Part shown: one piece after another, positions 1 to 64,000 of the stretch | Numbering within the stretch: the stretch's first letter is position 1 | Layout: the number at the start of each line of letters is the position of its first letter | From: Neobacillus driksii | GTDB lineage: Bacteria; Bacillota; Bacilli; Bacillales; Cytobacillaceae | Reading direction: 5' to 3' | Length of the DNA stretch: 64,000 nt | NCBI RefSeq assembly: GCF_013409995.1 | Contig: NZ_JACCBX010000005.1 | Location: 434,001-498,000 of the forward strand | The notes under the pieces: model-generated | Told to the model about the DNA's origin: nothing | The model's input: the letters and a program-made list of their open reading frames with translations, nothing else | Databases searched by the model: none | Program-made: the position numbers and the translations under genes

Positions 1-96
1 ACCCAGTTTACAGGTGTAATTAGTACTGTGTTTGGTATCTATTACATGTACAACTTAGGCATAACTGAAGGTTTATTTAAACTTTGGATCCAATAA
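1..96 (+). CDS. C-terminal end of an unidentified (probably membrane) protein, cut by the window edge
   Basis: Frame 1 is open from the first base to a TAA at 94-96 and gives 31 residues. They are hydrophobic and aromatic (a VFGIYYMYNLG stretch) and end in FKLWIQ, as the last membrane segment and short tail of a permease-like protein would. The stop is followed directly by a strong terminator hairpin, which supports this as a real gene end. Too little remains to name a family. Confidence 0.5.
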   Translation, partial: TQFTGVISTVFGIYYMYNLGITEGLFKLWIQ

Positions 97-97
97 A

Positions 98-136
98 AAA
101 ATATGGACCCCTATGATGGGGTCCATATTTTTTACT
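98..136. terminator. Bidirectional terminator
   Basis: Perfect 11-bp stem (101-111 with 118-128, loop TATGAT) flanked by A and T runs. It sits between the converging edge gene and the parR-like gene, whose stop codon lies in its T run, and can serve both. Confidence 0.85.
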
Positions 137-725
137 TATTCATACTGGCTAAAAATCCACCCAACAAGTCATCTAAATCAGGCTCTTCCTCTACCTTTTC
201 TTCTTGTATCAAAGGTTTGGCATTTTCCCAATCAAACTCATCTAAATCATCATCCATATCTGATAAATCAATAGAAGCAGCAATTTCCTCAACCGCACTA
301 TTGTTATCTGGATAGGAGCTGATTTCAGGTTTCTCAGGAAATACTTCTTCTTGCAGGTATAGAGCTTCATCAATATCGATTGATTTGCTATTTAAACTTG
401 CGAGGAGAGTGGTAGAACGAACCGGATCAGATATTAATTGATAGATAATACTGCCCAATAATGCCTCTGAATGCTCGTGCTTCAACCAGTCCCGCTGTGC
501 CTTTGTGAGCTTTTTCGGAAGCGGAACAGTAATGATCTCGCGCTCTCTTGCATTGACGTTACCGACACCTTCCATCACAAACTCAGCGATTTTGCTTGAA
601 AAATTTCTTCTTTCGGTATCCTTTAATTTTTGCAGTTGCTTAATTAAATGGTCAGGTGTGTCAGAAGGGACACGGAAGGAAATAGCCTGTCCCCGTTGAA
701 TTTCAGTTGAACCAGCCTTCTTCAT
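132..725 (-). CDS. ParR-like DNA-binding partner of the ParM-like actin
   Basis: This 197-residue protein is encoded 12 nt downstream of the ParM-like gene, so the two form one transcription unit. Residues about 15-60 look like a ribbon-helix-helix DNA-binding region: a short strand (ISFRVP) followed by two helices. The C-terminal third is strongly acidic and ends in a hydrophobic patch (DLDDLLGGFLASM). That layout, an N-terminal dimeric DNA binder with a C-terminal tail contacting the filament end, is known for ParR-type adaptors of type II partition systems. I infer that it binds the repeat region at 2053-2234, bridges it to filaments and represses the operon. Sequence similarity to a named ParR was not tested; position and architecture carry the call. 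Confidence 0.7.
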   Translation of the reverse strand: MKKAGSTEIQRGQAISFRVPSDTPDHLIKQLQKLKDTERRNFSSKIAEFVMEGVGNVNAREREIITVPLPKKLTKAQRDWLKHEHSEALLGSIIYQLISDPVRSTTLLASLNSKSIDIDEALYLQEEVFPEKPEISSYPDNNSAVEEIAASIDLSDMDDDLDEFDWENAKPLIQEEKVEEEPDLDDLLGGFLASMNK

Positions 726-737
726 ATCATCACCCTA

Positions 738-1931
738 TTAATTGGTAACAGGTTTTTTCGTTTGCGTTTGTTCAACTTTTTGTTTCTCTGCTTTTCTCGC
801 ATAATCCATAATGAGCTTGTAATAGGCATTTGCCATCATCCAAATACTCTCTTTTTCATCTTCAAAGAAGTCAATATTAAAGCCATCAAGATTATTATTT
901 AATGTTTTAAGATAATCCTTTAATACGGTTGCACCGCCGCCAACAAAGTAGCAAATTTCTGTTTGGGAGTTCTTTGACCAAACATTTCGCAATAAACGGT
1001 ATTGTTTCTTTGCCAAATCTAGCAGGATACGGTCTGTTATATCGTGAACACTAGTACGGCTTCCTTTAACCATGATATGATTTCGGTCGTTTTTCTTCGT
1101 GATGATTTCAACAACATCACGGCGGCTATCTAGTTCCACACCATGCTTTGTTCTAATTTCTTCACGGATTGCTTCCAATGATTCTGAAACCCCAAGATTA
1201 AAGCCTTGTGCTTTATCATCATCGACATTTCGATTTTTAATAACGGCGATATCCGTTGATAATCCTCCGATATCTTGAATCAAGATACGCTTATCAATTA
1301 AGTCCTTATTAATAATTTTTGAGTTATTATCCATAACAAGGTTAATGTAAGCCGCAAAGCCTTCAGGGTATACTTTTATTTCATCAAACTTAATGTTTAC
1401 TTTTAATCCTTGATATTTAGGTGTAACTAGAAACTCAACTTGGTGAACGGAACCGATTAACTTTGAACGGTAGCCTGCGTCCTTTCCTTCCTTAACTTCA
1501 CGAAGAGGGAGGCCCGTTCCAAGTGTGTAGTTCGCATCAATGACGTTTTTCGTTTGACGGAAATTATTCTTATTCCCTTCTTTTACCGCGTCTAATGCTA
1601 ATGTAGTAAAAAGTAGAACTAACGTTTGGTCTTCCTCAGACTTGCTGCTGCCAGGATCTAGTTCTGTTCCATTAGGACTTTTTGTTGCGAGATTACCAAC
1701 ACGGTAAATAGCATTATTATCCTTCAAAGCAGGGGAGTGGACTCTGACATGAATGCCATCAAGAGGATTTTTGTCATCTAATTCCTCAATTCCAATTACA
1801 GGGCGGTCCTCAGTATCTCTGGCAATAATATTTGGGATATTAAGTTCATATTCCATTTCTCCAAAAATCGCCTTAATCGAATCATTTCCAACATCAACGG
1901 CTGCAATTCTACTATTATTCAAAATTGTCAT
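738..1931 (-). CDS. ParM/StbA-like actin-family ATPase
   Basis: This 397-residue protein has the actin/Hsp70-fold nucleotide signatures: phosphate-1 AVDVGNDSIKA (about residues 11-21), phosphate-2 QDIGGLSTD (about 219-227) and adenosine motif FVGGGA (about 329-334). It has neither MreB nor FtsA features, and the family (ParM, AlfA and other Alps) is best known from plasmids, where filaments push DNA copies apart. It is followed by a ParR-like gene and preceded by about 190 bp of short repeats, the layout centromere-parM-parR. The start ATG at 1931 has an AAAGGATG-type site just upstream. The C-terminal tail (after about residue 375) is lysine/glutamine rich and probably disordered. Finding such a locus among chromosomal genes near oriC is the odd point. 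Confidence 0.88.
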   Translation of the reverse strand: MTILNNSRIAAVDVGNDSIKAIFGEMEYELNIPNIIARDTEDRPVIGIEELDDKNPLDGIHVRVHSPALKDNNAIYRVGNLATKSPNGTELDPGSSKSEEDQTLVLLFTTLALDAVKEGNKNNFRQTKNVIDANYTLGTGLPLREVKEGKDAGYRSKLIGSVHQVEFLVTPKYQGLKVNIKFDEIKVYPEGFAAYINLVMDNNSKIINKDLIDKRILIQDIGGLSTDIAVIKNRNVDDDKAQGFNLGVSESLEAIREEIRTKHGVELDSRRDVVEIITKKNDRNHIMVKGSRTSVHDITDRILLDLAKKQYRLLRNVWSKNSQTEICYFVGGGATVLKDYLKTLNNNLDGFNIDFFEDEKESIWMMANAYYKLIMDYARKAEKQKVEQTQTKKPVTN

Positions 1932-2052
1932 CCTTTCATTCTATTAATTAAGATGTTAATAAAGATATGTATCTAACTTCTCTAGTATAAGAGTATAGGA
2001 GATTGATAGATTCTTCAATCAGGAAGTTTAAAAGAAATGAAAGTGTAAAATT

Positions 2053-2234
2053 GTAAACATTACGTAATCGTTGTATACACTTTTCGTGTACAACGATTAC
2101 AAACCTGTATACATAGCGTCATATCAACATGTGTACTAATTTGTATACGTGTAAACATTTTTGTAAACACAATGTAAACAAGATCGTAAACATGTGTACA
2201 ATTCACGTAAACAGGTAAACACTTTTTGTAAACA
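2053..2234. repeat. Centromere-like (parC) iteron region upstream of the ParM-like gene
   Basis: Eight copies of GTAAACA (starts 2053, 2151, 2163, 2174, 2186, 2207, 2215, 2228) and three GTATAC elements crowd into about 180 bp. A perfect 12-bp inverted repeat lies at 2064-2075 and 2089-2100. The five central copies are spaced about 11-21 nt apart, near helical turns. The region begins about 120 bp upstream of the parM-like start. Type II partition loci carry the ParR-bound centromere and operon promoter in this position. Function is inferred; the repeats are directly visible. Confidence 0.7.
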
Positions 2235-2237
2235 AAA

Positions 2238-2264
2238 ATAGACCCTCAATCTAGAGAGTCTATT
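2238..2264 (-). terminator. Terminator of the interrupted gene
   Basis: On the minus strand the arms AATAGACTCTC and GAGGGTCTATT (one mismatch) enclose a 6-nt loop and run into TTTTTG. It overlaps the stop codon of the gene at 2260-2721. Confidence 0.7.
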
Positions 2265-2721
2265 CCTGCTCCGTACGTTTTTTACCAGCCTCTGTTACAG
2301 CAAAGGTTCGAACCATTTTCTTAATTTTATCAGTGCTCCGGAACCTTAATGCAGACCAGTCATCGTCAATAGCGATCTGTCTTACTGGTTCATAACCTTC
2401 TTCAGAGAGCATATACATGACTGATTCACGACTGCAATCTGATCCTTTATAGACTTTCGATGACTTCTTAGGATAACAAAGCCACAGTAAACCAACTCCA
2501 ATCACCTATGCCACCGCGTTTTTTGCATGTGATTGAAGTTCTTGATTACTTGTTCCAAACACTTGCACAAATTCATACTTCTCAAGCTCAGCCTGTTGAT
2601 GGATCTCCCCTTCGAAGGCTGCCTTAACATCATTATAAGACGGTGGTGCATTGATAACTAATACTGGCCATCCTTGATCCTTAAAATTTAGCTTTTTTAA
2701 CACAGATGCTGCTTCTTTCAT
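2260..2721 (-). pseudogene. Conserved small cytosolic protein, split by an in-frame TAG
   Basis: One reading frame runs from ATG 2721 to TAG 2260-2262 and is broken only by a TAG at 2506-2508. The 71 codons before it (ending KNAVA) and the 81 after it (VIGVGLLWLCYPKKSSK onward) are in the same frame with no indel. Together they would make a protein of about 153 residues. From memory, proteins in Bacillaceae resemble both halves joined (a Rossmann-like core with a GLLWLCYPKKSSK motif), but I cannot give a function. The second half could only be made by readthrough or by re-initiation at GTG 2505. A sequencing error is also possible. The ribosome binding site upstream of 2721 and a downstream terminator are intact, which suggests a recent break. 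Confidence 0.75.
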
Positions 2722-2969
2722 TGATAAACCTTCCTCTCTATCTATATACCCTATACCTTAGCATAGCCGTTTTATCAGAGCATTATAATAGTATCTAGAA
2801 ACATCCTATAACTTCAGTCTATTAATCAAAAACTTTTATCACAAAAAAATGCTAGTAATTAGGAATTTCGCCTCCCTAAATATATAACAAAATAAGGTCT
2901 TTTATCCCTCTTATATATCTGACAATTCTGATATATTATAATTCTCAAATAATTTTAGGAGTGACGCTC

Positions 2970-4805
2970 ATGTTAAAAGTACTATCAAAAACCGGTCTAA
3001 CTCTAGCATTAGCTGGAAGTATTGTTGCAGCAGGCTTTCAACCTACTGAAGCTCCATCCGCAACAAACGGTACATACAATCTAAGTCCAGCTGATTTTGT
3101 TGGAGCTGCTCCAGAATTGGCAGCAAAGGCTAAAGAACTAGGTGTCGACTTATCAAAGGTTGACCCTGCTCAAAAGGCTAATATAGGGACCAAATTCCAG
3201 GAGCCTGGCGGCAACCACGTAACCAATAAGCCTGCTACAGGAGATGTACCTGTTTTAGTAATCCTGGCAAAATATAAGGATGGCGATGAGCCTGTTGGTG
3301 ACCTAAAAGGACAGGTTCCTGCTCATTACTATGAAGACTTAATTTTTGGTACAGAATATAATCCATATGGTTATGAAGCATTCAAACAATATGCTGAATA
3401 TAACGGAGTTAAGGCTCCAACAGATCGCACCATGCAAAATGCCTATAAAGAATCTAGTAATGGCAGAGTTAATTTAGTTCGCAAGGAAAACACTGAATTT
3501 GTATGGGTAGAACTTCCTAAAGGGGCTTCATATTATTTAGACCAAAAAGGAACTTATGCTGAGAATGGTAAATACGTACTAGGTAACGTAAACGGAGATG
3601 CTCATACTGGTGAATTCGTCCGTGATCTATTAAAAGCTGCAGACGCACAAGTAGATTTCTCAAAGTATGCTGAAAACGGCGAAGTTCCAAACGTTTTCGT
3701 TATTCACGAAGGAACAGGAGCTGAGTGGAGCCAAGACCCTGCACAATTCTGGTCCCACAAATGGAGTCTATTAAGTGCATTATACTATGGTAAATACTAT
3801 GAAACTGGTAAACCTGCAGATGTTCATTCTGGTATGAGTCAAAGTGCTTGGATCAATAAAACCGTAAAAGAAGATATGACATATGATGGTGTTATCGTTG
3901 ACAACTATAACATTCAGCCAGCTATTGGTGGAAACGTAGCAGGGTTCAATTTAACAACTGGAGGCTATGATGAAGCTTCTAAAACAGGTCCATATCCTGC
4001 ACAAGCTGGGGTATATGCTCATGAATTTGGCCATGCTTTAGGTTTACCAGATTTCTATGATACTGTATATACTTCTGAAGGTGTTGGAAACTACTCAATG
4101 ATGGCAGGCGGTTCATGGATGCGTTATCCAGACAATAACGCCTACTCTGGTAACTCACCTACTCACTTTGATCCATTCTCAAAAGTTTTCCTAGGATGGG
4201 CAGAGCCAAAAGAAGTTAAACCAACAGATGGAGTCAAAGAAATTACCTTACCACCTATTAATAAAGCCAGTGCTACAAATGGAATCGTAAAAATGGAGGT
4301 TCCAGGTTCTAACGGAACAGAGTATTTCTTATTCGAAAACGTACAGCAAGATGGATTTAATAAAGGCTTAATTCGCCAAGGTACAGATTCTCACGGATTA
4401 TTAGCATGGCATGTCGATGAAAACATCTTAAACTTATATCAAACTGCCGGCTTCCGTCCTAACAACGTTGAAAACTGGATGAACAAACGATTCCAGTTTA
4501 ATCAGTCACAAACAGCAAGTGACGGCACTGTTGTTACCCATTATGGTTTATCCCTACTTCAGGCCGATGGAAAATATGAATTAGAAAAGAACCTAAACCG
4601 CGGTAATGCTGGAGACTTCTTTAAGACAGGTGCAAAGATTACTCCAACCTCTTCTAATGTTCATACTGGTTCCTACTACTTCTGGAAAGGCTATAGCGCT
4701 ACTCCAGCAGACTCTGGAATTCATGTAACTGATATTAAAGAAAATGCTGACGGTTCTATCACTGCTAAGTTCTACTATAGCTTTAATGAAGCTACGCAAA
4801 AGTAA
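2970..4805 (+). CDS. Secreted M6-family (InhA-like) zinc metalloprotease
   Basis: A 611-residue exported protease. Residues 1 to about 30 are a signal peptide: K-rich start, hydrophobic core, AxA-like end near TEAPSA. The zinc motif HEFGHALGLPD at 351-361 fits the HExxHxxGxxD signature of M6 peptidases, in which two His and a third ligand hold zinc and Glu is the catalytic base. GNYSMMAGGSW after it resembles the Met-turn region. It is shorter than classical immune inhibitor A (about 780-800 residues) and lacks the C-terminal beta-sandwich seen in its neighbour. I chose ATG 2970 because AGGAG at 2957-2961 is 8 nt upstream; the GTG at 2961 overlaps that site. It ends at its own terminator. Likely role: extracellular protein degradation. 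Confidence 0.92.
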   Translation: MLKVLSKTGLTLALAGSIVAAGFQPTEAPSATNGTYNLSPADFVGAAPELAAKAKELGVDLSKVDPAQKANIGTKFQEPGGNHVTNKPATGDVPVLVILAKYKDGDEPVGDLKGQVPAHYYEDLIFGTEYNPYGYEAFKQYAEYNGVKAPTDRTMQNAYKESSNGRVNLVRKENTEFVWVELPKGASYYLDQKGTYAENGKYVLGNVNGDAHTGEFVRDLLKAADAQVDFSKYAENGEVPNVFVIHEGTGAEWSQDPAQFWSHKWSLLSALYYGKYYETGKPADVHSGMSQSAWINKTVKEDMTYDGVIVDNYNIQPAIGGNVAGFNLTTGGYDEASKTGPYPAQAGVYAHEFGHALGLPDFYDTVYTSEGVGNYSMMAGGSWMRYPDNNAYSGNSPTHFDPFSKVFLGWAEPKEVKPTDGVKEITLPPINKASATNGIVKMEVPGSNGTEYFLFENVQQDGFNKGLIRQGTDSHGLLAWHVDENILNLYQTAGFRPNNVENWMNKRFQFNQSQTASDGTVVTHYGLSLLQADGKYELEKNLNRGNAGDFFKTGAKITPTSSNVHTGSYYFWKGYSATPADSGIHVTDIKENADGSITAKFYYSFNEATQK

Positions 4806-4817
4806 TATTTTACAAAG

Positions 4818-4846
4818 ACCTGAGTTCAACTGGACTCAGGTTTTTT
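4818..4846 (+). terminator. Terminator of the first M6 protease gene
   Basis: Stem ACCTGAGT (4818-4825) with ACTCAGGT (4834-4841), followed by six T. Confidence 0.9.
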
Positions 4847-5129
4847 CCTTTTCTTATAGATGAACACCCCTTTATTTTAACTTTTTTGTAAAATACTCCA
4901 ACTATTCCTCGAAGGCTGTTGTCGTTTTTGGTAATATTACTTCTATTTTTGTAAGTAGTTATTTTAATATTTACAATATTCAATCAAAATTATATCATCA
5001 TATTACACTACTATATTCTTAGGGACTCGAACCATTTTAAGATTAGTAGATTCTTTTCTAATAAGGAGGGATTTGTACATAGTAGTAACTGTATTAAAAG
5101 GGGTAAAAACAAATAAAGGGAGGTTCTAT
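4847..5129 (+). promoter_or_regulatory. Intergenic region with candidate promoter of the inhA-like gene
   Basis: AT-rich gap between the two M6 genes. A sigma-A-like promoter is visible: TTTACA (4970-4975), 17-nt spacer, TATCAT (4993-4998). It would give a leader of about 120 nt before ATG 5130. No small gene or clear operator was seen. Confidence 0.45.
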
Positions 5130-7481
5130 ATGAAGAAGAGAAAAATACTATCCACTGCACTTACACTATCACTCGGTCTAGGATTGTTTAATGTGGCAGC
5201 AACCCCACTAAATGTAAAAGCAGTAGAAAAAGGTAGTAAATTTGGGGTAACAGCAGATTTAGCACTTGCAAATGATGAGAGATTAATAGAAATGCTGAAA
5301 CGTGAGGGAAAAATAGCAAAAAATGCTAGCCCTGCAGAGGCGGAAAAGGCATTAAAAGTCTATTTAAAAGCAAAGAGCCAATCAACTAAGACAAAAGATA
5401 AATTACCAAAGGCTATTGCAAATATAAAAGAAGATAACAATTCCATATCAAATGGTCTTAAGAATGGAAATGGAAATAAATTAGGACAAGCAAAGAAGGA
5501 CACTGTAGCTCCCGTACAAAAAGAAAACTATAACGGTGAAGTTCGTACAGATAAAGTTCTAGTTCTGGCAATAGACTTTCCTGATTATCGGACAGGCTCC
5601 ATCACTAAAGAAGAAACAGACATGTGGTATGAAGATTATCCAAAATCACACTTCCAGGATATGGTCTTTGGGGATAATGGCTATAAAGGTCCAGATGGAA
5701 AAACTTATGTTTCTATGAAGCAATACTATGAGCAGCAATCTGGCGGCAGTTACTCGGTTGAAGGTGAAATCGCAGGCTGGTACACTGCAGATCACCCAGC
5801 AAAATATTACGGTGAAAACGTTCCTGCTCCTGACGGTAATGATGCAGCAGCAAGAACACTAGTTTATGAAGCTCTTAAAAAAGCAGCAAAAGATCCTAAT
5901 GTGGATTTAAGTGAATATGATGCTTGGGATCGTGATGATTATGATGGAGACGGTGTATATGCTGAGCCAGACGGTTTAATTGACCACTTAATGGTTATCC
6001 ATGCAGGTGTAGGAGAAGAAGCAGGAGGAGGAAGCCTAGGTGGCGATGCCATTTGGTCACACAGATCTAAACTTTCGACAGGACCTGTTGCAGTACCTGG
6101 TGGATCATCTAACAGTGACCGTTTTGGCGGCCTTTTAGGTGCATGGGATTATACAATCGAGCCTGAAGATGGTGCTGCGGGTGTCTTTACACATGAATTT
6201 GGACATGACTTAGGTCTTCCAGATGAATATGATACCATTTACAGTGGGGCTGGAGAACCTGTAGAGTACTGGTCATTGATGTCAAGCGGAAGCTGGACAG
6301 GTGCTATTCCTGGTACAGAGCCACCTGGAATTAGCCCGTATTCAAGACAAATGCTTCAGGATCTACATGGAGGCAACTGGTTAAGTGGAACAACACTTAA
6401 TTCAACTGAAATCGATAAGAATGGTACAACTTTTCTTCTTGACGAAGCTGTAACAAAGGGCACAAATAACGACGCAGTTCGAGTTGATTTACCTGATAAG
6501 GAAACTGTGGTTAATACCCCTGCCAGTGGAAAAAATGAATATTACGGCGGCAAAGGTGATGAACTAGACAATTCGATGTCGACTACTGTCGATCTTACCA
6601 ATGCTACAAACGCAGTTCTAAACTTCAAAGCGTGGTACGATATTGAAACGGATTGGGATTATGCTTCTGTTCAAGTTAAGGAAGCTGGAAGTAATACCTG
6701 GACAGCTATTAAAGGAAACATCACCACAGATACTAATCCCAACAAGCAAAATCCTGGTAACGGTATTACTGGCTCATCCAATGGGTGGGTTGACGCTTCT
6801 TTCGACCTTTCTGCCTATACGGGTAAAAATATTGAATTAAGGCTTAATTACTGGACAGATGTAGCTGTTTCCTTAACCGGCTTCTATGTTGATGACATTT
6901 CCATTACTGTTGACGGCAGCAAAGTTTTAACTGACGATGCCGAAGGTTCGTCTAGTTTTAAATTGGACGGGTTTAAAACAGATCAAGGAAAGTTTTTCTC
7001 AAACCGTTACTATTTATTAGAATGGAGAACTCACAACGGAGTTGATATTGGATTAAAGAATATCCGCCGCGGTGCAAGCTTGATGTCTTATGATAAAGGC
7101 CTCGTAGTATGGTATGTAGATGAGTCCTATGGGGACGACAACTGGACTGGTATTCACCCTGGTGAAGGATTCTTAGGGGTAGTCGATGCAGACCAGCATA
7201 CAAATTACTGGAGTGATAAAGCGGTAGGTTCTACTCGATACCAAATGCATGACGCAGCATTTGGATTAAGTAAAACAGAGAAAATGTTCTTAAATTACCC
7301 AGGTCAATTTACAATGACTGACAACTTTACTCAACGTAACCCACTATTCGATGATAGTGCAAACTACTCCAATCCGGGTCTTGTTGACGCAGGACGTAAT
7401 GTCCCAAAATACGGTTTAAAATTCCGTGTCGTTGGTGAAAGCTCCGATGGTACTGTTGGTAAAGTATTAATCTTTAAATAA
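5130..7481 (+). CDS. inhA: Immune inhibitor A-type M6 metalloprotease
   Basis: A 783-residue secreted protease of full InhA length. A signal peptide (residues 1 to about 30, KKRK then a hydrophobic core) precedes a propeptide. The M6 catalytic domain carries HEFGHDLGLPD at 355-365 and an SLMSSGSW Met-turn-like segment. After it comes a beta-sandwich region (about 455-605, TVDLTNA..., FYVDDISITVDG) and a further C-terminal domain, as in InhA. Known InhA enzymes cleave host antibacterial peptides and matrix proteins and trim the spore surface or secreted proteins; the substrate here is unknown. ATG 5130 is chosen because GGGAGG lies 6 nt before it and the signal peptide starts there; an upstream TTG would add a non-signal stretch. 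A terminator follows at 7499. Confidence 0.94.
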   Translation: MKKRKILSTALTLSLGLGLFNVAATPLNVKAVEKGSKFGVTADLALANDERLIEMLKREGKIAKNASPAEAEKALKVYLKAKSQSTKTKDKLPKAIANIKEDNNSISNGLKNGNGNKLGQAKKDTVAPVQKENYNGEVRTDKVLVLAIDFPDYRTGSITKEETDMWYEDYPKSHFQDMVFGDNGYKGPDGKTYVSMKQYYEQQSGGSYSVEGEIAGWYTADHPAKYYGENVPAPDGNDAAARTLVYEALKKAAKDPNVDLSEYDAWDRDDYDGDGVYAEPDGLIDHLMVIHAGVGEEAGGGSLGGDAIWSHRSKLSTGPVAVPGGSSNSDRFGGLLGAWDYTIEPEDGAAGVFTHEFGHDLGLPDEYDTIYSGAGEPVEYWSLMSSGSWTGAIPGTEPPGISPYSRQMLQDLHGGNWLSGTTLNSTEIDKNGTTFLLDEAVTKGTNNDAVRVDLPDKETVVNTPASGKNEYYGGKGDELDNSMSTTVDLTNATNAVLNFKAWYDIETDWDYASVQVKEAGSNTWTAIKGNITTDTNPNKQNPGNGITGSSNGWVDASFDLSAYTGKNIELRLNYWTDVAVSLTGFYVDDISITVDGSKVLTDDAEGSSSFKLDGFKTDQGKFFSNRYYLLEWRTHNGVDIGLKNIRRGASLMSYDKGLVVWYVDESYGDDNWTGIHPGEGFLGVVDADQHTNYWSDKAVGSTRYQMHDAAFGLSKTEKMFLNYPGQFTMTDNFTQRNPLFDDSANYSNPGLVDAGRNVPKYGLKFRVVGESSDGTVGKVLIFK

Positions 7482-7498
7482 AATTAAATATCTACTTT

Positions 7499-7532
7499 TG
7501 GTGACTCCGGTGCTTGCCGGAGTCACTTTTAT
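7499..7532 (+). terminator. Terminator of inhA-like gene
   Basis: Stem GTGACTCCGG/CCGGAGTCAC followed by TTTT. Confidence 0.85.
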
Positions 7533-7541
7533 AATAAAAAA

Positions 7542-7577
7542 ACCGAATAACGACTATTTTAAGTCATTATCCGGTCT
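7542..7577 (-). terminator. Terminator of the minus-strand metalloprotease gene
   Basis: On the minus strand ACCGGATAATGAC pairs with GTCGTTATTCGGT around an 8-nt loop and is followed by seven T. It faces the inhA terminator, so the two protease genes converge. Confidence 0.85.
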
Positions 7578-7583
7578 TAATTC

Positions 7584-9716
7584 TTACTTCTTCTTTCCAG
7601 TTTTCTCTTTCAAATGTACTTCATAAGAAAAATCAACTGGATTTTTATCATCGGCAGGAGCCGCGTAAGATGTAATCATATAGTTCTTTCCATCTTTGAA
7701 TAACTGTCTTAGAGTTAGTGCATCCTCTTCTGTAACATTGAATGGATCTACTGTGATTACCTTGTAATTCGTTTTTGCACCCTTTTTATTACCAACTTCC
7801 TTCTCGTTTATAAATGTTACAGTGTAGTTTACATATTGACCAGCTAGTTCTTGGAACGATTTGAAGCTGTCTGTAGAGCTTCCATCGTTGCTATAACCGA
7901 TTTCTGGAATTGCAATATCATCTACATACCATCCAGCTTGAGTTGTACCCCAGTCAGTTAAGTAACGGAATGAAACTAATACTTTTTGACCTGCATATTG
8001 ACTTAAATCAAAGCTTTCTTCCTGCCAGTTGTCATATGTTCCTGTAAATCCAGGTACGTTATCTTTAATTTTTGGATAGCCTTCTTCAACAACATCACTG
8101 CGTGTATTTTCATTTTCTAAGCTATTCCAAGTCTCTCCACCATCAGTTGAAACTTGAACCATTCCGAAATCCCATTGCTCTTCGATATCAATTAAGTTAT
8201 CAAACTTCAATGTTGCACTTTTAACACCAGTAAGATCGGCTTCGAAGATTAAAGCATTATCAGCTTCGTCTCCCTGTCCACCCCATAATACTTTATTTGC
8301 AGCATTTTTAGGATCTGTCACAGATGTCCATGGAGTTCCTAAGAAATCCACACCATCAAAAGAAATACTTCTAATTTTATCTTGGAAATCTAACTCTTTA
8401 AAGTCACCACCCCAAGCTGGTACCCCTTCTTTTTCAAATGTAACAGCTTTTTCAAAGTCAACAGTCTTGCCACGCTTTGCACCTGTTGTAGCATTTACAA
8501 CTACATCACGAAGGTCAATACTGTCAAAATTATAGATTCCATTACCAACTCGATCAGTATCTAGTGTTAAGGCAGTAATAAAGTTTTGATAAAGTTGCGT
8601 AAAGTCAAGGCTAGAACCATGTGCCTTTAATACATCGTTTACACTGTTCATCCCTTGTGTTTCACTTAGCGCTAAGTCACGAATAAACTCTCGACCAAAT
8701 TTGTCATTCATATATAAGGTAAATAGGTAAACTTGACCATAATCTGCAATTGTTTCTGGACCAGTTTTTGCTCCTTGGTGTTCATCCCAATTCACTAGTG
8801 AGTTCTCAGGATGATCTAAGTAAAAGTTAATAGAGCTGTCGTCATGTCCATATCCACCAAGATATTCAGAGAAAGTAGACATACCCTCATTTAACCAAGT
8901 TTCTTCCGCACCATCATTGTCAGCATGAATTAAATGTTGTAACTCATGAATGGTTGTACCGAAGAAGGTAGACTCTAAACGAGTTTCCCAGCTGTTTGTA
9001 TCGATTGTAATGATATTTCTATCAATATAGTTTTCTAGTGTTTGCCAGAAGAAACCAGCAACAAAGAATGGATAAGCAGGGTTGTTATAGTTATCATCCT
9101 GAATATTATCTACTAACATGATAACCTTGTCGCTTCCCTCATAATATCCCACAGGAACATTTTTACCTGCCAATGGAGATTTTGACCCATCATGAACATC
9201 CGGTGTTCCAAAGAACGCTGTCGCTTTCGGGTAAATATTATTATCAAATTCATCACGTAGTTTATCTACTTGTGCTTGTGTTACCACATGAGCTGGGCGC
9301 GGATCACCCGGTTTAAATGAGAGGTCATTAGCCACCCAGATTTCAACATTTTCTCCCACACTACGTAATGTAAATGGTTTGAATTTTAACCCTCTATTTA
9401 AGAATTGTTTGGTTCCCCCATCATATGTAAAACTGCTAGTTGATGCAGCACTTTCTGATGATTGATTTTCATTAAAATTAATCTTCGCAGCTTGCTCAGC
9501 AATCTTCGCTTCTGCCTGCTTTAAGTATGAAGAATCTTTACTTAGTAGATTTAGTTGACCATCAATATCCACTCGATCCCCATAACGCTCTACATCCCAT
9601 TTTGCCGTTGTAGAAGTAGCAGCTTCTGCTTTTGAATGATTAGCTGATAACGGAGCAAAAAGTGATAGCGCTAATGCACCAGTTGCTAGAATTGATAATA
9701 ACTTTTTCTTTTTCAA
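7584..9716 (-). CDS. Secreted HExxH+E metalloprotease with InhA-like C-terminal domain
   Basis: A 710-residue exported protein. The TTG at 9716 is preferred: GGGAGG lies 9 nt upstream and translation from it gives a clean signal peptide (KKKK, hydrophobic core, AEAA). An earlier in-frame ATG at 9851 would add 45 residues of non-signal sequence. The catalytic signature is HELQH (257-261) with a glutamate in LNEG (277) as probable third zinc ligand, the gluzincin pattern, unlike the HExxHxxGxxD of the two neighbours. After the catalytic part a beta-sandwich (about 480-640, with WDFGMVQVSTDGGETW and GWYVDDIAIPE) closely resembles the equivalent InhA region, so this enzyme shares its accessory domain. 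The exact peptidase family (M30-like is possible) was not established. It converges with inhA. Confidence 0.85.
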   Translation of the reverse strand: MKKKKLLSILATGALALSLFAPLSANHSKAEAATSTTAKWDVERYGDRVDIDGQLNLLSKDSSYLKQAEAKIAEQAAKINFNENQSSESAASTSSFTYDGGTKQFLNRGLKFKPFTLRSVGENVEIWVANDLSFKPGDPRPAHVVTQAQVDKLRDEFDNNIYPKATAFFGTPDVHDGSKSPLAGKNVPVGYYEGSDKVIMLVDNIQDDNYNNPAYPFFVAGFFWQTLENYIDRNIITIDTNSWETRLESTFFGTTIHELQHLIHADNDGAEETWLNEGMSTFSEYLGGYGHDDSSINFYLDHPENSLVNWDEHQGAKTGPETIADYGQVYLFTLYMNDKFGREFIRDLALSETQGMNSVNDVLKAHGSSLDFTQLYQNFITALTLDTDRVGNGIYNFDSIDLRDVVVNATTGAKRGKTVDFEKAVTFEKEGVPAWGGDFKELDFQDKIRSISFDGVDFLGTPWTSVTDPKNAANKVLWGGQGDEADNALIFEADLTGVKSATLKFDNLIDIEEQWDFGMVQVSTDGGETWNSLENENTRSDVVEEGYPKIKDNVPGFTGTYDNWQEESFDLSQYAGQKVLVSFRYLTDWGTTQAGWYVDDIAIPEIGYSNDGSSTDSFKSFQELAGQYVNYTVTFINEKEVGNKKGAKTNYKVITVDPFNVTEEDALTLRQLFKDGKNYMITSYAAPADDKNPVDFSYEVHLKEKTGKKK

Positions 9717-9997
9717 CTTCTGGTTCCTCCCTTTTATCTCTATATGTTTTCGAAATAATAGTAACATAATGAATTTTTGGAATATATGGTTAATTAGATA
9801 CAAACGCCTATTCCTAAAGTTCCAATTTTTGTATGATTCTTCATGTTCCAATTTCCCTAAAAAACGTGATATTTATATCATTATTTCTCCTACAAAAGGA
9901 CCAAACCTTAATATTGATATTATTTCCCGGAAATAACTCATAGTTTACTTTTTAGCAGTACACCCTAAGAAAAAGTATGTAAACAGGAGGAAGAAAT

Positions 9998-11206
9998 GTG
10001 AATGTAGATGATATTATCATTGCAAGGGAGAAGATGAAGGGGGCTGTCCATAGCACGCCTTTAGACTACTCCAAGACATTTAGTCGGCTTTCTCATAATG
10101 AAGTATATTTAAAGCTTGAAAACCTCCAAAAGACTGGGTCCTTTAAAGTGAGAGGTTCTTATAATAAACTGATTTCACTGTCAAAGGAAGAGCTGCAAAA
10201 GGGGGTAGTAGCTGCTTCAGCAGGCAACCATGCACAAGGAGTTGCGTATTCAAGTCAAATGCTTGGCGTAGACTGTACGATTGTAATGCCAAAGGGTGCA
10301 CCCCTTAGTAAGGTATTAGCTACGAAACAGTATGGAGCACAGGTACTCCAAGAAGGAGGTACATTCGATGATGCCCTTGCATATGCTTTGGAACTAAAAG
10401 AGGAAAGGGACGCCACCTTTATTCATGCTTTTGATGATGAAGCGATTATTGCCGGACAAGGAACAGTTGGATTAGAGATACTCGACCAACTCCAAGACGT
10501 AGAGGCAATTATTTGCCCTGTAGGAGGCGGCGGGCTAATTGCGGGAGTTGCACTAGCTGTAAAAGAGAAAAACCCCCATATAGCCGTATATGGAGTCCAG
10601 GCGCTTGCCTGCCCAAGCATGAAAACATCTTTAAAGGAAAAGAAACCAGTAATGGTTGACTCCACTCCGACAATGGCAGATGGGATCGCTGTTAAAAAGC
10701 CGGGACAGAGAACATTTGAAATCATTCAAAAATATGTAGATGATATTTATTGTGTCGATGAGATGGAAATTGCTAGAACGATGCTTATGCTATTAGAAAG
10801 AAACAAACTGCTAGTGGAAGGATCTGGAGCATGTTCACTATCATCACTTTTATATGAGAAAGTAAACTTGAAAGAAAAGAAAGTAGTTGCCATATTAAGC
10901 GGAGGCAATGTTGATATGAATTTTATTTCAAGAATCATCGAACGCGGTTTAGTCGAGTCGGGGCGCTTTGCTACATTTACCATCACCCTAAAGGATAAAC
11001 CTGGTGAACTTCAAAAGACTTTGAGCTCTCTTACCGAATTAGATGCGAACATCCAATCCGTTAATCTCAATCGAATGGGTAAAAATATATATCCTGGATA
11101 TGCTGGTCTGGAAATATCGGTAGAAACAAAAAACAACGAACATATCGATATGCTTTATAAAGTCCTAAAAGAAAGTAATGCTAGTGTAGAGGTGGCCTAT
11201 TTTTAG
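9998..11206 (+). CDS. ilvA: Threonine ammonia-lyase (threonine dehydratase)
   Basis: A cytosolic PLP enzyme that deaminates L-threonine to 2-oxobutanoate, the first step toward isoleucine. The PLP lysine is in KTGSFKVRG (K50), the cofactor phosphate loop is the glycine run PVGGGGL, and a single ACT regulatory domain occupies about residues 326-402 (FTITLKDKPGELQ onward). At 402 residues with one ACT domain it matches the Bacillus/Corynebacterium form, not the longer E. coli IlvA with two ACT-like domains. A catabolic TdcB role cannot be excluded. GTG 9998 is used: AGGAGG ends 7 nt before it, and the overlapping ATG at 9996 is followed at once by a stop. It is monocistronic, with a terminator at 11215-11246. 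No T-box leader was found. Confidence 0.93.
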   Translation: MNVDDIIIAREKMKGAVHSTPLDYSKTFSRLSHNEVYLKLENLQKTGSFKVRGSYNKLISLSKEELQKGVVAASAGNHAQGVAYSSQMLGVDCTIVMPKGAPLSKVLATKQYGAQVLQEGGTFDDALAYALELKEERDATFIHAFDDEAIIAGQGTVGLEILDQLQDVEAIICPVGGGGLIAGVALAVKEKNPHIAVYGVQALACPSMKTSLKEKKPVMVDSTPTMADGIAVKKPGQRTFEIIQKYVDDIYCVDEMEIARTMLMLLERNKLLVEGSGACSLSSLLYEKVNLKEKKVVAILSGGNVDMNFISRIIERGLVESGRFATFTITLKDKPGELQKTLSSLTELDANIQSVNLNRMGKNIYPGYAGLEISVETKNNEHIDMLYKVLKESNASVEVAYF

Positions 11207-11214
11207 CCATAAGA

Positions 11215-11246
11215 AAAGAGTGTTGATTCGTCAACACTCTTTTTTA
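11215..11246. terminator. Bidirectional terminator between ilvA and oppF
   Basis: Stem AGAGTGTTGA (11217-11226) and TCAACACTCT (11231-11240), loop TTCG, with A and T tracts on both sides. Confidence 0.9.
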
Positions 11247-11254
11247 ACTACTGC

Positions 11255-12190
11255 TTATTTATTTTTTTGCTCATTTTGGTATCTTTCAAATTCCTTTGCC
11301 GTACAACGTACAAAATGACCTGGTGTAACTTCTCTTAGCTCAAACTCACCATCTGCATCATGTACAGTTGGATCATAAGGCATACGTTTACGCGTACGCT
11401 CGTATCTTGGATCTGGAAGAGGAATAGCGGATAACAATGATTTTGTATAAGGATGAATAGGATTGTTGTATAATTCATCACTCTCTGCTAATTCTACCAA
11501 GTTACCCATATACATCACGCCAATTCGGTCTGAAATATACTTAACCATTGAAAGGTCATGAGCGATGAACAAATACGTTAATCCACGTTCTTTTTGGAGT
11601 TTCTTAAGCAGATTAACTACCTGTGCTTGAATAGAGACGTCCAATGCAGAAATAGGTTCATCGGCAATGATAAACTCAGGATCCACTGCCAGCGCTCTAG
11701 CAATACCAATCCGCTGTCTTTGCCCGCCGCTGAATTCATGAGGGAAACGAGTAGCATGCTCTTTGTTTAGACCTACCGCTTCTAGTAATTCCTCAACTTT
11801 TGCCTTGCGCTCAGCATCGTTTTTTACTAGTTTGTGGACGTCTAGACCTTCAGCAATGATATCGAGTACCGTCATTCTTGGATTTAAGGATGAAGACGGA
11901 TCCTGGAAAATCATCTGCATTTTCCGATTAAATTTAAGGAGTTGGGACTTGTTTTTCTTGCCATGAACATCTTCACCATTAAATTTAACTTCGCCGCCTG
12001 TTGCATCGTAAAGTCTAATAATTGTTCTCCCTGTTGTAGACTTTCCACAACCAGATTCCCCAACTAGACCAAAGGTTTCACCCTTATATACGTCAAAGCT
12101 AACACCGTCAACAGCCTTGATTGTATTCTTTTTCCCTACAGCAAAATGCTTTTGTAAGTTCTTTACTTCAAGTAGTTTTTCTCTTGTCAC
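11255..12190 (-). CDS. oppF: Oligopeptide ABC transporter ATPase OppF
   Basis: A 311-residue ATP-binding subunit. Walker A is GESGCGKST, the signature is [15 protein letters not shown] and Walker B is [12 protein letters not shown]. The C-terminal extension after about residue 240 ([19 protein letters not shown]) is the OPP/DPP-specific oligopeptide-binding tail. It is the last gene of oppABCDF. Its GTG start overlaps the oppD stop by four bases (GTGA), so translation is coupled. With OppD it forms the ATPase dimer under the OppB-OppC pore for peptide import. Confidence 0.95.
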
Positions 12191-13242
12191 CGTTTTCCAC
12201 CGCCTTTAGTACCTGTTTGAGCAAAACCTTGCATCCTGTGCTTAACAGCATCAGGCGGCTCAATTTTAGGCGCATCTGGGTGCAGTAGCCAGGTTGCTGC
12301 GTAATGTGTGTCTGAAACCTTAAACATCGGTGGTTCCATTACTGTATCAATTTCTAAAGCAAATTGATTTCTTGGAGCAAACGCATCCCCTACAGGAGGA
12401 GTAAGCATGTTAGGCGGACTGCCAGGAATAGCGAAAAGCTCTTCGTCACTGCTATCCAATGTAGGCATAGAACCGATCAATCCCCACGTATATGGGTGTT
12501 TAGGGTTGTAGAAAATATCATCTACTGTCCCAATTTCTACGATTTTTCCAGCGTACATAACCGCTACGCGATCTGCCACGTTTGCTACGACACCAAGGTC
12601 GTGTGTGATAAAAATAATCGCACTATCCGTTTTTTGTTGAATACTCTTCATCAATTCTAAGATTTGAGCTTGAATGGTTACGTCAAGCGCAGTCGTTGGT
12701 TCGTCTGCAATTAGAATTTTGGGATTACATGCTAAAGCAATCGCTACAACTACACGCTGACGCATACCGCCTGAGAATTGGTGAGGGTATTGATCTATAC
12801 GTACATCAGGTCTTGGAATTCCAACAAGAGTTAGAAGTTCAAGCGCTGTTTTCCTTGCTTCTTGTTTGCTCATATTTTGGTGCTTAATCAGACCTTCCAT
12901 GATCTGATTTCCGATTTTCATCGTCGGATTTAGAGATGACATTGGATCTTGGAAAACCATTGAAATGTCTTTTCCACGAATTTTTTGCATTTCCTTGCTG
13001 GTTTTCTTTGCTATGTCTTCTCCCTCAAGAAGGATTTGACCTTCTTTAATATAGCCATGCGGCTCTGGAAGAAGTCTCATGATCGCATTAGAGGTTACTG
13101 ACTTCCCGGATCCAGATTCGCCTACTATTGCCAATGTTTCACCTTTATTTAAATCAAAGGTAACACCACGAACAGCATGCACTTCACCATTGTAGGTGTT
13201 AAATGATACTTTTAAATCTTTGACTTCTAATAATTTACTCAT
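12187..13242 (-). CDS. oppD: Oligopeptide ABC transporter ATPase OppD
   Basis: A 351-residue ATP-binding subunit with Walker [11 protein letters not shown], signature [15 protein letters not shown] and Walker [13 protein letters not shown]. The C-terminal extension ([18 protein letters not shown]) marks the peptide/nickel ABC subfamily. It partners OppF. The ATG at 13242 follows AGGTG at a good distance and lies 19 nt after the oppC stop. Confidence 0.95.
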
Positions 13243-13261
13243 TTATTAAACACCTACCTTC

Positions 13262-14416
13262 TTATTTATGCATTTTAGGATCAAATGCATCTCTCAAACC
13301 ATCACCAACAATATTAAATGCAATCATAAGTACAGAAATTACAATTGCCGGGAACACAAGCATGTATGGATAAAGTCTGAGGTTATCAAACCCAAGGTCA
13401 ATTAAAGATCCTAGTGATGCATCTGGAGGAACAATACCTAGTCCAATAAAGCTTAGGAATGCCTCAAAAAAGATCGCTCCTGGAACTGAAAACATTGTGT
13501 TAATAATGATAATACCGCTGATATTTGGAACTAAGTGTTTTCTAATGATTGTACCGTTAGACGTCCCTAAAGTTCTTGAAGCTAAAACAAACTCTTGGTT
13601 TTTTAGCTTTAATACTTCACCACGGACAATTCGGGACATACCAATCCAGCCAGTGATCGATAAAGCAATGACAATCGAAATAATACCTGGCTTAAGAACG
13701 AGCATCATTAATAAGATAATAACTAGGTTAGGAATACCTACCAAAATCTCAGCGATACGCTGCATCACATTGTCAACTCTTCCGCCATAAAAAGCAGAAA
13801 TCCCACCATAAGCAACCCCAATAACAAGGTCAAGTACTGCCGCAACAAAAGCAATGATTAAGGAAACCCTTGTACCTTCCCAAAGCCTTGTCCATTGGTC
13901 ACGTCCTAAGGCATCACTGCCAAACCAGAAATAAGTGTCTTTCATATCCTTTGCTTCATAGATTCGGTAGGTTGCTTCAACTTCTGCAGAATTTCTTGTA
14001 CCGTCACCTTTATTAAGGACTTTAATATCAATAAACTCTTCTTTATTATCAAATCTTGCATTCGCCTTGGCCGTAGCCTGCTGAACATCTTTCCCTTGGA
14101 ACTTTCCAGATAATGTACCATCCATACCTAGCCAAGAGACATTCTCTAGAACTGGTACACGTGGAGGCATTTTTGCTCTTTTTAAATCCTGTTCATCTGA
14201 GCCAAAGTCGTTCATCCATGGACCAACAATACTCATGATAATAATAAACAGGATAAGAATCATACTGAAAACGGCAGGCTTATTACCTAAAAGTGTTCTT
14301 TTTGCGTCCTGAAAAAACGTTCTGCTTGGAGCTGATATTTTTTCACTCGTATCCTCTTTACGTACCAGAGGAACAAATAAATCTTTTGGTATATTATTTA
14401 AGTTATTTTTATCCAT
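13262..14416 (-). CDS. oppC: Oligopeptide ABC transporter permease OppC
   Basis: A 384-residue inner-membrane permease. One membrane helix near residues 50-70 is followed by an extracytoplasmic segment (about 70-165) longer than in the usual OppC of about 300 residues. The remaining helices and the coupling loop (EVLKLKNQEFVLASRTLG) that contacts OppD/OppF come after. The long loop is common in Bacillus peptide permeases. The ATG follows the oppB stop after one base, with the ribosome site inside the end of oppB. Confidence 0.93.
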   Translation of the reverse strand: MDKNNLNNIPKDLFVPLVRKEDTSEKISAPSRTFFQDAKRTLLGNKPAVFSMILILFIIIMSIVGPWMNDFGSDEQDLKRAKMPPRVPVLENVSWLGMDGTLSGKFQGKDVQQATAKANARFDNKEEFIDIKVLNKGDGTRNSAEVEATYRIYEAKDMKDTYFWFGSDALGRDQWTRLWEGTRVSLIIAFVAAVLDLVIGVAYGGISAFYGGRVDNVMQRIAEILVGIPNLVIILLMMLVLKPGIISIVIALSITGWIGMSRIVRGEVLKLKNQEFVLASRTLGTSNGTIIRKHLVPNISGIIIINTMFSVPGAIFFEAFLSFIGLGIVPPDASLGSLIDLGFDNLRLYPYMLVFPAIVISVLMIAFNIVGDGLRDAFDPKMHK

Positions 14417-14417
14417 T

Positions 14418-15347
14418 TTATTTATTTCCTCCTGCTAGTCTAATCCTAGGATCAATTAATCCGTATAGGAGGTCAATGATTAAGATAATCACAATAAATC
14501 CAAAAGCAAATAACAATGTTGTACCCATAATTGTTGGGTAGTCATTTACCATAACAGATGTAACGAATTGCTCACCTATACCAGGAATTGCAAAAATTTG
14601 TTCGATAACCATTGAACCTGTCATCAAACCAACTGCCATCGGGCCCAATACGGTGATTAACGGAATAAGTGCATTTCGCAATCCATGTTTTAAAATGATT
14701 CCGGTTTCAGAAACACCTTTCGCGCGCGCGGTAATGATGTAGTTAGAATGTAATACTTCTACCATCTCAGTTCTTGTAAAACGTGCAGCTGTTGCCATCG
14801 GGTGAATCGCCAAAGCGATCGTTGGCAAGATGGTATGTGCAGATGTGCCCCATAAAGCCACAGGGAACCAGCCTAATTTTACAGCAAATACATATTGTAA
14901 TAATCCTGCAAACACAAATGAAGGAATCGAGGTTCCTATAACTGCGATAATGGTAGAAGAAAAGTCAATTGGACTATTCCTGAAGATAGAGGCTAATAAT
15001 CCAAGGATTATACCTAAGATAGACCCAACTACCAATGCTTGAAAGCCTAATAGTGCAGATGGCCCGATTCTGTCCATCAAGATTGTTGTAACCGGTGTAT
15101 TGTCAAACTTAAACGATACGCCCAAATCACCTTTTACAAGCCCACCAAGATATTTTGCATATTGAACTGGAATAGGTTCATTCAACCCATATTTTTCTAA
15201 AATAATTGCCTTTTGTTCTTCACTCAATTTATCTTCTGCCTGTAACGGGCTACCCGGCAATATTTTCATAAGAAAGAACGAGAAAGTCGCAATAATAAAT
15301 AATGTTATTAACATATACCATACGCGACGGAGTAAATATCGAGTCAT
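14418..15347 (-). CDS. oppB: Oligopeptide ABC transporter permease OppB
   Basis: A 309-residue permease with the N-terminal helix and motif typical of OppB/DppB (LLRRVWYMLITLFIIATFSF), several further helices and the coupling loop TEMVEVLHSNYIITARAKG. It pairs with OppC to form the transmembrane path. AGGAGG sits 7 nt before ATG 15347. A stem-loop at 15444-15470 separates it from oppA, which would allow more binding protein than permease to be made. Confidence 0.94.
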   Translation of the reverse strand: MTRYLLRRVWYMLITLFIIATFSFFLMKILPGSPLQAEDKLSEEQKAIILEKYGLNEPIPVQYAKYLGGLVKGDLGVSFKFDNTPVTTILMDRIGPSALLGFQALVVGSILGIILGLLASIFRNSPIDFSSTIIAVIGTSIPSFVFAGLLQYVFAVKLGWFPVALWGTSAHTILPTIALAIHPMATAARFTRTEMVEVLHSNYIITARAKGVSETGIILKHGLRNALIPLITVLGPMAVGLMTGSMVIEQIFAIPGIGEQFVTSVMVNDYPTIMGTTLLFAFGFIVIILIIDLLYGLIDPRIRLAGGNK

Positions 15348-15443
15348 GTTTGCACCTCCTAAATTTCTCTTTATTATATGTTATATCGAGTCGATTATAA
15401 ATTTTTGTTATAATCGGAATATTCACACCCATAAGCCGAAAGA

Positions 15444-15470
15444 GAGTATATGCTTTAAAAGCATACACTC
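15444..15470 (-). terminator. Intra-operon stem-loop between oppA and oppB
   Basis: A 13-bp stem of GAGT(G/A)TATGCTTT type with a one-base centre; the minus-strand transcript continues into TCTTTC, a weak T tract. It fits partial termination or mRNA end protection downstream of oppA. Confidence 0.6.
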
Positions 15471-15515
15471 CCTTCAATTTTATAATAGTATACTATACTA
15501 TTTTTTTACTGATTA

Positions 15516-17186
15516 TTATTCTTCAGCGCCAACGCTAGCCCACTTGTATTCATAAGTTGCTCCGAATGGGTTTGTAAATACACCCTGTACTTTAGGAGAA
15601 ACTAGTAGAGCAGATGCTCTTTGATATACAGGAGCGATTGCTGCATCTTTAAATAAGATTTTTTCTGCTTTTAAGAAGTTTTCATTACGTGCTTCTGGAT
15701 CTGTAGCTAAAGTTGTAGCTGTTTCATTTACTAACTTATCATATTCTGGGTTAGAATAGCCCATTTGGTTGTTTCCGCCATCAGTTAACCAAAGATTCAT
15801 ATAGGTATATGGATCAAGGAAGTCAGGTCCCCATCCAGCAAACTGCATGTCATAATCCATAGCTGTGTCTAGTTCTAGACGTTGTTCAAATGGTACTTCT
15901 TTTAAAGTAACTTTTAAACCAGGTAGGTTAGTTGTCCATTGGTTTGCAAGGTATTGGTTCATCATTTTAGAAACTTCGTTGTCTCCGCCTAGGAATTCGA
16001 TTTCAACTGAATCAGTTCCTAGTTCAGCTAAAGCTTTTTCCCAGTATTTCTTAGCTTCGTCTAAATCGTATTTCATTAGATCTCCACTAACTTCGCGGAA
16101 GTCTTTACCATCTGGAGTTGGAACGAAATCTTTTGGTACTAGACCGTTAGCAACGATAGAACCGTTGTTTAAGATTTCATCTACTAATGCTTGCTTATCA
16201 AATGCACGAGCAAGTGCATTACGTACGTTTGCGTTAGCAAGAGCTTTGTTTCTTGTTTGGTTGAACTTAATATAGAATACAGAAGTATCAGGTTCTACTG
16301 TGTAATCATCATGAGTTGAGTATTGGTCAACTAGGTCAGATGATAAACCAGCACGATCAACTTCACCTTTTTCATATAGGTCAACAGCTGTTTGTGATTC
16401 TTTAACTACTACATAATGCATTTTTTCTAATTTAACAGTTTTTGCATCCCAGTAATCTGTATTCTTAACTAATTCCCACTCTTGAGCAGTACTAGTCCAG
16501 TTAGAGAACTTGAATGGACCATTAGATAATAATGTATCAGCGCTAGTAGCGAATGTATCACCTTTTTCTTCAACGAACTTTTGGTTCAATGGTAAGAAAG
16601 TACCGAAAGTTGTTAAAGATTCAAAGTATGGAGTTGCATTTTCAAGTTCAACAACTAGTTTGAAATCGCCATCAGCTTTAACTCCTAATTGATCAACAGG
16701 AACTTCACCTTTGTTTACAGCAGTTGCGTTTTTAATAACGCCGCCCATCATGTATGGACCATATTCAGATCCAGTTGCTGGGTCAACCGCACGACGCCAA
16801 GCATAAACGAAATCGTTAGCAGTTACAGGGTCGCCATTAGACCACTTAGCATCTTCACGCAAAGTAAATGTCCAAGTTTTACCATCTTCACTTACTTCAT
16901 GCTTCGTTGCAATACCATCACTTACTTGACCTTTTTCGTCAAGACGGTATAGACCTTCCATTGTAGCACCTAAGAATTGGAATGCATATTCATCAGTACC
17001 TAATGATGGGTCCATAGATGGAATAGTGTCACCATTAATAAAGTTTAATGTTTGTTCTACTTTTGGCTTATCAGCTGTATCTTTGGAATCATCAGCTGTG
17101 TCTTTGTCGCCGCCGCCTGAACATGCTGCTAAGAACATGCTTAGCACTAAGCTAAGGGCTAAAAGCCATGCATACTTTTTCTTCAT
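15516..17186 (-). CDS. oppA: Oligopeptide-binding lipoprotein OppA
   Basis: A 556-residue extracellular solute-binding lipoprotein. The signal peptide ends in lipobox LAAC with the lipidated Cys at residue 22, followed by a polar linker rich in Asp and Lys. The body is the SBP family 5 fold, including the WTFTLREDAKWSNGDPVTAND family signature region near residue 110. It is first in the opp operon and delivers peptides to OppBC. ATG 17186 follows TAGGAGG. A promoter is visible at 17251-17280. It has a close paralogue at 22548-24212: same length, same lipobox and near-identical C-terminus (YEYKWA). Confidence 0.95.
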   Translation of the reverse strand: MKKKYAWLLALSLVLSMFLAACSGGGDKDTADDSKDTADKPKVEQTLNFINGDTIPSMDPSLGTDEYAFQFLGATMEGLYRLDEKGQVSDGIATKHEVSEDGKTWTFTLREDAKWSNGDPVTANDFVYAWRRAVDPATGSEYGPYMMGGVIKNATAVNKGEVPVDQLGVKADGDFKLVVELENATPYFESLTTFGTFLPLNQKFVEEKGDTFATSADTLLSNGPFKFSNWTSTAQEWELVKNTDYWDAKTVKLEKMHYVVVKESQTAVDLYEKGEVDRAGLSSDLVDQYSTHDDYTVEPDTSVFYIKFNQTRNKALANANVRNALARAFDKQALVDEILNNGSIVANGLVPKDFVPTPDGKDFREVSGDLMKYDLDEAKKYWEKALAELGTDSVEIEFLGGDNEVSKMMNQYLANQWTTNLPGLKVTLKEVPFEQRLELDTAMDYDMQFAGWGPDFLDPYTYMNLWLTDGGNNQMGYSNPEYDKLVNETATTLATDPEARNENFLKAEKILFKDAAIAPVYQRASALLVSPKVQGVFTNPFGATYEYKWASVGAEE

Positions 17187-17250
17187 GAAAAAATGACCTC
17201 CTATTGTTTTATTTTTCTGTCAATTCGCTCTTAAAAAAGAAGCTAAAGAA

Positions 17251-17280
17251 ATCATACTATTTTTCTACTACTCTTGTAAA
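17251..17280 (-). promoter_or_regulatory. Candidate oppA promoter
   Basis: Minus-strand TTTACA (17275-17280), 18-nt spacer, TATGAT (17251-17256), giving a leader of about 60 nt before the oppA ATG. Confidence 0.5.
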
Positions 17281-17522
17281 GACTAAATATATAAAAGAGT
17301 CAAAAAATTACTATATCATTATAGATTACAGCAACATTACAGTTGATATATCAATACTTTTTGTTAGATTATTTAACAAAAAAATTATTCTAAAATCAGA
17401 ATGCGCTTTCTTAATTTTTAAGAGAAATTGGATAAAGTATACTTTGTCAGCGTATTAGGTTAAAATACCCTTATTCTTTATTACATGCTTAAAATAATAT
17501 TATAAAGATAAGGTGAAAGTAA
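17281..17522. other. AT-rich divergent intergenic region between oppA and the DUF3899 gene
   Basis: Very AT-rich, with no convincing gene. It holds two palindromes: TTGATATATCAA (17343-17354) and a perfect 9-bp inverted repeat TTTTTGTTA/TAACAAAAA (17358-17366 and 17374-17382). The second could be a weak bidirectional hairpin or an operator; no regulator is identifiable. Confidence 0.35.
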
Positions 17523-17888
17523 ATGTTTAAAAATAAATGGAAGTTTTTATTACTCAATCTTTTTATTTCCCTTTTGATCTTTCTTATATTTTCGTCAGCC
17601 TATAATCTGCTGAACTTTATCAATTCAGTTTTCTATCTTAGCTTTTTTTATCTCATCATCGTATTATTTATGTATACGGCTAAAGGCGGTTTTTTTGATG
17701 GTGTTACCTTCGGATTTAGAAGATTTAATACTCTCATGTTTAAAAAGAACGATTATTTAGAATCTTGGCGTGATAAACCATTGCCCTCAGAAAAGTTTAA
17801 CGCTTCACTCTATCAACGCCTTAAATTCCAATCTATCTCATTGCTTGTCCTTCTTGTGATTTTACTTGTTCTTTACTATACAATGTAA
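17523..17888 (+). CDS. DUF3899-type small membrane protein
   Basis: A 121-residue protein with three predicted membrane helices: about 8-30, 36-55 and 98-120. Between the second and third lies a conserved-looking cytosolic loop (GFFDGVTFGFRRF, then ESWRDKPLPSEKF). This pattern, GGFFDG-x-TFGFRR followed by a final C-terminal helix, is what I know from DUF3899 proteins of Bacillaceae, which often lie beside opp operons. The function is unknown. It diverges from oppA, so shared regulation or an accessory role in peptide uptake is only a guess. ATG 17523 follows AAGGTGA. Confidence 0.7.
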   Translation: MFKNKWKFLLLNLFISLLIFLIFSSAYNLLNFINSVFYLSFFYLIIVLFMYTAKGGFFDGVTFGFRRFNTLMFKKNDYLESWRDKPLPSEKFNASLYQRLKFQSISLLVLLVILLVLYYTM

Positions 17889-17951
17889 TATTTGGTTATA
17901 CTCTATTTATCTAAAAATTAAGTTTATCTTATATTAAGGGAGAAGTTGTGA

Positions 17952-18326
17952 ATGGGGAAAAATCAGATTCAGAAAGTAGGACAAATTGCCGTTCCAGTAA
18001 AAAATTTAGACCAAGCAGTAAATTTTTATAAAGAAAAGCTTGGGCTTCCGCTATTATTTACTTCAAATGGTTTAGCGTTTTTTGATTGTAACGGGCTCCG
18101 TCTTTTGTTAAGTGTTCCTGAAACAGAGGAGTATTCTCATTCAAGCATTATTTACTTTCAAGTTGCAAACATAAAAGAGGCTTATGAGGATTTACTAAGT
18201 AAAGATGTTATCTTTATTGACGAACCACATCTTATTGCAAAAATGGGCCAAACGGAAACATGGATGGCTTTTTTTAAAGATAGTGAAGATAATACTCATG
18301 CATTAATGAGCGAATTTGAAGTCTAA
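17952..18326 (+). CDS. VOC-family (glyoxalase/bleomycin-resistance fold) protein
   Basis: A 124-residue single-domain protein with two beta-alpha-beta-beta-beta units. The first begins VGQIAVPVKNLDQAVNFYKEKLGLPL, here read in two parts, and the second ends AFFKDSEDNTHALMSE. The length fits the two-module VOC fold. Metal-binding positions typical of glyoxalase I are not all evident (Q at the first site, a Glu near the end), so neither the substrate nor catalytic activity can be assigned. GGGAG precedes ATG 17952. A terminator follows at 18337. Confidence 0.85.
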   Translation: MGKNQIQKVGQIAVPVKNLDQAVNFYKEKLGLPLLFTSNGLAFFDCNGLRLLLSVPETEEYSHSSIIYFQVANIKEAYEDLLSKDVIFIDEPHLIAKMGQTETWMAFFKDSEDNTHALMSEFEV

Positions 18327-18336
18327 TCAAGTGCCC

Positions 18337-18368
18337 AAGAGACCGTGAAAATTTACGGTCTCTTTTCA
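18337..18368. terminator. Bidirectional terminator after the VOC gene
   Basis: Stem AAGAGACCGT/ACGGTCTCTT around GAAAATTT, followed by a T run; also usable by the converging yrzI-like gene. Confidence 0.85.
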
Positions 18369-18387
18369 TTTTATCTAAAACTTCATC

Positions 18388-18528
18388 TTAATACCTGCCC
18401 ATAGTACGAAGATACCGATTGATACCTTCCTGCATACGTTTCTCAACTTCCTCTCTGTGAATCGCCTCTTCAAGAGAGACCTCCCGTTTATTTATGATGA
18501 TTGTGAAAAAGAAGATCGTTAAGGCCAT
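18388..18528 (-). CDS. yrzI: YrzI-family small protein
   Basis: A 46-residue protein starting MALTIFFFTIIINKREVSLE and then a charged helix (EEAIHREEVEKRMQEGI) ending RYLRTMGRY. The hydrophobic N-terminus followed by a KRE-(Y/V)-SLEE motif is the hallmark of the YrzI small-protein family in Bacillus. Function is unknown; the family is often found in tandem sporulation-related copies. AGGAGG lies 7 nt before ATG 18528, unusually good for such a short frame, and it converges on the terminator at 18337. Confidence 0.75.
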   Translation of the reverse strand: MALTIFFFTIIINKREVSLEEAIHREEVEKRMQEGINRYLRTMGRY

Positions 18529-18690
18529 TGTCTCTTCCTCCTTCTACAATGATTTTTTAATCGTTATATTACGTTCTCATCTAGATAACGGTTAATTGAC
18601 GCAAAGTGTTGGAGGAATTGAATAATAATTTAGCATAATCTCATTGCCGTTCTGCAAACTATACATAAAAGTCATGAAGGGGTTATAAAG

Positions 18691-19683
18691 ATGAGAGAGA
18701 AATTTTTACTTATTTTTGGCATTATCTTCAGTTTGTTTTTCTTAACAATACCTCCGGGCCACACAGCTGAGATTAGACCCAGTAATATTTATGTGGTAAG
18801 AGCGGGGGACAGCCTGCCTGCGATTGCGGATAAATACAATATTTCAATAGAAGAATTAAAAGTTACCAATGGCTTGCAATCGGATGTATTAATTGCAGGG
18901 CAGAAGTTATGGGTTCCGATTATGTATGAAGTGAGAGCAGGGGATACATTAGTAGATATCTCTTCCACTTTTCATGCCTCAGTCGAGACAATCAAAGCAG
19001 TAAATGGGCTTTCCTCAGAGCAGCTTTATGCTGGTCAGATATTAAAGGTAACTCCTAAAAAACTGACCATGCAGGGACAGCATATCCTAATGACGAAAGA
19101 GGAATTTAAGGAATGGTTATTTAACACTCATGTTAATCGAGATATCCAATTAATCCAACAGCACCATACTTGGCTGCCTTCCTATAAACACTTTACCGGT
19201 TCTAACCATTTTCAAATGTTGATGGGGATGGAAAATCATCATAAGAAAACAATGGGCTGGAAGAACATTGCCCAAAATATTACTACCTTTCCAGATGGAA
19301 AAGTAGCAGTCTCCAGACCGCTGAACATCATTCCCGAGGGAACAATCGGCCCAAAAGCAAATTCTGTGGGGATTGCTATTGAACATGTCGGAAACTTTGA
19401 TAGCGGGCATGATGTAATGACAAAGGAACAACAGGAAACAATCATTTATATCAATGCATTGCTCTGTATTAAGTTTGGGTTAACACCATCGATTGACAGT
19501 ATTACGTACCATCATTGGTGGCATATGAAAACAAAAGAACGAGTATTAGATGCAACAGCAAGTTATAATGTTAAATCTTGTCCAGGTACTGGGTTTTTCG
19601 GTGGTAATTCTACGACTAGTGCTAAAACCCATTTTTATCCGCTTATAACAGATAAGATGGAGGAGATTTTAGAAACCGAGTAA
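18691..19683 (+). CDS. Secreted LysM N-acetylmuramoyl-L-alanine amidase (Amidase_2/PGRP type)
   Basis: A 330-residue cell-wall hydrolase. A signal peptide (1 to about 25) is followed by two LysM domains (about 32-77 YVVRAGDSLPAIADKYN and 79-122 YEVRAGDTLVDIS) that hold it on peptidoglycan. The C-terminal domain (about 130-330) looks like the type-2 amidase/PGRP fold: an early QHH, a HVGNF region in the core, YHHWW and the late KSCPGTGFFGG, which carries the zinc-binding Cys. Such enzymes cut the bond between MurNAc and the L-Ala of the stem peptide. The gene stands alone with AAGGGG before ATG 18691. It could be vegetative or sporulation-linked; the sequence does not tell. Confidence 0.85.
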   Translation: MREKFLLIFGIIFSLFFLTIPPGHTAEIRPSNIYVVRAGDSLPAIADKYNISIEELKVTNGLQSDVLIAGQKLWVPIMYEVRAGDTLVDISSTFHASVETIKAVNGLSSEQLYAGQILKVTPKKLTMQGQHILMTKEEFKEWLFNTHVNRDIQLIQQHHTWLPSYKHFTGSNHFQMLMGMENHHKKTMGWKNIAQNITTFPDGKVAVSRPLNIIPEGTIGPKANSVGIAIEHVGNFDSGHDVMTKEQQETIIYINALLCIKFGLTPSIDSITYHHWWHMKTKERVLDATASYNVKSCPGTGFFGGNSTTSAKTHFYPLITDKMEEILETE

Positions 19684-19819
19684 TAATGAAACCGAGAGAG
19701 TTTTACTTTTAGAAAAATTTAACCATTTTTGTTTATTACTCTTGTCTGCTTTCTGAATATTTAATATAATAAATTTTACCACTGTCTCTACTTTGTTTTC
19801 CTTATTATATGAAATACAA

Positions 19820-19857
19820 AAAACAGTGCCCCAACACCATCACGGGACACTGCTTTA
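19820..19857 (-). terminator. Terminator of the pha operon
   Basis: Minus-strand stem AGTGTCCC/GGGGCACT (one G-U pair) followed by TGTTTTTT. Confidence 0.8.
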
Positions 19858-19866
19858 TTTACCAGA

Positions 19867-20958
19867 CTATTCGTTGGATCGTTCCTCCAGCCAGTCGGCA
19901 ATAGTTGGATAGGTTATTTTTACAGCTTGACTGCCAAATGTAATCGATGTATGCCCAACAGGCAAACATTTATATTCTTTATCTTCACTGGAAATGGCAT
20001 TCATCAATGCTTCAACTTGATGGGGTTGAGCAATAAGGTCGTTTTTACCCGCTAAATTGAGTACATTCGCCTTAATATTTTCAAGGTTGACCTTCTTACC
20101 GCGAATAACCATTTCTCCTTTTATCAATTTGTTATTTTGATAAAAGTCTCTAATCCACTGACGATATGCTTCACCAGGGAATTGTATACCGTCGTTTAAC
20201 CACTTTTGCAGTAGTTTAAAGCTCTTTATAAAATTCTCATTATCGGCACGTTCATAAAGACTAATAAAAGGTCCATAGTTCGTAGCCACCGGATTGATCA
20301 TTTTGTTCCCAAAGTCAATCATTTCAGGTGGAATAACACCTAAGGTATCTACTACTTTATCAATATTAAAATAGCGCTCATCTAACATAGCCCCATACGA
20401 ACCAGTCTTTTCAAAATCAAAAGGGCTTGTCATAAAGATAAGATTGCGGATTGGCAATTCTGGATGCAGCGCTGCAAATATAGACGTCATTGTCCCTCCC
20501 ATGCAATAACCAAGGATTGAAACTTCGTCAACATTTGATTTTCTCAGTACCTTACGAACTGCACGCGGTATATAGTCCATAATGTAATCATCTAATTTCA
20601 TATTTCGATCTTCGTAACCTGGTTCACCCCAGTCAAGAAGGTAGACATCAAACCCGCGATTAACCAAATATTCTACTAAACTGCCGCCCTTTGTTAAATC
20701 TAATACATATGGTTTATTAATGAGGGCATAAACCAAAAGAAGAGGAATCTTGTGTTTTGTTGGACCTTCTGAAATATACCGATAGAGCTTTGTTTTATTT
20801 CTTGTCCAAACGAGCTCTTTTGGAGTAGGTCCTACCTCGGGCTCGGCATCGGTTGTCAGCACTTGACTTGCCCTTACTGCACGTTGAAACATCTCTTTAT
20901 ATTGCTGCGGTGTAAATTCGATCAACTCATTCCAATCTGTTGGCATCAGTACACTAAT
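19867..20958 (-). CDS. phaC: Class IV polyhydroxyalkanoate synthase subunit PhaC
   Basis: A 363-residue alpha/beta-hydrolase-fold polymerase that joins (R)-3-hydroxyacyl-CoA into PHA and needs PhaR as partner. The lipase-like box GYCMGG holds the catalytic Cys; the Asp and His fall in NLAGKNDLI and GHTSITFG near the C-terminus. It is last in phaR-phaB-phaC. The start is unusual: the first ATG (20946) is 21 nt from the only good ribosome site (AAGGAG, 20968-20973). The in-frame ATT at 20958 is 9 nt from it and places the conserved Trp at position 9, as I recall for B. megaterium PhaC. I therefore list the ATT start. With ATG 20946 the protein would be 359 residues. Confidence 0.95.
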   Translation of the reverse strand: MSVLMPTDWNELIEFTPQQYKEMFQRAVRASQVLTTDAEPEVGPTPKELVWTRNKTKLYRYISEGPTKHKIPLLLVYALINKPYVLDLTKGGSLVEYLVNRGFDVYLLDWGEPGYEDRNMKLDDYIMDYIPRAVRKVLRKSNVDEVSILGYCMGGTMTSIFAALHPELPIRNLIFMTSPFDFEKTGSYGAMLDERYFNIDKVVDTLGVIPPEMIDFGNKMINPVATNYGPFISLYERADNENFIKSFKLLQKWLNDGIQFPGEAYRQWIRDFYQNNKLIKGEMVIRGKKVNLENIKANVLNLAGKNDLIAQPHQVEALMNAISSEDKEYKCLPVGHTSITFGSQAVKITYPTIADWLEERSNE

Positions 20959-21026
20959 GACGGTTCACTCCTTACATGATTTATTTACTCTATCAATTTA
21001 TTAATAAATCCAAACCTTCATGACAG

Positions 21027-21770
21027 TTACATGTAAAGTCCGCCGTTAATATTTAACTGCTGTCCAGTAATATAGTCACCATCTTTACATAGGAAAACAA
21101 CACCACGAGCAATTTCCTCTGGTTTGCCTAAACGCTTTTGAGGTACTTTTTCGACAATTCCTGCAAGCACTTTTTCAGGAATGGCTTGGACCATTTCGGT
21201 TCCGATAAATCCTGGGCAAATCGCATTAACGGTTACATTACTTTTTGCTAGTTCAAGAGCGAGAGATTTAGTGTATCCAATTAGACCAGCTTTTGCTGCA
21301 GCATAGTTCGTTTGGCCGAATCCTCCAGCTTGTCCTATAATAGATGAAATGTTGATGATACGCCCTGCATCTGATTCAAGAAGATAAGGTAAAGCTGCAG
21401 ATGTATTGTTATAAACACTGTTCAAGTTAACATCGATTACTTTTCTCCAATCTTCTTCGTTCAACTTTTTAAATGTGCTGTCTCTTGTAATCCCTGCATT
21501 ATTAACTAGGATATCTAATCTGCCATAATGCTTGATTGTTTCATGTACAAGGTATGTTGCTTCATTACTTTCAGAAACATCCGCTTGAACTGCGTAGGCA
21601 TCTCCGCCAAATTCATTTATTTCAGCGACAACTTTATCCGCTAGTTCTTTACGGATATTATAATTGATGACAACCTTTGCGCCATTTTTAGCCAGTTCCA
21701 ATGCAATGGCTGCACCGATTCCTCTGCTTCCTCCTGTTACGATTGCTACTTTATCCTTTAAACTTGCCAT
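21027..21770 (-). CDS. phaB: Acetoacetyl-CoA reductase PhaB
   Basis: A 247-residue short-chain dehydrogenase that makes (R)-3-hydroxybutyryl-CoA for PhaC using NADPH. The cofactor loop is TGGSRGIGAA, NNAG follows near residue 90, and the catalytic Ser, Tyr and Lys are in NISSIIG and NYAAAKAG. The FabG-like fold does not by itself separate PhaB from FabG; the phaR-phaB-phaC context does. ATG 21770 is preferred to GTG 21779 because the AGAGGGTGG ribosome site overlaps the latter. Confidence 0.94.
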   Translation of the reverse strand: MASLKDKVAIVTGGSRGIGAAIALELAKNGAKVVINYNIRKELADKVVAEINEFGGDAYAVQADVSESNEATYLVHETIKHYGRLDILVNNAGITRDSTFKKLNEEDWRKVIDVNLNSVYNNTSAALPYLLESDAGRIINISSIIGQAGGFGQTNYAAAKAGLIGYTKSLALELAKSNVTVNAICPGFIGTEMVQAIPEKVLAGIVEKVPQKRLGKPEEIARGVVFLCKDGDYITGQQLNINGGLYM

Positions 21771-21838
21771 TTTGTCCACCCTCTCTATTTAACTTTTTAT
21801 AGTTATCTGATTTTCATGGAAACAGGTGATGCTTTTTT

Positions 21839-22243
21839 CTATTTTGTTACTTCTTGAGATTTTAACAATGTAAGAATTTGATTCAATTTATTATCTAAAC
21901 TCTTCATATCCTTTTTTAAATTCGACAATTCCCTACTAAAGGATTCCTGGTTCTTGTTCTGATCTAACTTCTCTTCTAATCTTTCTTCTAAATCATCCAC
22001 CTTTGCATCTACATTCACAATCAATGATGAAAGGTTAGCAATGTCATTACGTGATGGTACATTCATAAACTCCAAGTACTTTAATGTTGATTCATCAATC
22101 ATCTTTTTAAATTGGAGATTCATCTCCAAAATTTGTCCCATCCCTTCAGACGGGAATTCCTTGCCGACTTTTTCATCAAACAATTTACTCGTTTGTGAAT
22201 AATAATCCTTCCACATGTCATAAATGTTAAAGCCTTGATTCAT
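21839..22243 (-). CDS. phaR: PHA synthase subunit PhaR
   Basis: A 134-residue helical subunit that activates class IV PhaC. It begins MNQGFNIYDMWKDYYSQ, and the C-terminal half is a coiled coil of charged heptads (VDDLEERLEEK onward) ending in LLKSQEV. ATG 22243 has AAGGAGG 9 nt before it; a longer in-frame start at 22354 would place that ribosome site inside the gene. First gene of the pha operon. phaP and phaQ, which lie divergent to phaR in B. megaterium, are absent here: the divergent gene is an oppA paralogue. Confidence 0.93.
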   Translation of the reverse strand: MNQGFNIYDMWKDYYSQTSKLFDEKVGKEFPSEGMGQILEMNLQFKKMIDESTLKYLEFMNVPSRNDIANLSSLIVNVDAKVDDLEERLEEKLDQNKNQESFSRELSNLKKDMKSLDNKLNQILTLLKSQEVTK

Positions 22244-22547
22244 GTTTTTTTCCTCCTTATTCTTCTTAGACGTATTCATCATACTAACTATATGGGAATA
22301 ATTAAAGATTAAAAATTGAAAATTATCAAAATACTTTTCTGCTTTTTTTGACAAAATTCCTATTTATTTGCAACTGCAAGAGGTAGAAAAAAACGAACTT
22401 GATAGATATAGAGAAATTAAAAACAACTTGAAAAATTACCCAAAAACTTTACAAGTAAACAAGTTAATGAGTATAATCAATTTTAGAGTCTCAATTTTCA
22501 GTAGATAGATAATATTCAGAATTAAATTCTAATTAGGGGGTAAACGA
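22244..22547. promoter_or_regulatory. Divergent promoter region of phaR and the oppA paralogue
   Basis: For the plus strand a clear promoter is visible: TTTACA (22448-22453), 18-nt spacer, TATAAT (22472-22477), about 70 nt before the oppA-like ATG. For phaR the minus strand offers TTTAAT-17-TATGAT just upstream of its ribosome site. A short inverted repeat AGAATT-A-AATTCT occurs near 22517-22529. No known operator is convincing. Confidence 0.5.
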
Positions 22548-24212
22548 ATGAAGGTCAAACATTGGTTATTGCTGTTAACATTTGGTTTGTTGCTGAGTGT
22601 ACTAGCAGCATGTTCCGGCGATGAGTCAAAAGAAACAGCAGGTACAGATACAAAAGAGGAGGCAACGGGCCAAAAAGTACTTAACTTTTTAAACCCAGAA
22701 GCGATTCCTTCCATGGATCCATCGTTAGCTACAGATGAGTCTTCCTTTATCTACTTAGCTGCAACAATGGAAGGTTTATACCGTTTAGATGAAAAAACAC
22801 AACCAACTCCGGGGATTGCTACCGAGCATAAAGTAAGTGATGATGGTCTGACTTGGACCTTTACATTAAGAGAAGACGCTAAATGGTCAAATGGAGACCC
22901 TGTAACAGCTCATGATTTCGTGTATTCATGGCAGCGTGCTGTTAACCCAGATACCGCATCCGAATATGGTCCTTATATGATGAATGGCGTAATTAAAAAT
23001 GCAACTGCAATAAGCAAAGGCGAACTAGCAGTAGAAGAACTAGGAGTAAAAGCAGAAGGCGATTATACTCTAGTCGTTCAATTAGAAAACCCCACTCCAT
23101 ACTTTGAAACATTAACGACATTTGGAACATTCCTGCCATTAAATAAAAAGTTTGTCGAAGAAAAGGGAGATAGTTTCGCTACTAGCACAGAAAACTTATT
23201 AGCAAACGGTCCTTATACCATTGCCAATTGGTCTAGCACAAGCGACACTTGGGAACTTGTGAAGAATAAGGATTATTGGGATGCAAATACGGTAAAAATG
23301 GATAAACTTACATTTAAAGTCGTAAAAGATCCACAAACGGCTTTAGATTTATACGAAGAAGGTACAGTTGACCGTATGGATTTAACATCCGACCTGGTTG
23401 ACCAATATTCTACTAATGACGATTATTTGGTTTCAGCTGATACTTTTGTATACTTCCTTAAATTTAACCAAACAACGTCGGATGCTTTAGCAAATAAGAA
23501 TATCCGTCTAGCACTTAGCAGAGCCTTTGACAAAGAAGGTTTAGTAAATGAAATTTTAAACAACGGCTCAATCGTTGCAAATGGCTTGGTTCCAAAAGAC
23601 TTTACACCAATGCCTGAAACTGGTGAGGATTTCCGTAAAGTTAGCGGTGATCTTGTGAAGTATGACCTTGAAGCAGCAAAAGAATTCTGGGCAAAAGGAC
23701 TAGAAGAGTTAGGTACTGATAGTGTTGAACTTGAGTTCCTGGCAGATGATGATAAAACAACTAAATTATTAGTTGAATATGTTGCAAACCAACTTTCAAC
23801 GAATTTAGAAGGATTAAAGATTAATATTAAACAAGTTCCCAAAGAACAGCGTCTAGATTTAGATTCAAATATGCAATATGAGCTTCAACTTTCTAGATGG
23901 GGTCCTGACTTCCTAGATCCGTTTACTTTCATGAACCTATGGACGACAGATAGCGGAAACAACTGGACAGGATATTCAAGCCCAGTTTATGACCAATTAG
24001 TTTTTGATACAGCATCAAAACTTGCGACAGATAATGTGGCTCGTTATAACAACTTCTTAGAAGCTGAAAAGGTGCTTTTTGAAGACGGAGCAATTGCCCC
24101 GGTTTATCAATCTTCTAGAGCACAATTGATTTCTCCAAGAGTTCAAGGTGTGTTCGTGAACCCATTTGGGGCAACTTACGAATACAAATGGGCAGATGTA
24201 GGAGAAGAGTAA
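22548..24212 (+). CDS. oppA: Second oligopeptide-binding lipoprotein (OppA paralogue)
   Basis: A 554-residue SBP family 5 lipoprotein with lipobox LAAC (Cys22). It is closely related to OppA at 15516-17186 along its whole length: shared stretches include NFLNPEAIPSMDPSL-like, TATMEGLYRLDEK and a C-terminus ending ATYEYKWADVGEE. It has its own promoter and terminator and no permease genes, so it probably supplies the OppBCDF complex as an alternative receptor with different peptide preference or expression. A signalling-peptide role is possible but not shown. The ribosome site is TAGGGGG. Confidence 0.93.
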   Translation: MKVKHWLLLLTFGLLLSVLAACSGDESKETAGTDTKEEATGQKVLNFLNPEAIPSMDPSLATDESSFIYLAATMEGLYRLDEKTQPTPGIATEHKVSDDGLTWTFTLREDAKWSNGDPVTAHDFVYSWQRAVNPDTASEYGPYMMNGVIKNATAISKGELAVEELGVKAEGDYTLVVQLENPTPYFETLTTFGTFLPLNKKFVEEKGDSFATSTENLLANGPYTIANWSSTSDTWELVKNKDYWDANTVKMDKLTFKVVKDPQTALDLYEEGTVDRMDLTSDLVDQYSTNDDYLVSADTFVYFLKFNQTTSDALANKNIRLALSRAFDKEGLVNEILNNGSIVANGLVPKDFTPMPETGEDFRKVSGDLVKYDLEAAKEFWAKGLEELGTDSVELEFLADDDKTTKLLVEYVANQLSTNLEGLKINIKQVPKEQRLDLDSNMQYELQLSRWGPDFLDPFTFMNLWTTDSGNNWTGYSSPVYDQLVFDTASKLATDNVARYNNFLEAEKVLFEDGAIAPVYQSSRAQLISPRVQGVFVNPFGATYEYKWADVGEE

Positions 24213-24224
24213 ATTTCCACGAAA

Positions 24225-24271
24225 TAAAAAAAGCGGGAGAAATGCCAATTGGTATTTCTCCCGCTTTTTTT
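24225..24271. terminator. Strong bidirectional terminator
   Basis: Near-perfect stem of about 19 bp (AAAAAGCGGGAGAAAT... with its complement) ending in TTTTTT; separates oppA paralogue from frlR. Confidence 0.92.
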
Positions 24272-24310
24272 ATTGTTTAATAAATTTTTTTAAACGGTCG
24301 TTTAATCAGC

Positions 24311-25039
24311 TTATCTCGCTCGATGAACGGTCAAATTGACTTTACTTGTCTCACACATAAAAGTAGAGAGATGAACAGGTTCGTCATTAGCATTGAATGC
24401 AATTTTTAAGATTCTAAACAGATTGGCTCCGAGATCACATTCTAGTAATTTCGCATAGTCATTTGTTGCACCAATAACATCAATAATCTTATCATTACTA
24501 ACTATATCTGTATGGTAAACTTCCGAAAGGACTTTATAAGTTGATTCATCGGTGGCGATTTTCTTTTCTAAATCTGGAAACCGTATCAATGAATAATGGG
24601 CTATATCGTAGAATAAGGGACGGTCATTTACATACATAAGCCGTTCAAGTACCAGAACAGGACTTCCTTCATCAATTAATAGATGCTTCGCAACATCTTC
24701 AGGTGCAGGAATAACCTCGCTTCTTAAAATCCGGGAATTAGGTATCATGCCCAACTGATGGCTAAATTCTGAGAACCCGCTTACAGATAGTAATTCATTA
24801 TGGAACTTCTTTGATGTAACAAAGGTGCCTCTACGGGGAATTCTTGTCAGTGCGCCTTCCTTTACCAGTTCCTCAATTGCCTTACGTATCGTAATACGGC
24901 TTACGTTATAGATTTCACAAAGTTCTGCTTCAGTTGGAATCTGCTCATCTGGTTTGTATTTTCCATTTTGAATATCAGTCTTCAACATTTGCCTGACTTG
25001 CATGTATAATGGCTGTGGGGTTGAAGGATTTAAACTCAT
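24311..25039 (-). CDS. frlR: GntR/UTRA-family regulator of the fructoselysine operon (FrlR)
   Basis: A 242-residue HutC-subfamily regulator. The N-terminal winged helix (about 12-75) carries IPTEAELCEIYNVSRITIRK, and a UTRA effector domain fills residues 90-240. It resembles E. coli FrlR in the DNA-binding region and the C-terminus (RILKIAFNANDEPVHLS). As last gene of the frl cluster it is the obvious repressor; by analogy the effector is a phosphorylated Amadori sugar. ATG 25039 is chosen over TTG 25063 because AAGGATGG lies just upstream of it. Candidate binding sites are at 27001-27019 and 29314-29332. Confidence 0.88.
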   Translation of the reverse strand: MSLNPSTPQPLYMQVRQMLKTDIQNGKYKPDEQIPTEAELCEIYNVSRITIRKAIEELVKEGALTRIPRRGTFVTSKKFHNELLSVSGFSEFSHQLGMIPNSRILRSEVIPAPEDVAKHLLIDEGSPVLVLERLMYVNDRPLFYDIAHYSLIRFPDLEKKIATDESTYKVLSEVYHTDIVSNDKIIDVIGATNDYAKLLECDLGANLFRILKIAFNANDEPVHLSTFMCETSKVNLTVHRAR

Positions 25040-25106
25040 ACTAAATCCATCCTTATCCGTCAATTGACAATTATACTATTCATTATACATTGATTGATCC
25101 CCACAG

Positions 25107-25889
25107 TCACCAAGCACCAAAGTATTGAATCGTCTTCGCCGCTGTTGCTGCTCCCAAATCTAAACATTTGATAGTAGGAAGACCTTTCAATTTTCCATAA
25201 ATAAAACCAGATATAAAAGAATCTCCTGCTCCCATTGTATCGACCACATCTACTGCTACTACACCGCATTTATAGAATTGTTCACCGTCATAAGCAAGTG
25301 ATCCATTCTCACCTAAAGTCGCTATAGTAATTTTTGATCCATTATTCTTTACATCCTTTAGAAATTGGCGGATAAAAGGATCATCCTGCGTATAGGAAAA
25401 GAATGAATAATCCACAAACTGAGGCAAGGTTTTGACAAGTCTATGATCTAATTGGTTAGAAAAATCAAAGGATGTCTGTAATCCCATTTCTTTAAAATGA
25501 GAATAATACCCTTCTACATGCCCCCAAACTCCAGCATGTACTAGCTGATGCGTTCCAATAAAGTTAAGTTCCTCCTGTGTTAAGGTGAAATCCGCCATAA
25601 CACCTTCATCATAATCTCCAAAAACACGATCATTATTGACCAATTCGACATGGGTAACAGCCGTTTTTCCATCCTTCTTCGTAAGATGAGAAATATCAAC
25701 ACCCTTTTTTAGGATTTCTTCTTTCATTAATTGGCCATAAGAATCACAGCCAACCCAGCCGATGTAACAGGAATCTGCACCTAAATCTTTTAAATAAACA
25801 GCCACATTAACAGGATTTCCACCAGGATATGCCTTCCCGCTTGCTTGGTAGACATCCATACAATTATCGCCGACTGTCACAATCCTCAT
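25107..25889 (-). CDS. frlD: Fructoselysine 6-kinase FrlD
   Basis: A 260-residue PfkB/ribokinase-family enzyme phosphorylating fructoselysine at O6. Visible motifs are the GGNPVNVAVY substrate region, VFGDYDEGVMADF, and the catalytic VDTMGAGDSF anion hole with its Asp base near the C-terminus. The last residues AAKTIQYFGAW agree almost exactly with the E. coli enzyme. The ATG at 25889 follows AAGGGGGGG; the longer in-frame start at 25925 reads through the hairpin region. Lies 57 nt after frlB. Confidence 0.93.
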   Translation of the reverse strand: MRIVTVGDNCMDVYQASGKAYPGGNPVNVAVYLKDLGADSCYIGWVGCDSYGQLMKEEILKKGVDISHLTKKDGKTAVTHVELVNNDRVFGDYDEGVMADFTLTQEELNFIGTHQLVHAGVWGHVEGYYSHFKEMGLQTSFDFSNQLDHRLVKTLPQFVDYSFFSYTQDDPFIRQFLKDVKNNGSKITIATLGENGSLAYDGEQFYKCGVVAVDVVDTMGAGDSFISGFIYGKLKGLPTIKCLDLGAATAAKTIQYFGAW

Positions 25890-25916
25890 CTTTTCCCCCC
25901 CTTTTTTGAAAGGAAT

Positions 25917-25937
25917 GAGCACCACTAAGTAGTGCTC
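25917..25937 (-). other. Hairpin between frlB and frlD
   Basis: Near-perfect self-complementary 21-mer (GAGCACTACT / AGTGGTGCTC on the minus strand, one mismatch) with almost no loop and no T tract. More likely an mRNA-stability or processing element, or an operator, than a terminator. Confidence 0.45.
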
Positions 25938-25946
25938 AAGTTCTTT

Positions 25947-26960
25947 TTAATACTCCATTTGTCGATAATATCTTCTTAGCGTTAATGGATGATTTCTTTC
26001 ACGTTCAAGATAAACACTGATGCGACTAAGGACAGACCAGTTAATGCTCACAGAAAAGTGTTTTCTGAACTCTTCACTGATCCCTTCCATCTCAAAATCC
26101 TTTGTATCGATCACTGTTAACTGTTTTGTAATCTTTTCAGCAAAACGCTCTACACGGTCCATTAATGGTCTTGTTTCATCTTCACCTTTAAGTAAAATTA
26201 CACTAGTATCTTCAACGACCAATTCTAGTGTTCCATGGAAAAATTCTGCTGCATGTATCGACCTTGCGTGAATCCATTGCATCTCCTCTAAAATACACAT
26301 TGCATAAGAGTAAGTGTTGCCCCATAAATTACCGGAACCAACCATCATGTGGTAATCCGTGTCCTTATGTTTAATAGCAAATTCCTCTGCGGTTTTATCG
26401 AAAGAATTTACAGCATTTAAAATAGCGCGCGGTAATAACGCAACCTCTTTTGTAAACTGCTCATATTGTGGGAACTCATTGTTGTTATACATAAAACGGA
26501 ATGAAAACATATATAGAAGCATAAAGAACGTATCAAAGGAATGTGTTTCAGATCCTGTTGTGATACAGTGGTCAACAATTTTCGTTAACGGAGTATTTGG
26601 CTCAGCTACTAAAGCAATGGTTGTCGCTCCTCTTTCTTTACAAAACTCAGCAGCGGCAACGGTTTCCTGTGTCGTTCCTGATACGGATGTAAAGATGCAA
26701 ACGGAATCTTTACTAAACTGCCGGTGATTCATAACCATGAATTCAGCGGCAATTACTGCATGAACATTAATAGTAGAATTGGATTTTAGTATATATTCAT
26801 AAGGATACATCATCGCAATGGTACCGCCAGCACCAATAAGAAAAATATTGCTGTAGCCTCTATTCGATATTCCATCTACGATATCCTCAATTTGCCCTCG
26901 AAAAGCAAGGCCCTCTTTTTCGACAAGTCTTAGAAATAATTCTTCATCATATTTTAACAT
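25947..26960 (-). CDS. frlB: Fructoselysine 6-phosphate deglycase FrlB
   Basis: A 337-residue double-SIS-domain protein that splits fructoselysine 6-phosphate into glucose 6-phosphate and lysine. SIS motifs are IGAGGTIAMMY (about 42-52) and FTSVSGTTQETV (near 89-100). The catalytic-site region ARSIHAAEFFHGTLELV corresponds to the ESGEFRHGPLE segment of the E. coli enzyme, and the C-terminus RRYYRQMEY aligns with RRYYGGLVEY. ATG 26960 follows GGGGAGG. A putative FrlR box lies about 40-60 nt upstream, suggesting its own promoter besides readthrough from frlA. Confidence 0.9.
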   Translation of the reverse strand: MLKYDEELFLRLVEKEGLAFRGQIEDIVDGISNRGYSNIFLIGAGGTIAMMYPYEYILKSNSTINVHAVIAAEFMVMNHRQFSKDSVCIFTSVSGTTQETVAAAEFCKERGATTIALVAEPNTPLTKIVDHCITTGSETHSFDTFFMLLYMFSFRFMYNNNEFPQYEQFTKEVALLPRAILNAVNSFDKTAEEFAIKHKDTDYHMMVGSGNLWGNTYSYAMCILEEMQWIHARSIHAAEFFHGTLELVVEDTSVILLKGEDETRPLMDRVERFAEKITKQLTVIDTKDFEMEGISEEFRKHFSVSINWSVLSRISVYLERERNHPLTLRRYYRQMEY

Positions 26961-27000
26961 TAACGTTTTCCTCCCCTAACTACGAATCAAATTTTTATAT

Positions 27001-27019
27001 TTGTTATATCTAGTATTAT
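27001..27019 (-). promoter_or_regulatory. Candidate FrlR operator upstream of frlB
   Basis: The 19-mer TTGTTATATCTAGTATTAT matches the one upstream of frlC (29314-29332) at 17 of 19 positions, and both lie about 50 nt before a start codon on the same strand. Shared sequence at both frl transcription starts suggests the regulator site, overlapping the -10 region. Confidence 0.5.
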
Positions 27020-27095
27020 GCTGAAATATAAAACAACTACTTTAGAATAGTAGGAAGTTAGTAAAAAATGTACCAACTTCCTAGTTTCATACTGA

Positions 27096-29277
<2,182 letters not shown>

Positions 29278-29296
29278 TTATTTCACCTCCCTTTTA

Positions 29297-29310
29297 TGAA
29301 AACGCTTTTT
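29297..29310 (-). promoter_or_regulatory. cre-like site in the frl leader
   Basis: TGAAAACGCTTTTT agrees with the CcpA cre consensus except near the 3' end. It lies between the promoter and the frlC ribosome site, a position where CcpA would block transcription. Confidence 0.45.
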
Positions 29311-29313
29311 TAT

Positions 29314-29356
29314 TTGTTATGTCTTGTATTATAATCAGTTATTATATAAATTACAA
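29314..29356 (-). promoter_or_regulatory. frlC promoter with overlapping FrlR box
   Basis: Minus-strand TTGTAA (29351-29356), 17-nt spacer, perfect TATAAT (29328-29333). The 19-mer shared with the frlB upstream region (29314-29332) begins inside the -10 and covers the start site, a normal repressor position. Confidence 0.6.
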
Positions 29357-29407
29357 TCTCTTATTTTAAAATATTTTAAAAACTTTTTTACAGATTCTTT
29401 GATAAGC

Positions 29408-29438
29408 AAAAAAGACGCTCCAATGGGGAGCGTCTTTC
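29408..29438 (-). terminator. Terminator of the hprK-like gene
   Basis: AAAGACGCTCC/GGAGCGTCTTT stem with a 5-nt loop; in the minus direction it continues as TTTTTT. Confidence 0.9.
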
Positions 29439-29466
29439 ATTATTTTATTTAAACGAATCTTAAAGG

Positions 29467-30402
29467 TTAATCCCTATCCGGTTTCATTATATCAGCCTCA
29501 ACCCGGCTCATAAATTCTTCTACTGCGCTGTAACCCTGCTGCTTTAAGTACCAGTTGTTTGCTGCTGCCTCAATTAACCCAGCCACATCACGTCCAGGCT
29601 GAAGTTGGATTTCCATTGAAGGAATTTTAACTCCCATATAGTCTGTATAATGATATTCTTGTTCTAAATCATTATACAAGGCATCCTTTTCCCACTTCGT
29701 CAAATGAATATCAAGGGAAATCCGTGTTTCATCCTGAAAGGCCTTACGACCATATAAACGGACGACATTTAGCAATCCAATACTACGGAGTGCCAAAAAC
29801 TCCTTTGTTTTCCCATCATGGGTACCAAGAATGGTTTGCGTACTAAGTTTCTTTAGAACAACAATATCATCGGATACTAGCCGGTGTCCGCGGCGAATTA
29901 ATGTGTGGGCAGTCTCACTTTTTCCTACCCCTGAATTTCCACGAAGTAAGATACCAATACCTGATACATTCATACAAACTCCATGAACAGATATTTCTGG
30001 TGCTAATTCCTTTATCAAAAATGCATCCAATTTAGTGATAAACTCTGATGTTGTCTCTGGCTGTTTTGTTACTAACAAGGGGATACCTTGCTCTGTACAA
30101 TGGTGAATTAAATAGGTAAGTCCTTCTTCGCCAGCGGTTACGATAAAACATGGGGGATGGTAGTGAACAATGTTTCCGATTCGGATTTTACGTTCCTCTC
30201 TGCTTAACTTATGTAAATAGGTAATCTCCTTTTTTCCTAAAATTTGAACTTGTTCTGTTGGAAAAAAATCAAAATGACCTACAAATTCCAATCCCGGACG
30301 ATGCACCCGTGGCTGCGTAATGATCTTCTGCAGGTGGTTTTCTCCAGCCAATACTTTCAATGAATACTTTTGAACCAAGCTTTCTATTGTTACCTTTTTC
30401 AA
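29467..30402 (-). CDS. HPr kinase/phosphorylase paralogue
   Basis: A 311-residue HprK-family protein. The N-terminal domain (1 to about 130) and kinase domain (about 135-305) are both present: catalytic His140 in VHGV, Walker A GNSGVGKS (155-162), VSDD (176-179) and a PGRDVAG loop. The HprK signature, EIRGLGIINV in B. subtilis, reads ALRSIGLLNV here, so two or three of its most conserved residues differ. The normal partner genes of hprK (lgt, ppaX) are absent. I infer a second, divergent HprK acting on HPr, Crh or another target, perhaps tied to the adjacent frl operon; loss of the phosphorylase activity is possible. TTG 30402 is the probable start. If the genome has no other hprK this would be the sole enzyme. 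Confidence 0.82.
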   Translation of the reverse strand: MKKVTIESLVQKYSLKVLAGENHLQKIITQPRVHRPGLEFVGHFDFFPTEQVQILGKKEITYLHKLSREERKIRIGNIVHYHPPCFIVTAGEEGLTYLIHHCTEQGIPLLVTKQPETTSEFITKLDAFLIKELAPEISVHGVCMNVSGIGILLRGNSGVGKSETAHTLIRRGHRLVSDDIVVLKKLSTQTILGTHDGKTKEFLALRSIGLLNVVRLYGRKAFQDETRISLDIHLTKWEKDALYNDLEQEYHYTDYMGVKIPSMEIQLQPGRDVAGLIEAAANNWYLKQQGYSAVEEFMSRVEADIMKPDRD

Positions 30403-30573
30403 CCTATACTCACGTCCTATTAGCCTTTTATTATACGATTATACTTAAGATTTTTGGAAACGTCATCCATTTTGGGGTTTATCCTATTGGGAATAGAATT
30501 TTTTTAAAAAAAGAGATTAAAAGACCATCTTTTAAACTGTAGAGAAGTATGATAAGATAAAAATAATAAAAAA

Positions 30574-30645
30574 GACCATGTGTAACTGGCGAAACGCGGA
30601 TAACCGCGAGGGAGCACATGGTGTCGCAGCCGTTCGCCTGGGCAG
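30574..30645 (+). ncRNA. ZTP (pfl) riboswitch upstream of serA
   Basis: The leader contains the conserved ZTP elements: P1 arms ACCATGTG (30575-30582) and CACATGGT (30615-30622), AACTGGCG just inside, a hairpin CGCGG-ATAA-CCGCG (30595-30608), GGGAGC, and the 3' pseudoknot domain GCCG...CGCCTGGGCA (30629-30644). It senses the purine-pathway alarmone ZTP/ZMP, which rises when 10-formyl-THF is short, and turns genes on. Control of serA, the source of serine for one-carbon units, fits. Confidence 0.9.
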
Positions 30646-30678
30646 AGGTAAGGGATATTATCCCTTACCTCTTTCTGT
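30644..30678 (+). terminator. Riboswitch expression-platform terminator
   Basis: Perfect 12-bp stem AGAGGTAAGGGA (30644-30655)/TCCCTTACCTCT (30661-30672), followed by TTCTGTTT, directly abutting the aptamer pseudoknot, so ligand binding can compete with it. Confidence 0.85.
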
Positions 30679-30709
30679 TTATTAAAGCAAAAAATTTAGG
30701 AGGAAAATC

Positions 30710-31909
30710 ATGAGTACTATCACTTTAGAAAAGGTAAAAACAATCAAAACACTTAATAATATCGCAGAAAGTGGACTAAAGGTATTCAATAAGGGCAATT
30801 TTCAAATTGACAACGGCAGTGAAAATCCCGATGCCATCCTTGTTCGCAGCTTTAATATGCACTCAGAAGAAATCGGCGATAATTTATTAGCAATCGCAAG
30901 AGCAGGAGCAGGTGTGAATAACATTCCTGTAGATAGATGTACAGAGCAAGGAATCGTTGTATTTAATACGCCTGGTGCAAATGCCAACGCTGTAAAAGAA
31001 ATGGTACTAACCTCATTAATTTCTTCATCCCGCAACCTTTTTGCTGGTGTTGCCTGGGCTAAGGCCTTGGAAGACGAAGGTGATCAGATTCCAAAGCTAG
31101 TGGAAGCAGGAAAAAAGCAGTTTGTCGGAAAAGAAATTAAAGGAAAAACGTTAGGTGTTATTGGTTTAGGAGCAATTGGTGCGCTTGTAGCGAATGATGC
31201 GCTTGATTTAGATATGGATGTTATCGGGTTTGACCCGTTTATCTCAGTCGATACGGCTTGGAATTTGTCCCGCAATGTACAGCGTGCTATGACAATTGAA
31301 CAATTGTTCTCAGAATCTGATTTTATTACTGTGCACGTACCATTAACTGAGGATACAAAAGGAATGTTTAACGAAGCAACCTTTAGCATAATGAAGCCGG
31401 GAGTTCATATTTTAAACTTCTCACGTGGGGAGCTTGTGAATGAAGTAGACATGGCAGCAGCTCTTGAATTTGGGAAAGTTGGCAGGTATATTACAGATTT
31501 CCCGAATGAAAACATACTCAAAATGAAAAATACAGTTCCAATTCCGCACTTAGGTGCTTCCACACAAGAATCCGAAGAAAACTGTGCGATTATGGCCGCC
31601 CGTCAGGTAAAGGAATTTTTAGAAACAGGAAACATTAAAAACTCAGTGAATTTCCCAAATACTTACCTTCCTTATACAGGAAAGCAAAGAGTAGTCGCAT
31701 TTCACCACAATGTTCCAAATATGGTTGGGCAGATTACCTCCGCTATATCTAGTTACCATTTAAACATTGCAGATATGGTTAACAGAAGCCGAGGGGAATA
31801 CGCGTATACGATGATTGACATTGATAATAAAGTTAATGGCGATGTTATTCCGGCATTAGAGGAAAAAATCAAACAAATTTCCGGTATGGTAACCGCCCGT
31901 ATTATTTAA
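30710..31909 (+). CDS. serA: D-3-phosphoglycerate dehydrogenase
   Basis: A 399-residue enzyme catalysing the first step of serine synthesis, NAD-dependent oxidation of 3-phosphoglycerate. The NAD-binding GxGxxG is GLGAIGA (about 151-157), substrate and catalytic regions include RAGAGVNNI, SRGELV and PHLGASTQE, and the His is in the last of these. An ACT domain occupies about residues 322-399. This is the compact, single-ACT type, about 130 residues shorter than B. subtilis SerA. AGGAGG precedes ATG 30710. The ZTP riboswitch controls it; no serC is adjacent, unlike operons where serC and serA pair. Confidence 0.93.
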   Translation: MSTITLEKVKTIKTLNNIAESGLKVFNKGNFQIDNGSENPDAILVRSFNMHSEEIGDNLLAIARAGAGVNNIPVDRCTEQGIVVFNTPGANANAVKEMVLTSLISSSRNLFAGVAWAKALEDEGDQIPKLVEAGKKQFVGKEIKGKTLGVIGLGAIGALVANDALDLDMDVIGFDPFISVDTAWNLSRNVQRAMTIEQLFSESDFITVHVPLTEDTKGMFNEATFSIMKPGVHILNFSRGELVNEVDMAAALEFGKVGRYITDFPNENILKMKNTVPIPHLGASTQESEENCAIMAARQVKEFLETGNIKNSVNFPNTYLPYTGKQRVVAFHHNVPNMVGQITSAISSYHLNIADMVNRSRGEYAYTMIDIDNKVNGDVIPALEEKIKQISGMVTARII

Positions 31910-31937
31910 ACATAAAAGAGGCAAATAAATATCTATA

Positions 31938-31975
31938 GAAATGGAGCCAAGTTTCAACCTGGCTCCATTTTTTCA
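31938..31975. terminator. Terminator of serA
   Basis: AATGGAGCCA (31940-31949)/TGGCTCCATT (31960-31969) stem followed by a T run. Confidence 0.9.
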
Positions 31976-31989
31976 CCTTAACCATGCTA

Positions 31990-32724
31990 TTATTTTAAAG
32001 TACGCTTGAGAAATTCCCTTGTCCGCTCTTGTGTTGGATTATTAAATATTTGCTCTGGGCTTCCTTCTTCTGCAATAACTCCCTTGTCCATAAATACAGC
32101 TCGATCGGATACTTCTTTTGCAAATTCCATTTCATGCGTTACAATCAACATCGTAAGACCTGATTCAGCCAGTTCCTTCATGACTTTTAGAACCTCTCCA
32201 ACCATTTCAGGGTCAAGTGCAGATGTGGGTTCATCAAATAGCATTACATCTGGTTCCATGGAAAGTGCTCTTGCAATCGCCACGCGTTGCTTTTGACCGC
32301 CGGAAAGCTGCTTCGGCTTCGCGTTAATATATTTGTCCATACCAACAACCTTTAGGTATTTCAACGCTACCTTTTCCGCTTCTTCCTTGGTGCGTTTCAG
32401 CACCTTTACTTGTCCTACTACACAGTTGTTAAGAACATTGTGGTTGTTAAATAAGTTAAATTGTTGGAATACCATACCTAAATGTTTCCGGTAGTCGGCT
32501 ACATCATGTTTATCATCTAGAATATTTTCTCCATGATAGATAATTTGCCCGCCGCTTGGTTTTTCTAAAAGATTAATACAACGAAGAAGAGTTGATTTAC
32601 CAGATCCTGAGGAACCGATAATGGAAACTACTTCTCCTTTATTCACTGAAAAATTAATGTCTTTCAATACTTCATGTGTTCCAAAGGATTTGTTTAAGTG
32701 TTGAATATCAATAATCTTTTCCAT
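31990..32724 (-). CDS. Polar amino-acid ABC transporter ATPase, probably lysine
   Basis: A 244-residue PAAT-family ATPase: Walker [10 protein letters not shown], signature [15 protein letters not shown], Walker [13 protein letters not shown], then the H-loop THEM. It is third in a binding protein-permease-ATPase operon downstream of a lysine riboswitch, so lysine (or another cationic amino acid) is the likely substrate. ATG 32724 has AAGGAGGAGAG just upstream, within the end of the permease gene. Confidence 0.93.
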
Positions 32725-32744
32725 ATTCTCTCCTCCTTCTCCCA

Positions 32745-33473
32745 TTATTTTTGAATGTCATTTTCAATCATCGTGTAGTTATCAGAGCCATCTAATTTTT
32801 TTTCAATGTATAGCAATATTCTTGTAACTATAAAAGTCATCACAAAGTAAATCATACATGCCACGAAAAATGATTCAAAATATCTAAAGTTATTACCTGA
32901 AATCGACTTTGTAACAAAATATAATTCCGTGACAGAAATAACATTCAGAACGGAAGTATCCTTAATATTAATAACAAATTGATTTCCTGTAGCCGGTAGA
33001 ATATTACGAACAACTTGTGGTAACACCACATTCCACATCGTTTGAACATGAGTCATTCCAATCGCATGCGCTGCTTCGAACTGTCCTTTATCAATCGAAA
33101 CAATCCCGCCGCGAACAATTTCTGCCATATAGGCTCCCGTATTAATCGATACAACAATAATAGCTGCGACAAAAACATTCATATCGATGCCAAATGCTAA
33201 CGCAGAACCATAATAAATAACCATCGCTTGTACAATCATTGGTGTTCCACGGAAGAATTCAATATAGATAGAAAGAATCGCGTTAATTACTTTTAAAAAT
33301 ACTTTTTTCGCTCCACGTTCAGGTACTGGAATTGTACGAATTACCCCTGCTAATAATCCAATTATTGCTCCCAAAACTGTACCAATCAGAGCAATCAAAA
33401 GTGTTAACCCAGCACCACGAAGGAACATAGGCCAGTTTTCAGATATGATTGTAATGACCCACTCAAGACTCAT
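32745..33473 (-). CDS. Polar amino-acid ABC transporter permease, probably lysine
   Basis: A 242-residue HisMQ-family permease with about five membrane helices and the conserved [22 protein letters not shown] loop (read in two parts) for ATPase contact. A hydrophobic N-terminus ([16 protein letters not shown]) starts the bundle. AGGAGG precedes ATG 33473. It forms a homodimeric channel in transporters with one permease gene, as here. Confidence 0.93.
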
Positions 33474-33536
33474 CTTTTATCCTCCTTTACTATATAAAAC
33501 CGACTGTACCATTTAATACAGCCGGCTTCTTTGAAA

Positions 33537-34373
33537 TTATTTTGCTGCTGGTTGATTTTTAATAGCGTTATCCATAATGCTTGTACGTTCTTCTTCCGAT
33601 ATACCTGATAAAATTTCATTGATTTTATCTGTTAAGTCACTGCCCTTTTTAAGACCGACAGCGATTGCTGTATCATCTGGTGATGTTTTAAAACCATCTT
33701 CAAATTCAACCATTACATAGTTATCATTTGCTGCAGATGCACTAACACCTTCCGGACGCTCTGAAACGTACCCATCAATCATTCCTGATTCAAGCGCTAC
33801 TCTCATTGCTGGGAAGTTATCCATCGCCGTTTTCTTATCTACCCCTTCAATTTGATCAATCACGGAATAGTGGAATGTATTTAACTGAGCTGTAATTTTT
33901 GCTCCTTTGAAATCCTGGATAGATGTAGCACCTTCATACTTGCTTCCTTTTTTCACAACCATCACTAAATTGGATGTATAATAGTTATCCGAAAAATCGA
34001 TTGTCTTTTTACGTTCCGCTGTTGGTGACATACCCGCGATGATAGCGTCAATTTTACCTGATGTTAAAGCTGGTACAAGGCCATCCCACTCTGTTTTAAC
34101 AATCACTAATTCTTTTCCTAAACCTTCTGCCACTTTTTTAGCAATTTCTACATCATATCCGCCTGCATATTCTGCAGAGCCATTAATCTTAACTCCACCG
34201 TTGGAATCATCGTTTTGAGTCCAGTTAAAAGGAGCGTATCCAGCTTCAAGACCTACCTTAAAGGTATTATCCTCTGATGATCCAGAACCAGAACTTTTAC
34301 TTGTTCCACAACCTGCTAATAGAAGAATCGCTGAAACCAACATAACTATAACAATCGTAAACTTATTTTTCAT
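33537..34373 (-). CDS. Amino-acid-binding lipoprotein under lysine riboswitch control
   Basis: A 278-residue SBP family 3 lipoprotein: signal peptide with lipobox LAGC (Cys22), a Gly/Ser linker, then the two-lobe binding fold (KVGLEAGYAPFNW, the family start; YDVEIAKKVAEGLG; DAIIAGMSPTAERK). It is the first gene after a lysine riboswitch and terminator. The substrate call of lysine rests on that riboswitch, not on ligand residues. Confidence 0.93.
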   Translation of the reverse strand: MKNKFTIVIVMLVSAILLLAGCGTSKSSGSGSSEDNTFKVGLEAGYAPFNWTQNDDSNGGVKINGSAEYAGGYDVEIAKKVAEGLGKELVIVKTEWDGLVPALTSGKIDAIIAGMSPTAERKKTIDFSDNYYTSNLVMVVKKGSKYEGATSIQDFKGAKITAQLNTFHYSVIDQIEGVDKKTAMDNFPAMRVALESGMIDGYVSERPEGVSASAANDNYVMVEFEDGFKTSPDDTAIAVGLKKGSDLTDKINEILSGISEEERTSIMDNAIKNQPAAK

Positions 34374-34412
34374 GATGTCTCTCCCCCTGTTTTTTTAACT
34401 ATTTTACTAAAA

Positions 34413-34444
34413 CAAAAAACGGCCTGAGATAAACTCAGGCCGCG
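34413..34444 (-). terminator. Lysine-riboswitch terminator
   Basis: Minus-strand CGGCCTGAG/CTCAGGCCG stem followed by TTTTTTG, between the aptamer and the binding-protein gene. Confidence 0.9.
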
Positions 34445-34480
34445 ATATGCATAGTTACCTTAAGTCCCCTCTTTTATCCC

Positions 34481-34662
34481 AAATGAGATAGCACAACTCA
34501 ATAAACCGGAGAGTTTATTGAGACAGTCCTGCAGCTCTTAACTACAGACCCAGCATGTAATACAGAGAATATTACAAACTTCGGCGACATTTCCTTCTCC
34601 TTAGCATCATTGCTTCTCAAACTCCACTAAAGACTGTTAAATATCGCGCCTCTACCTCACTG
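34481..34662 (-). ncRNA. Lysine riboswitch (L box)
   Basis: Read on the minus strand the region carries the L-box core in order: GAGGTAGAGGCGCGA (34644-34658), an AGAAGCAA/AAGGAGAAGG segment, TGCCGAAG-like GTCGCCGAAG, GCTGGGTCTGTAGTTAAGA, a CTGCAGGACTGTC element, and the P1 closing arm CTATCTCATT (34482-34491). A terminator follows. Lysine binding would stabilise the aptamer and let the terminator form, shutting off uptake. An extra upstream hairpin (ACCTCACTTTTTTTGTCAGTGAGGT, in two arms) overlaps the 5' P1 strand. Confidence 0.93.
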
Positions 34663-34697
34663 ACAAAAAAAGTGAGGTCTTATTAAATTATTCTTTT

Positions 34698-34727
34698 ATA
34701 CTACAGCATTTTGTCGAAACTCGTCAA
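34698..34727 (-). promoter_or_regulatory. Candidate promoter of the lysine-transport operon
   Basis: Minus-strand TTGACG (34722-34727), 18-nt spacer, TAGTAT (34698-34703), about 25 nt before the riboswitch hairpins. Confidence 0.5.
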
Positions 34728-34913
34728 CATGTATTTGCTGCCAATTCATTCTATTAAAATAATTTTTGTATTTTACTCTAAACCATGGACAAGTGAGCCT
34801 CCAAGTGTTAACACTTAATGAAAAAAATTATTGAACACTGGTGATTTTATAAATAGGTTTATTTTGGTAAAAAATTGAGAAAAGTATAATTTTGAATTTT
34901 CTTGGGTGATGAT

Positions 34914-35075
34914 ATGAAAATCTCTATAGAAGAAATTAACAAAGATTTAGAAGAGGAAATTCTGATTAGGTGTCATGAGGTTGATGACGAAATATGCGAA
35001 GTCGTAAACAAGCTAAAAACAGAAAGCCTCGTAAAGTCTAAACTAACCGGAACAATACGAGGCCCGTTTTTTTAA
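34914..35075 (+). pseudogene. Remnant of a LytTR-type DNA-binding protein (N-terminus only)
   Basis: The frame encodes 53 residues. The first about 37 (MKISIEEINKDLEEEILIRC then HEVDDEICEVVNKLK) are the N-terminal segment I know from stand-alone LytTR transcription factors of Bacilli and Clostridia, normally about 150 residues. The DNA-binding LytTR domain itself is missing: after KLKTESLV the frame runs into a terminator-like hairpin (GCCTCGTA/TACGAGGC, T run) and stops. A deletion that fused the gene start to a downstream terminator is the simplest reading. GGGTGATG precedes the ATG. A DUF3021-type membrane partner, usual for this family, is not present. Confidence 0.6.
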
Positions 35076-35100
35076 ATTAAAAGTGAATTATAATTACAAA

Positions 35101-35134
35101 ACAGCACCCTTTCATTAATTTTGAGGGTGCTGTT
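35101..35134 (-). terminator. Terminator of the second amino-acid ABC operon
   Basis: ACAGCACCCT/AGGGTGCTGT stem; in the minus direction it is followed by TTTTG. Confidence 0.85.
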
Positions 35135-35169
35135 GATTTGAAATCTATTCATTAATTGTATTTGCATGT

Positions 35170-35913
35170 TTATTTCAGCATTGTCGTCTTTAAAAACTCC
35201 TGAGTCCGCTCCTCTTTCGGATGATTGAAAAATTGCTCAGGATTGCCGCGCTCGATAATTTTCCCATCATGCATATACACAATCCAATCCGCTACTTCTC
35301 TAGCAAATCCCATTTCATGGGTGACCACAACCATTGTCATTCCTTCTTCAGCCAATTCCTTCATGGTTGTTAAAACCTCTCCCACAAGTTCTGGATCGAG
35401 TGCCGATGTTGGCTCATCAAAAAGCATAATGTCTGGTTCCATCGCAAGTGCTCTAGCAATCGCTACCCGTTGTTTCTGCCCGCCCGAAAGTTTACTAGGA
35501 TACACATCTGACTTATCCTCTAAGCCTACTTTTTTCAGTAATTGTTTTGCTTTGAAGATAGCCTCCTCTTTGTTAACGCCCTTTACCATGATAGGTGCCT
35601 CGATAATATTTTCTAAAACGGTTTTGTGTGGAAATAAGTTGAAATGTTGAAACACCATTCCTACCCTTTCCCTAATCTTATTGAGGTTATCAGTACCTGG
35701 ATCGACTTCATTTCCTTCAATTATAATTTCGCCGTTATCCTTTTTTTCTAAAAAATTCAAACAGCGAAGAAGGGTACTTTTCCCTGAACCGCTCGCTCCT
35801 ATTAAACAAACGACATCGCTCTCTAAAACTGTCATATTGATATCTTTTAATACATGTAAGTCTCCAAATGATTTATTCAATTGATTTATTTTAATCATTT
35901 CCTTTGTTTCCAA
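35170..35913 (-). CDS. Polar amino-acid ABC transporter ATPase
   Basis: A 247-residue PAAT ATPase paralogous to that at 31990: Walker [10 protein letters not shown], signature [15 protein letters not shown], Walker [13 protein letters not shown]. The probable start is TTG 35913, eight bases after AGGAGG; an ATG five codons later is the alternative. It is last in the binding protein-permease-ATPase operon at 35170-37415. Substrate unknown; no riboswitch lies upstream of this operon. Confidence 0.93.
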
Positions 35914-35925
35914 TGTCTTCGCCTC

Positions 35926-36591
35926 CTATCTGTCGCTTACTGCCAATTTCAATTCAAATCGATTCACTACAAATGTCATCAGTGCTACTAGCAATAAATA
36001 GTAGACTGCTACAATGAGTAAATACGTCATTTCGTCAAAATTATTGGACCCTAGTGTTGTCGCCACATTGAACAGCTCATTCATGGAGATAAAGGCGGCT
36101 AACGAAGAATCTTTTAAACTTATGATAAATTGGTTTCCTAAAGGCGGCAGCGCCCGGCGGAATGCCTGCGGAAGAATAATTCTTCTTAATGCCAGTGCTT
36201 TCGTCATTCCCAAAGAGCGTCCTGCCTCCATCTGACCTTTGTCGACTGCCTGAATTGCTCCTCGCAGGATTTCGGAAATATAGGCTCCATTATGTAACGC
36301 CAGGGCAAGTGAAGCGGCCCAGAAATCAGGAAGGAGGAAAATCCCGCTAATCCCGAAGTAGAGGATAAATATTTGAACAATCAGTGGTGTTCCTCGGACC
36401 AAATAGACATATGTATCTGAAATGAGTTCTAATATTTTTATTTTAGAGATTTTTAATAAAGCAAAGAAAAGTCCGATGGCGATTCCGATTATGATAGAAA
36501 CAGCCGTCAGCTCTAATGTTAAAAGCATGGCTTTTATGAATACACCTTTTGTATCCGTTAGTATGTGGAAAAAATGCGAAAAACTTGGCAA
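35926..36591 (-). CDS. Polar amino-acid ABC transporter permease
   Basis: A 221-residue HisMQ-family permease. Hydrophobic helices begin with [18 protein letters not shown], and the ATPase-contact loop is EILRGAIQAVDKGQMEAGRSLG (read in two parts). TTG 36591 is the likely start, eight bases after AAGGGAAG. It sits 29 nt after the binding-protein gene and 12 nt before the ATPase gene. Confidence 0.92.
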   Translation of the reverse strand: MPSFSHFFHILTDTKGVFIKAMLLTLELTAVSIIIGIAIGLFFALLKISKIKILELISDTYVYLVRGTPLIVQIFILYFGISGIFLLPDFWAASLALALHNGAYISEILRGAIQAVDKGQMEAGRSLGMTKALALRRIILPQAFRRALPPLGNQFIISLKDSSLAAFISMNELFNVATTLGSNNFDEMTYLLIVAVYYLLLVALMTFVVNRFELKLAVSDR

Positions 36592-36620
36592 TATAGCTAC
36601 TTCCCTTCTATGGTATTGAT

Positions 36621-37415
36621 TTATTCTGGTTTATTGGTAATGTCCTCACCAAAATATTTGATACTAATCCGAGTCAGTGTCCCATTTTCCCGGAGTTTTT
36701 CCAGCGATTCGTTTACTCGCTTCAATAGTTTTGGGTTATCCTGAGGCAGCACAATCGCTTGTTCACTGCGGTTAATTAACTGCTGTCCTTTTATCTTAAA
36801 CCCTTCCTTTGCGGCACTTTTCCCGGTTACAAAATCCGTGATTACCGCATCATGACGCCCGCCGCTTAACGCTTTTAAAGCTGTAATATCACTGTCATAT
36901 GTTTTTACTTTTTCTGTATACTTGGAAGCTGTATCGGCATAAGTCGAACCTTTTGCCACAGCTACTTCTTTTCCCGCCAAATCTTTGACAGTCTTAATTT
37001 GGCTATCCGGTCTGGTGAAAATTTGCGGTCCAGAATAATAGTAGGGGGTAGTGAAGGAAACATGTTTGCTCCGCTGCGGATTGATCGTGTGGCTGGCAAC
37101 AGCAGCATCCGCACGGCCTGTTTTGACCCCTTCTACAATCCCCTTGAATTTTATTCGCTTTTGAACCGGCTCAAGGCCCATTTCTTTTGCAATGGCTTCT
37201 CCAACCTCAATATCAAAGCCCGACATGGTGAGATCATCATTGATATAACTAAAAGGTTTAAACTCACCGGAAGCAGCAAAAACAAATTGATTATTATGTA
37301 TTAGTTTAGATCCGTCAGCAAGCTTCTCCTTCTCGGCACAAGCTGATAAAAAGCAAACGACGATAAAACTGAAAACCAATATTAACTTTCTATTCAACCA
37401 CATGTTGGCTATCAT
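36621..37415 (-). CDS. Amino-acid-binding lipoprotein (SBP family 3)
   Basis: A 264-residue lipoprotein: signal peptide with lipobox LSAC (Cys26), then the binding fold (FVFAASGEFKPFSYINDDL; GFDIEVGEAIAKEMGL; the late QAIVLPQDNPKLLKRVNESL). Only the general polar amino-acid class can be assigned. Start is ATG 37415; an in-frame ATG 12 nt later is possible, and upstream purine-rich sequence (GAGAGGGAAAGGG) suits either. Confidence 0.9.
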   Translation of the reverse strand: MIANMWLNRKLILVFSFIVVCFLSACAEKEKLADGSKLIHNNQFVFAASGEFKPFSYINDDLTMSGFDIEVGEAIAKEMGLEPVQKRIKFKGIVEGVKTGRADAAVASHTINPQRSKHVSFTTPYYYSGPQIFTRPDSQIKTVKDLAGKEVAVAKGSTYADTASKYTEKVKTYDSDITALKALSGGRHDAVITDFVTGKSAAKEGFKIKGQQLINRSEQAIVLPQDNPKLLKRVNESLEKLRENGTLTRISIKYFGEDITNKPE

Positions 37416-37509
37416 TCCCTTTCCCTCTCATTTATCTTTACAATAACCCTAGCTAAGTAACTTACTTATGAAAGTAAATACCCTTTTATTCGTCAATTAA
37501 ACAAAAAAG

Positions 37510-37537
37510 TGTCAGTCACCATTAAAGGTGCCTGACA
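37510..37537. repeat. Dispersed palindrome of the GTGTCAG-CACC type
   Basis: TGTCAG(T)CACC (37510-37520) and GGTG(C)CTGACA (37527-37537) form a hairpin with one mismatch. Short inverted elements of this wording recur widely in Bacillus genomes, from general recollection. It stands just beside a terminator. Confidence 0.45.
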
Positions 37538-37542
37538 TAGTA

Positions 37543-37574
37543 AAAGGCGAAAAGCAATTCGCTTTTCGCCTTTC
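37543..37574 (-). terminator. Terminator of the mal operon
   Basis: AAAGGCGAAAAGC/GCTTTTCGCCTTT perfect 13-bp stem, loop AATTC. Confidence 0.85.
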
Positions 37575-37588
37575 TAGTATTTATTAAG

Positions 37589-38929
<1,341 letters not shown>

Positions 38930-38959
38930 CTAGTATTCTATGTTGTATTTATCTCGATT

Positions 38960-40558
38960 CTATTCGTTTGTTGATAATCCCAAATAGCTGTCGACAGCTT
39001 TCCGAATGTTTGTTACTTGTAAGCCATACACAACCTGAACATTCTTATCTTTAATCACGACTCCACTGGCACCAGTTTCTCTTTTCAATACTTCTTCGTT
39101 GACCTTTTCAGGGTTATCCAGTGTTAAACGGAGTCTAGTGTAACAATTTGTTACCGTATTAATGTTGCTTGCTCCACCTAATGCATCGACGATCACTGGA
39201 GCAATTCCACCAATCGACTGTGGCTCAGGACTCCCAGTTACTCCTGTACTTTTCTTTTCATAATCTTTCTTGGAATATAATTTGGTCTCTTCGTCTTCAT
39301 CTTCTCTTCCGATTGTTTTGAAGTTAAATTTCACAATTAGGAAGCGGAAAACCACATAGTAGGCAGCAAATGAGAACAATCCTACTAAGATATACATTGG
39401 CCAATGTGTTTTTTCGATTCCAAGCGGTACATTGAACAATAGAAAATCAATCATTCCATTTGGGCCAATGGCTCGGACATCCAATAGATGATACGCTACC
39501 ATCCCTAATCCGCTTAAAGCAGCATGAACAACAAATAACAATGGTGCTACAAACAAGAATGAAAATTCAATTGGCTCTGTCACACCAGCAATAAATGATG
39601 TAACGGCAGCCGGAATTAAAATCGCCTTTACTTTACCTTTATTTTCTGGCTTTGCCGTGTGGTACATAGCCAAACAAGCACCAATTAAACCAAACATCTT
39701 TGAAATACCGCGGGCATCCCAAACCACGCTTGATGAAAGCTCTTTTACAGTTGGATCGATAATTTCTGCATAGTAAATATTTCTTGCCCCTTCGTATACT
39801 TGCCCGCCGATTTCTACGGCACCGCCCAATGATGTATATAAAAATGGCGTATAAATTAAGTGATGCAGACCTGTTGGAATTAACAAACGTTCCAATGCCC
39901 CGTATAAGAAAATCCCAAAGCTTCCGCTGTGTTGGATTAGACCTCCAAGACTGTTAATTCCAGCTTGGAAAAATGGCCAGATGAACGTAAGCGCAACTGA
40001 TAACAACACAAGAACAGGAATCAATACAATAAAGACAAACCGTGATCCGCCGTAAATTTGAAACGCACCTTTGAACTCTGTATCAATAAATTTGTTATGA
40101 ACGATAGCGGTTACAATACCGAGAATAAGTCCCAGAAACACACCCATATCAAGAATTTGCACGCCCAAGACCATCGTTTGTCCAGTTCCCTGCAAAGATT
40201 CCCCTTCATAAAGAACCCCGGTGAGCTGCATAAATTTATTCATAGCATTTACAAATACCAAATAACCTAATAGAGATGTAAACCCAGCGATTGCTTTTTC
40301 TCTATTCGCTAAACCGACTGCTATCCCGACACAAAATATGAGTCCCAAGTTGGTGAGAATTGAAACCAATGATCCAGTCAAGATGGTCCCAAATCCGGTT
40401 GTGATCGGATTATCTAAAAATGGAAAGACCTCCATTAACCTTGGGTTGGTAAATAAATTTCCAAATGCAATTAAAATACCCTCAATCGGCAAAATAAGTA
40501 TTGGAATGAACATCGCTTTTGAAAAGCGCTGCATGCCTTCCATAACTTTTGCTTTCAT
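38960..40558 (-). CDS. malP: PTS alpha-glucoside (maltose) transporter, EIICB
   Basis: A 532-residue PTS permease of the glucose superfamily. The IIC part (1 to about 420, ten or so hydrophobic segments) includes TGLHHLIYTPF and GVTEPIEFSFLF, typical substrate-pore motifs. The IIB domain (about 445-530) has the phosphorylated Cys in NTVTNCYTRLRLTL. A IIA domain is absent, so phosphate must come from an EIIA encoded elsewhere, as for B. subtilis MalP. It could take trehalose-like or other alpha-glucosides; maltose is preferred from its malA and malR neighbours. AAGGGGG precedes ATG 40558. Confidence 0.9.
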   Translation of the reverse strand: MKAKVMEGMQRFSKAMFIPILILPIEGILIAFGNLFTNPRLMEVFPFLDNPITTGFGTILTGSLVSILTNLGLIFCVGIAVGLANREKAIAGFTSLLGYLVFVNAMNKFMQLTGVLYEGESLQGTGQTMVLGVQILDMGVFLGLILGIVTAIVHNKFIDTEFKGAFQIYGGSRFVFIVLIPVLVLLSVALTFIWPFFQAGINSLGGLIQHSGSFGIFLYGALERLLIPTGLHHLIYTPFLYTSLGGAVEIGGQVYEGARNIYYAEIIDPTVKELSSSVVWDARGISKMFGLIGACLAMYHTAKPENKGKVKAILIPAAVTSFIAGVTEPIEFSFLFVAPLLFVVHAALSGLGMVAYHLLDVRAIGPNGMIDFLLFNVPLGIEKTHWPMYILVGLFSFAAYYVVFRFLIVKFNFKTIGREDEDEETKLYSKKDYEKKSTGVTGSPEPQSIGGIAPVIVDALGGASNINTVTNCYTRLRLTLDNPEKVNEEVLKRETGASGVVIKDKNVQVVYGLQVTNIRKAVDSYLGLSTNE

Positions 40559-40607
40559 TTTGCCTTCCCCCTTTTATGTTTTTGTAGTTGACAGGACTAG
40601 AATACAA

Positions 40608-40621
40608 TGTAAACGTTTTAG
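40608..40621 (-). promoter_or_regulatory. cre-like site upstream of malP
   Basis: TGTAAACGTTTTAG fits the CcpA cre consensus at most positions. It falls in the malR-malP gap, between a possible -35 (TCGACT) and -10 (TATTCT), where it would repress. Confidence 0.5.
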
Positions 40622-40646
40622 AGTCGATAGATTCCACATAATAAAG

Positions 40647-40673
40647 AACGTGTTTCACACATTGAAACACGTT
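40647..40673. promoter_or_regulatory. Perfect 11-bp inverted repeat between malR and malP
   Basis: AACGTGTTTCA (40647-40657) and TGAAACACGTT (40663-40673), separated by CACAT. It touches the malR stop codon and lies upstream of the malP promoter region; it may be the MalR operator or a stem-loop end of malR. There is no strong T run, which favours the operator. Confidence 0.5.
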
Positions 40674-41447
40674 TCACTCATTTCTATTTTTTTTTGGTAA
40701 TAATGTCCCGACATACTGTTTGACAATATATTCAAACATTAGCATTAGACCGGGAAAAAAACTGTTCGGCAGCATGTTTCTATCGTCTAGTTTATTATGA
40801 TCGATGATTTTAAAATTCAAATCGGAAAGTTCTGCAATCCGACTTTCAGTTTCCTTTGTGAAAGAAACAGTAAAAATATGATGCTCTTTGGCGGCCTGCA
40901 TTTTATCGAGGACAAGCTGTGTTTCACCTGATTTGGAGATCACCACTAAGGCACCGATATCTTCCAGATTATTTTCGAATACTCCAATCGAATCAGTTCC
41001 ACTGGCAAAAATCGTTTTTCTTCCTAGTACTAATAGTTTTTTATACAAATATTCTGCTGCAATTGCAGAAAAACCTGTAGCATATATAAAAATATAGCTT
41101 TGTTTGAGATTTAATACTTTTTTAATGAAGATTTCAATATCCTCCATTGAATTATGGCTCATAAAATCCTTTGAACTAATCTCAAGAAAGTCCTCCATCA
41201 CGTTGCTTTCCGGTAAACCCGCTTTTTTAACGAGAGGGAGGAGGTGGTAATACATATCGATGAATCCCGTATAGCCTAATTTTTTCGAAAGGCGAATTAC
41301 AGTTGCTGGAGAGGTAAAATTCTCTTTCGCAATCGTTCGTACTCCCATTTCCAGGACATTGTCGATGTTAGTAATGATATATTGTACAATCTGAACTTCA
41401 ACTTCAGATAAATTTTTCCCTTGAATAATTTTGCTGATATCCACCAT
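40674..41447 (-). CDS. malR: RpiR-family transcriptional regulator of the maltose PTS operon
   Basis: A 257-residue RpiR/MurR-type regulator. The N-terminal helix-turn-helix (about 1-75) has VRTIAKENFTSPATVIRLSKKLGY, read in two parts; a SIS sugar-phosphate-binding domain (about 110-245) has IYATGFSAIAAEYLY and VVISKSGETQLVLD. In B. subtilis the matching MalR/GlvR activates malA-malP in response to maltose 6'-phosphate or related sugars. Here it is upstream of malP in the same direction, so it may be cotranscribed. ATG 41447 follows a modest GAGAGTGAAG site. Confidence 0.85.
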   Translation of the reverse strand: MVDISKIIQGKNLSEVEVQIVQYIITNIDNVLEMGVRTIAKENFTSPATVIRLSKKLGYTGFIDMYYHLLPLVKKAGLPESNVMEDFLEISSKDFMSHNSMEDIEIFIKKVLNLKQSYIFIYATGFSAIAAEYLYKKLLVLGRKTIFASGTDSIGVFENNLEDIGALVVISKSGETQLVLDKMQAAKEHHIFTVSFTKETESRIAELSDLNFKIIDHNKLDDRNMLPNSFFPGLMLMFEYIVKQYVGTLLPKKNRNE

Positions 41448-41515
41448 TTATTCTTCACTCTCACTTTGCCAATGTGGCGGTTTGTGATTGCTAATTTTGG
41501 TTCAATATTCAAGCC

Positions 41516-41995
41516 TCATTTATGATAAGGCTCGCCCCGGTTTATTCGATAAGCTCGATAAATTTGCTCTACTAGAATCAATTTCATCAGTTGATGGGGG
41601 AAGGTCATTTTTGAAAAAGAAAGCTGTTCGTTTGAACGTTTTAGCACTTCATCACTTAATCCTAACGATCCTCCGATAATAAAAGCAATCTTGCTTTTCC
41701 CGTATGTAGCCAATTTATCTAGCGTATCCGCTAGCTCTTCAGAAGACTGCATTTTCCCATTTATTGCGAGGGCAATTACATATGTGTCCTGGCTTATCTT
41801 AGCCAAGATTCTTTCTCCCTCTTTTTGCTTGACCTGAATCATTTCTAACTCGCTTAATTCCTCTGGTGCTTTTTCATCCGGTACTTCGACGACTTCCACT
41901 TTCGCATACGCATTTAGTCGTTTTAAATATTCGTCAATTCCCAATTTTAAATATTTCTCTTTCAATTTGCCAACCGTAATAATTGAGATATTCAC
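41516..41995 (-). CDS. rlmH: 23S rRNA pseudouridine-1915 N3-methyltransferase RlmH
   Basis: A 159-residue SPOUT methyltransferase that methylates pseudouridine 1915 in helix 69 of 23S rRNA on the 70S ribosome. The knot region [14 protein letters not shown] and the C-terminus [17 protein letters not shown] are family hallmarks. GTG 41995 is used: translation begins [15 protein letters not shown] like the B. subtilis protein, with AGAGGG 9 nt upstream; a longer frame from 42004 adds three residues. Corresponds to yydA. Confidence 0.96.
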
Positions 41996-42040
41996 AATCC
42001 ACAACCCTCTTTTTTATGTTACAAACAGTTTACAAACAAC

Positions 42041-42165
42041 TTATCCACAGAAGTTATCCACATGTCCACATTTTTTATCCACATCTTGTATGGAATCATT
42101 TGTTCGCCACAATATATACAGCTCTATTTTGGCAATACTCACAACCTGTTGATAAGTTATCCCCA
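42041..42165. promoter_or_regulatory. DnaA-box cluster upstream of rlmH
   Basis: Three perfect TTATCCACA boxes on the plus strand (42041-42049, 42054-42062, 42075-42083) and two with one mismatch (TTATCCCCA 42157-42165; TGTTGATAA, a reverse box, 42147-42155). I recall that B. subtilis DnaA binds a cluster at yydA-yycS, the same locus. It may titrate DnaA or regulate rlmH. Confidence 0.8.
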
Positions 42166-42254
42166 GTTACTTTTGATAAAACTGGGAAGGTTTCAAACTC
42201 TTCCACAACGTTATCTAGTGCCAAATCTACATGTTCCTCACAGCAATAAATCAA
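42096..42254 (-). CDS. CxxH/CxxC small protein (BA_5709 family)
   Basis: A 52-residue protein starting from TTG 42254, seven bases after AAGGAGGG. It contains CCEEH (a CxxH) near residue 5 and CEYC (CxxC) near residue 38, a probable zinc-binding pair, and ends AVYIVANK. I know this arrangement as a small Bacillaceae family encoded between the HtrA protease and rlmH, exactly where it is found here. Function unknown. Two imperfect DnaA boxes lie inside the coding sequence and three perfect ones just downstream. Confidence 0.85.
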   Translation of the reverse strand: MIYCCEEHVDLALDNVVEEFETFPVLSKVTGDNLSTGCEYCQNRAVYIVANK

Positions 42255-42340
42255 TTTGGAACCCTCCTTCCCGCATAACTATTTCTCTTATTATTTTACT
42301 TTCCAAACTGTATCATTCAACCAACCACTATACCATAAAA

Positions 42341-42370
42341 AAACAGAAAGGTGAAAACACCTTCCTGTTC
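42341..42370 (-). terminator. Terminator of the HtrA-type gene
   Basis: Minus-strand AACAGGAAGGTG/CACCTTTCTGTT stem, TTTT loop, followed by TTTTTTT. Confidence 0.9.
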
Positions 42371-42376
42371 TTCCTT

Positions 42377-43609
42377 TTAAGATTGGTCTTCTGCTAATGT
42401 GATCTTGGTCGTTTGCAGCTTTCCTTCTCGATAGTATTTAATCTCCATTTGGTCGCCAATTTTTGTCTCTTGATATAAATGCTTTCTGAGGTCAATTACG
42501 TCATGTATGGTTTTCCCATCCATCTCTACAATAACATCTAGCTCCCGTAATCCAGCCTGTGATGCAGGTGAATTCGGCACAACCTGGCGAAGAGCTACAC
42601 CATAGTTAATGTCCCTTGGTAATTTTAAGGCTTCTTCTTGATAATAACCTGGAATTTCAGCAACCGATTTTAAGTCAACCCCCATGTAAGGTCGTCTGAC
42701 CTCGCCATATTGTTCTAGGTCATTAATAATCGGTCTTGCATAGTTGATCGGTATTGATAATCCAATCCCCTCAACGGCATTTTGAGCAATTTTCATCGAG
42801 TTAATGCCAATAAGTTGTCCGGCAATATTAATTAATGCCCCGCCACTGTTACCAGGATTAATGGCTGCATCTGTTTGCAGTACCTCAGCCTGCCAATCCA
42901 TAATACCATCTTGGTTAATATCAACGGGGATTGTCCGATTAATCCCTGAAATAATCCCTTGCGTAACAGAACCAGAGAAGGTGGCACCTAGTGGATTTCC
43001 AATTGCCATTACCGGTTCCCCCATTTTCAAGGCATCAGAATCACCAAATTCAGCTATTTTTTTAATCTTGCCTGCATCAACTTCAAGTACAGCTAAGTCG
43101 GTCCAAACATCTGAACCGAGAAGTTTTGCAGGAATTTTTGTGCCATCATTTAAGGTCACTTCCAGCTGTGTAGCACCTTCAACTACATGATGATTGGTCA
43201 CAACATAAACTTTATCTCCTGCCTTTTTATAAACTACCCCTGACCCTGTACCTGCTGGCCCTTGGTCGTCTCCACCCTCGTCGTTCCAGAAGTTAGAAGT
43301 TTGTATATTATTAATCCCAACTACCGCATCGGCAGCCTTATCAATAGCTTTTGTAGTATTCGTATTTACATCATAGGACACCTGCTGCTGTACAAAATTG
43401 TCTTGGTTATTATCATTTGTCCCTGCAGATTGACTCTGATTGGGCTGTACATTGTAGGGAAGGAAACCTCCATTAGATAATGCCGGAATTGAAATGATAA
43501 CTAGCATGGCTCCAAGTATTGCCCCAACAATACTTGCAAGTAAAAAACTACCTCTGTTCCTATTCATCTTTTGGTTACGCCCTTGTGAATGATCATCATA
43601 GTAACCCAT
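42377..43609 (-). CDS. yyxA: HtrA/DegP-type membrane serine protease YyxA
   Basis: A 410-residue S1C protease for envelope protein quality control. A single membrane helix (about 22-45, LASIVGAILGAMLVIISI) anchors it after a short cytosolic tail. The trypsin-like domain shows the triad: His in VTNHHVVEGA, Asp in WTDLAVLEV and Ser in NPGNSGGALIN. A PDZ domain (about 305-405) includes SPASQAGLRELDVIVEMDG. Position downstream of walJ identifies it as YyxA (HtrC). ATG 43609 is selected because the protein then begins MGYYDDHS and upstream sequence GGGAGACGTGGTG can bind the ribosome. A terminator upstream makes it independent of wal. Confidence 0.93.
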   Translation of the reverse strand: MGYYDDHSQGRNQKMNRNRGSFLLASIVGAILGAMLVIISIPALSNGGFLPYNVQPNQSQSAGTNDNNQDNFVQQQVSYDVNTNTTKAIDKAADAVVGINNIQTSNFWNDEGGDDQGPAGTGSGVVYKKAGDKVYVVTNHHVVEGATQLEVTLNDGTKIPAKLLGSDVWTDLAVLEVDAGKIKKIAEFGDSDALKMGEPVMAIGNPLGATFSGSVTQGIISGINRTIPVDINQDGIMDWQAEVLQTDAAINPGNSGGALINIAGQLIGINSMKIAQNAVEGIGLSIPINYARPIINDLEQYGEVRRPYMGVDLKSVAEIPGYYQEEALKLPRDINYGVALRQVVPNSPASQAGLRELDVIVEMDGKTIHDVIDLRKHLYQETKIGDQMEIKYYREGKLQTTKITLAEDQS

Positions 43610-43696
43610 TTTCACCACGTCTCCCTTCATAAGCAACTAATTAATATTTTGGCTTATAGTTACAATTATACTCTGTCCAAAACCATTTTATAAAAA

Positions 43697-43734
43697 AAGA
43701 ACAAAGATACCAAATAGGAAGTATCTTTGTTCTT
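43697..43734 (-). terminator. Terminator of the wal operon
   Basis: Perfect 14-bp stem AAGAACAAAGATAC/GTATCTTTGTTCTT; in the minus direction it is followed by TTTTTTT. Confidence 0.92.
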
Positions 43735-43740
43735 AGTATG

Positions 43741-43862
43741 GTCCAGCTTCAGCGCCTAGGGGCTCGGGGTCATAAGCCAATCCGTCAAGAAGGTTAAAGA
43801 GCAACCTTCATGCCGGCTCATCTTATGCCTGTCGCCCCTGAGCAAGGCACTTCCGCTTTTCT
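43741..43862. repeat. Dispersed repeat element between walJ and its terminator
   Basis: A GC-richer 120-bp block that starts GTCCAGCTTCAGCGCCTAG and ends GCAAGGCACTTCCGCTTTTC, with complementary ends and a folded interior (TCATAAGCC with GGCTCATCTTATG). This wording is, from recollection, a family of dispersed elements common in Bacillaceae intergenic regions. A decayed piece in the opposite orientation is at 62254-62290. Confidence 0.65.
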
Positions 43863-43863
43863 T

Positions 43864-44658
43864 TTAAACTGCTGTTAAAATCGTTGGCACTTTAGGGTCT
43901 GTGTCATAGAGATCGAACCCCTCACCGACGATTAGTCCCTGGCTTTGAAGTGTTTGTGCTACTGACATTCTTGCTAAGTCCTTCATATTGTTGTCGAGAC
44001 TTAAATGGGCAAGGTACACTCGTTTTGTATTGTCTCCAATGACCTCACTCATAGCAATGGCCGCATCCTCATTTGAAACATGTCCAAGATCGCTCAGAAT
44101 CCTTCGTTTAACATTCCAAGGATATCTTCCCATCCTTAGCATTTGCACATCATGATTCGACTCAAAAATATAGGCATCTGCATTTGAGATGATTCCTTTC
44201 ATCCTGTCGCTCACATAGCCTGTATCTGTTATCAACACTAATTTCTTACCCGAATGATGGAATACATAAAACATTGGTTCTGCTGCGTCGTGCGATACCC
44301 CAAAGGATTCAATATCTGTGGCCCCAAAGCTTTTTACGCTTTCGGTGCTGAATATCATCTTTTGTTCAGTGGGGATGTCACCAACTAACCGATCCATCGC
44401 ACGCCAGGTGTTTTCATTTGCATAAACTGGCAGCTTATATTTTCGGGCTAACACGCCAATTCCTTTAATATGGTCACTGTGTTCATGGGTTACAAATATC
44501 CCTGATAATTTACTTATGTCACGATCTATATGTTGGAAAAATGCCTCCATTTGCTTCCCGCTAAATCCGGCATCTACTAGAAAGGAATGCTCGTCTGATT
44601 CAACATAAAGCGAATTCCCCGTACTTCCGCTCGCTAAAATGCTATAACGTAATGACAT
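43864..44658 (-). CDS. walJ: Metallo-beta-lactamase-fold hydrolase WalJ (YycJ)
   Basis: A 264-residue MBL-fold protein; the metal motif is HEHSDH (58-63), with DTGYVSD and a late HLS as further ligands. It has been proposed to be a 5'-3' exonuclease-like nuclease linking the WalRK system to DNA replication or wall metabolism; the biochemical role is not settled. Fifth gene of the wal operon, 17 nt after walI. ATG 44658 follows GGAGTG. Confidence 0.94.
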
Positions 44659-44675
44659 ATGATTTCACTCCACAT

Positions 44676-45461
44676 CTAATTTCCATCGCTGTTAAATTCT
44701 ATAATCTGACCTTCTAACGCATTAACAAAAAGACTTTGATTATCATCCACCACAAAACGCCATGTGGGCGCTAATGCTTGCGAAGCAGAGAGCTGAATTA
44801 ATGATGAATAGCCGAGTTCAACTTTTGTGATTTTGCTTTTTGGCTTCAGCATACCTTTTTGGTACAAGGTTTCCAGTGCCTTCAAAGGAGGGAGGATTTC
44901 CTCCTTTTCGGTCATTTTTTCTATATCCTCTAAATAGGTCTGTTCGTAGGAATCAATTTGATTTTTTTCGTCAATATGAAACGTAAGCATTCCACTTAGA
45001 TTTTCATATAAAGTCATATTTCCATAATGTTGAAAGTAGGTGATGGTGTTCTTCTTATCATCTTTTTTCCAAAATTGATATTGGTCACCATACAATACAT
45101 TATCCTTAATAAAAGCAGTAATATCTGCTGCCTCAAATTTTTCATTTAAAGGTATGGGTTTATCCAATTTCATCTGCAGAGACGTACTAGGTTCCTTTAG
45201 TGCCGTTGTCTGCCCCTTCAGTTTTAAAATATCATCCCTTGTAAACAACTTGGGCTTTGCGCTTAGATACTGATCCTTAAATGGCCCCTTTGGCAGTTCT
45301 TTATAGCTGATTTCGTCTAACTTCAATGTTTCCTCAATGGAGGTTGGTGTAATATATTCATATTTATTAGCGTCCCGTATTTTCATAAACTGAAATAAGA
45401 GATAGACGTCTAAAATCAAAAACGTAATAATAAAAATTGTTTTTATTTTACTCCAATCCAT
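44676..45461 (-). CDS. walI: WalK regulatory membrane protein WalI (YycI)
   Basis: A 261-residue bitopic protein: one N-terminal membrane helix (MDWSKIKTIFIITFLILDVY) and a large extracytoplasmic part. With WalH it binds WalK's membrane helices and restrains kinase activity. ATG 45461 is chosen to match the family start MDW; it overlaps the end of walH by 14 nt, with GGGGGG as ribosome site inside walH. Confidence 0.93.
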   Translation of the reverse strand: MDWSKIKTIFIITFLILDVYLLFQFMKIRDANKYEYITPTSIEETLKLDEISYKELPKGPFKDQYLSAKPKLFTRDDILKLKGQTTALKEPSTSLQMKLDKPIPLNEKFEAADITAFIKDNVLYGDQYQFWKKDDKKNTITYFQHYGNMTLYENLSGMLTFHIDEKNQIDSYEQTYLEDIEKMTEKEEILPPLKALETLYQKGMLKPKSKITKVELGYSSLIQLSASQALAPTWRFVVDDNQSLFVNALEGQIIEFNSDGN

Positions 45462-46770
45462 GTAACAATCCCCCCAGGTCATCCTTTGTGATTTGTCCCC
45501 ATGTCTGGTTATATCGGTAAAACCAAGCTGGCTCTAGGAGGATCAGTTTATTTTCGCTTGTATCCTTTGACATCCGATATCCTAAAACGAGTTGTTCTAG
45601 TAATTCCGGTTTAAAATTCTTTCGGGTTTTGAGAAATTCCAATGCAGAAGAACCTGTTGGAAGAGTTACTTTTACCATTTCTGTGGTTAAGGGAAGCTCC
45701 AAGGATATATTAGGTCTAACATATTTCGTTATTTCATCTCTGCCCCATACTTCCTCAATCTCTGACATACCACTTTCATTAAAAACGGGATACCCGTCGA
45801 TACTATATAAACGGAACTTAACAGATTTCCTTTTTTCATCCTTTGCTACATAACGATAAGGGTCTGTCCAGCCCCCATGTCCATTAATAAAATCAATACT
45901 CCTCTTTAATAGATCATAAGAGTCGTCCACATAATTGGACTCACCTGTAGGATTCACATAGAGCAGCATATTGGTATCGTTATTAACGGTCATTTTACTT
46001 GAAACATCACTAAATTCTTCTACTCCAGAAACGGTGCCCCTTTGTACAAACTTAGGTTCACTAAACAATGCTTCTTTGAAAGCATCTGAGTTTAAGACGA
46101 CAGGTAAATAGGTGTATTCCATCATTTCCACATTACCATCAGGGATATAAACCGTACGCTGATTAGTCGCTTCAAATGGGAAATAACGCTGATATTGCTC
46201 TGCATTTTTAAAAAAGTTCTTGTTAAACTCGTTTAATAAACTGGGTGAGATATGGCTGATATATACATGCTGATAATCGGAAGAAACAAAGTAAATCGTA
46301 CCATTTCCCTTTTCAGAATTCTCAACATTGACCACAATTCGATTAAAATTGAATACCGGAATTCTTTTCTCCTCGAACTTCAATACATTTCGATAGATTT
46401 CAATGGGGATATCAGCAGGAAATACAAGTTCAGCATTTCCATTTCCATGAACTAATTCCTTAATGTCCTCTATATTCTCCGAATAATCTTTTACATCATA
46501 GATAGACCATTTCCTTATTTCACTCATTATTTTATCAAGGCTTTCCGCATCTGTAGTTCCAAAATGCTGACCGCTATGATGAAAAAGAACAAGATCCGGA
46601 CTGATAATCTGGTAAAGTTCCCGTTTTTCCTTTAACGTTACCTCTTCAACTGTATTACCGTTTTCCAATGTGTCAAAATTAGGCTGGTACGTCCAAAGAT
46701 TCCAAGTTAAAACAATACTAACCAGAATGAGAAAAGTTAAGATCGCAGATTTACTATTTTCATATTTCAT
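45448..46770 (-). CDS. walH: WalK regulatory membrane protein WalH (YycH)
   Basis: A 440-residue protein with one N-terminal membrane helix (AILTFLILVSIVLTWNLW) and a three-domain extracytoplasmic region typical of YycH. It acts with WalI to control WalK. Overlap with walK is ATGA, so translation is coupled. Confidence 0.93.
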   Translation of the reverse strand: MKYENSKSAILTFLILVSIVLTWNLWTYQPNFDTLENGNTVEEVTLKEKRELYQIISPDLVLFHHSGQHFGTTDAESLDKIMSEIRKWSIYDVKDYSENIEDIKELVHGNGNAELVFPADIPIEIYRNVLKFEEKRIPVFNFNRIVVNVENSEKGNGTIYFVSSDYQHVYISHISPSLLNEFNKNFFKNAEQYQRYFPFEATNQRTVYIPDGNVEMMEYTYLPVVLNSDAFKEALFSEPKFVQRGTVSGVEEFSDVSSKMTVNNDTNMLLYVNPTGESNYVDDSYDLLKRSIDFINGHGGWTDPYRYVAKDEKRKSVKFRLYSIDGYPVFNESGMSEIEEVWGRDEITKYVRPNISLELPLTTEMVKVTLPTGSSALEFLKTRKNFKPELLEQLVLGYRMSKDTSENKLILLEPAWFYRYNQTWGQITKDDLGGLLHGLE

Positions 46771-48587
46771 GACCAGTCATCCTCTTCCGTTTGTTCATAT
46801 GGAAGCGAAAAGGAAATCTCCGTTCCTTTTCCCTCTTCACTTACAGCCCAAATCATGCCGCCATGAACATTAACCATCTCTTTTGCAATGGCCAAACCTA
46901 GTCCTGTCCCGCCCAACTTCCGTGTTCTTGCTTTATCAACACGATAAAAACGATCAAAGATTTTGCCGATATTCTCCTTCGGAATCCCTACACCTTGATC
47001 CGAAACACTGACGATTACTTTTTCTTCTTCCTCTTTTATGGAGAAGGTAACCTGGCCGCCTTCAGGAGAGTACTTCAGTGCATTCGAGATAATATTGTAA
47101 AGAACTTGGGTCATCTTATCTTCATCTATTTCTACAAAAATAGCATGCGTCGGCAGCTCCCTATTGAAGCTGACATTTTGTTCTTTCGCCATTTCAAAAC
47201 GATCAATAATTCGATGATAAAAGTCTACAAAGTTGACCCACTCTTTGTTAAGTCGATAATCTGTGCTGTCTAATTTAGATAGTTGAAGGAGATCATTGAC
47301 CAACCGAATCATTCTTTCTGTTTCAGTCCTCGTTACCTCTAAGAAATTAGGGGCAATGTCTTCATCCTTCCATGCACCATCGGCAAGCGCCTCTAAGTAA
47401 CTTCTCATCGTCGTGAGTGGAGTTCTTAATTCATGTGATACATTCGCCACAAATTCTCTTCTTTCCGCATCAATTTTCTCCTGATCCGTTATATCATGAA
47501 GGACTGCAATCAAACCATTAACAAATCCTGTCTCTTTTTGAATCACAGAGAAGTTAGCACGGAGGATATAAGGTTCCTTTTTTGTACTATAATCAAGAAT
47601 TAACGATTCCTTTTCTTCTAACAAATCCTCAAACGTATTTGTATCCGTTAACCCTAATAAAGAAACGATTGGCTGAGAAAGAACTGTTTCACGTGAAACA
47701 TTCAACATCTCTGCCGCAGGGTCATTGATTAATATGACACGGCCTTTCCTGTCTGTCGCAATCACACCATCTGTCATATACGATAAGACAGAAGATAGCT
47801 TTCTTCTTTCACCTTCGGTCATAGCCTGTGCTTCCTGAAGCTTTTTCGTTAAGTTATTAAAGGTAACGGCTAAGGTCCCAATTTCATCCTGACCGTACAC
47901 TTTTACTTTTCGTGAGAAGTTTCCCTTCGCCATCGCCAATGCTTGCTTTCTCATATCTACAATCGGCCTGGTGATGGTCTGAGCTAAAAGTATCCCTAAG
48001 ATAGCAGTAATCGCTAAAGCAATTCCCGTTCCTGTCGCAAAAATACGATTGATGGTTTTCATTTGGGTAAATACATTTTCAATTTTCGCTTCTAGATAAA
48101 TCGCCCCAATGACGGTATTGCCTGACTTTATCGGAGTTGACAGCACCCAAATTCGATGACCGCCGTTTCCAATTAAGATACTGCTCAAATCTTCTCCAAG
48201 ATTGATCGACTGGGTTATACGGAGGTTCGTGTCTCTTTGACCAACCACAACTTGGTTTGGATCGGAGGTTCCAACAATTTTACGAGTTTCACCCTCAATC
48301 ACCCGTACTTCAAAAATATCAGCCGATTCAAAATCACGCAGTATTTTCCTTATTTCTTCTTCAAGGGTAGGATCTTCAGGTGTTCTTTTCTTTTCCATCT
48401 CTTCGACCACATTATAGGCGAGTAAATTCACACGTTCCTTTAAGGAATTTTGGAAATTTGTCCTTAATGTTTCTTCCAGCTGCCTAACAAAATAAACGCC
48501 AATTATCTGCATCGCCACTAGAATAAGCAGGACATAGATAATGACGAATTTGACGTGTATAGAGCGAAAAAAACTAACCTTATTCAT
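46767..48587 (-). CDS. walK: Essential sensor histidine kinase WalK (YycG)
   Basis: A 606-residue sensor kinase of cell-wall homeostasis. Order: membrane helix (about 9-29), extracytoplasmic Cache-like domain, second helix (about 180-203), HAMP, PAS (about 260-330), HisKA with VANVSHELRTPLTTM (phosphorylated His) and HATPase_c with the N, G1 and G2 boxes (NALKYSPEG, DQGVGIP, GGTGLGLAI). It phosphorylates WalR. ATG 48587 is used because AGGAG is 11 nt before it and the protein then begins MNKVSFFRSI as in relatives; an ATG at 48596 overlaps the walR stop but is too near the ribosome site. A perfect parS lies within the coding sequence. Confidence 0.96.
   Translation of the reverse strand: MNKVSFFRSIHVKFVIIYVLLILVAMQIIGVYFVRQLEETLRTNFQNSLKERVNLLAYNVVEEMEKKRTPEDPTLEEEIRKILRDFESADIFEVRVIEGETRKIVGTSDPNQVVVGQRDTNLRITQSINLGEDLSSILIGNGGHRIWVLSTPIKSGNTVIGAIYLEAKIENVFTQMKTINRIFATGTGIALAITAILGILLAQTITRPIVDMRKQALAMAKGNFSRKVKVYGQDEIGTLAVTFNNLTKKLQEAQAMTEGERRKLSSVLSYMTDGVIATDRKGRVILINDPAAEMLNVSRETVLSQPIVSLLGLTDTNTFEDLLEEKESLILDYSTKKEPYILRANFSVIQKETGFVNGLIAVLHDITDQEKIDAERREFVANVSHELRTPLTTMRSYLEALADGAWKDEDIAPNFLEVTRTETERMIRLVNDLLQLSKLDSTDYRLNKEWVNFVDFYHRIIDRFEMAKEQNVSFNRELPTHAIFVEIDEDKMTQVLYNIISNALKYSPEGGQVTFSIKEEEEKVIVSVSDQGVGIPKENIGKIFDRFYRVDKARTRKLGGTGLGLAIAKEMVNVHGGMIWAVSEEGKGTEISFSLPYEQTEEDDWS
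47685..47700. promoter_or_regulatory. parS site (ParB/Spo0J loading) inside walK
   Basis: TGTTTCACGTGAAACA is identical to the 16-bp parS consensus. In the walK frame it encodes NVSRETV. B. subtilis also has a parS in yycG (walK), to my knowledge. Confidence 0.93.
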
Positions 48588-48595
48588 GTAGGGCA

Positions 48596-49306
48596 TTACT
48601 CCTGATCAGGGTTACGCAAATAGTAGCCCACTCCTCTGCGGGTAACAATCCACGTTGGGTGGCTTGGATTATCTTCAATCTTTTCACGTAAGCGGCGAAC
48701 CGTTACGTCTACTGTTCGAACATCCCCATAATAATCATAGCCCCATACTGTTTGCAGCAAATGTTCTCTCGTCATTACCTGTCCAATATGTTTCGCTAAA
48801 TAGTAAAGCAGTTCAAACTCACGGTGAGTTAATTCAATTGTTTCTCCTCTTTTTGAAACGACATATGCATTAGGATGAATCGTAAGCGAGCCAATTTCAA
48901 TTTCATTGGTTTCTACCTCTTCATCTGCTTGAGAAACAACAACTTGATGACGGCGTAAATTTGCCTTTACCCGCGCAATTAACTCTCTCGTACTAAAAGG
49001 CTTCGTAACATAATCATCCGCACCAAGCTCAAGTCCTAAAACCTTATCTATTTCAGAATCCTTTGCAGTCAGCATAATAATCGGCATATCATATTTCTTG
49101 CGGACTTCACGGCATACTTCCATCCCATCCTTTAACGGAAGCATAATATCTAAGAGAATTAAGTCTGGCTGTACTTCTTCTACCATTACCAGAGCTTCAT
49201 TTCCATCATAAGCACTGTAAACATCGTAACCCTCTTTTTTTAAGTTAAACTGCAAAATATCCGCAATCGGTTTTTCATCATCCACTACGAGAATTTTCTT
49301 TTCCAT
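48596..49306 (-). CDS. walR: Essential response regulator WalR (YycF)
   Basis: A 236-residue OmpR/PhoB-type regulator: receiver domain with phospho-acceptor Asp53 in LILLDIMLP, and a C-terminal winged helix with [20 protein letters not shown] (read in two parts) as recognition region. It controls peptidoglycan hydrolase genes. First gene of walRKHIJ. AAAGGAG precedes ATG 49306. Confidence 0.97.
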
Positions 49307-49423
49307 ACCTATTGCTCCTTTGTTATTAAAAATAAATATATAGATTAACTAAATGGCATTTCTACTCTAGTTTACTTTACCATGGTTTCAGCAGTAATTC
49401 ATCTATTACTAGTATTTAACACC

Positions 49424-49456
49424 AAAAGAGCCTCTAGTACAGTAGAGACTCTTTTG
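49424..49456 (-). terminator. Terminator of the M23 peptidase gene
   Basis: AAAAGAG-C-CTCTA / TAGAG-A-CTCTTTT stem (one mismatch), between the M23 gene and walR. Confidence 0.8.
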
Positions 49457-49466
49457 TGCTGTGTAT

Positions 49467-50930
49467 TTATTGATGAACGTAATTTAAAGGATTTTGTAGT
49501 GCTCCATTTTTGTAGACTTCAAAATGCAAGTGGACTCCTGTCGAGTTACCAGTTGAACCCATTACACCAATAGCTGACCCTTGTGAAACCGTTTGTCCTA
49601 CACTTACGCCAATTGAATCTAGGTGAGCATATACTGTACGCAGACCATTTTCATGATCTATAACAATTTTGTTACCATAGCCGTCGCCACCATTTCCCGC
49701 AGATACAACCTTACCATTATCAGCAGCCTTTATCGTTCTATTGCTAGGTCTCGCAATATCAATTCCTTTGTGGGCTTTACCCCATCTCTGACCTTGCTGG
49801 CTGGAAATATATCCTCCCACTGTTGGCCAGGTAAGATTTCCAGTACCGCGTGAAGGAATCACCTTTGTTCCCTTTATAACAATGTGCGGAACAGGCTCAG
49901 TAAGTACAGTCTCACTTGTGACCACATTGCTGACGGTTACACCATTTAGTGTTGAAATACGATAATTTACAGAGCGTTCTCCATTTTTACCTTCTTGCTG
50001 AACTTTTGTTTCGCCTTTTGGCATATTAGCGTCTTCCACTACTTGATTTTCAAACGGAATCGCTTCTTTTCGATTTTCTTCTTTTTCAACGGTGATTTCA
50101 AGGTATGGCTTTAAAGCCGTCACATTAACCTCTTGACCAATATTTACAACAGAATCTTCTGTAAGACCTGGATTTAATGCAAGAAAGTCTGCAAACGTTA
50201 ATCCATGATCATTGGCAATCGTTCCTAGAACATCACCTGATTGTGCCACATATTTTTTTTCTTCCAACGTACCCTTTTGTAAGAATGTAACTGCTTCTTC
50301 TGCAGACATAATTTTGTTTGGTGAAACATTTTCTGATTCAAATGAAACATTTTTAGATACACTTACGTCTAATATACGAGTTTCATTTTCTTGCAAGGGA
50401 GGTAACTCCGCTGCAGGTGCAGATTTTCTTGCTTCAACTTCATCTAGTTGTTCTTGTGTTACAAACCCAAGCTTAAGTCGTTTAATAACATCTTCAGCAG
50501 TTTCCTGGTTTTCTACGAACGCAACGTGCTGTCCATCAATGACAATGGAGGAAGCTTCCGCTTCAAGCTGAATCGAACTCTCAAGATTTTGAATCGTTTT
50601 TGTATCATTTGCTGTTGAATGAAAAACTTGTTCTTTTATGTACTCAATATCTGAGCCAAACTCTAAGTTTAAATCCTTAGTTGACTCTTGAAACTCAGCT
50701 GCTTTTTCTTCGACAATTTTTTCAACAACTTCTTTATTAGAAACAGTACCTATATATTGTTGATTATTGTATACATGGTATACCGTTGTTAACTTTATTG
50801 ATCCAGCAGCACTAGCAGAAACACTGCTAAAAATTAACGCAGACACTGCAAACGCTGTCATTACAGCAGTTTTCAAGGATTGTTTTTTCGCAAATTTACT
50901 TGATATATTTCCTTTATTAAAAAATACCAT
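49467..50930 (-). CDS. Secreted M23 endopeptidase with LysM and G5 domains
   Basis: A 487-residue exported peptidoglycan hydrolase. Residues 1-42 are a signal peptide (SVSASAAG end). Then come an alpha/beta segment (about 45-225), one LysM (about 228-272, YVAQSGDVLGTIANDHGLT), a G5 domain (about 275-352, with PFENQVVEDANMPKGET) and an M23/LytM domain (365-487). Zinc ligands are in GKAHKGIDIA and GVHLHFEVY, so the active site is complete. Expected to cleave peptide cross-links. Placement upstream of walR, and a WalR-like box at 51265, suggest control by WalRK. GGAGG precedes ATG 50930. Confidence 0.92.
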   Translation of the reverse strand: MVFFNKGNISSKFAKKQSLKTAVMTAFAVSALIFSSVSASAAGSIKLTTVYHVYNNQQYIGTVSNKEVVEKIVEEKAAEFQESTKDLNLEFGSDIEYIKEQVFHSTANDTKTIQNLESSIQLEAEASSIVIDGQHVAFVENQETAEDVIKRLKLGFVTQEQLDEVEARKSAPAAELPPLQENETRILDVSVSKNVSFESENVSPNKIMSAEEAVTFLQKGTLEEKKYVAQSGDVLGTIANDHGLTFADFLALNPGLTEDSVVNIGQEVNVTALKPYLEITVEKEENRKEAIPFENQVVEDANMPKGETKVQQEGKNGERSVNYRISTLNGVTVSNVVTSETVLTEPVPHIVIKGTKVIPSRGTGNLTWPTVGGYISSQQGQRWGKAHKGIDIARPSNRTIKAADNGKVVSAGNGGDGYGNKIVIDHENGLRTVYAHLDSIGVSVGQTVSQGSAIGVMGSTGNSTGVHLHFEVYKNGALQNPLNYVHQ

Positions 50931-51290
50931 TGGAACCTCCTAAATTACGGAAACAACTCTCTTAATCTAGTACTTTATAACCACAAGTGAAATTTCCCTC
51001 TTTTTCTACTCTATAACCTTACCATAATTTTTAAATAAATAACGAATAGTCTTTATAATGTAACAAAATTGTATAATACCTGACATTTAACTACATTCGT
51101 AGGAGTTTTAAGTAGCAAAATTATTACAATTTTATGTATGCTATATTTCCTATTTCTGTAGGTAAAACTTATTATACCAACGTTTATCGTAGGTATTATA
51201 AATTGACCACCTTTTACAAAATAAGACAAGCTTCGATAATTTGATGTAAATATCTGGATATTTTTTTACAATAACATTACAATTCGTAAC
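50931..51290 (-). promoter_or_regulatory. Upstream region of the M23 gene with a WalR-like box
   Basis: AT-rich, no gene seen. On the minus strand TGTAAT-GTTAT-TGTAAA at 51265-51281 fits the WalR consensus TGTWAH-N5-TGTWAH. A second, weaker one is TGTAAC-AAAAT-TGTATA on the plus strand (51059-51075). The first is about 335 nt from the start codon, so it is either a distal site or serves a long leader. Confidence 0.45.
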
Positions 51291-51323
51291 AAATAAAAAA
51301 GAAGCTTACACTTCGTAAGCTTC
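51291..51323 (-). terminator. Terminator of the tRNA cluster
   Basis: GAAGCTTAC (51301-51309)/GTAAGCTTC (51315-51323), loop ACTTC, followed in the minus direction by TTTTTT. Confidence 0.9.
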
Positions 51324-51333
51324 CCCTTTATAA

Positions 51334-51406
51334 TGGCTCAGGACGGAATCGAACCGCCGACACAAGGATTTTCAGTCCTTTGCTCTACCGACTGAGCTAC
51401 TGAGCC
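51334..51406 (-). tRNA. tRNA-Phe (GAA)
   Basis: Cloverleaf with acceptor GGCTCAG/CTGAGCC, D arm AGCTCAGTCGGTAGAGC, anticodon loop CTGAAAA (GAA) and T arm GGTTCGATTCC. CCA is not encoded. Last in the Lys-Glu-Asp-Phe cluster. Confidence 0.97.
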
Positions 51407-51413
51407 ATATGTA

Positions 51414-51490
51414 TGGCGGTCTGGACGGGACTCGAACCCGCGACCTCCTGCGTGACAGGCAGGCATTCTAACCAGCTGAACTACCAAACC
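51414..51490 (-). tRNA. tRNA-Asp (GTC)
   Basis: Acceptor GGTTTGG/CCAGACC with G-U pairs, anticodon loop CTGTCAC (GTC), T arm GGGTTCGAGTCCC, encoded CCA. Confidence 0.97.
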
Positions 51491-51557
51491 ATTTTTTTAT
51501 ATTGATCGTTAGCAAGGAGACTAGACTTGCCAGTCGCTTGCCAACAATCAAATACCA

Positions 51558-51629
51558 TGACCCCTACGGGATTCGAACCCGTGTTACCTCCGTGAAAGGG
51601 AGGTGTCTTAACCACTTGACCAAGGGGCC
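51558..51629 (-). tRNA. tRNA-Glu (TTC)
   Basis: Acceptor GGCCCCT/AGGGGTC, anticodon loop CTTTCAC (TTC), T arm GGGTTCGAATCCC; CCA not encoded. 72 nt, typical for tRNA-Glu. Confidence 0.97.
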
Positions 51630-51693
51630 ATATTTTAAGAATTATTTTGCTGTTGCAAAATGGAAAGTTATTTTCACTATCGCGAAAAAACTT

Positions 51694-51769
51694 TGGTGAG
51701 CCATGAAGGACTCGAACCTTCGACCCTCTGATTAAAAGTCAGATGCTCTACCAACTGAGCTAATGGCTC
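51694..51769 (-). tRNA. tRNA-Lys (TTT)
   Basis: Acceptor GAGCCAT/ATGGCTC, D arm AGCTCAGTTGGTAGAGC, anticodon loop CTTTTAA (TTT), T arm AGGTTCGAGTCCT, encoded CCA. First of the cluster. Confidence 0.97.
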
Positions 51770-51866
51770 GTACTAAATGTTTGTCGTTCGTGACGACGCT
51801 TTTTATAATAGCACGGCTTATACATATAGTGCAATACTTTTTTTAAAAAAGTTTTTATAAAAGTGA

Positions 51867-51895
51867 AAGCCCTCGGAAATCGAGGGCCTTTTCAT
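51867..51895 (-). terminator. Terminator of purA
   Basis: GCCCTCG (51869-51875)/CGAGGGC (51881-51887) stem, followed in the minus direction by TTTCACTTTT. Confidence 0.8.
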
Positions 51896-51897
51896 GA

Positions 51898-53190
51898 TTA
51901 AATTTGTCTCCAAGGGCTGCGAACCACATTGGTTTGATTGCGATCTGGTCCTACAGAAAAAGTTGTTAATGGTATGCCAGTAAGCTGTGTTACACGCTCA
52001 ACGTAATGGCGTGCATTAACAGGCAGTTCATCTAACGATTTAACTCCAGTAATATCCTCTGTCCAGCCTGGAAGCTCTTCGTAAACAGGCTCACATTCAC
52101 TTAAAACCTTTAAGCTTGCAGGATATTCGGTAATTAATTCACCTTTATAGCTGTATGCTGTACAAATCTTCAATGTTTCGATTCCTGATAATACATCGAT
52201 TGAATTTAAAGAGAGATCAGTAAGACCGCTGACACGGCGTGCATGGCGAACCACTACACTGTCAAACCAGCCAATGCGGCGTGGACGTCCTGTAGTTGTA
52301 CCGTATTCACGGCCAACTTCACGAATTTGATTACCGATTTCATCAAATAATTCTGTCGGGAATGGTCCGTCACCTACACGTGAAGTATATGCCTTACAAA
52401 CTCCCACAACATGGGTGATTTTGGATGGACCCACACCTGAACCAATTGTAACGCCGCCTGCCACTGGATTTGAAGAAGTAACAAATGGGTACGTACCTTG
52501 GTCAATATCCAGCATAACACCTTGGGCGCCTTCAAATAAAACCCGTTTGCCTTCATCCAAAGCGTCATTTAAGACAACTGAAGTGTCGCAAACATATTGT
52601 TTAATTTGCTGCCCATATTCAAAATACTCATCTAAAATCTCTTCTTTTGTGAACCCTGTGGTCTCATAAATACGTTCAAATAAACGATTTTTTTCAGCCA
52701 GGTTGCGTTCAAGCTTTTCTTCAAAAACATCACGCTCAAGAAGGTCAGCAATTCTGATTCCAACGCGCGCCGCTTTATCCATATAAGCAGGTCCAATTCC
52801 TTTTTTCGTGGTTCCAATTTTATTGGCACCCTTACTTTCTTCCTCCACAACATCAAGCTTTAAATGGTAAGGAAGTATTACATGTGCACGGTTGCTAATA
52901 CGAAGGTTATCCGTTGTAATTCCCTTTTCATGCAAGTAGGCAAGCTCTGCCACAAGTGCTTTCGGATCGACTACCATTCCGTTTCCAATCACACAGATTT
53001 TTTCTTTATAAAAAATTCCTGATGGAATCAGGTGTAACTTGTATGTTTCACCGTTAAACTTGATCGTATGGCCAGCGTTATTTCCACCTTGATAACGAGC
53101 AATTGCTTCTGCATTCTCCGAAAGGAAATCGGTAATTTTACCCTTTCCTTCGTCTCCCCATTGTGTACCAACTACCACTACTGATGTCAT
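51898..53190 (-). CDS. purA: Adenylosuccinate synthetase
   Basis: A 430-residue enzyme that joins IMP and aspartate using GTP, the first committed step to AMP. The GTP/phosphate loop [11 protein letters not shown] (8-18) holds the catalytic Asp; GGNNAGHT supplies the His; [10 protein letters not shown] and the C-terminal GPDRNQTNV are family motifs. The length is normal. GGAGGTG precedes ATG 53190. A PurR-box-like pair lies upstream at 53267-53313. Confidence 0.97.
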
Positions 53191-53266
53191 AAAGGCACCT
53201 CCAAATTATATACGCATTTCTTTTTCCCACAGACAAGTTTAACAATTTTCATGGGTAAAAGTCAAT

Positions 53267-53313
53267 TAAACACGAACGATTTATATAAAGTTATTAAAAT
53301 ATGTTCGTAAAAT
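53267..53313 (-). promoter_or_regulatory. PurBox-like inverted pair upstream of purA
   Basis: Two ACGAAC cores in inverted orientation, CACGAACGAT (53271-53280) and ATGTTCGT (53301-53308), AT-rich around, about 25 nt between cores. B. subtilis purA is regulated by PurR through an inverted pair of CCGAAC boxes. Both cores here have A in place of the first C, so this is a candidate only. Confidence 0.4.
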
Positions 53314-53402
53314 ATTAATTTAGTAATCTACTTGTATCGGAAGTAGGTTTTCCATAAAATAGGGATTAGAGTATTTTAAAATAATGATAAAGGAAGTGTT
53401 AT

Positions 53403-54305
53403 ATGATTTTTAGACCGCGGCCGGAAAAATTGGAATTAGTTCTTTTACAGTATTTACACCCACGTATGGTGTTTAGCAGTAGTGAAGCCCTTAATTTTTT
53501 AAACCTTGAAAAGGGCTATAAAGGGGAGTTAAAAAGTGACGTCTGGTTAAAAGGACTAACCGATGAGTGGTTAATTCTTACTGATTTATTACTTGAATAT
53601 AATGGTTCAAAATTTCAAATTGATACCTTAATAATTGCCTGTGAGAAGATTTACCTTTTAGATATAAAATATTTCGAAGGGGATTACGCTATTAAAGAGG
53701 ATAAATCGTATAACCCAGCAGGCATTCTCCAAAAGAATCCACTACACCAACTTGAACGCTGTGAGACCTTACTGAAAAAATTGCTGCACGAATTAGGATA
53801 TAATTTTACGATTGAATCCTATCTAGTTTTCAATAACCCCGAGTTTCATTTATACACACCCTCCATAAATCCTGCAATTATTTTTCCAACACAGTTAAAT
53901 CGCTTTTTGAAAAAATTAAATACTAGGCCTGTAAAGTTGCATAAAAAGTACTATCAATTAGCGGAACAATTAAATGCGCGACATATTGTGGAATCTCCTT
54001 ATGAACGACTGCCGCTATATACGTTTGAGCAGTTGGAAAAAGGACTGCTTTGCCCCAATTGTAAGACTTTTTTCTCAGATGAGTCGTTGGTATGTAAAAA
54101 GTGTGGATGCATAGAGGACGGAGAAGAGGCTATTTTGAAGAGCGTAAAGGAATATATGTTACTGTTTCCAGAGAGAAAGATAACAACGAATGATATTTAC
54201 GATTGGTGTGGTGGAATCAAGTCGAAGAAAGCAGTACGAAGAGTCCTATCTAAGTATTTTAAACTAGTTGGGCATAGAACTTCTGCCCATTATGTAGGAA
54301 CTTAA
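53403..54305 (+). CDS. NERD-domain protein with C-terminal zinc-ribbon-like module
   Basis: A 300-residue protein. The N-terminal half contains a nuclease-related (NERD, PF08378-like) core: YKGELKSDVWLKGL, then QIDTLIIACEKIYLLDIKYFEGDY, read in two parts, the (I/V)D..(I/L)....G(V/I)...(E/D)xK pattern of restriction-like folds. Here the Asp, Asp and Lys are in place. Residues about 218-235 carry CPNC and CKKCGC, a probable zinc ribbon. The last 60 residues (TTNDIYDWCGGIKSKKAVRRVL) look like a helical DNA-binding-type module. Function unknown. It is on the opposite strand to all its neighbours and sits between purA and dnaC, which are close in many Bacilli, so it looks inserted. AAGGAAG precedes ATG 53403. 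Confidence 0.75.
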   Translation: MIFRPRPEKLELVLLQYLHPRMVFSSSEALNFLNLEKGYKGELKSDVWLKGLTDEWLILTDLLLEYNGSKFQIDTLIIACEKIYLLDIKYFEGDYAIKEDKSYNPAGILQKNPLHQLERCETLLKKLLHELGYNFTIESYLVFNNPEFHLYTPSINPAIIFPTQLNRFLKKLNTRPVKLHKKYYQLAEQLNARHIVESPYERLPLYTFEQLEKGLLCPNCKTFFSDESLVCKKCGCIEDGEEAILKSVKEYMLLFPERKITTNDIYDWCGGIKSKKAVRRVLSKYFKLVGHRTSAHYVGT

Positions 54306-54337
54306 ACAAATTTTCTCCTGGTAGAAATTTAACTCCT

Positions 54338-54545
54338 CTTTTGAATCCCTAGAGTTGAATTTTATCCATATGAAGGGAAACAAAAGCACCTTTTGATACC
54401 CTTCGAATTGCTTTTTACCTTATTGAGGGAGCCAAAGGCTTCTTTTGATTCCCTTGAGTCAGCTTTATTCCCTTTGAAGGGATTCAAAGACTTCTTTTGA
54501 TTCCCTCCAGCTGAGTTTTTTACTATTAAAGGGAGCCAAAATGCT
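54338..54545. repeat. Four tandem 52-bp imperfect hairpin repeats
   Basis: CTTTTGA starts recur at 54338, 54390, 54442 and 54494, an exact 52-bp period. Each unit opens with CTTTTGA(A/T)(A/T)CCCT and closes with A(A/G)GGGA..CAAA, so each can fold on itself. The interiors diverge while the arms persist. It fills the gap between the converging NERD gene and dnaC and encodes nothing obvious. Confidence 0.85.
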
Positions 54546-54585
54546 TCAGATCATTAAAATTACCTCTTTTTAGAAGTACCCTACA

Positions 54586-54616
54586 AAAAAAAAACCAGCC
54601 AAAAACCCTTGGCTGA
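54586..54616 (-). terminator. Terminator of dnaC
   Basis: AGCCAA (54597-54602)/TTGGCT (54609-54614) stem with flanking C-G pairs; minus direction continues into ten T. Confidence 0.85.
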
Positions 54617-54629
54617 GCTCTCAAAAACC

Positions 54630-55982
54630 CTACGCACTTGGATCGTATCGTGTCTCCAAGTTTACAAATTTATTGTATTCTTTTACGAATGCCAGTGAGA
54701 CGGTGCCAGTTGGACCGTTACGCTGCTTGGCGATGATGATTTCGATGATATTCTTATTCTCGGATTCTTTATCGTAGTAATCATCACGGTATAAGAATGC
54801 CACGATATCGGCATCCTGCTCAATCGAACCAGATTCACGGATATCGGACATCATTGGACGTTTGTCCTGACGCTGCTCGACACCACGGGAAAGCTGGGAC
54901 AAGGCAATAACCGGAACCTGGAGCTCACGGGCTAATTGCTTGAGGGAACGGGAAATTTCGGATACTTCCTGCTGACGGTTTTCGCCGGTACGACCACTAC
55001 CTAGGATAAGTTGCAAGTAATCGATTAAGATCATTCCTAAACCATGCTCTTGTTTTAAACGGCGGCACTTAGAACGAATATCACTTATTCTTACTCCCGG
55101 TGTATCATCAATGAAAATGCCTGAATTTGAAAGGCTGCCCATTGCCATCGTCAGTTTGCCCCAGTCTTCATCTGTTAAAGATCCGGTACGAAGCCTTTGT
55201 GCATCGATATTCCCCTCGGCACAAAGAAGACGCATGACAAGCTGCTCTGCTCCCATCTCAAGACTAAAGATGGCGATATTTTCACCTGTTTTGTGCGCAA
55301 CATTTTGCGCAATATTTAAAGCAAAAGCGGTTTTACCCACAGAAGGACGGGCGCCCACAATGATTAAGTCATTGCGCTGGAATCCCGCTGTCATTCGGTC
55401 AAGCTCAATAAAACCTGTCTCAAGACCGGTAATTTCTCCTGCACGCTGGTGCATTTGCTCTATATTGTCATACGTACGAACAAGAACATCTTTAATATTG
55501 TGGAACGCTCCAGCATTTTTACGCTGTGCCACTGCCAGAATATTTTTTTCAGCCTCGCTTAAAAGTGCTTCCACTTCGTCTTCACGTGAGTAACCATCTG
55601 AAGCAATCTCAGTTGCAGTCCGAATTAATCGTCGCAACAAAGACTTTTCTTCTACAATTCTAGCATAATATTCAATATTTGCTGCTGTCGGCACAGAGCT
55701 CGCCAATTCACTTAAATAACTCACTCCGCCTGTATCTTCAATCAGCTTCGCTGCGGCTAGTTCCTCGGTTACCGTAACAAGGTCAACTACCTTACCTTCG
55801 TCGTTCAGCTTCAGCATCGCATTAAATATCTTTTGGTGAGAGGCGCGATAGAAATCTTCTGGTATTAAGATTTCGGAAGCCACAGTTAAAGCAGAGGGCT
55901 CTAAGAAAATAGCGCCCAAAACAGCTTGTTCGGCTTCTATATTTTGCGGTGGCAGACGATCTGCATATACATCATTACTCAT
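54630..55982 (-). CDS. dnaC: Replicative DNA helicase DnaC (DnaB family)
   Basis: A 450-residue hexameric helicase: N-terminal DnaG-binding domain (about 10-110, starting LPPQNIEAEQAVLGAI), linker, and RecA-like domain with Walker A GARPSVGKTAF (about 206), Walker B ILIDYLQLI and the arginine finger region near the end. Named DnaC in Bacillus, equal to E. coli DnaB. AGGAGG precedes ATG 55982. Confidence 0.97.
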   Translation of the reverse strand: MSNDVYADRLPPQNIEAEQAVLGAIFLEPSALTVASEILIPEDFYRASHQKIFNAMLKLNDEGKVVDLVTVTEELAAAKLIEDTGGVSYLSELASSVPTAANIEYYARIVEEKSLLRRLIRTATEIASDGYSREDEVEALLSEAEKNILAVAQRKNAGAFHNIKDVLVRTYDNIEQMHQRAGEITGLETGFIELDRMTAGFQRNDLIIVGARPSVGKTAFALNIAQNVAHKTGENIAIFSLEMGAEQLVMRLLCAEGNIDAQRLRTGSLTDEDWGKLTMAMGSLSNSGIFIDDTPGVRISDIRSKCRRLKQEHGLGMILIDYLQLILGSGRTGENRQQEVSEISRSLKQLARELQVPVIALSQLSRGVEQRQDKRPMMSDIRESGSIEQDADIVAFLYRDDYYDKESENKNIIEIIIAKQRNGPTGTVSLAFVKEYNKFVNLETRYDPSA

Positions 55983-56064
55983 CTATCAAAAACCTCCTAT
56001 TGTGAAGAGGATAAATTATATATATTAATAGTTTTAAACCTAAATATCTCCATAATGAAGAAAA

Positions 56065-56090
56065 GTGACCAGTCTCGACCGATCACATCA
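56065..56090 (-). terminator. Probable terminator of rplI
   Basis: Minus-strand GTGATCGGT/ACTGGTCAC (G-U pairs) with CGAG loop, followed by TTTTCTTC. Confidence 0.65.
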
Positions 56091-56169
56091 TTTTTTGAAA
56101 AAGTTAGTTTGCTTTTTCCTGATTAACTTTTATTATTTTAACATGTTTAGCTGAAATTTGAACTGGAAA

Positions 56170-56619
56170 TTACTTTACCTCTTTTACATGAACTGTTAAC
56201 GTAGATACAACTTCATGATGAAGTTTAACAGGAACCTTTGTATGACCTAAGGTACGAATGGCGTCTGCTAATTCCATTTTGCGTTTATCAATTTTAATGC
56301 CGTGTTTCTTTTGAAGCTCTTCGGCAATTTGTTTTGTGGTAATGGAACCAAAGAGGCGGCCGCCTTCACCTGCTTTAGCAGATAGCTCAACTGTAATCTT
56401 TTCTAATTCTTCTCCTAGCTTTTTCGCTTCCGCAAGTTCTTCTGCCGCACGTTTGTCTTCCTTCTTCTTTTGACCTTCTAACGTACTGATGTTTGCGTTG
56501 CTTGCTTCAATTGCTAGACCCTGCTTAATTAAGAAATTATGTGCATAACCATCTGCCACATTTTTTACTTCACCTTTTTTTCCTTTTCCTTTTACATCTT
56601 TTAGAAAAATTACTTTCAT
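56170..56619 (-). CDS. rplI: 50S ribosomal protein L9
   Basis: A 149-residue protein of normal length: N-terminal rRNA-binding domain ([27 protein letters not shown]), long connecting helix (about 40-75) and C-terminal domain with [16 protein letters not shown]. Its ATG overlaps the gdpP stop (ATGA), so the two are coupled. Confidence 0.98.
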
Positions 56620-58589
56620 TCCTTTTTCCCACCTTCAAAATAATCTTCAATTGCTAGCTTTAATTGTCTTTCTGCTTCGGTAACGGAAATTCCGGTCATC
56701 TGGGTGGCTGCATTGGTCAAATGACCGCCGCCTTGAAGCTTTTCCATGATTACCTGAACATTGACATTACCAAGCGATCTGGCACTAATTCCAATCAGCC
56801 CCTCATTACGTTTTGCAATAACGAATGAGGCTGCTACACCATCCATCGTAAGGAGTGTATCTGCGGCTTGAGCAAGAAGGACTTGGTCATGAAGCTCATT
56901 TTCTTCACCTTTTGCAATGGCAATTCCATCGCGGTAAAAAGCAACGGATTCAATTAACTTAGCCCTCTTAATATAGGTATTAACGCTTTCTTTTAAAAAT
57001 TTCTGCACGAGAATGGTATCTGCCCCTTGGCCTCTTAGATAGGAGGCAGCATCAAAGGTCCTGGCACCTGTCCGTAAGGTAAAACTTTTTGTATCCACCA
57101 CGATTCCCGCGAGCAGTGCAGTAGCTTCTATCATTTCTATTTTACCGCGTTTTGGCTGGTATTCAAGAAATTCGGTAACAAGCTCCGCTGTAGAAGACGC
57201 GTATGGCTCCATATAAACAAGAACTGGATTTTCAATAAACTCTTCCCCGCGGCGATGATGGTCGATTACAACAACGTTATCAATTCTATTAAGAAGTCGT
57301 TCTTCAATTACTAGCGCCGGTTTATGGGTATCCACGATGACCAATAGTGTTTTTTCTGTTGAAATTTCCAATGCCTCTTCTGGACCAATAAATCGAGAAA
57401 ATAATTGCTCTTGATGGCGGATTTCTTCCATCAGCCTATGAACAGCACCATCCATTTCTTGAAAGTTTAAAACTATGTAGGCATCTTTTTGATTCATCTG
57501 CGCTACCTTGTAAATACCAATGGAAGAGCCAATAGAATCCATATCAGGGTTTTTGTGTCCCATTATAATAACCTTATCGCTTGCGGTAATTAAATCCTTT
57601 AGTGCATGGGAAATAACGCGGGCACGTACTCTTGTCCGTTTTTCAACCGGATTTGTTTTACCGCCAAAAAATTTCACCTTACCATTTGGGTGCTTGATCG
57701 CCACCTGATCGCCGCCTCGTCCTAGGGCTAAATCCAAACTTGACTGTGCTAATACGCCCAACTCAGGCAGTGAAGGAGTCCCAGCCCCTACACCAATACT
57801 TAACGTAAAGGAGATATTCTGCTTAGAGGTCATCTCTCGTACTTCATCAAGGACAGTGAATTTTCCTTTTTCCAACAGTTGGAGAATCGCTTCATTAAAA
57901 ACAGCGATAAAACGTTCAGAGGAAATTCTTTTAAGAAAAATCCCGTTATCCTGAGCCCATTTATTTAAGGTTGAAGTAACCAAATTGTTAATGCTTCCAC
58001 GCATTTGGTCATCCATTCCTTGTGTTAATTCATCGTAATTATCTAAAAAGATAATTGCGATAACAGTGCGTTCATCATGGTACATTTTTTCAATTTCTTT
58101 TTGTTCTGTGACATCAAAGAAATAAAGGAGCTTTTCCTCACTTTTAAGAATGACGCGGAATTTCCGCTCATGAAGTGTAATAATTTCTGTGCCAACCTCT
58201 TGCTTAATTAACGGTATTAACGAATCTGCTATTTCGTAGAGTGACTTACCAATAAGGGTGTCTTCATCAAAATAAGAGGATAGGAAGGGATTGGTCCACT
58301 CGATAAAGTAATCATCATTGATGAGCATAATTCCAATCGGCATTTCCATCAGTGCTTCTTCGCCGACCCTTTTCACTCTGTATGATAGGGTTGAGATATA
58401 TTCTTCCATCTCTTTCCTTTGGCTGGATTCAATGACTATCATATAGTACAGCGGCGGAATAATGAGAAATAAGCCCACTAGGCTAAGTATCCAATTATAG
58501 TAGCCCAGGACAATGAGCAGCACTACTGTAATGCCTATCAGCCCGTAAAAAGGGTATCGAATCGAGCGTTTTTCTATAAATGCAGGCAA
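56616..58589 (-). CDS. gdpP: Cyclic-di-AMP phosphodiesterase GdpP (YybT)
   Basis: A 657-residue membrane enzyme that degrades c-di-AMP to pApA. Two N-terminal membrane helices (about 12-52), a degenerate PAS (about 85-150), a degenerate GGDEF (about 170-300) and DHH/DHHA1 domains (about 335-650). The catalytic parts show [29 protein letters not shown] and the late [12 protein letters not shown] 58589 is the start, nine bases after AGGAG. It is followed by rplI with a four-base overlap. Confidence 0.96.
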
Positions 58590-58615
58590 TTTTTTCAGCT
58601 CCTAAACAGTAGTCA

Positions 58616-59560
58616 TCACTCTTTTTTTCTAAAGCCTTTTCGTAAATCAAAGCCTAAATCAATTATACCTAATATCCCCACAATATAAAGGAAAATTGGA
58701 ATGAGAAAAGAGACAATCGCTATTGTAATAGAAATGGCCTTCGAAAAACCCTTTTTGTCGAAATAATAAAAGATAAATGTATACCCTTGCAGGATCATCA
58801 AAAATTGAAGAATATAGGTCATATTGATAATGGCCATATACCAAAAGCTGCCCTCTTCTGGATTCATCAACATATTAACTAGCAAGGTAAGTAGAAAGTA
58901 ATATAATATACTTTTTGGAAGTGATATCTCTTTAAAACTTTTCCATTTTTCAACCCTAACGCCAAATCTCTTTATGATGGGAAAGGATATAAGCTGCATA
59001 ATGAATACAATCAAAAAAGATGAGAGAACAAATAGAGTGGGAATTAATGTCTTAATCAAGTTTAATCCATTATTAAATTGTTCCAACACTTTTTCAGAGT
59101 CTTGTGTATTCCCAAAATTCTTTAGTAAGTCCGCCGAAACGTTGAGTGATTCCCGCATCATTTCAATCATTTCAGTAATCATATCAACTTTAAAGAGAAC
59201 GATACTTGCCACATAAATAATAATTAAGTTGACTAAAAAGACAAGAGAACCCGTAATGAATAAAACACCCATGTTCTTCTGTTTCTGAATTAAGTAGCCG
59301 ATAACGACACCTGTTGTCCCATATGCAAGCGTTAATGGCAGCGACATAATCGTGCCTACAATAAACGATAGGAGAAGGGATGCCACTATAAAAACAACGA
59401 TACTTTTCCCATCATTTTTGGATGCAAAGAGCATAAATGGCACTGCTAAAAACAAGTTCACAATCATCCCTAGAAACGGGACATAAATCGTTAGTAATAA
59501 TAAAACAGCAAAGGCTGCTAAAAGGATTGCGCCTTCTGTTAATTTACGTACATTTTTCAC
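58616..59560 (-). CDS. yybS: DUF2232 membrane protein YybS
   Basis: A 314-residue polytopic protein with about eight hydrophobic segments, starting LTEGAILLAAFAVLLLLTIY. DUF2232 proteins sit before gdpP in most Bacilli. The molecular role is unknown; the fold resembles small-molecule (ECF S-component-like) membrane proteins. GTG 59560 follows AGGTGAA. 26 nt separate it from gdpP. Confidence 0.93.
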   Translation of the reverse strand: MKNVRKLTEGAILLAAFAVLLLLTIYVPFLGMIVNLFLAVPFMLFASKNDGKSIVVFIVASLLLSFIVGTIMSLPLTLAYGTTGVVIGYLIQKQKNMGVLFITGSLVFLVNLIIIYVASIVLFKVDMITEMIEMMRESLNVSADLLKNFGNTQDSEKVLEQFNNGLNLIKTLIPTLFVLSSFLIVFIMQLISFPIIKRFGVRVEKWKSFKEISLPKSILYYFLLTLLVNMLMNPEEGSFWYMAIINMTYILQFLMILQGYTFIFYYFDKKGFSKAISITIAIVSFLIPIFLYIVGILGIIDLGFDLRKGFRKKE

Positions 59561-59646
59561 TACTTCACCTCAATTATTTCAAAAGCCTATTTCTTAATTT
59601 TAGCCAGTTACGCTCTCCTATTCAACAAATCTGCAAGATAAAATAA

Positions 59647-59679
59647 AAAGACAGCAAGGGTAGACCCCCAGCTGCCTTA
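59647..59679 (-). terminator. Terminator of the rpsF-ssbA-rpsR operon
   Basis: Minus-strand GGCAGC...GCTGTC outer pairs and GGG/CCC inner pairs, followed by TTTTTATTTT. Confidence 0.8.
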
Positions 59680-59690
59680 CATACTAATTC

Positions 59691-59933
59691 TTATTCACCT
59701 GCAACGAATGGTAATAATGCCATTTGACGTGCACGTTTGATTGCAACAGTTAGTTTACGCTGATATTTAGCGCTTGTACCAGTTACACGACGTGGTAAAA
59801 TCTTTCCACGTTCTGAGATGAATTTTTTAAGTAAATCTACATCTTTATAATCGATGCGTGAGATGCCATTTGCTGTGAAATAGCACACTTTACGGCGCTT
59901 CGCGCGTCCGCCTTTACGTCCTCCACCTGCCAT
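59691..59933 (-). CDS. rpsR: 30S ribosomal protein S18
   Basis: An 80-residue basic protein of full length ([20 protein letters not shown] core, [10 protein letters not shown]). It binds S6 in the platform of the small subunit. Third gene of rpsF-ssbA-rpsR. It retains one Cys (VCYF), so a zinc-ribbon S18 form is not present. Confidence 0.98.
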
Positions 59934-59981
59934 GAAAATTCCCTCCTTTATTAAATGATTAACGATTATAAAAAGTTTTCA

Positions 59982-60515
59982 TTAAAATGGTAGATCATCA
60001 TCGGAGATGTCTATCTGACCGTTACCTGCGAACGGATCATCATCCACTTTTGTAAAACCTTTATTATTGTTATTGTTATTATTTTGATACTGTCGTTGAT
60101 TCTGATTGCCGCCGCCATAAGGATTTCCTTGTGGTTCCCTAGGAGGAGCACCGAAGTAATCATTGTCGCTTCTTCCGCCACCGCCGCCAGACGCATTTTT
60201 CGGTTCAAGAAATTGAACACTTTCTGCTTGAACTTCAGTAACGTAAACACGCTTACCATCTTGTCCTTCATAGTTGCGGGTTTGAATGCGGCCATCTACT
60301 CCTGCAAGACTGCCTTTTTTCAAGAAGTTTGCCACATTTTCAGCTGGTTTTCGCCAAACAACACAATTAATAAAGTCTGCTTCACGTTCACCTGCCTGAC
60401 TAGAAAACGGACGGTTAACTGCTAAAGTAAAAGTAGCAACAGGAACCCCATTTGGTGTATAACGCAAATCAGGATCTTTAGTTAAACGGCCAACAAGCAC
60501 GACACGATTCATCAT
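59982..60515 (-). CDS. ssbA: Single-stranded DNA-binding protein SsbA
   Basis: A 177-residue protein: OB-fold (about 1-106), a Gly/Asn/Gln-rich linker including [13 protein letters not shown], and the acidic tip DISDDDLPF that recruits replication and repair partners. ATG 60515 is nine bases from AAGGAG; the next codon is also ATG, so a one-residue shorter form is possible. A parS-like site lies just upstream. Confidence 0.97.
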
Positions 60516-60544
60516 CAGAATCAACTCCTTTTCTTTGAGGAGAA

Positions 60545-60560
60545 TGTTTCATGTGAAACA
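60545..60560. promoter_or_regulatory. parS-like site between rpsF and ssbA
   Basis: TGTTTCATGTGAAACA differs from the parS consensus at one central base and sits in a longer palindrome. Confidence 0.7.
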
Positions 60561-60581
60561 TCCAACCAAAATGTATTTATA

Positions 60582-60869
60582 TTAAGCTTCTTCTTTAATT
60601 ACTAAATGGCGAATGATATCTTCGCTGATTTTCGCAAGACGAGAAAATTCTTGTACCGCGTCAGCTGAAGAGTTAGTTTTCACGATTTCGTAATAACCAT
60701 CACGGAAATCGTTGATTTCGTAAGCTAAACGACGCTTACCCCAATCTTTTGTTTCAGCAGTTTCCGCACCGTTTTCAAGAAGAATTCCGTTGAAACGCTC
60801 TACAAGAGCCTTTTTCGCTTCGTCTTCAATGTTTGGGCGGATGATGTACATGATTTCGTACTTATTCAT
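60582..60869 (-). CDS. rpsF: 30S ribosomal protein S6
   Basis: A 95-residue protein beginning [20 protein letters not shown] with the ferredoxin-like fold ([18 protein letters not shown]). It binds S18 and together they can repress their own mRNA. ATG 60869 follows AGGAGGTGACT; the longer frame to 60902 covers the leader hairpin and is not used. Confidence 0.98.
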
Positions 60870-60876
60870 CACAGTC

Positions 60877-60919
60877 ACCTCCTTTTGGTCTAAACGGCCC
60901 AACTTTGGGCAAGGAGCAA
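60877..60919 (-). promoter_or_regulatory. rpsF leader hairpin, candidate S6:S18 binding site
   Basis: Minus-strand CTCCTT (60911-60916) can pair with the Shine-Dalgarno AAGGAG (60879-60884), enclosing an inner hairpin GCCCA-AAGT-TGGGC followed by CCG. Published S6:S18 operators in rpsF leaders are hairpins with an unpaired CCG; this one would also hide the ribosome site. Confidence 0.55.
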
Positions 60920-61009
60920 TTATTCATTACTCACAAGTTAAGATTTTATCATAGTTAATGAGGAAAAGCAAGGTTGTTCACAATTTCTAGTTTTTAAAAG
61001 TCTTTCCAT

Positions 61010-61036
61010 ATAAAAAGCCTTGCAAACGCAAGGCCA
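61010..61036 (-). terminator. Terminator of ychF
   Basis: GCCTTGC (61017-61023)/GCAAGGC (61028-61034) stem, followed in the minus direction by TTTTTA. Confidence 0.85.
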
Positions 61037-61042
61037 GCCATT

Positions 61043-62143
61043 TTAAACATTGAAACGGAAGTGAATAACATCGCCGTCTTTTACTAAATACTCTTTTCCT
61101 TCTAATCGTACTTTTCCAGCTTCCTTAGCTGCATTATAACTTCCTGCAGCTAATAGGTCATCATATGAAACTGTTTCGGCACGAATAAATCCGCGTTCGA
61201 AATCTGAGTGAATAATACCAGCACATTGTGGAGCTTTCATGCCGTGTCTAAACGTCCAGGCACGAACTTCCTGAACACCTGCAGTAAAGTAGGTAGCTAG
61301 TCCAAGCAAGTTATAAGCTGCACGAATTAACTGGTCAAGACCTGATTCCTCAATTCCAAGCTCTTCAAGGAACATTTGCTTTTCTTCGCCTTCTAGCTCA
61401 GCAATTTCTTCCTCGATTTTGGCGCAGACCACGATCACTTCAGCGTTATCCGCTGCTGCGAATTCACGTACTTTTTGAACATATTCATTTTCGGCTGGAT
61501 TTGCTACATCATCCTCACCTACGTTTGCCACATATAAAACAGGCTTAATGGTTAAAAGGTGAAGCATTTTGGCAATTTTCAATTGTTCTTCCGTAAATTC
61601 AACCGTACGCGCTGGCTTTTCTGCTTCAAACGCGTCGCGAAGCATGGAGAGTACTTCAAACTCAGCAGCTGCATCTTTATCTTTTTGCTTAGCAAGTTTT
61701 TCAACACGGCTAATTCTTTTTTCAACAGACTCCATGTCTGCAAGAATTAACTCTAAGTTAATGACTTCAATATCGGAAATAGGATCAACTTTTCCTGATA
61801 CGTGGGTAATGTTATCGTCTGCAAAACAGCGGACAACCTGGCAAATCGCGTCTACTTGACGAATATGTGATAAGAATTTGTTTCCTAATCCTTCACCTTT
61901 ACTCGCACCTTTTACAATCCCGGCAATATCGGTAAATTCAAAAGCTGTTGGAACTGTTTTTTTCGGTTGAACAAGTTCCGTTAGTTTTGTTAAGCGGTGA
62001 TCTGGTACCTCTACAATTCCTACGTTAGGGTCAATCGTACAGAATGGGTAATTGGCTGATTCAGCCCCAGCCTGTGTGATTGCATTAAATAATGTAGACT
62101 TACCAACATTCGGCAAACCTACGATTCCAGCTGTTAATGCCAT
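61043..62143 (-). CDS. ychF: Redox-regulated ATPase YchF (Obg-family, ATP-specific)
   Basis: A 366-residue P-loop protein: G1 GLPNVGKSTLFNAIT, DIAGIVKGASKGEGLG (G3), a coiled-coil insertion (about 130-205) and a C-terminal TGS domain (about 280-366, AWTFRHGMKAPQCAG, ending VIHFRFNV). The nucleotide-specificity motif is not NKxD, as expected for an ATP-binding member. It binds ribosomes and is linked to stress responses. ATG 62143 has AGGAG eight bases upstream. Confidence 0.96.
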   Translation of the reverse strand: MALTAGIVGLPNVGKSTLFNAITQAGAESANYPFCTIDPNVGIVEVPDHRLTKLTELVQPKKTVPTAFEFTDIAGIVKGASKGEGLGNKFLSHIRQVDAICQVVRCFADDNITHVSGKVDPISDIEVINLELILADMESVEKRISRVEKLAKQKDKDAAAEFEVLSMLRDAFEAEKPARTVEFTEEQLKIAKMLHLLTIKPVLYVANVGEDDVANPAENEYVQKVREFAAADNAEVIVVCAKIEEEIAELEGEEKQMFLEELGIEESGLDQLIRAAYNLLGLATYFTAGVQEVRAWTFRHGMKAPQCAGIIHSDFERGFIRAETVSYDDLLAAGSYNAAKEAGKVRLEGKEYLVKDGDVIHFRFNV

Positions 62144-62253
62144 AAAATTCACTCCTCGAGATAAATATCTATTTATAAAAAATATCGTCCAAAAATTATT
62201 AAAAAGCCTCTCACAATTATAGAGATAACTAATGAAAAAGACAAGGAAATAAG

Positions 62254-62290
62254 GAAAGCGGAAGCGAATGGTCAGGCGCTAGTGCTGAAC
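62254..62290. repeat. Decayed copy of the dispersed repeat seen at 43741
   Basis: GGAAAGCGGAAGC and GGTCAGGCGCTAG resemble the inverted ends of the 43741-43862 element (GCTTTTC, CAGCGCCTAG). Only about 40 bp remain. Confidence 0.4.
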
Positions 62291-62320
62291 AATCAAAAAA
62301 CTGCCGCTCACCGCGACAGT

Positions 62321-64000
62321 TTAGTTCAATTTTTCAATATTCACCAAGCAATCATATAAGGTACTGCCTAGACCATTATCAGACTCTCCGCTTGAGGTTA
62401 GGTTATTGACAGAACCGCCGAATCTTTTCCAGATTCCTTCATCAATATTAATGGTGTTAGGATGCGCTTTTGGCAGGATTGAAAGATATCCTTTAACTTC
62501 ACCGCGGTTATTCCATACACGCACCAACTCACCATCCTTCAGGTGATGTGCATCCGCAATATTTTCGGCAACTTCAATCCTTAACTGAGGTGCTTTTGGA
62601 AAAAGATGATAGTGTTGCGAATGGTTAGACCTTAGTGGATGAATGGTTAATAGATTATAAGGGAATTTTTCAGCCAGCTCTGGATTGTTCCATTTTGATT
62701 CATCGGGCACAGCTAATTTCAACTGTCCCTTAATACCCTTATTTATCGCTGTAAACTCATATTTTCCAGATGGCGTTTTAAACTTAAAATCATCCCATGG
62801 TACACCTTTCACTGGCAATTCTAGGTTATGGTTTTCCTTTAGTTGATCAAGTGACATCCCTTTTTGTGATAATGACTGAAGATACATTTCCAGCCACTGA
62901 TCTCTTGAGAACTGAAAATCTTCACCAAATCCAAGTCTTTCAGCAAGCTGTGTCCAAATCCATAAATCTGACTTAGCTTCTCCAGGAGCGGAGACGAGTT
63001 TCGGTCCATAATTAACATAATGATGGTACATAGACGAATAATAAAGATCATCTTCCTCAAAAGAAGTGGTGGTTGGCAAAATATAATCTGCTAATTGAGC
63101 GGTATCTGTCATAAATTGCTCAATCACAACCAGTTTCGAGACAGATGAAAACGCCTTTTCTACAATCGATGAATCAGGGACCTGTGTTAAAGGATTTCCA
63201 CAGGTAACCACAATCATTTTTATTTCTGGATCAATTGCCGAAAGCACTTCTTCCGCCTGCTTCATTATGGAAAACTGTCGCTGTTTCTCCTTCCGGCTGC
63301 TTAGCGCTAGATTTGAAACATCAAAACTTTGGCCAACTTGCAGGTTAGCATAATTAGCACCACCGCCAGTTATTCCAATATTGCCGCTTACCGCTATAAG
63401 GGCATCAATCAAACGAATGGTATTCCCGCCATTTTTATACCGCTGGAGACCTAGCCCCATAAAGGTAGAGGTAGGTTTATCTGCAAAGACTTTTGCTAAT
63501 AGCTGGATCAGCTCTATAGAAACCTCCGTCATTTCACTGATTTTTTCTAAAGTTATACCCTTTATTAGGTCCTCTAGATCCTCAAAGCCGTATGAATGAA
63601 GTTCAATAAATTCACGATCTTCTAGACCAAAACGAAGGATTTCCTTTATTATCCCTGCGGCAAGTAATCCATCCATTCCAGGTTTTACGGAAATATATTC
63701 ATCTGCTACTTTCGCAGTCGCATTGTAAAGTGGATCAATAACATAAATTTTTGCTCCCTTTTTCTTTGCTTCAAGGAGCTTTTCATAAAAATGCATATTC
63801 GTCCGCGCTACATTTCTTCCCCAAACAACAATGTTTTTACTATTCAAAACATCCTCCGGTGCATGACCGTACGCATCGCCAAAGTCCCATTTTTGTGCCT
63901 CAATCCCAGCTCCCCAACAGAGTGAACCATAAAGCTCTGTTACCCCGCCATACGCATTAAAAAACCGTTGATCTAAATTTTTAAGTATCCCATTGTTCGC
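62321..64000 (-). CDS. Molybdopterin-dependent oxidoreductase (YyaE-like), truncated by the window edge
   Basis: The frame stays open from the stop at 62321 through base 64000, giving at least 559 residues; an apparent TTG start at 63847 is internal. The visible part is the catalytic core and C-terminal domain of the DMSO-reductase superfamily: SLCWGAG (likely Mo-ligand region), NIVVWGRNVART and YVIDPLYNATAKVADEY for the guanine-dinucleotide cofactor, GGGANYANL, and a C-terminal cap domain (LLTIHPLRSNHSQHYH; HLKDGELVRVWNNRGEVKG). The N-terminal Fe-S region is outside the window. Its position beside ychF equals B. subtilis yyaE. The substrate is unknown (formate-like or S/N-oxide). Confidence 0.9.
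   Translation of the reverse strand, partial: ANNGILKNLDQRFFNAYGGVTELYGSLCWGAGIEAQKWDFGDAYGHAPEDVLNSKNIVVWGRNVARTNMHFYEKLLEAKKKGAKIYVIDPLYNATAKVADEYISVKPGMDGLLAAGIIKEILRFGLEDREFIELHSYGFEDLEDLIKGITLEKISEMTEVSIELIQLLAKVFADKPTSTFMGLGLQRYKNGGNTIRLIDALIAVSGNIGITGGGANYANLQVGQSFDVSNLALSSRKEKQRQFSIMKQAEEVLSAIDPEIKMIVVTCGNPLTQVPDSSIVEKAFSSVSKLVVIEQFMTDTAQLADYILPTTTSFEEDDLYYSSMYHHYVNYGPKLVSAPGEAKSDLWIWTQLAERLGFGEDFQFSRDQWLEMYLQSLSQKGMSLDQLKENHNLELPVKGVPWDDFKFKTPSGKYEFTAINKGIKGQLKLAVPDESKWNNPELAEKFPYNLLTIHPLRSNHSQHYHLFPKAPQLRIEVAENIADAHHLKDGELVRVWNNRGEVKGYLSILPKAHPNTINIDEGIWKRFGGSVNNLTSSGESDNGLGSTLYDCLVNIEKLN

Follow-up and report, generated by a model that had tools for sequence, protein, structure and literature searches.

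An origin-linked parM-parR cassette with a putative centromere on the chromosomes of many Bacillales

The window analyzed here is a stretch of 64,000 nucleotides from Neobacillus driksii (contig NZ_JACCBX010000005.1, positions 434,001 to 498,000). Near its left end lie a parM-like gene, a parR-like gene directly behind it, and an array of short repeats upstream of parM (Table 1). The earlier note had recognized actin signatures in the first of these genes, and the Pfam scan bears this out. The product scores 130.6 bits (5.5e-38; cut-off, 22) against Alp7A_like_C, the C-terminal domain model of the Alp7A family, is above the cut-offs of MreB-like_C and ALP_N, and lies slightly below that of ParM_N. 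The DVGN, QDIGGLSTD, and GGG segments are unchanged across 38 ParM sequences, neighbors of the I228 type excepted, and the protein is predicted to be an actin-family ATPase with intact nucleotide-site motifs. With an AlphaFold model of middling quality (pLDDT, 68; pTM, 0.69), the top eight matches in the PDB were BtParM (five entries), Dh-cParM1, Alp7A, and pSK41 ParM, with TM-scores of about 0.5 and E values as low as 1.3e-18 for matches to ParMs. Also listed was entry 4a62, in which ParM is bound to a ParR C-terminal peptide, and an entry titled as a CorM/CorR filament of Anabaena ranked ninth. The protein stays far below the NCBI equivalog PRK13917, "plasmid segregation protein ParM" (28.1 bits versus 417 required), and below the FcmB equivalog (26.3 bits versus 300 required). 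No match to StbA_N (PF06406) was found in the N. driksii genome or in any control genome; this search is uninformative because the controls were also without a match.

Table 1. Cassette genes and associated sequence features, in window coordinates
Feature	Position	Strand	Basis
Perfect 16-bp inverted repeat, terminator-like, between the plus-strand neighbor and parR	96..133		Repeat search
parR-like gene, 197 aa	132..725	-	Directly 3' of parM (12 bp); alignment; N-terminal match to plasmid genes that follow parM
parM-like gene, Alp7A/ParM-type actin family, 397 aa	738..1931	-	Pfam, fold matches, dN/dS
Promoter-like element TTGAAG, 17 bp, TACTCT	1990..2018	-	By eye from consensus and sequence
Putative centromere (parC), 14 sites GTAAAC/GTATAC/GTGTAC, last site ending at 2233	2053..2234		Site count
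Inverted repeat in the array, two 15-nt arms, 93% complementary	2064-2078/2086-2100		Repeat search

A parR-like gene stands directly behind parM in each of the 161 loci (132 distinct), L079, L089, and L171 included, where the genes are intact. Alignment of the products reveals a conserved N-terminal part (approximately residues 10 to 125), a variable acidic linker, and a conserved C-terminal motif with the consensus LLGDFLxxMNK, which is retained while the linker diverges. Conserved ends joined by a variable linker are to be expected of a protein that contacts the array through its first part and the end of a filament through its last. The window protein has no Pfam match, and its N-terminal part matches the gene that follows parM on plasmids with up to 98 bits. 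Its AlphaFold model is weak (pLDDT, 66.6), too weak for naming a fold, and found no fold match in the PDB. In the sequence, AISFRVP may form a strand and precedes two helices (residues 25 to 37 and 42 to 51 in the model), an arrangement for which a ribbon-helix-helix domain is plausible.

The eight GTAAACA and three GTATAC copies that the earlier note had counted upstream of parM are exact. When GTGTAC is included, the 14 array-type sites between 2053 and 2233 compare with about 1 per kb in the remaining window. Steps between sites are 8 to 13 bp in the dense half of the array and 12 to 24 bp elsewhere; across loci the preferred steps are 8, 11 to 12, and approximately 20 to 24 bp, the consensus of the parC family is TGTWTACA, and the median extent is about 120 to 285 bp upstream of the parM start codon. 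In 81 loci, the 400 bp upstream of parM contain a mean of 12.2 array sites versus 0.96 in dinucleotide shuffles, and at least five sites are present in 80 of them. The remaining locus (L099, Cytobacillus citreus) has parM and parR and a single array site in the 400 bp, its array being either degenerate or composed of another site type; four further entries of the 161, from three genomes, have just five sites. A relaxed three-site pattern matched the 6.5-Mb N. driksii genome only at the window array and at one tandem repeat on another contig (C2). A stricter pattern was searched in 35 genomes and matched in 13, at parM in 11 and only elsewhere in 2 (G286 and G360); the pattern being strict, 22 genomes were without a match, and a backward control matched once (G071). 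These features are those of a candidate iteron centromere beside the parM-parR genes. Dense TGTATACA clusters distant from parM were seen at G286:C1:3426054 and G360:C1:2796748.

A TTGAAG-17-TACnCT element is kept between the array and parM in the consensus of 132 upstream regions, as judged by eye. The array lies upstream of this promoter-like element and not on it and so does not resemble a plain operator. The inverted repeat that had been reported in the array is present, with arms of 15 nt instead of 12 bp. By eye, it also occurs in Neobacillus niacini (L033) and is absent from eight other relatives; since only the window and this locus have it among the ten sequences compared, it is not the conserved part of the array. 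An 81-aa open reading frame without a Pfam or NCBIfam match lies just past the array on the minus strand (2260 to 2505).

The cassette is chromosomal and not carried by a plasmid. Its contig comprises 520,927 bases of the 6.5-Mb genome and includes dnaA at 511,435, which places parM 75.5 kb from dnaA on the same contig and agrees with the earlier description of the locus as near oriC. Genes of the ParB, ParA, and Noc types adjoin dnaA on this contig; the ParB-type gene also resembles Noc, yet below the Noc cut-off, and we take it to be Spo0J. The window also carries genes for a WalK-type kinase, YycH, a response regulator, purA, a DnaB-type helicase, a GdpP-type protein, rpsF, and ychF; we take this set to be the left arm of a Bacillus origin. 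The claim that replication and mobility genes are lacking nearby held for the 40 window open reading frames scanned with Pfam (10 at E 1e-3 and 30 at E 1e-10), none of which had an integrase or transposase domain or a replication domain of plasmid or phage type.

A match to the window ParM was present in 122 of 151 genomes of the GTDB family, 115 of which have a close copy (81 to 100% identity) and seven distant copies only. Of 397 genomes across the order, 201 matched at E <1e-60, each of them at 2e-200 or better; these represent 55 of 135 genera. A class-wide draw of 299 genomes, which shares some genomes with the family and order samples, gave 28 matches, 20 at 78 to 100% identity and 8 at 38 to 44%, so that a gap separates the close class of ParMs from the distant ones. 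Alp7A_like_C had no match in Bacillus subtilis or in 13 other control genomes. Because the cassette is missing from about half of the order sample and from the B. subtilis control, chromosome segregation as such does not depend on it. Among the best 80 of 429 loci, some record titles of which appear misnamed, the close relatives belong to Neobacillus, Mesobacillus, Cytobacillus, Robertmurraya, Lederbergia, Fredinandcohnia, Metabacillus, and Sutcliffiella. The top match with a species name was Neobacillus niacini, at 99%. Close relatives also occur in Peribacillus and, among the best 120 listed, in Halobacillus, Virgibacillus, Oceanobacillus, Lentibacillus, Pontibacillus, and Thalassobacillus. 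Nearly all ParM matches listed have open frames, and the few stops that were flagged fall in matches extending to the frame's very end. Second-class ParM copies (38 to 43% identity) were seen on chromosome-sized contigs at G326:C1:2349381, G695:C1:3423411, G732:C1:2090384, and G748:C1:2623278, the first of them far from dnaA.

The distance to the origin was assessed in genomes chosen for few contigs and for having parM and dnaA on one contig. In all 38 such genomes from across the order, dnaA has parM on its left at 34 to 287 kb (median, 92 kb), and the two genes are on opposite strands. In the family of N. driksii the same arrangement, at 38 to 300 kb, is found in 33 of 34, four of the 38 genomes searched for dnaA being without the gene and left out. 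Taken together, 71 of the 72 few-contig genomes share this arrangement, with distances of 34 to 300 kb. In the single exception (G020), a 5.28-Mb single contig, parM is far from dnaA in the contig as assembled, at C1:641490-642632, and a member of the same genus (G053) has the normal arrangement at 77 kb. Within up to 10 kb on each side of parM in the 80 named loci, parR adjoins parM in all 80 and the next most common gene family is present in 26; since no other neighbor exceeds this number, the cassette is kept as a unit. The search that the earlier note had proposed, for the replicon type and neighborhood of this clade, found it to be order-wide, chromosomal, and origin-linked, with distant relatives (≤44% identity) on plasmids. 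The position supports a function directed at the origin and does not prove it, because slow change of gene order could by itself retain a core gene there.

In comparisons of the window with nine related loci, dN/dS was 0.02 to 0.04 for parM and 0.05 to 0.08 for parR, two of the nine parR values being saturated. ParM is under strong purifying selection, and selection, suggested earlier from preserved frames and repeats, acts on the cassette as a whole. In 38 of 38 genomes, ParM shared more identity with the window protein than was seen for Spo0J (means of 82 versus 68%), so that ParM is the more conserved of the two. Spo0J was present in all 79 genomes surveyed, 39 with parM and 40 without, which rules out a replacement of ParABS by the cassette. 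RacA-like genes were found in 28 of 39 genomes with parM and in 24 of 40 without (p=0.34), giving no sign of a replacement of RacA; all RacA-like matches, those of B. subtilis and N. driksii included, were below the family cut-off. As Spo0J and RacA-like genes are about as frequent with parM as without it, the cassette is best seen as an addition to the known machinery.

The best match to the window ParM among 72,556 plasmid records was 44% identical. Among 50,697 phage records there were just 2 partial matches, at 25%, and a phage origin was rejected; one PHROG "partition protein" family matches ParM. Eleven plasmid cassettes have the gene order of the window, and in 8 of them the N-terminal part of the second gene is homologous to that of ParR (E <1e-15). 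Several carry GTATAC or GCATAC repeats upstream; overall, the repeats are fewer, lie near the start codon, and are partly of another type. The ParR tails seen are also different. In a tree, the chromosomal ParMs are split from the others by one branch and have short branches among themselves. The support for this split is 74/83, which does not reach the starred level, and the tool flagged the plasmid branches as long; with such support and such branches, a single origin of the chromosomal ParMs is likely and not firm. A plasmid origin deep in the past is likely. The simplest history, not firmly shown, would be one ancient capture of a plasmid-type system followed by vertical descent with losses. 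The suggestion that an integrated plasmid had left its partition module behind is contradicted as a recent event: the gene pair is order-wide and origin-linked and under strong purifying selection, plasmid relatives do not exceed 44% identity, and replication and mobility genes are lacking among the 40 open reading frames scanned.

Among the nearest known systems is Alp7A/Alp7R/alp7C of Bacillus plasmid pLS20. Together with plasmid ParMs such as that of pBM69, it shares with the window type the Alp7A_like_C domain and, as judged from the 11 plasmid cassettes, the gene order. It differs in sequence (≤44% identity to the window ParM), and the window type is chromosomal, with a longer ParR and another C-terminal motif; its array of about 12 sites is separate from the promoter, where plasmid cassettes have a few sites near the start codon. 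The ParABS system of the same chromosome (Soj/Spo0J/parS) is likewise an origin-proximal centromere system, with a ParA-type ATPase instead of an actin. In the passages covered of Ali et al. 2025 (PMC12270681), chromosomal ParMs are described from Desulfitobacterium and Clostridium botulinum, chromosomal ParM genes are called occasional, Bt-cParM of Bacillus tropicus is reported to be conserved on several Bacillus chromosomes, and ParCMR is stated to have yet to be implicated in chromosome segregation. These cParMR systems resemble that of the window in combining ParM, ParR, and a putative parC on a chromosome that also has ParABS; Dh-cParM1 is among the best fold matches of the window ParM, whereas the sequences are barely alike (E 0.17). 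In the text of that paper, oriC appears only in the reference list and dnaA is absent, and origin linkage is undiscussed in the passages covered. If Bt-cParM1 or Bt-cParM2 belongs to the clade described here, part of its distribution is already in print. The survey of actin-like proteins that Derman and co-workers published in 2009 may list some of these genes as well. In the open-access literature searched, no ParMRC was described that is linked to the origin across the order Bacillales.

The earlier reading of a complete type II partition cassette stands at the level of sequence for its three parts, the actin gene, the adjacent parR-like gene, and the upstream array. That of an actin system besides ParABS is likewise supported by conservation, position, the preserved putative centromere, and the ParA- and ParB-type genes of the genome, from which a role in segregation is predicted. 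We hypothesize that these loci represent an origin-linked, actin-type ParMRC of many Bacillales that moves or positions the origin beside ParABS; this is the best explanation of the data and, on balance, the probable one. ParR would bind the TGTWTACA array upstream of parM, as suggested by the co-conservation of the two. In plasmid R1, the C-terminal part of ParR binds the end of the ParM filament, and by analogy the ParR-array complex may display the conserved C-terminal motif of ParR many times over, and this motif would bind the filament end. Nucleotide-driven polymerization of ParM could then push apart, pull, or anchor the replicated origin regions in parallel with Soj/Spo0J. A wider statement could go either way: in roughly half of the Bacillales, a dedicated actin spindle acting on a single centromere near the origin would segregate or position the chromosome in addition to ParABS, with B. 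subtilis, the basis of the textbook picture, lacking it.

It is conceivable that the cassette has been repurposed as a DNA-independent cytoskeleton whose filaments shape the cell, the array merely controlling expression. FcmBC of filamentous cyanobacteria such as Nostoc offers the precedent: as reported (PMC12645912), it is a chromosomal ParM-type actin of plasmid partition origin with an adjacent ParR-type partner, FcmB is required for rod shape, and mutants show no obvious nucleoid change. The window ParM touches the FcmB model weakly, far under its cut-off, and the CorM/CorR filament stands among its fold matches. However, the N-terminal part of ParR and an array of about 12 sites are conserved across genera, the array lies upstream of the conserved promoter-like element and not on it, and the locus stays in the origin region; because a system for shape only needs none of these, we consider this explanation unlikely. 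It is also possible to envisage that the cassette acts on DNA for a purpose other than vegetative segregation, such as holding the origin at the pole during sporulation or positioning the replication machinery. Many Bacillales are spore formers, and this possibility would fit the origin linkage, the hosts, and the RacA-like gene of the genome, which is below the family cut-off as in B. subtilis. Against it, the promoter-like element looks vegetative and not of a sporulation type, as judged by eye, and the nearly equal frequency of RacA-like genes with and without parM reveals no replacement, so we regard it as improbable.

Two further explanations start from the relationship to plasmids. The chromosomal copy might aid or disturb incoming plasmids with similar centromeres, since plasmids of related hosts carry ParM relatives (≤44%), several with GTATAC or GCATAC repeats upstream. 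Those repeats are fewer and partly different, though, in the 11 plasmid cassettes, where the ParR tails seen also differ, and a guest-directed device leaves the origin linkage and the strong conservation unexplained, also in genomes in which a single ParM was found; we judge it very unlikely. That the cassette is the decaying remnant of an integrated plasmid draws on the same homology to plasmid systems and is barely credible, given the dN/dS of parM, the constant position in 71 of 72 genomes, and the frames open in nearly all matches listed.

For the question whether an actin-type ParMRC ever segregates a bacterial chromosome, this clade provides a strong sequence case and makes the question directly testable: the cassette is old, strongly selected, and found near oriC across many families with an intact putative centromere. 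Its hosts include the culturable Neobacillus niacini, Halobacillus halophilus, and Peribacillus simplex. The data suggest that many relatives of Bacillus have a second segregation device on the chromosome that is absent from the model species B. subtilis and that the database name "plasmid segregation protein ParM," which some genes of the clade bear, is misleading.

Other features of the window were recorded in passing. Beside the cassette, three M6/InhA-type metallopeptidase open reading frames follow in succession (2961 to 9851): one is shorter, one is a full InhA-type protein, and one, on the opposite strand, has only the InhA MAM part above the cut-off. A ZMP/ZTP riboswitch (30572 to 30650) lies ahead of a 2-hydroxyacid dehydrogenase gene, and a lysine riboswitch (34481 to 34662) precedes an ABC transporter operon with a family-3 binding protein.
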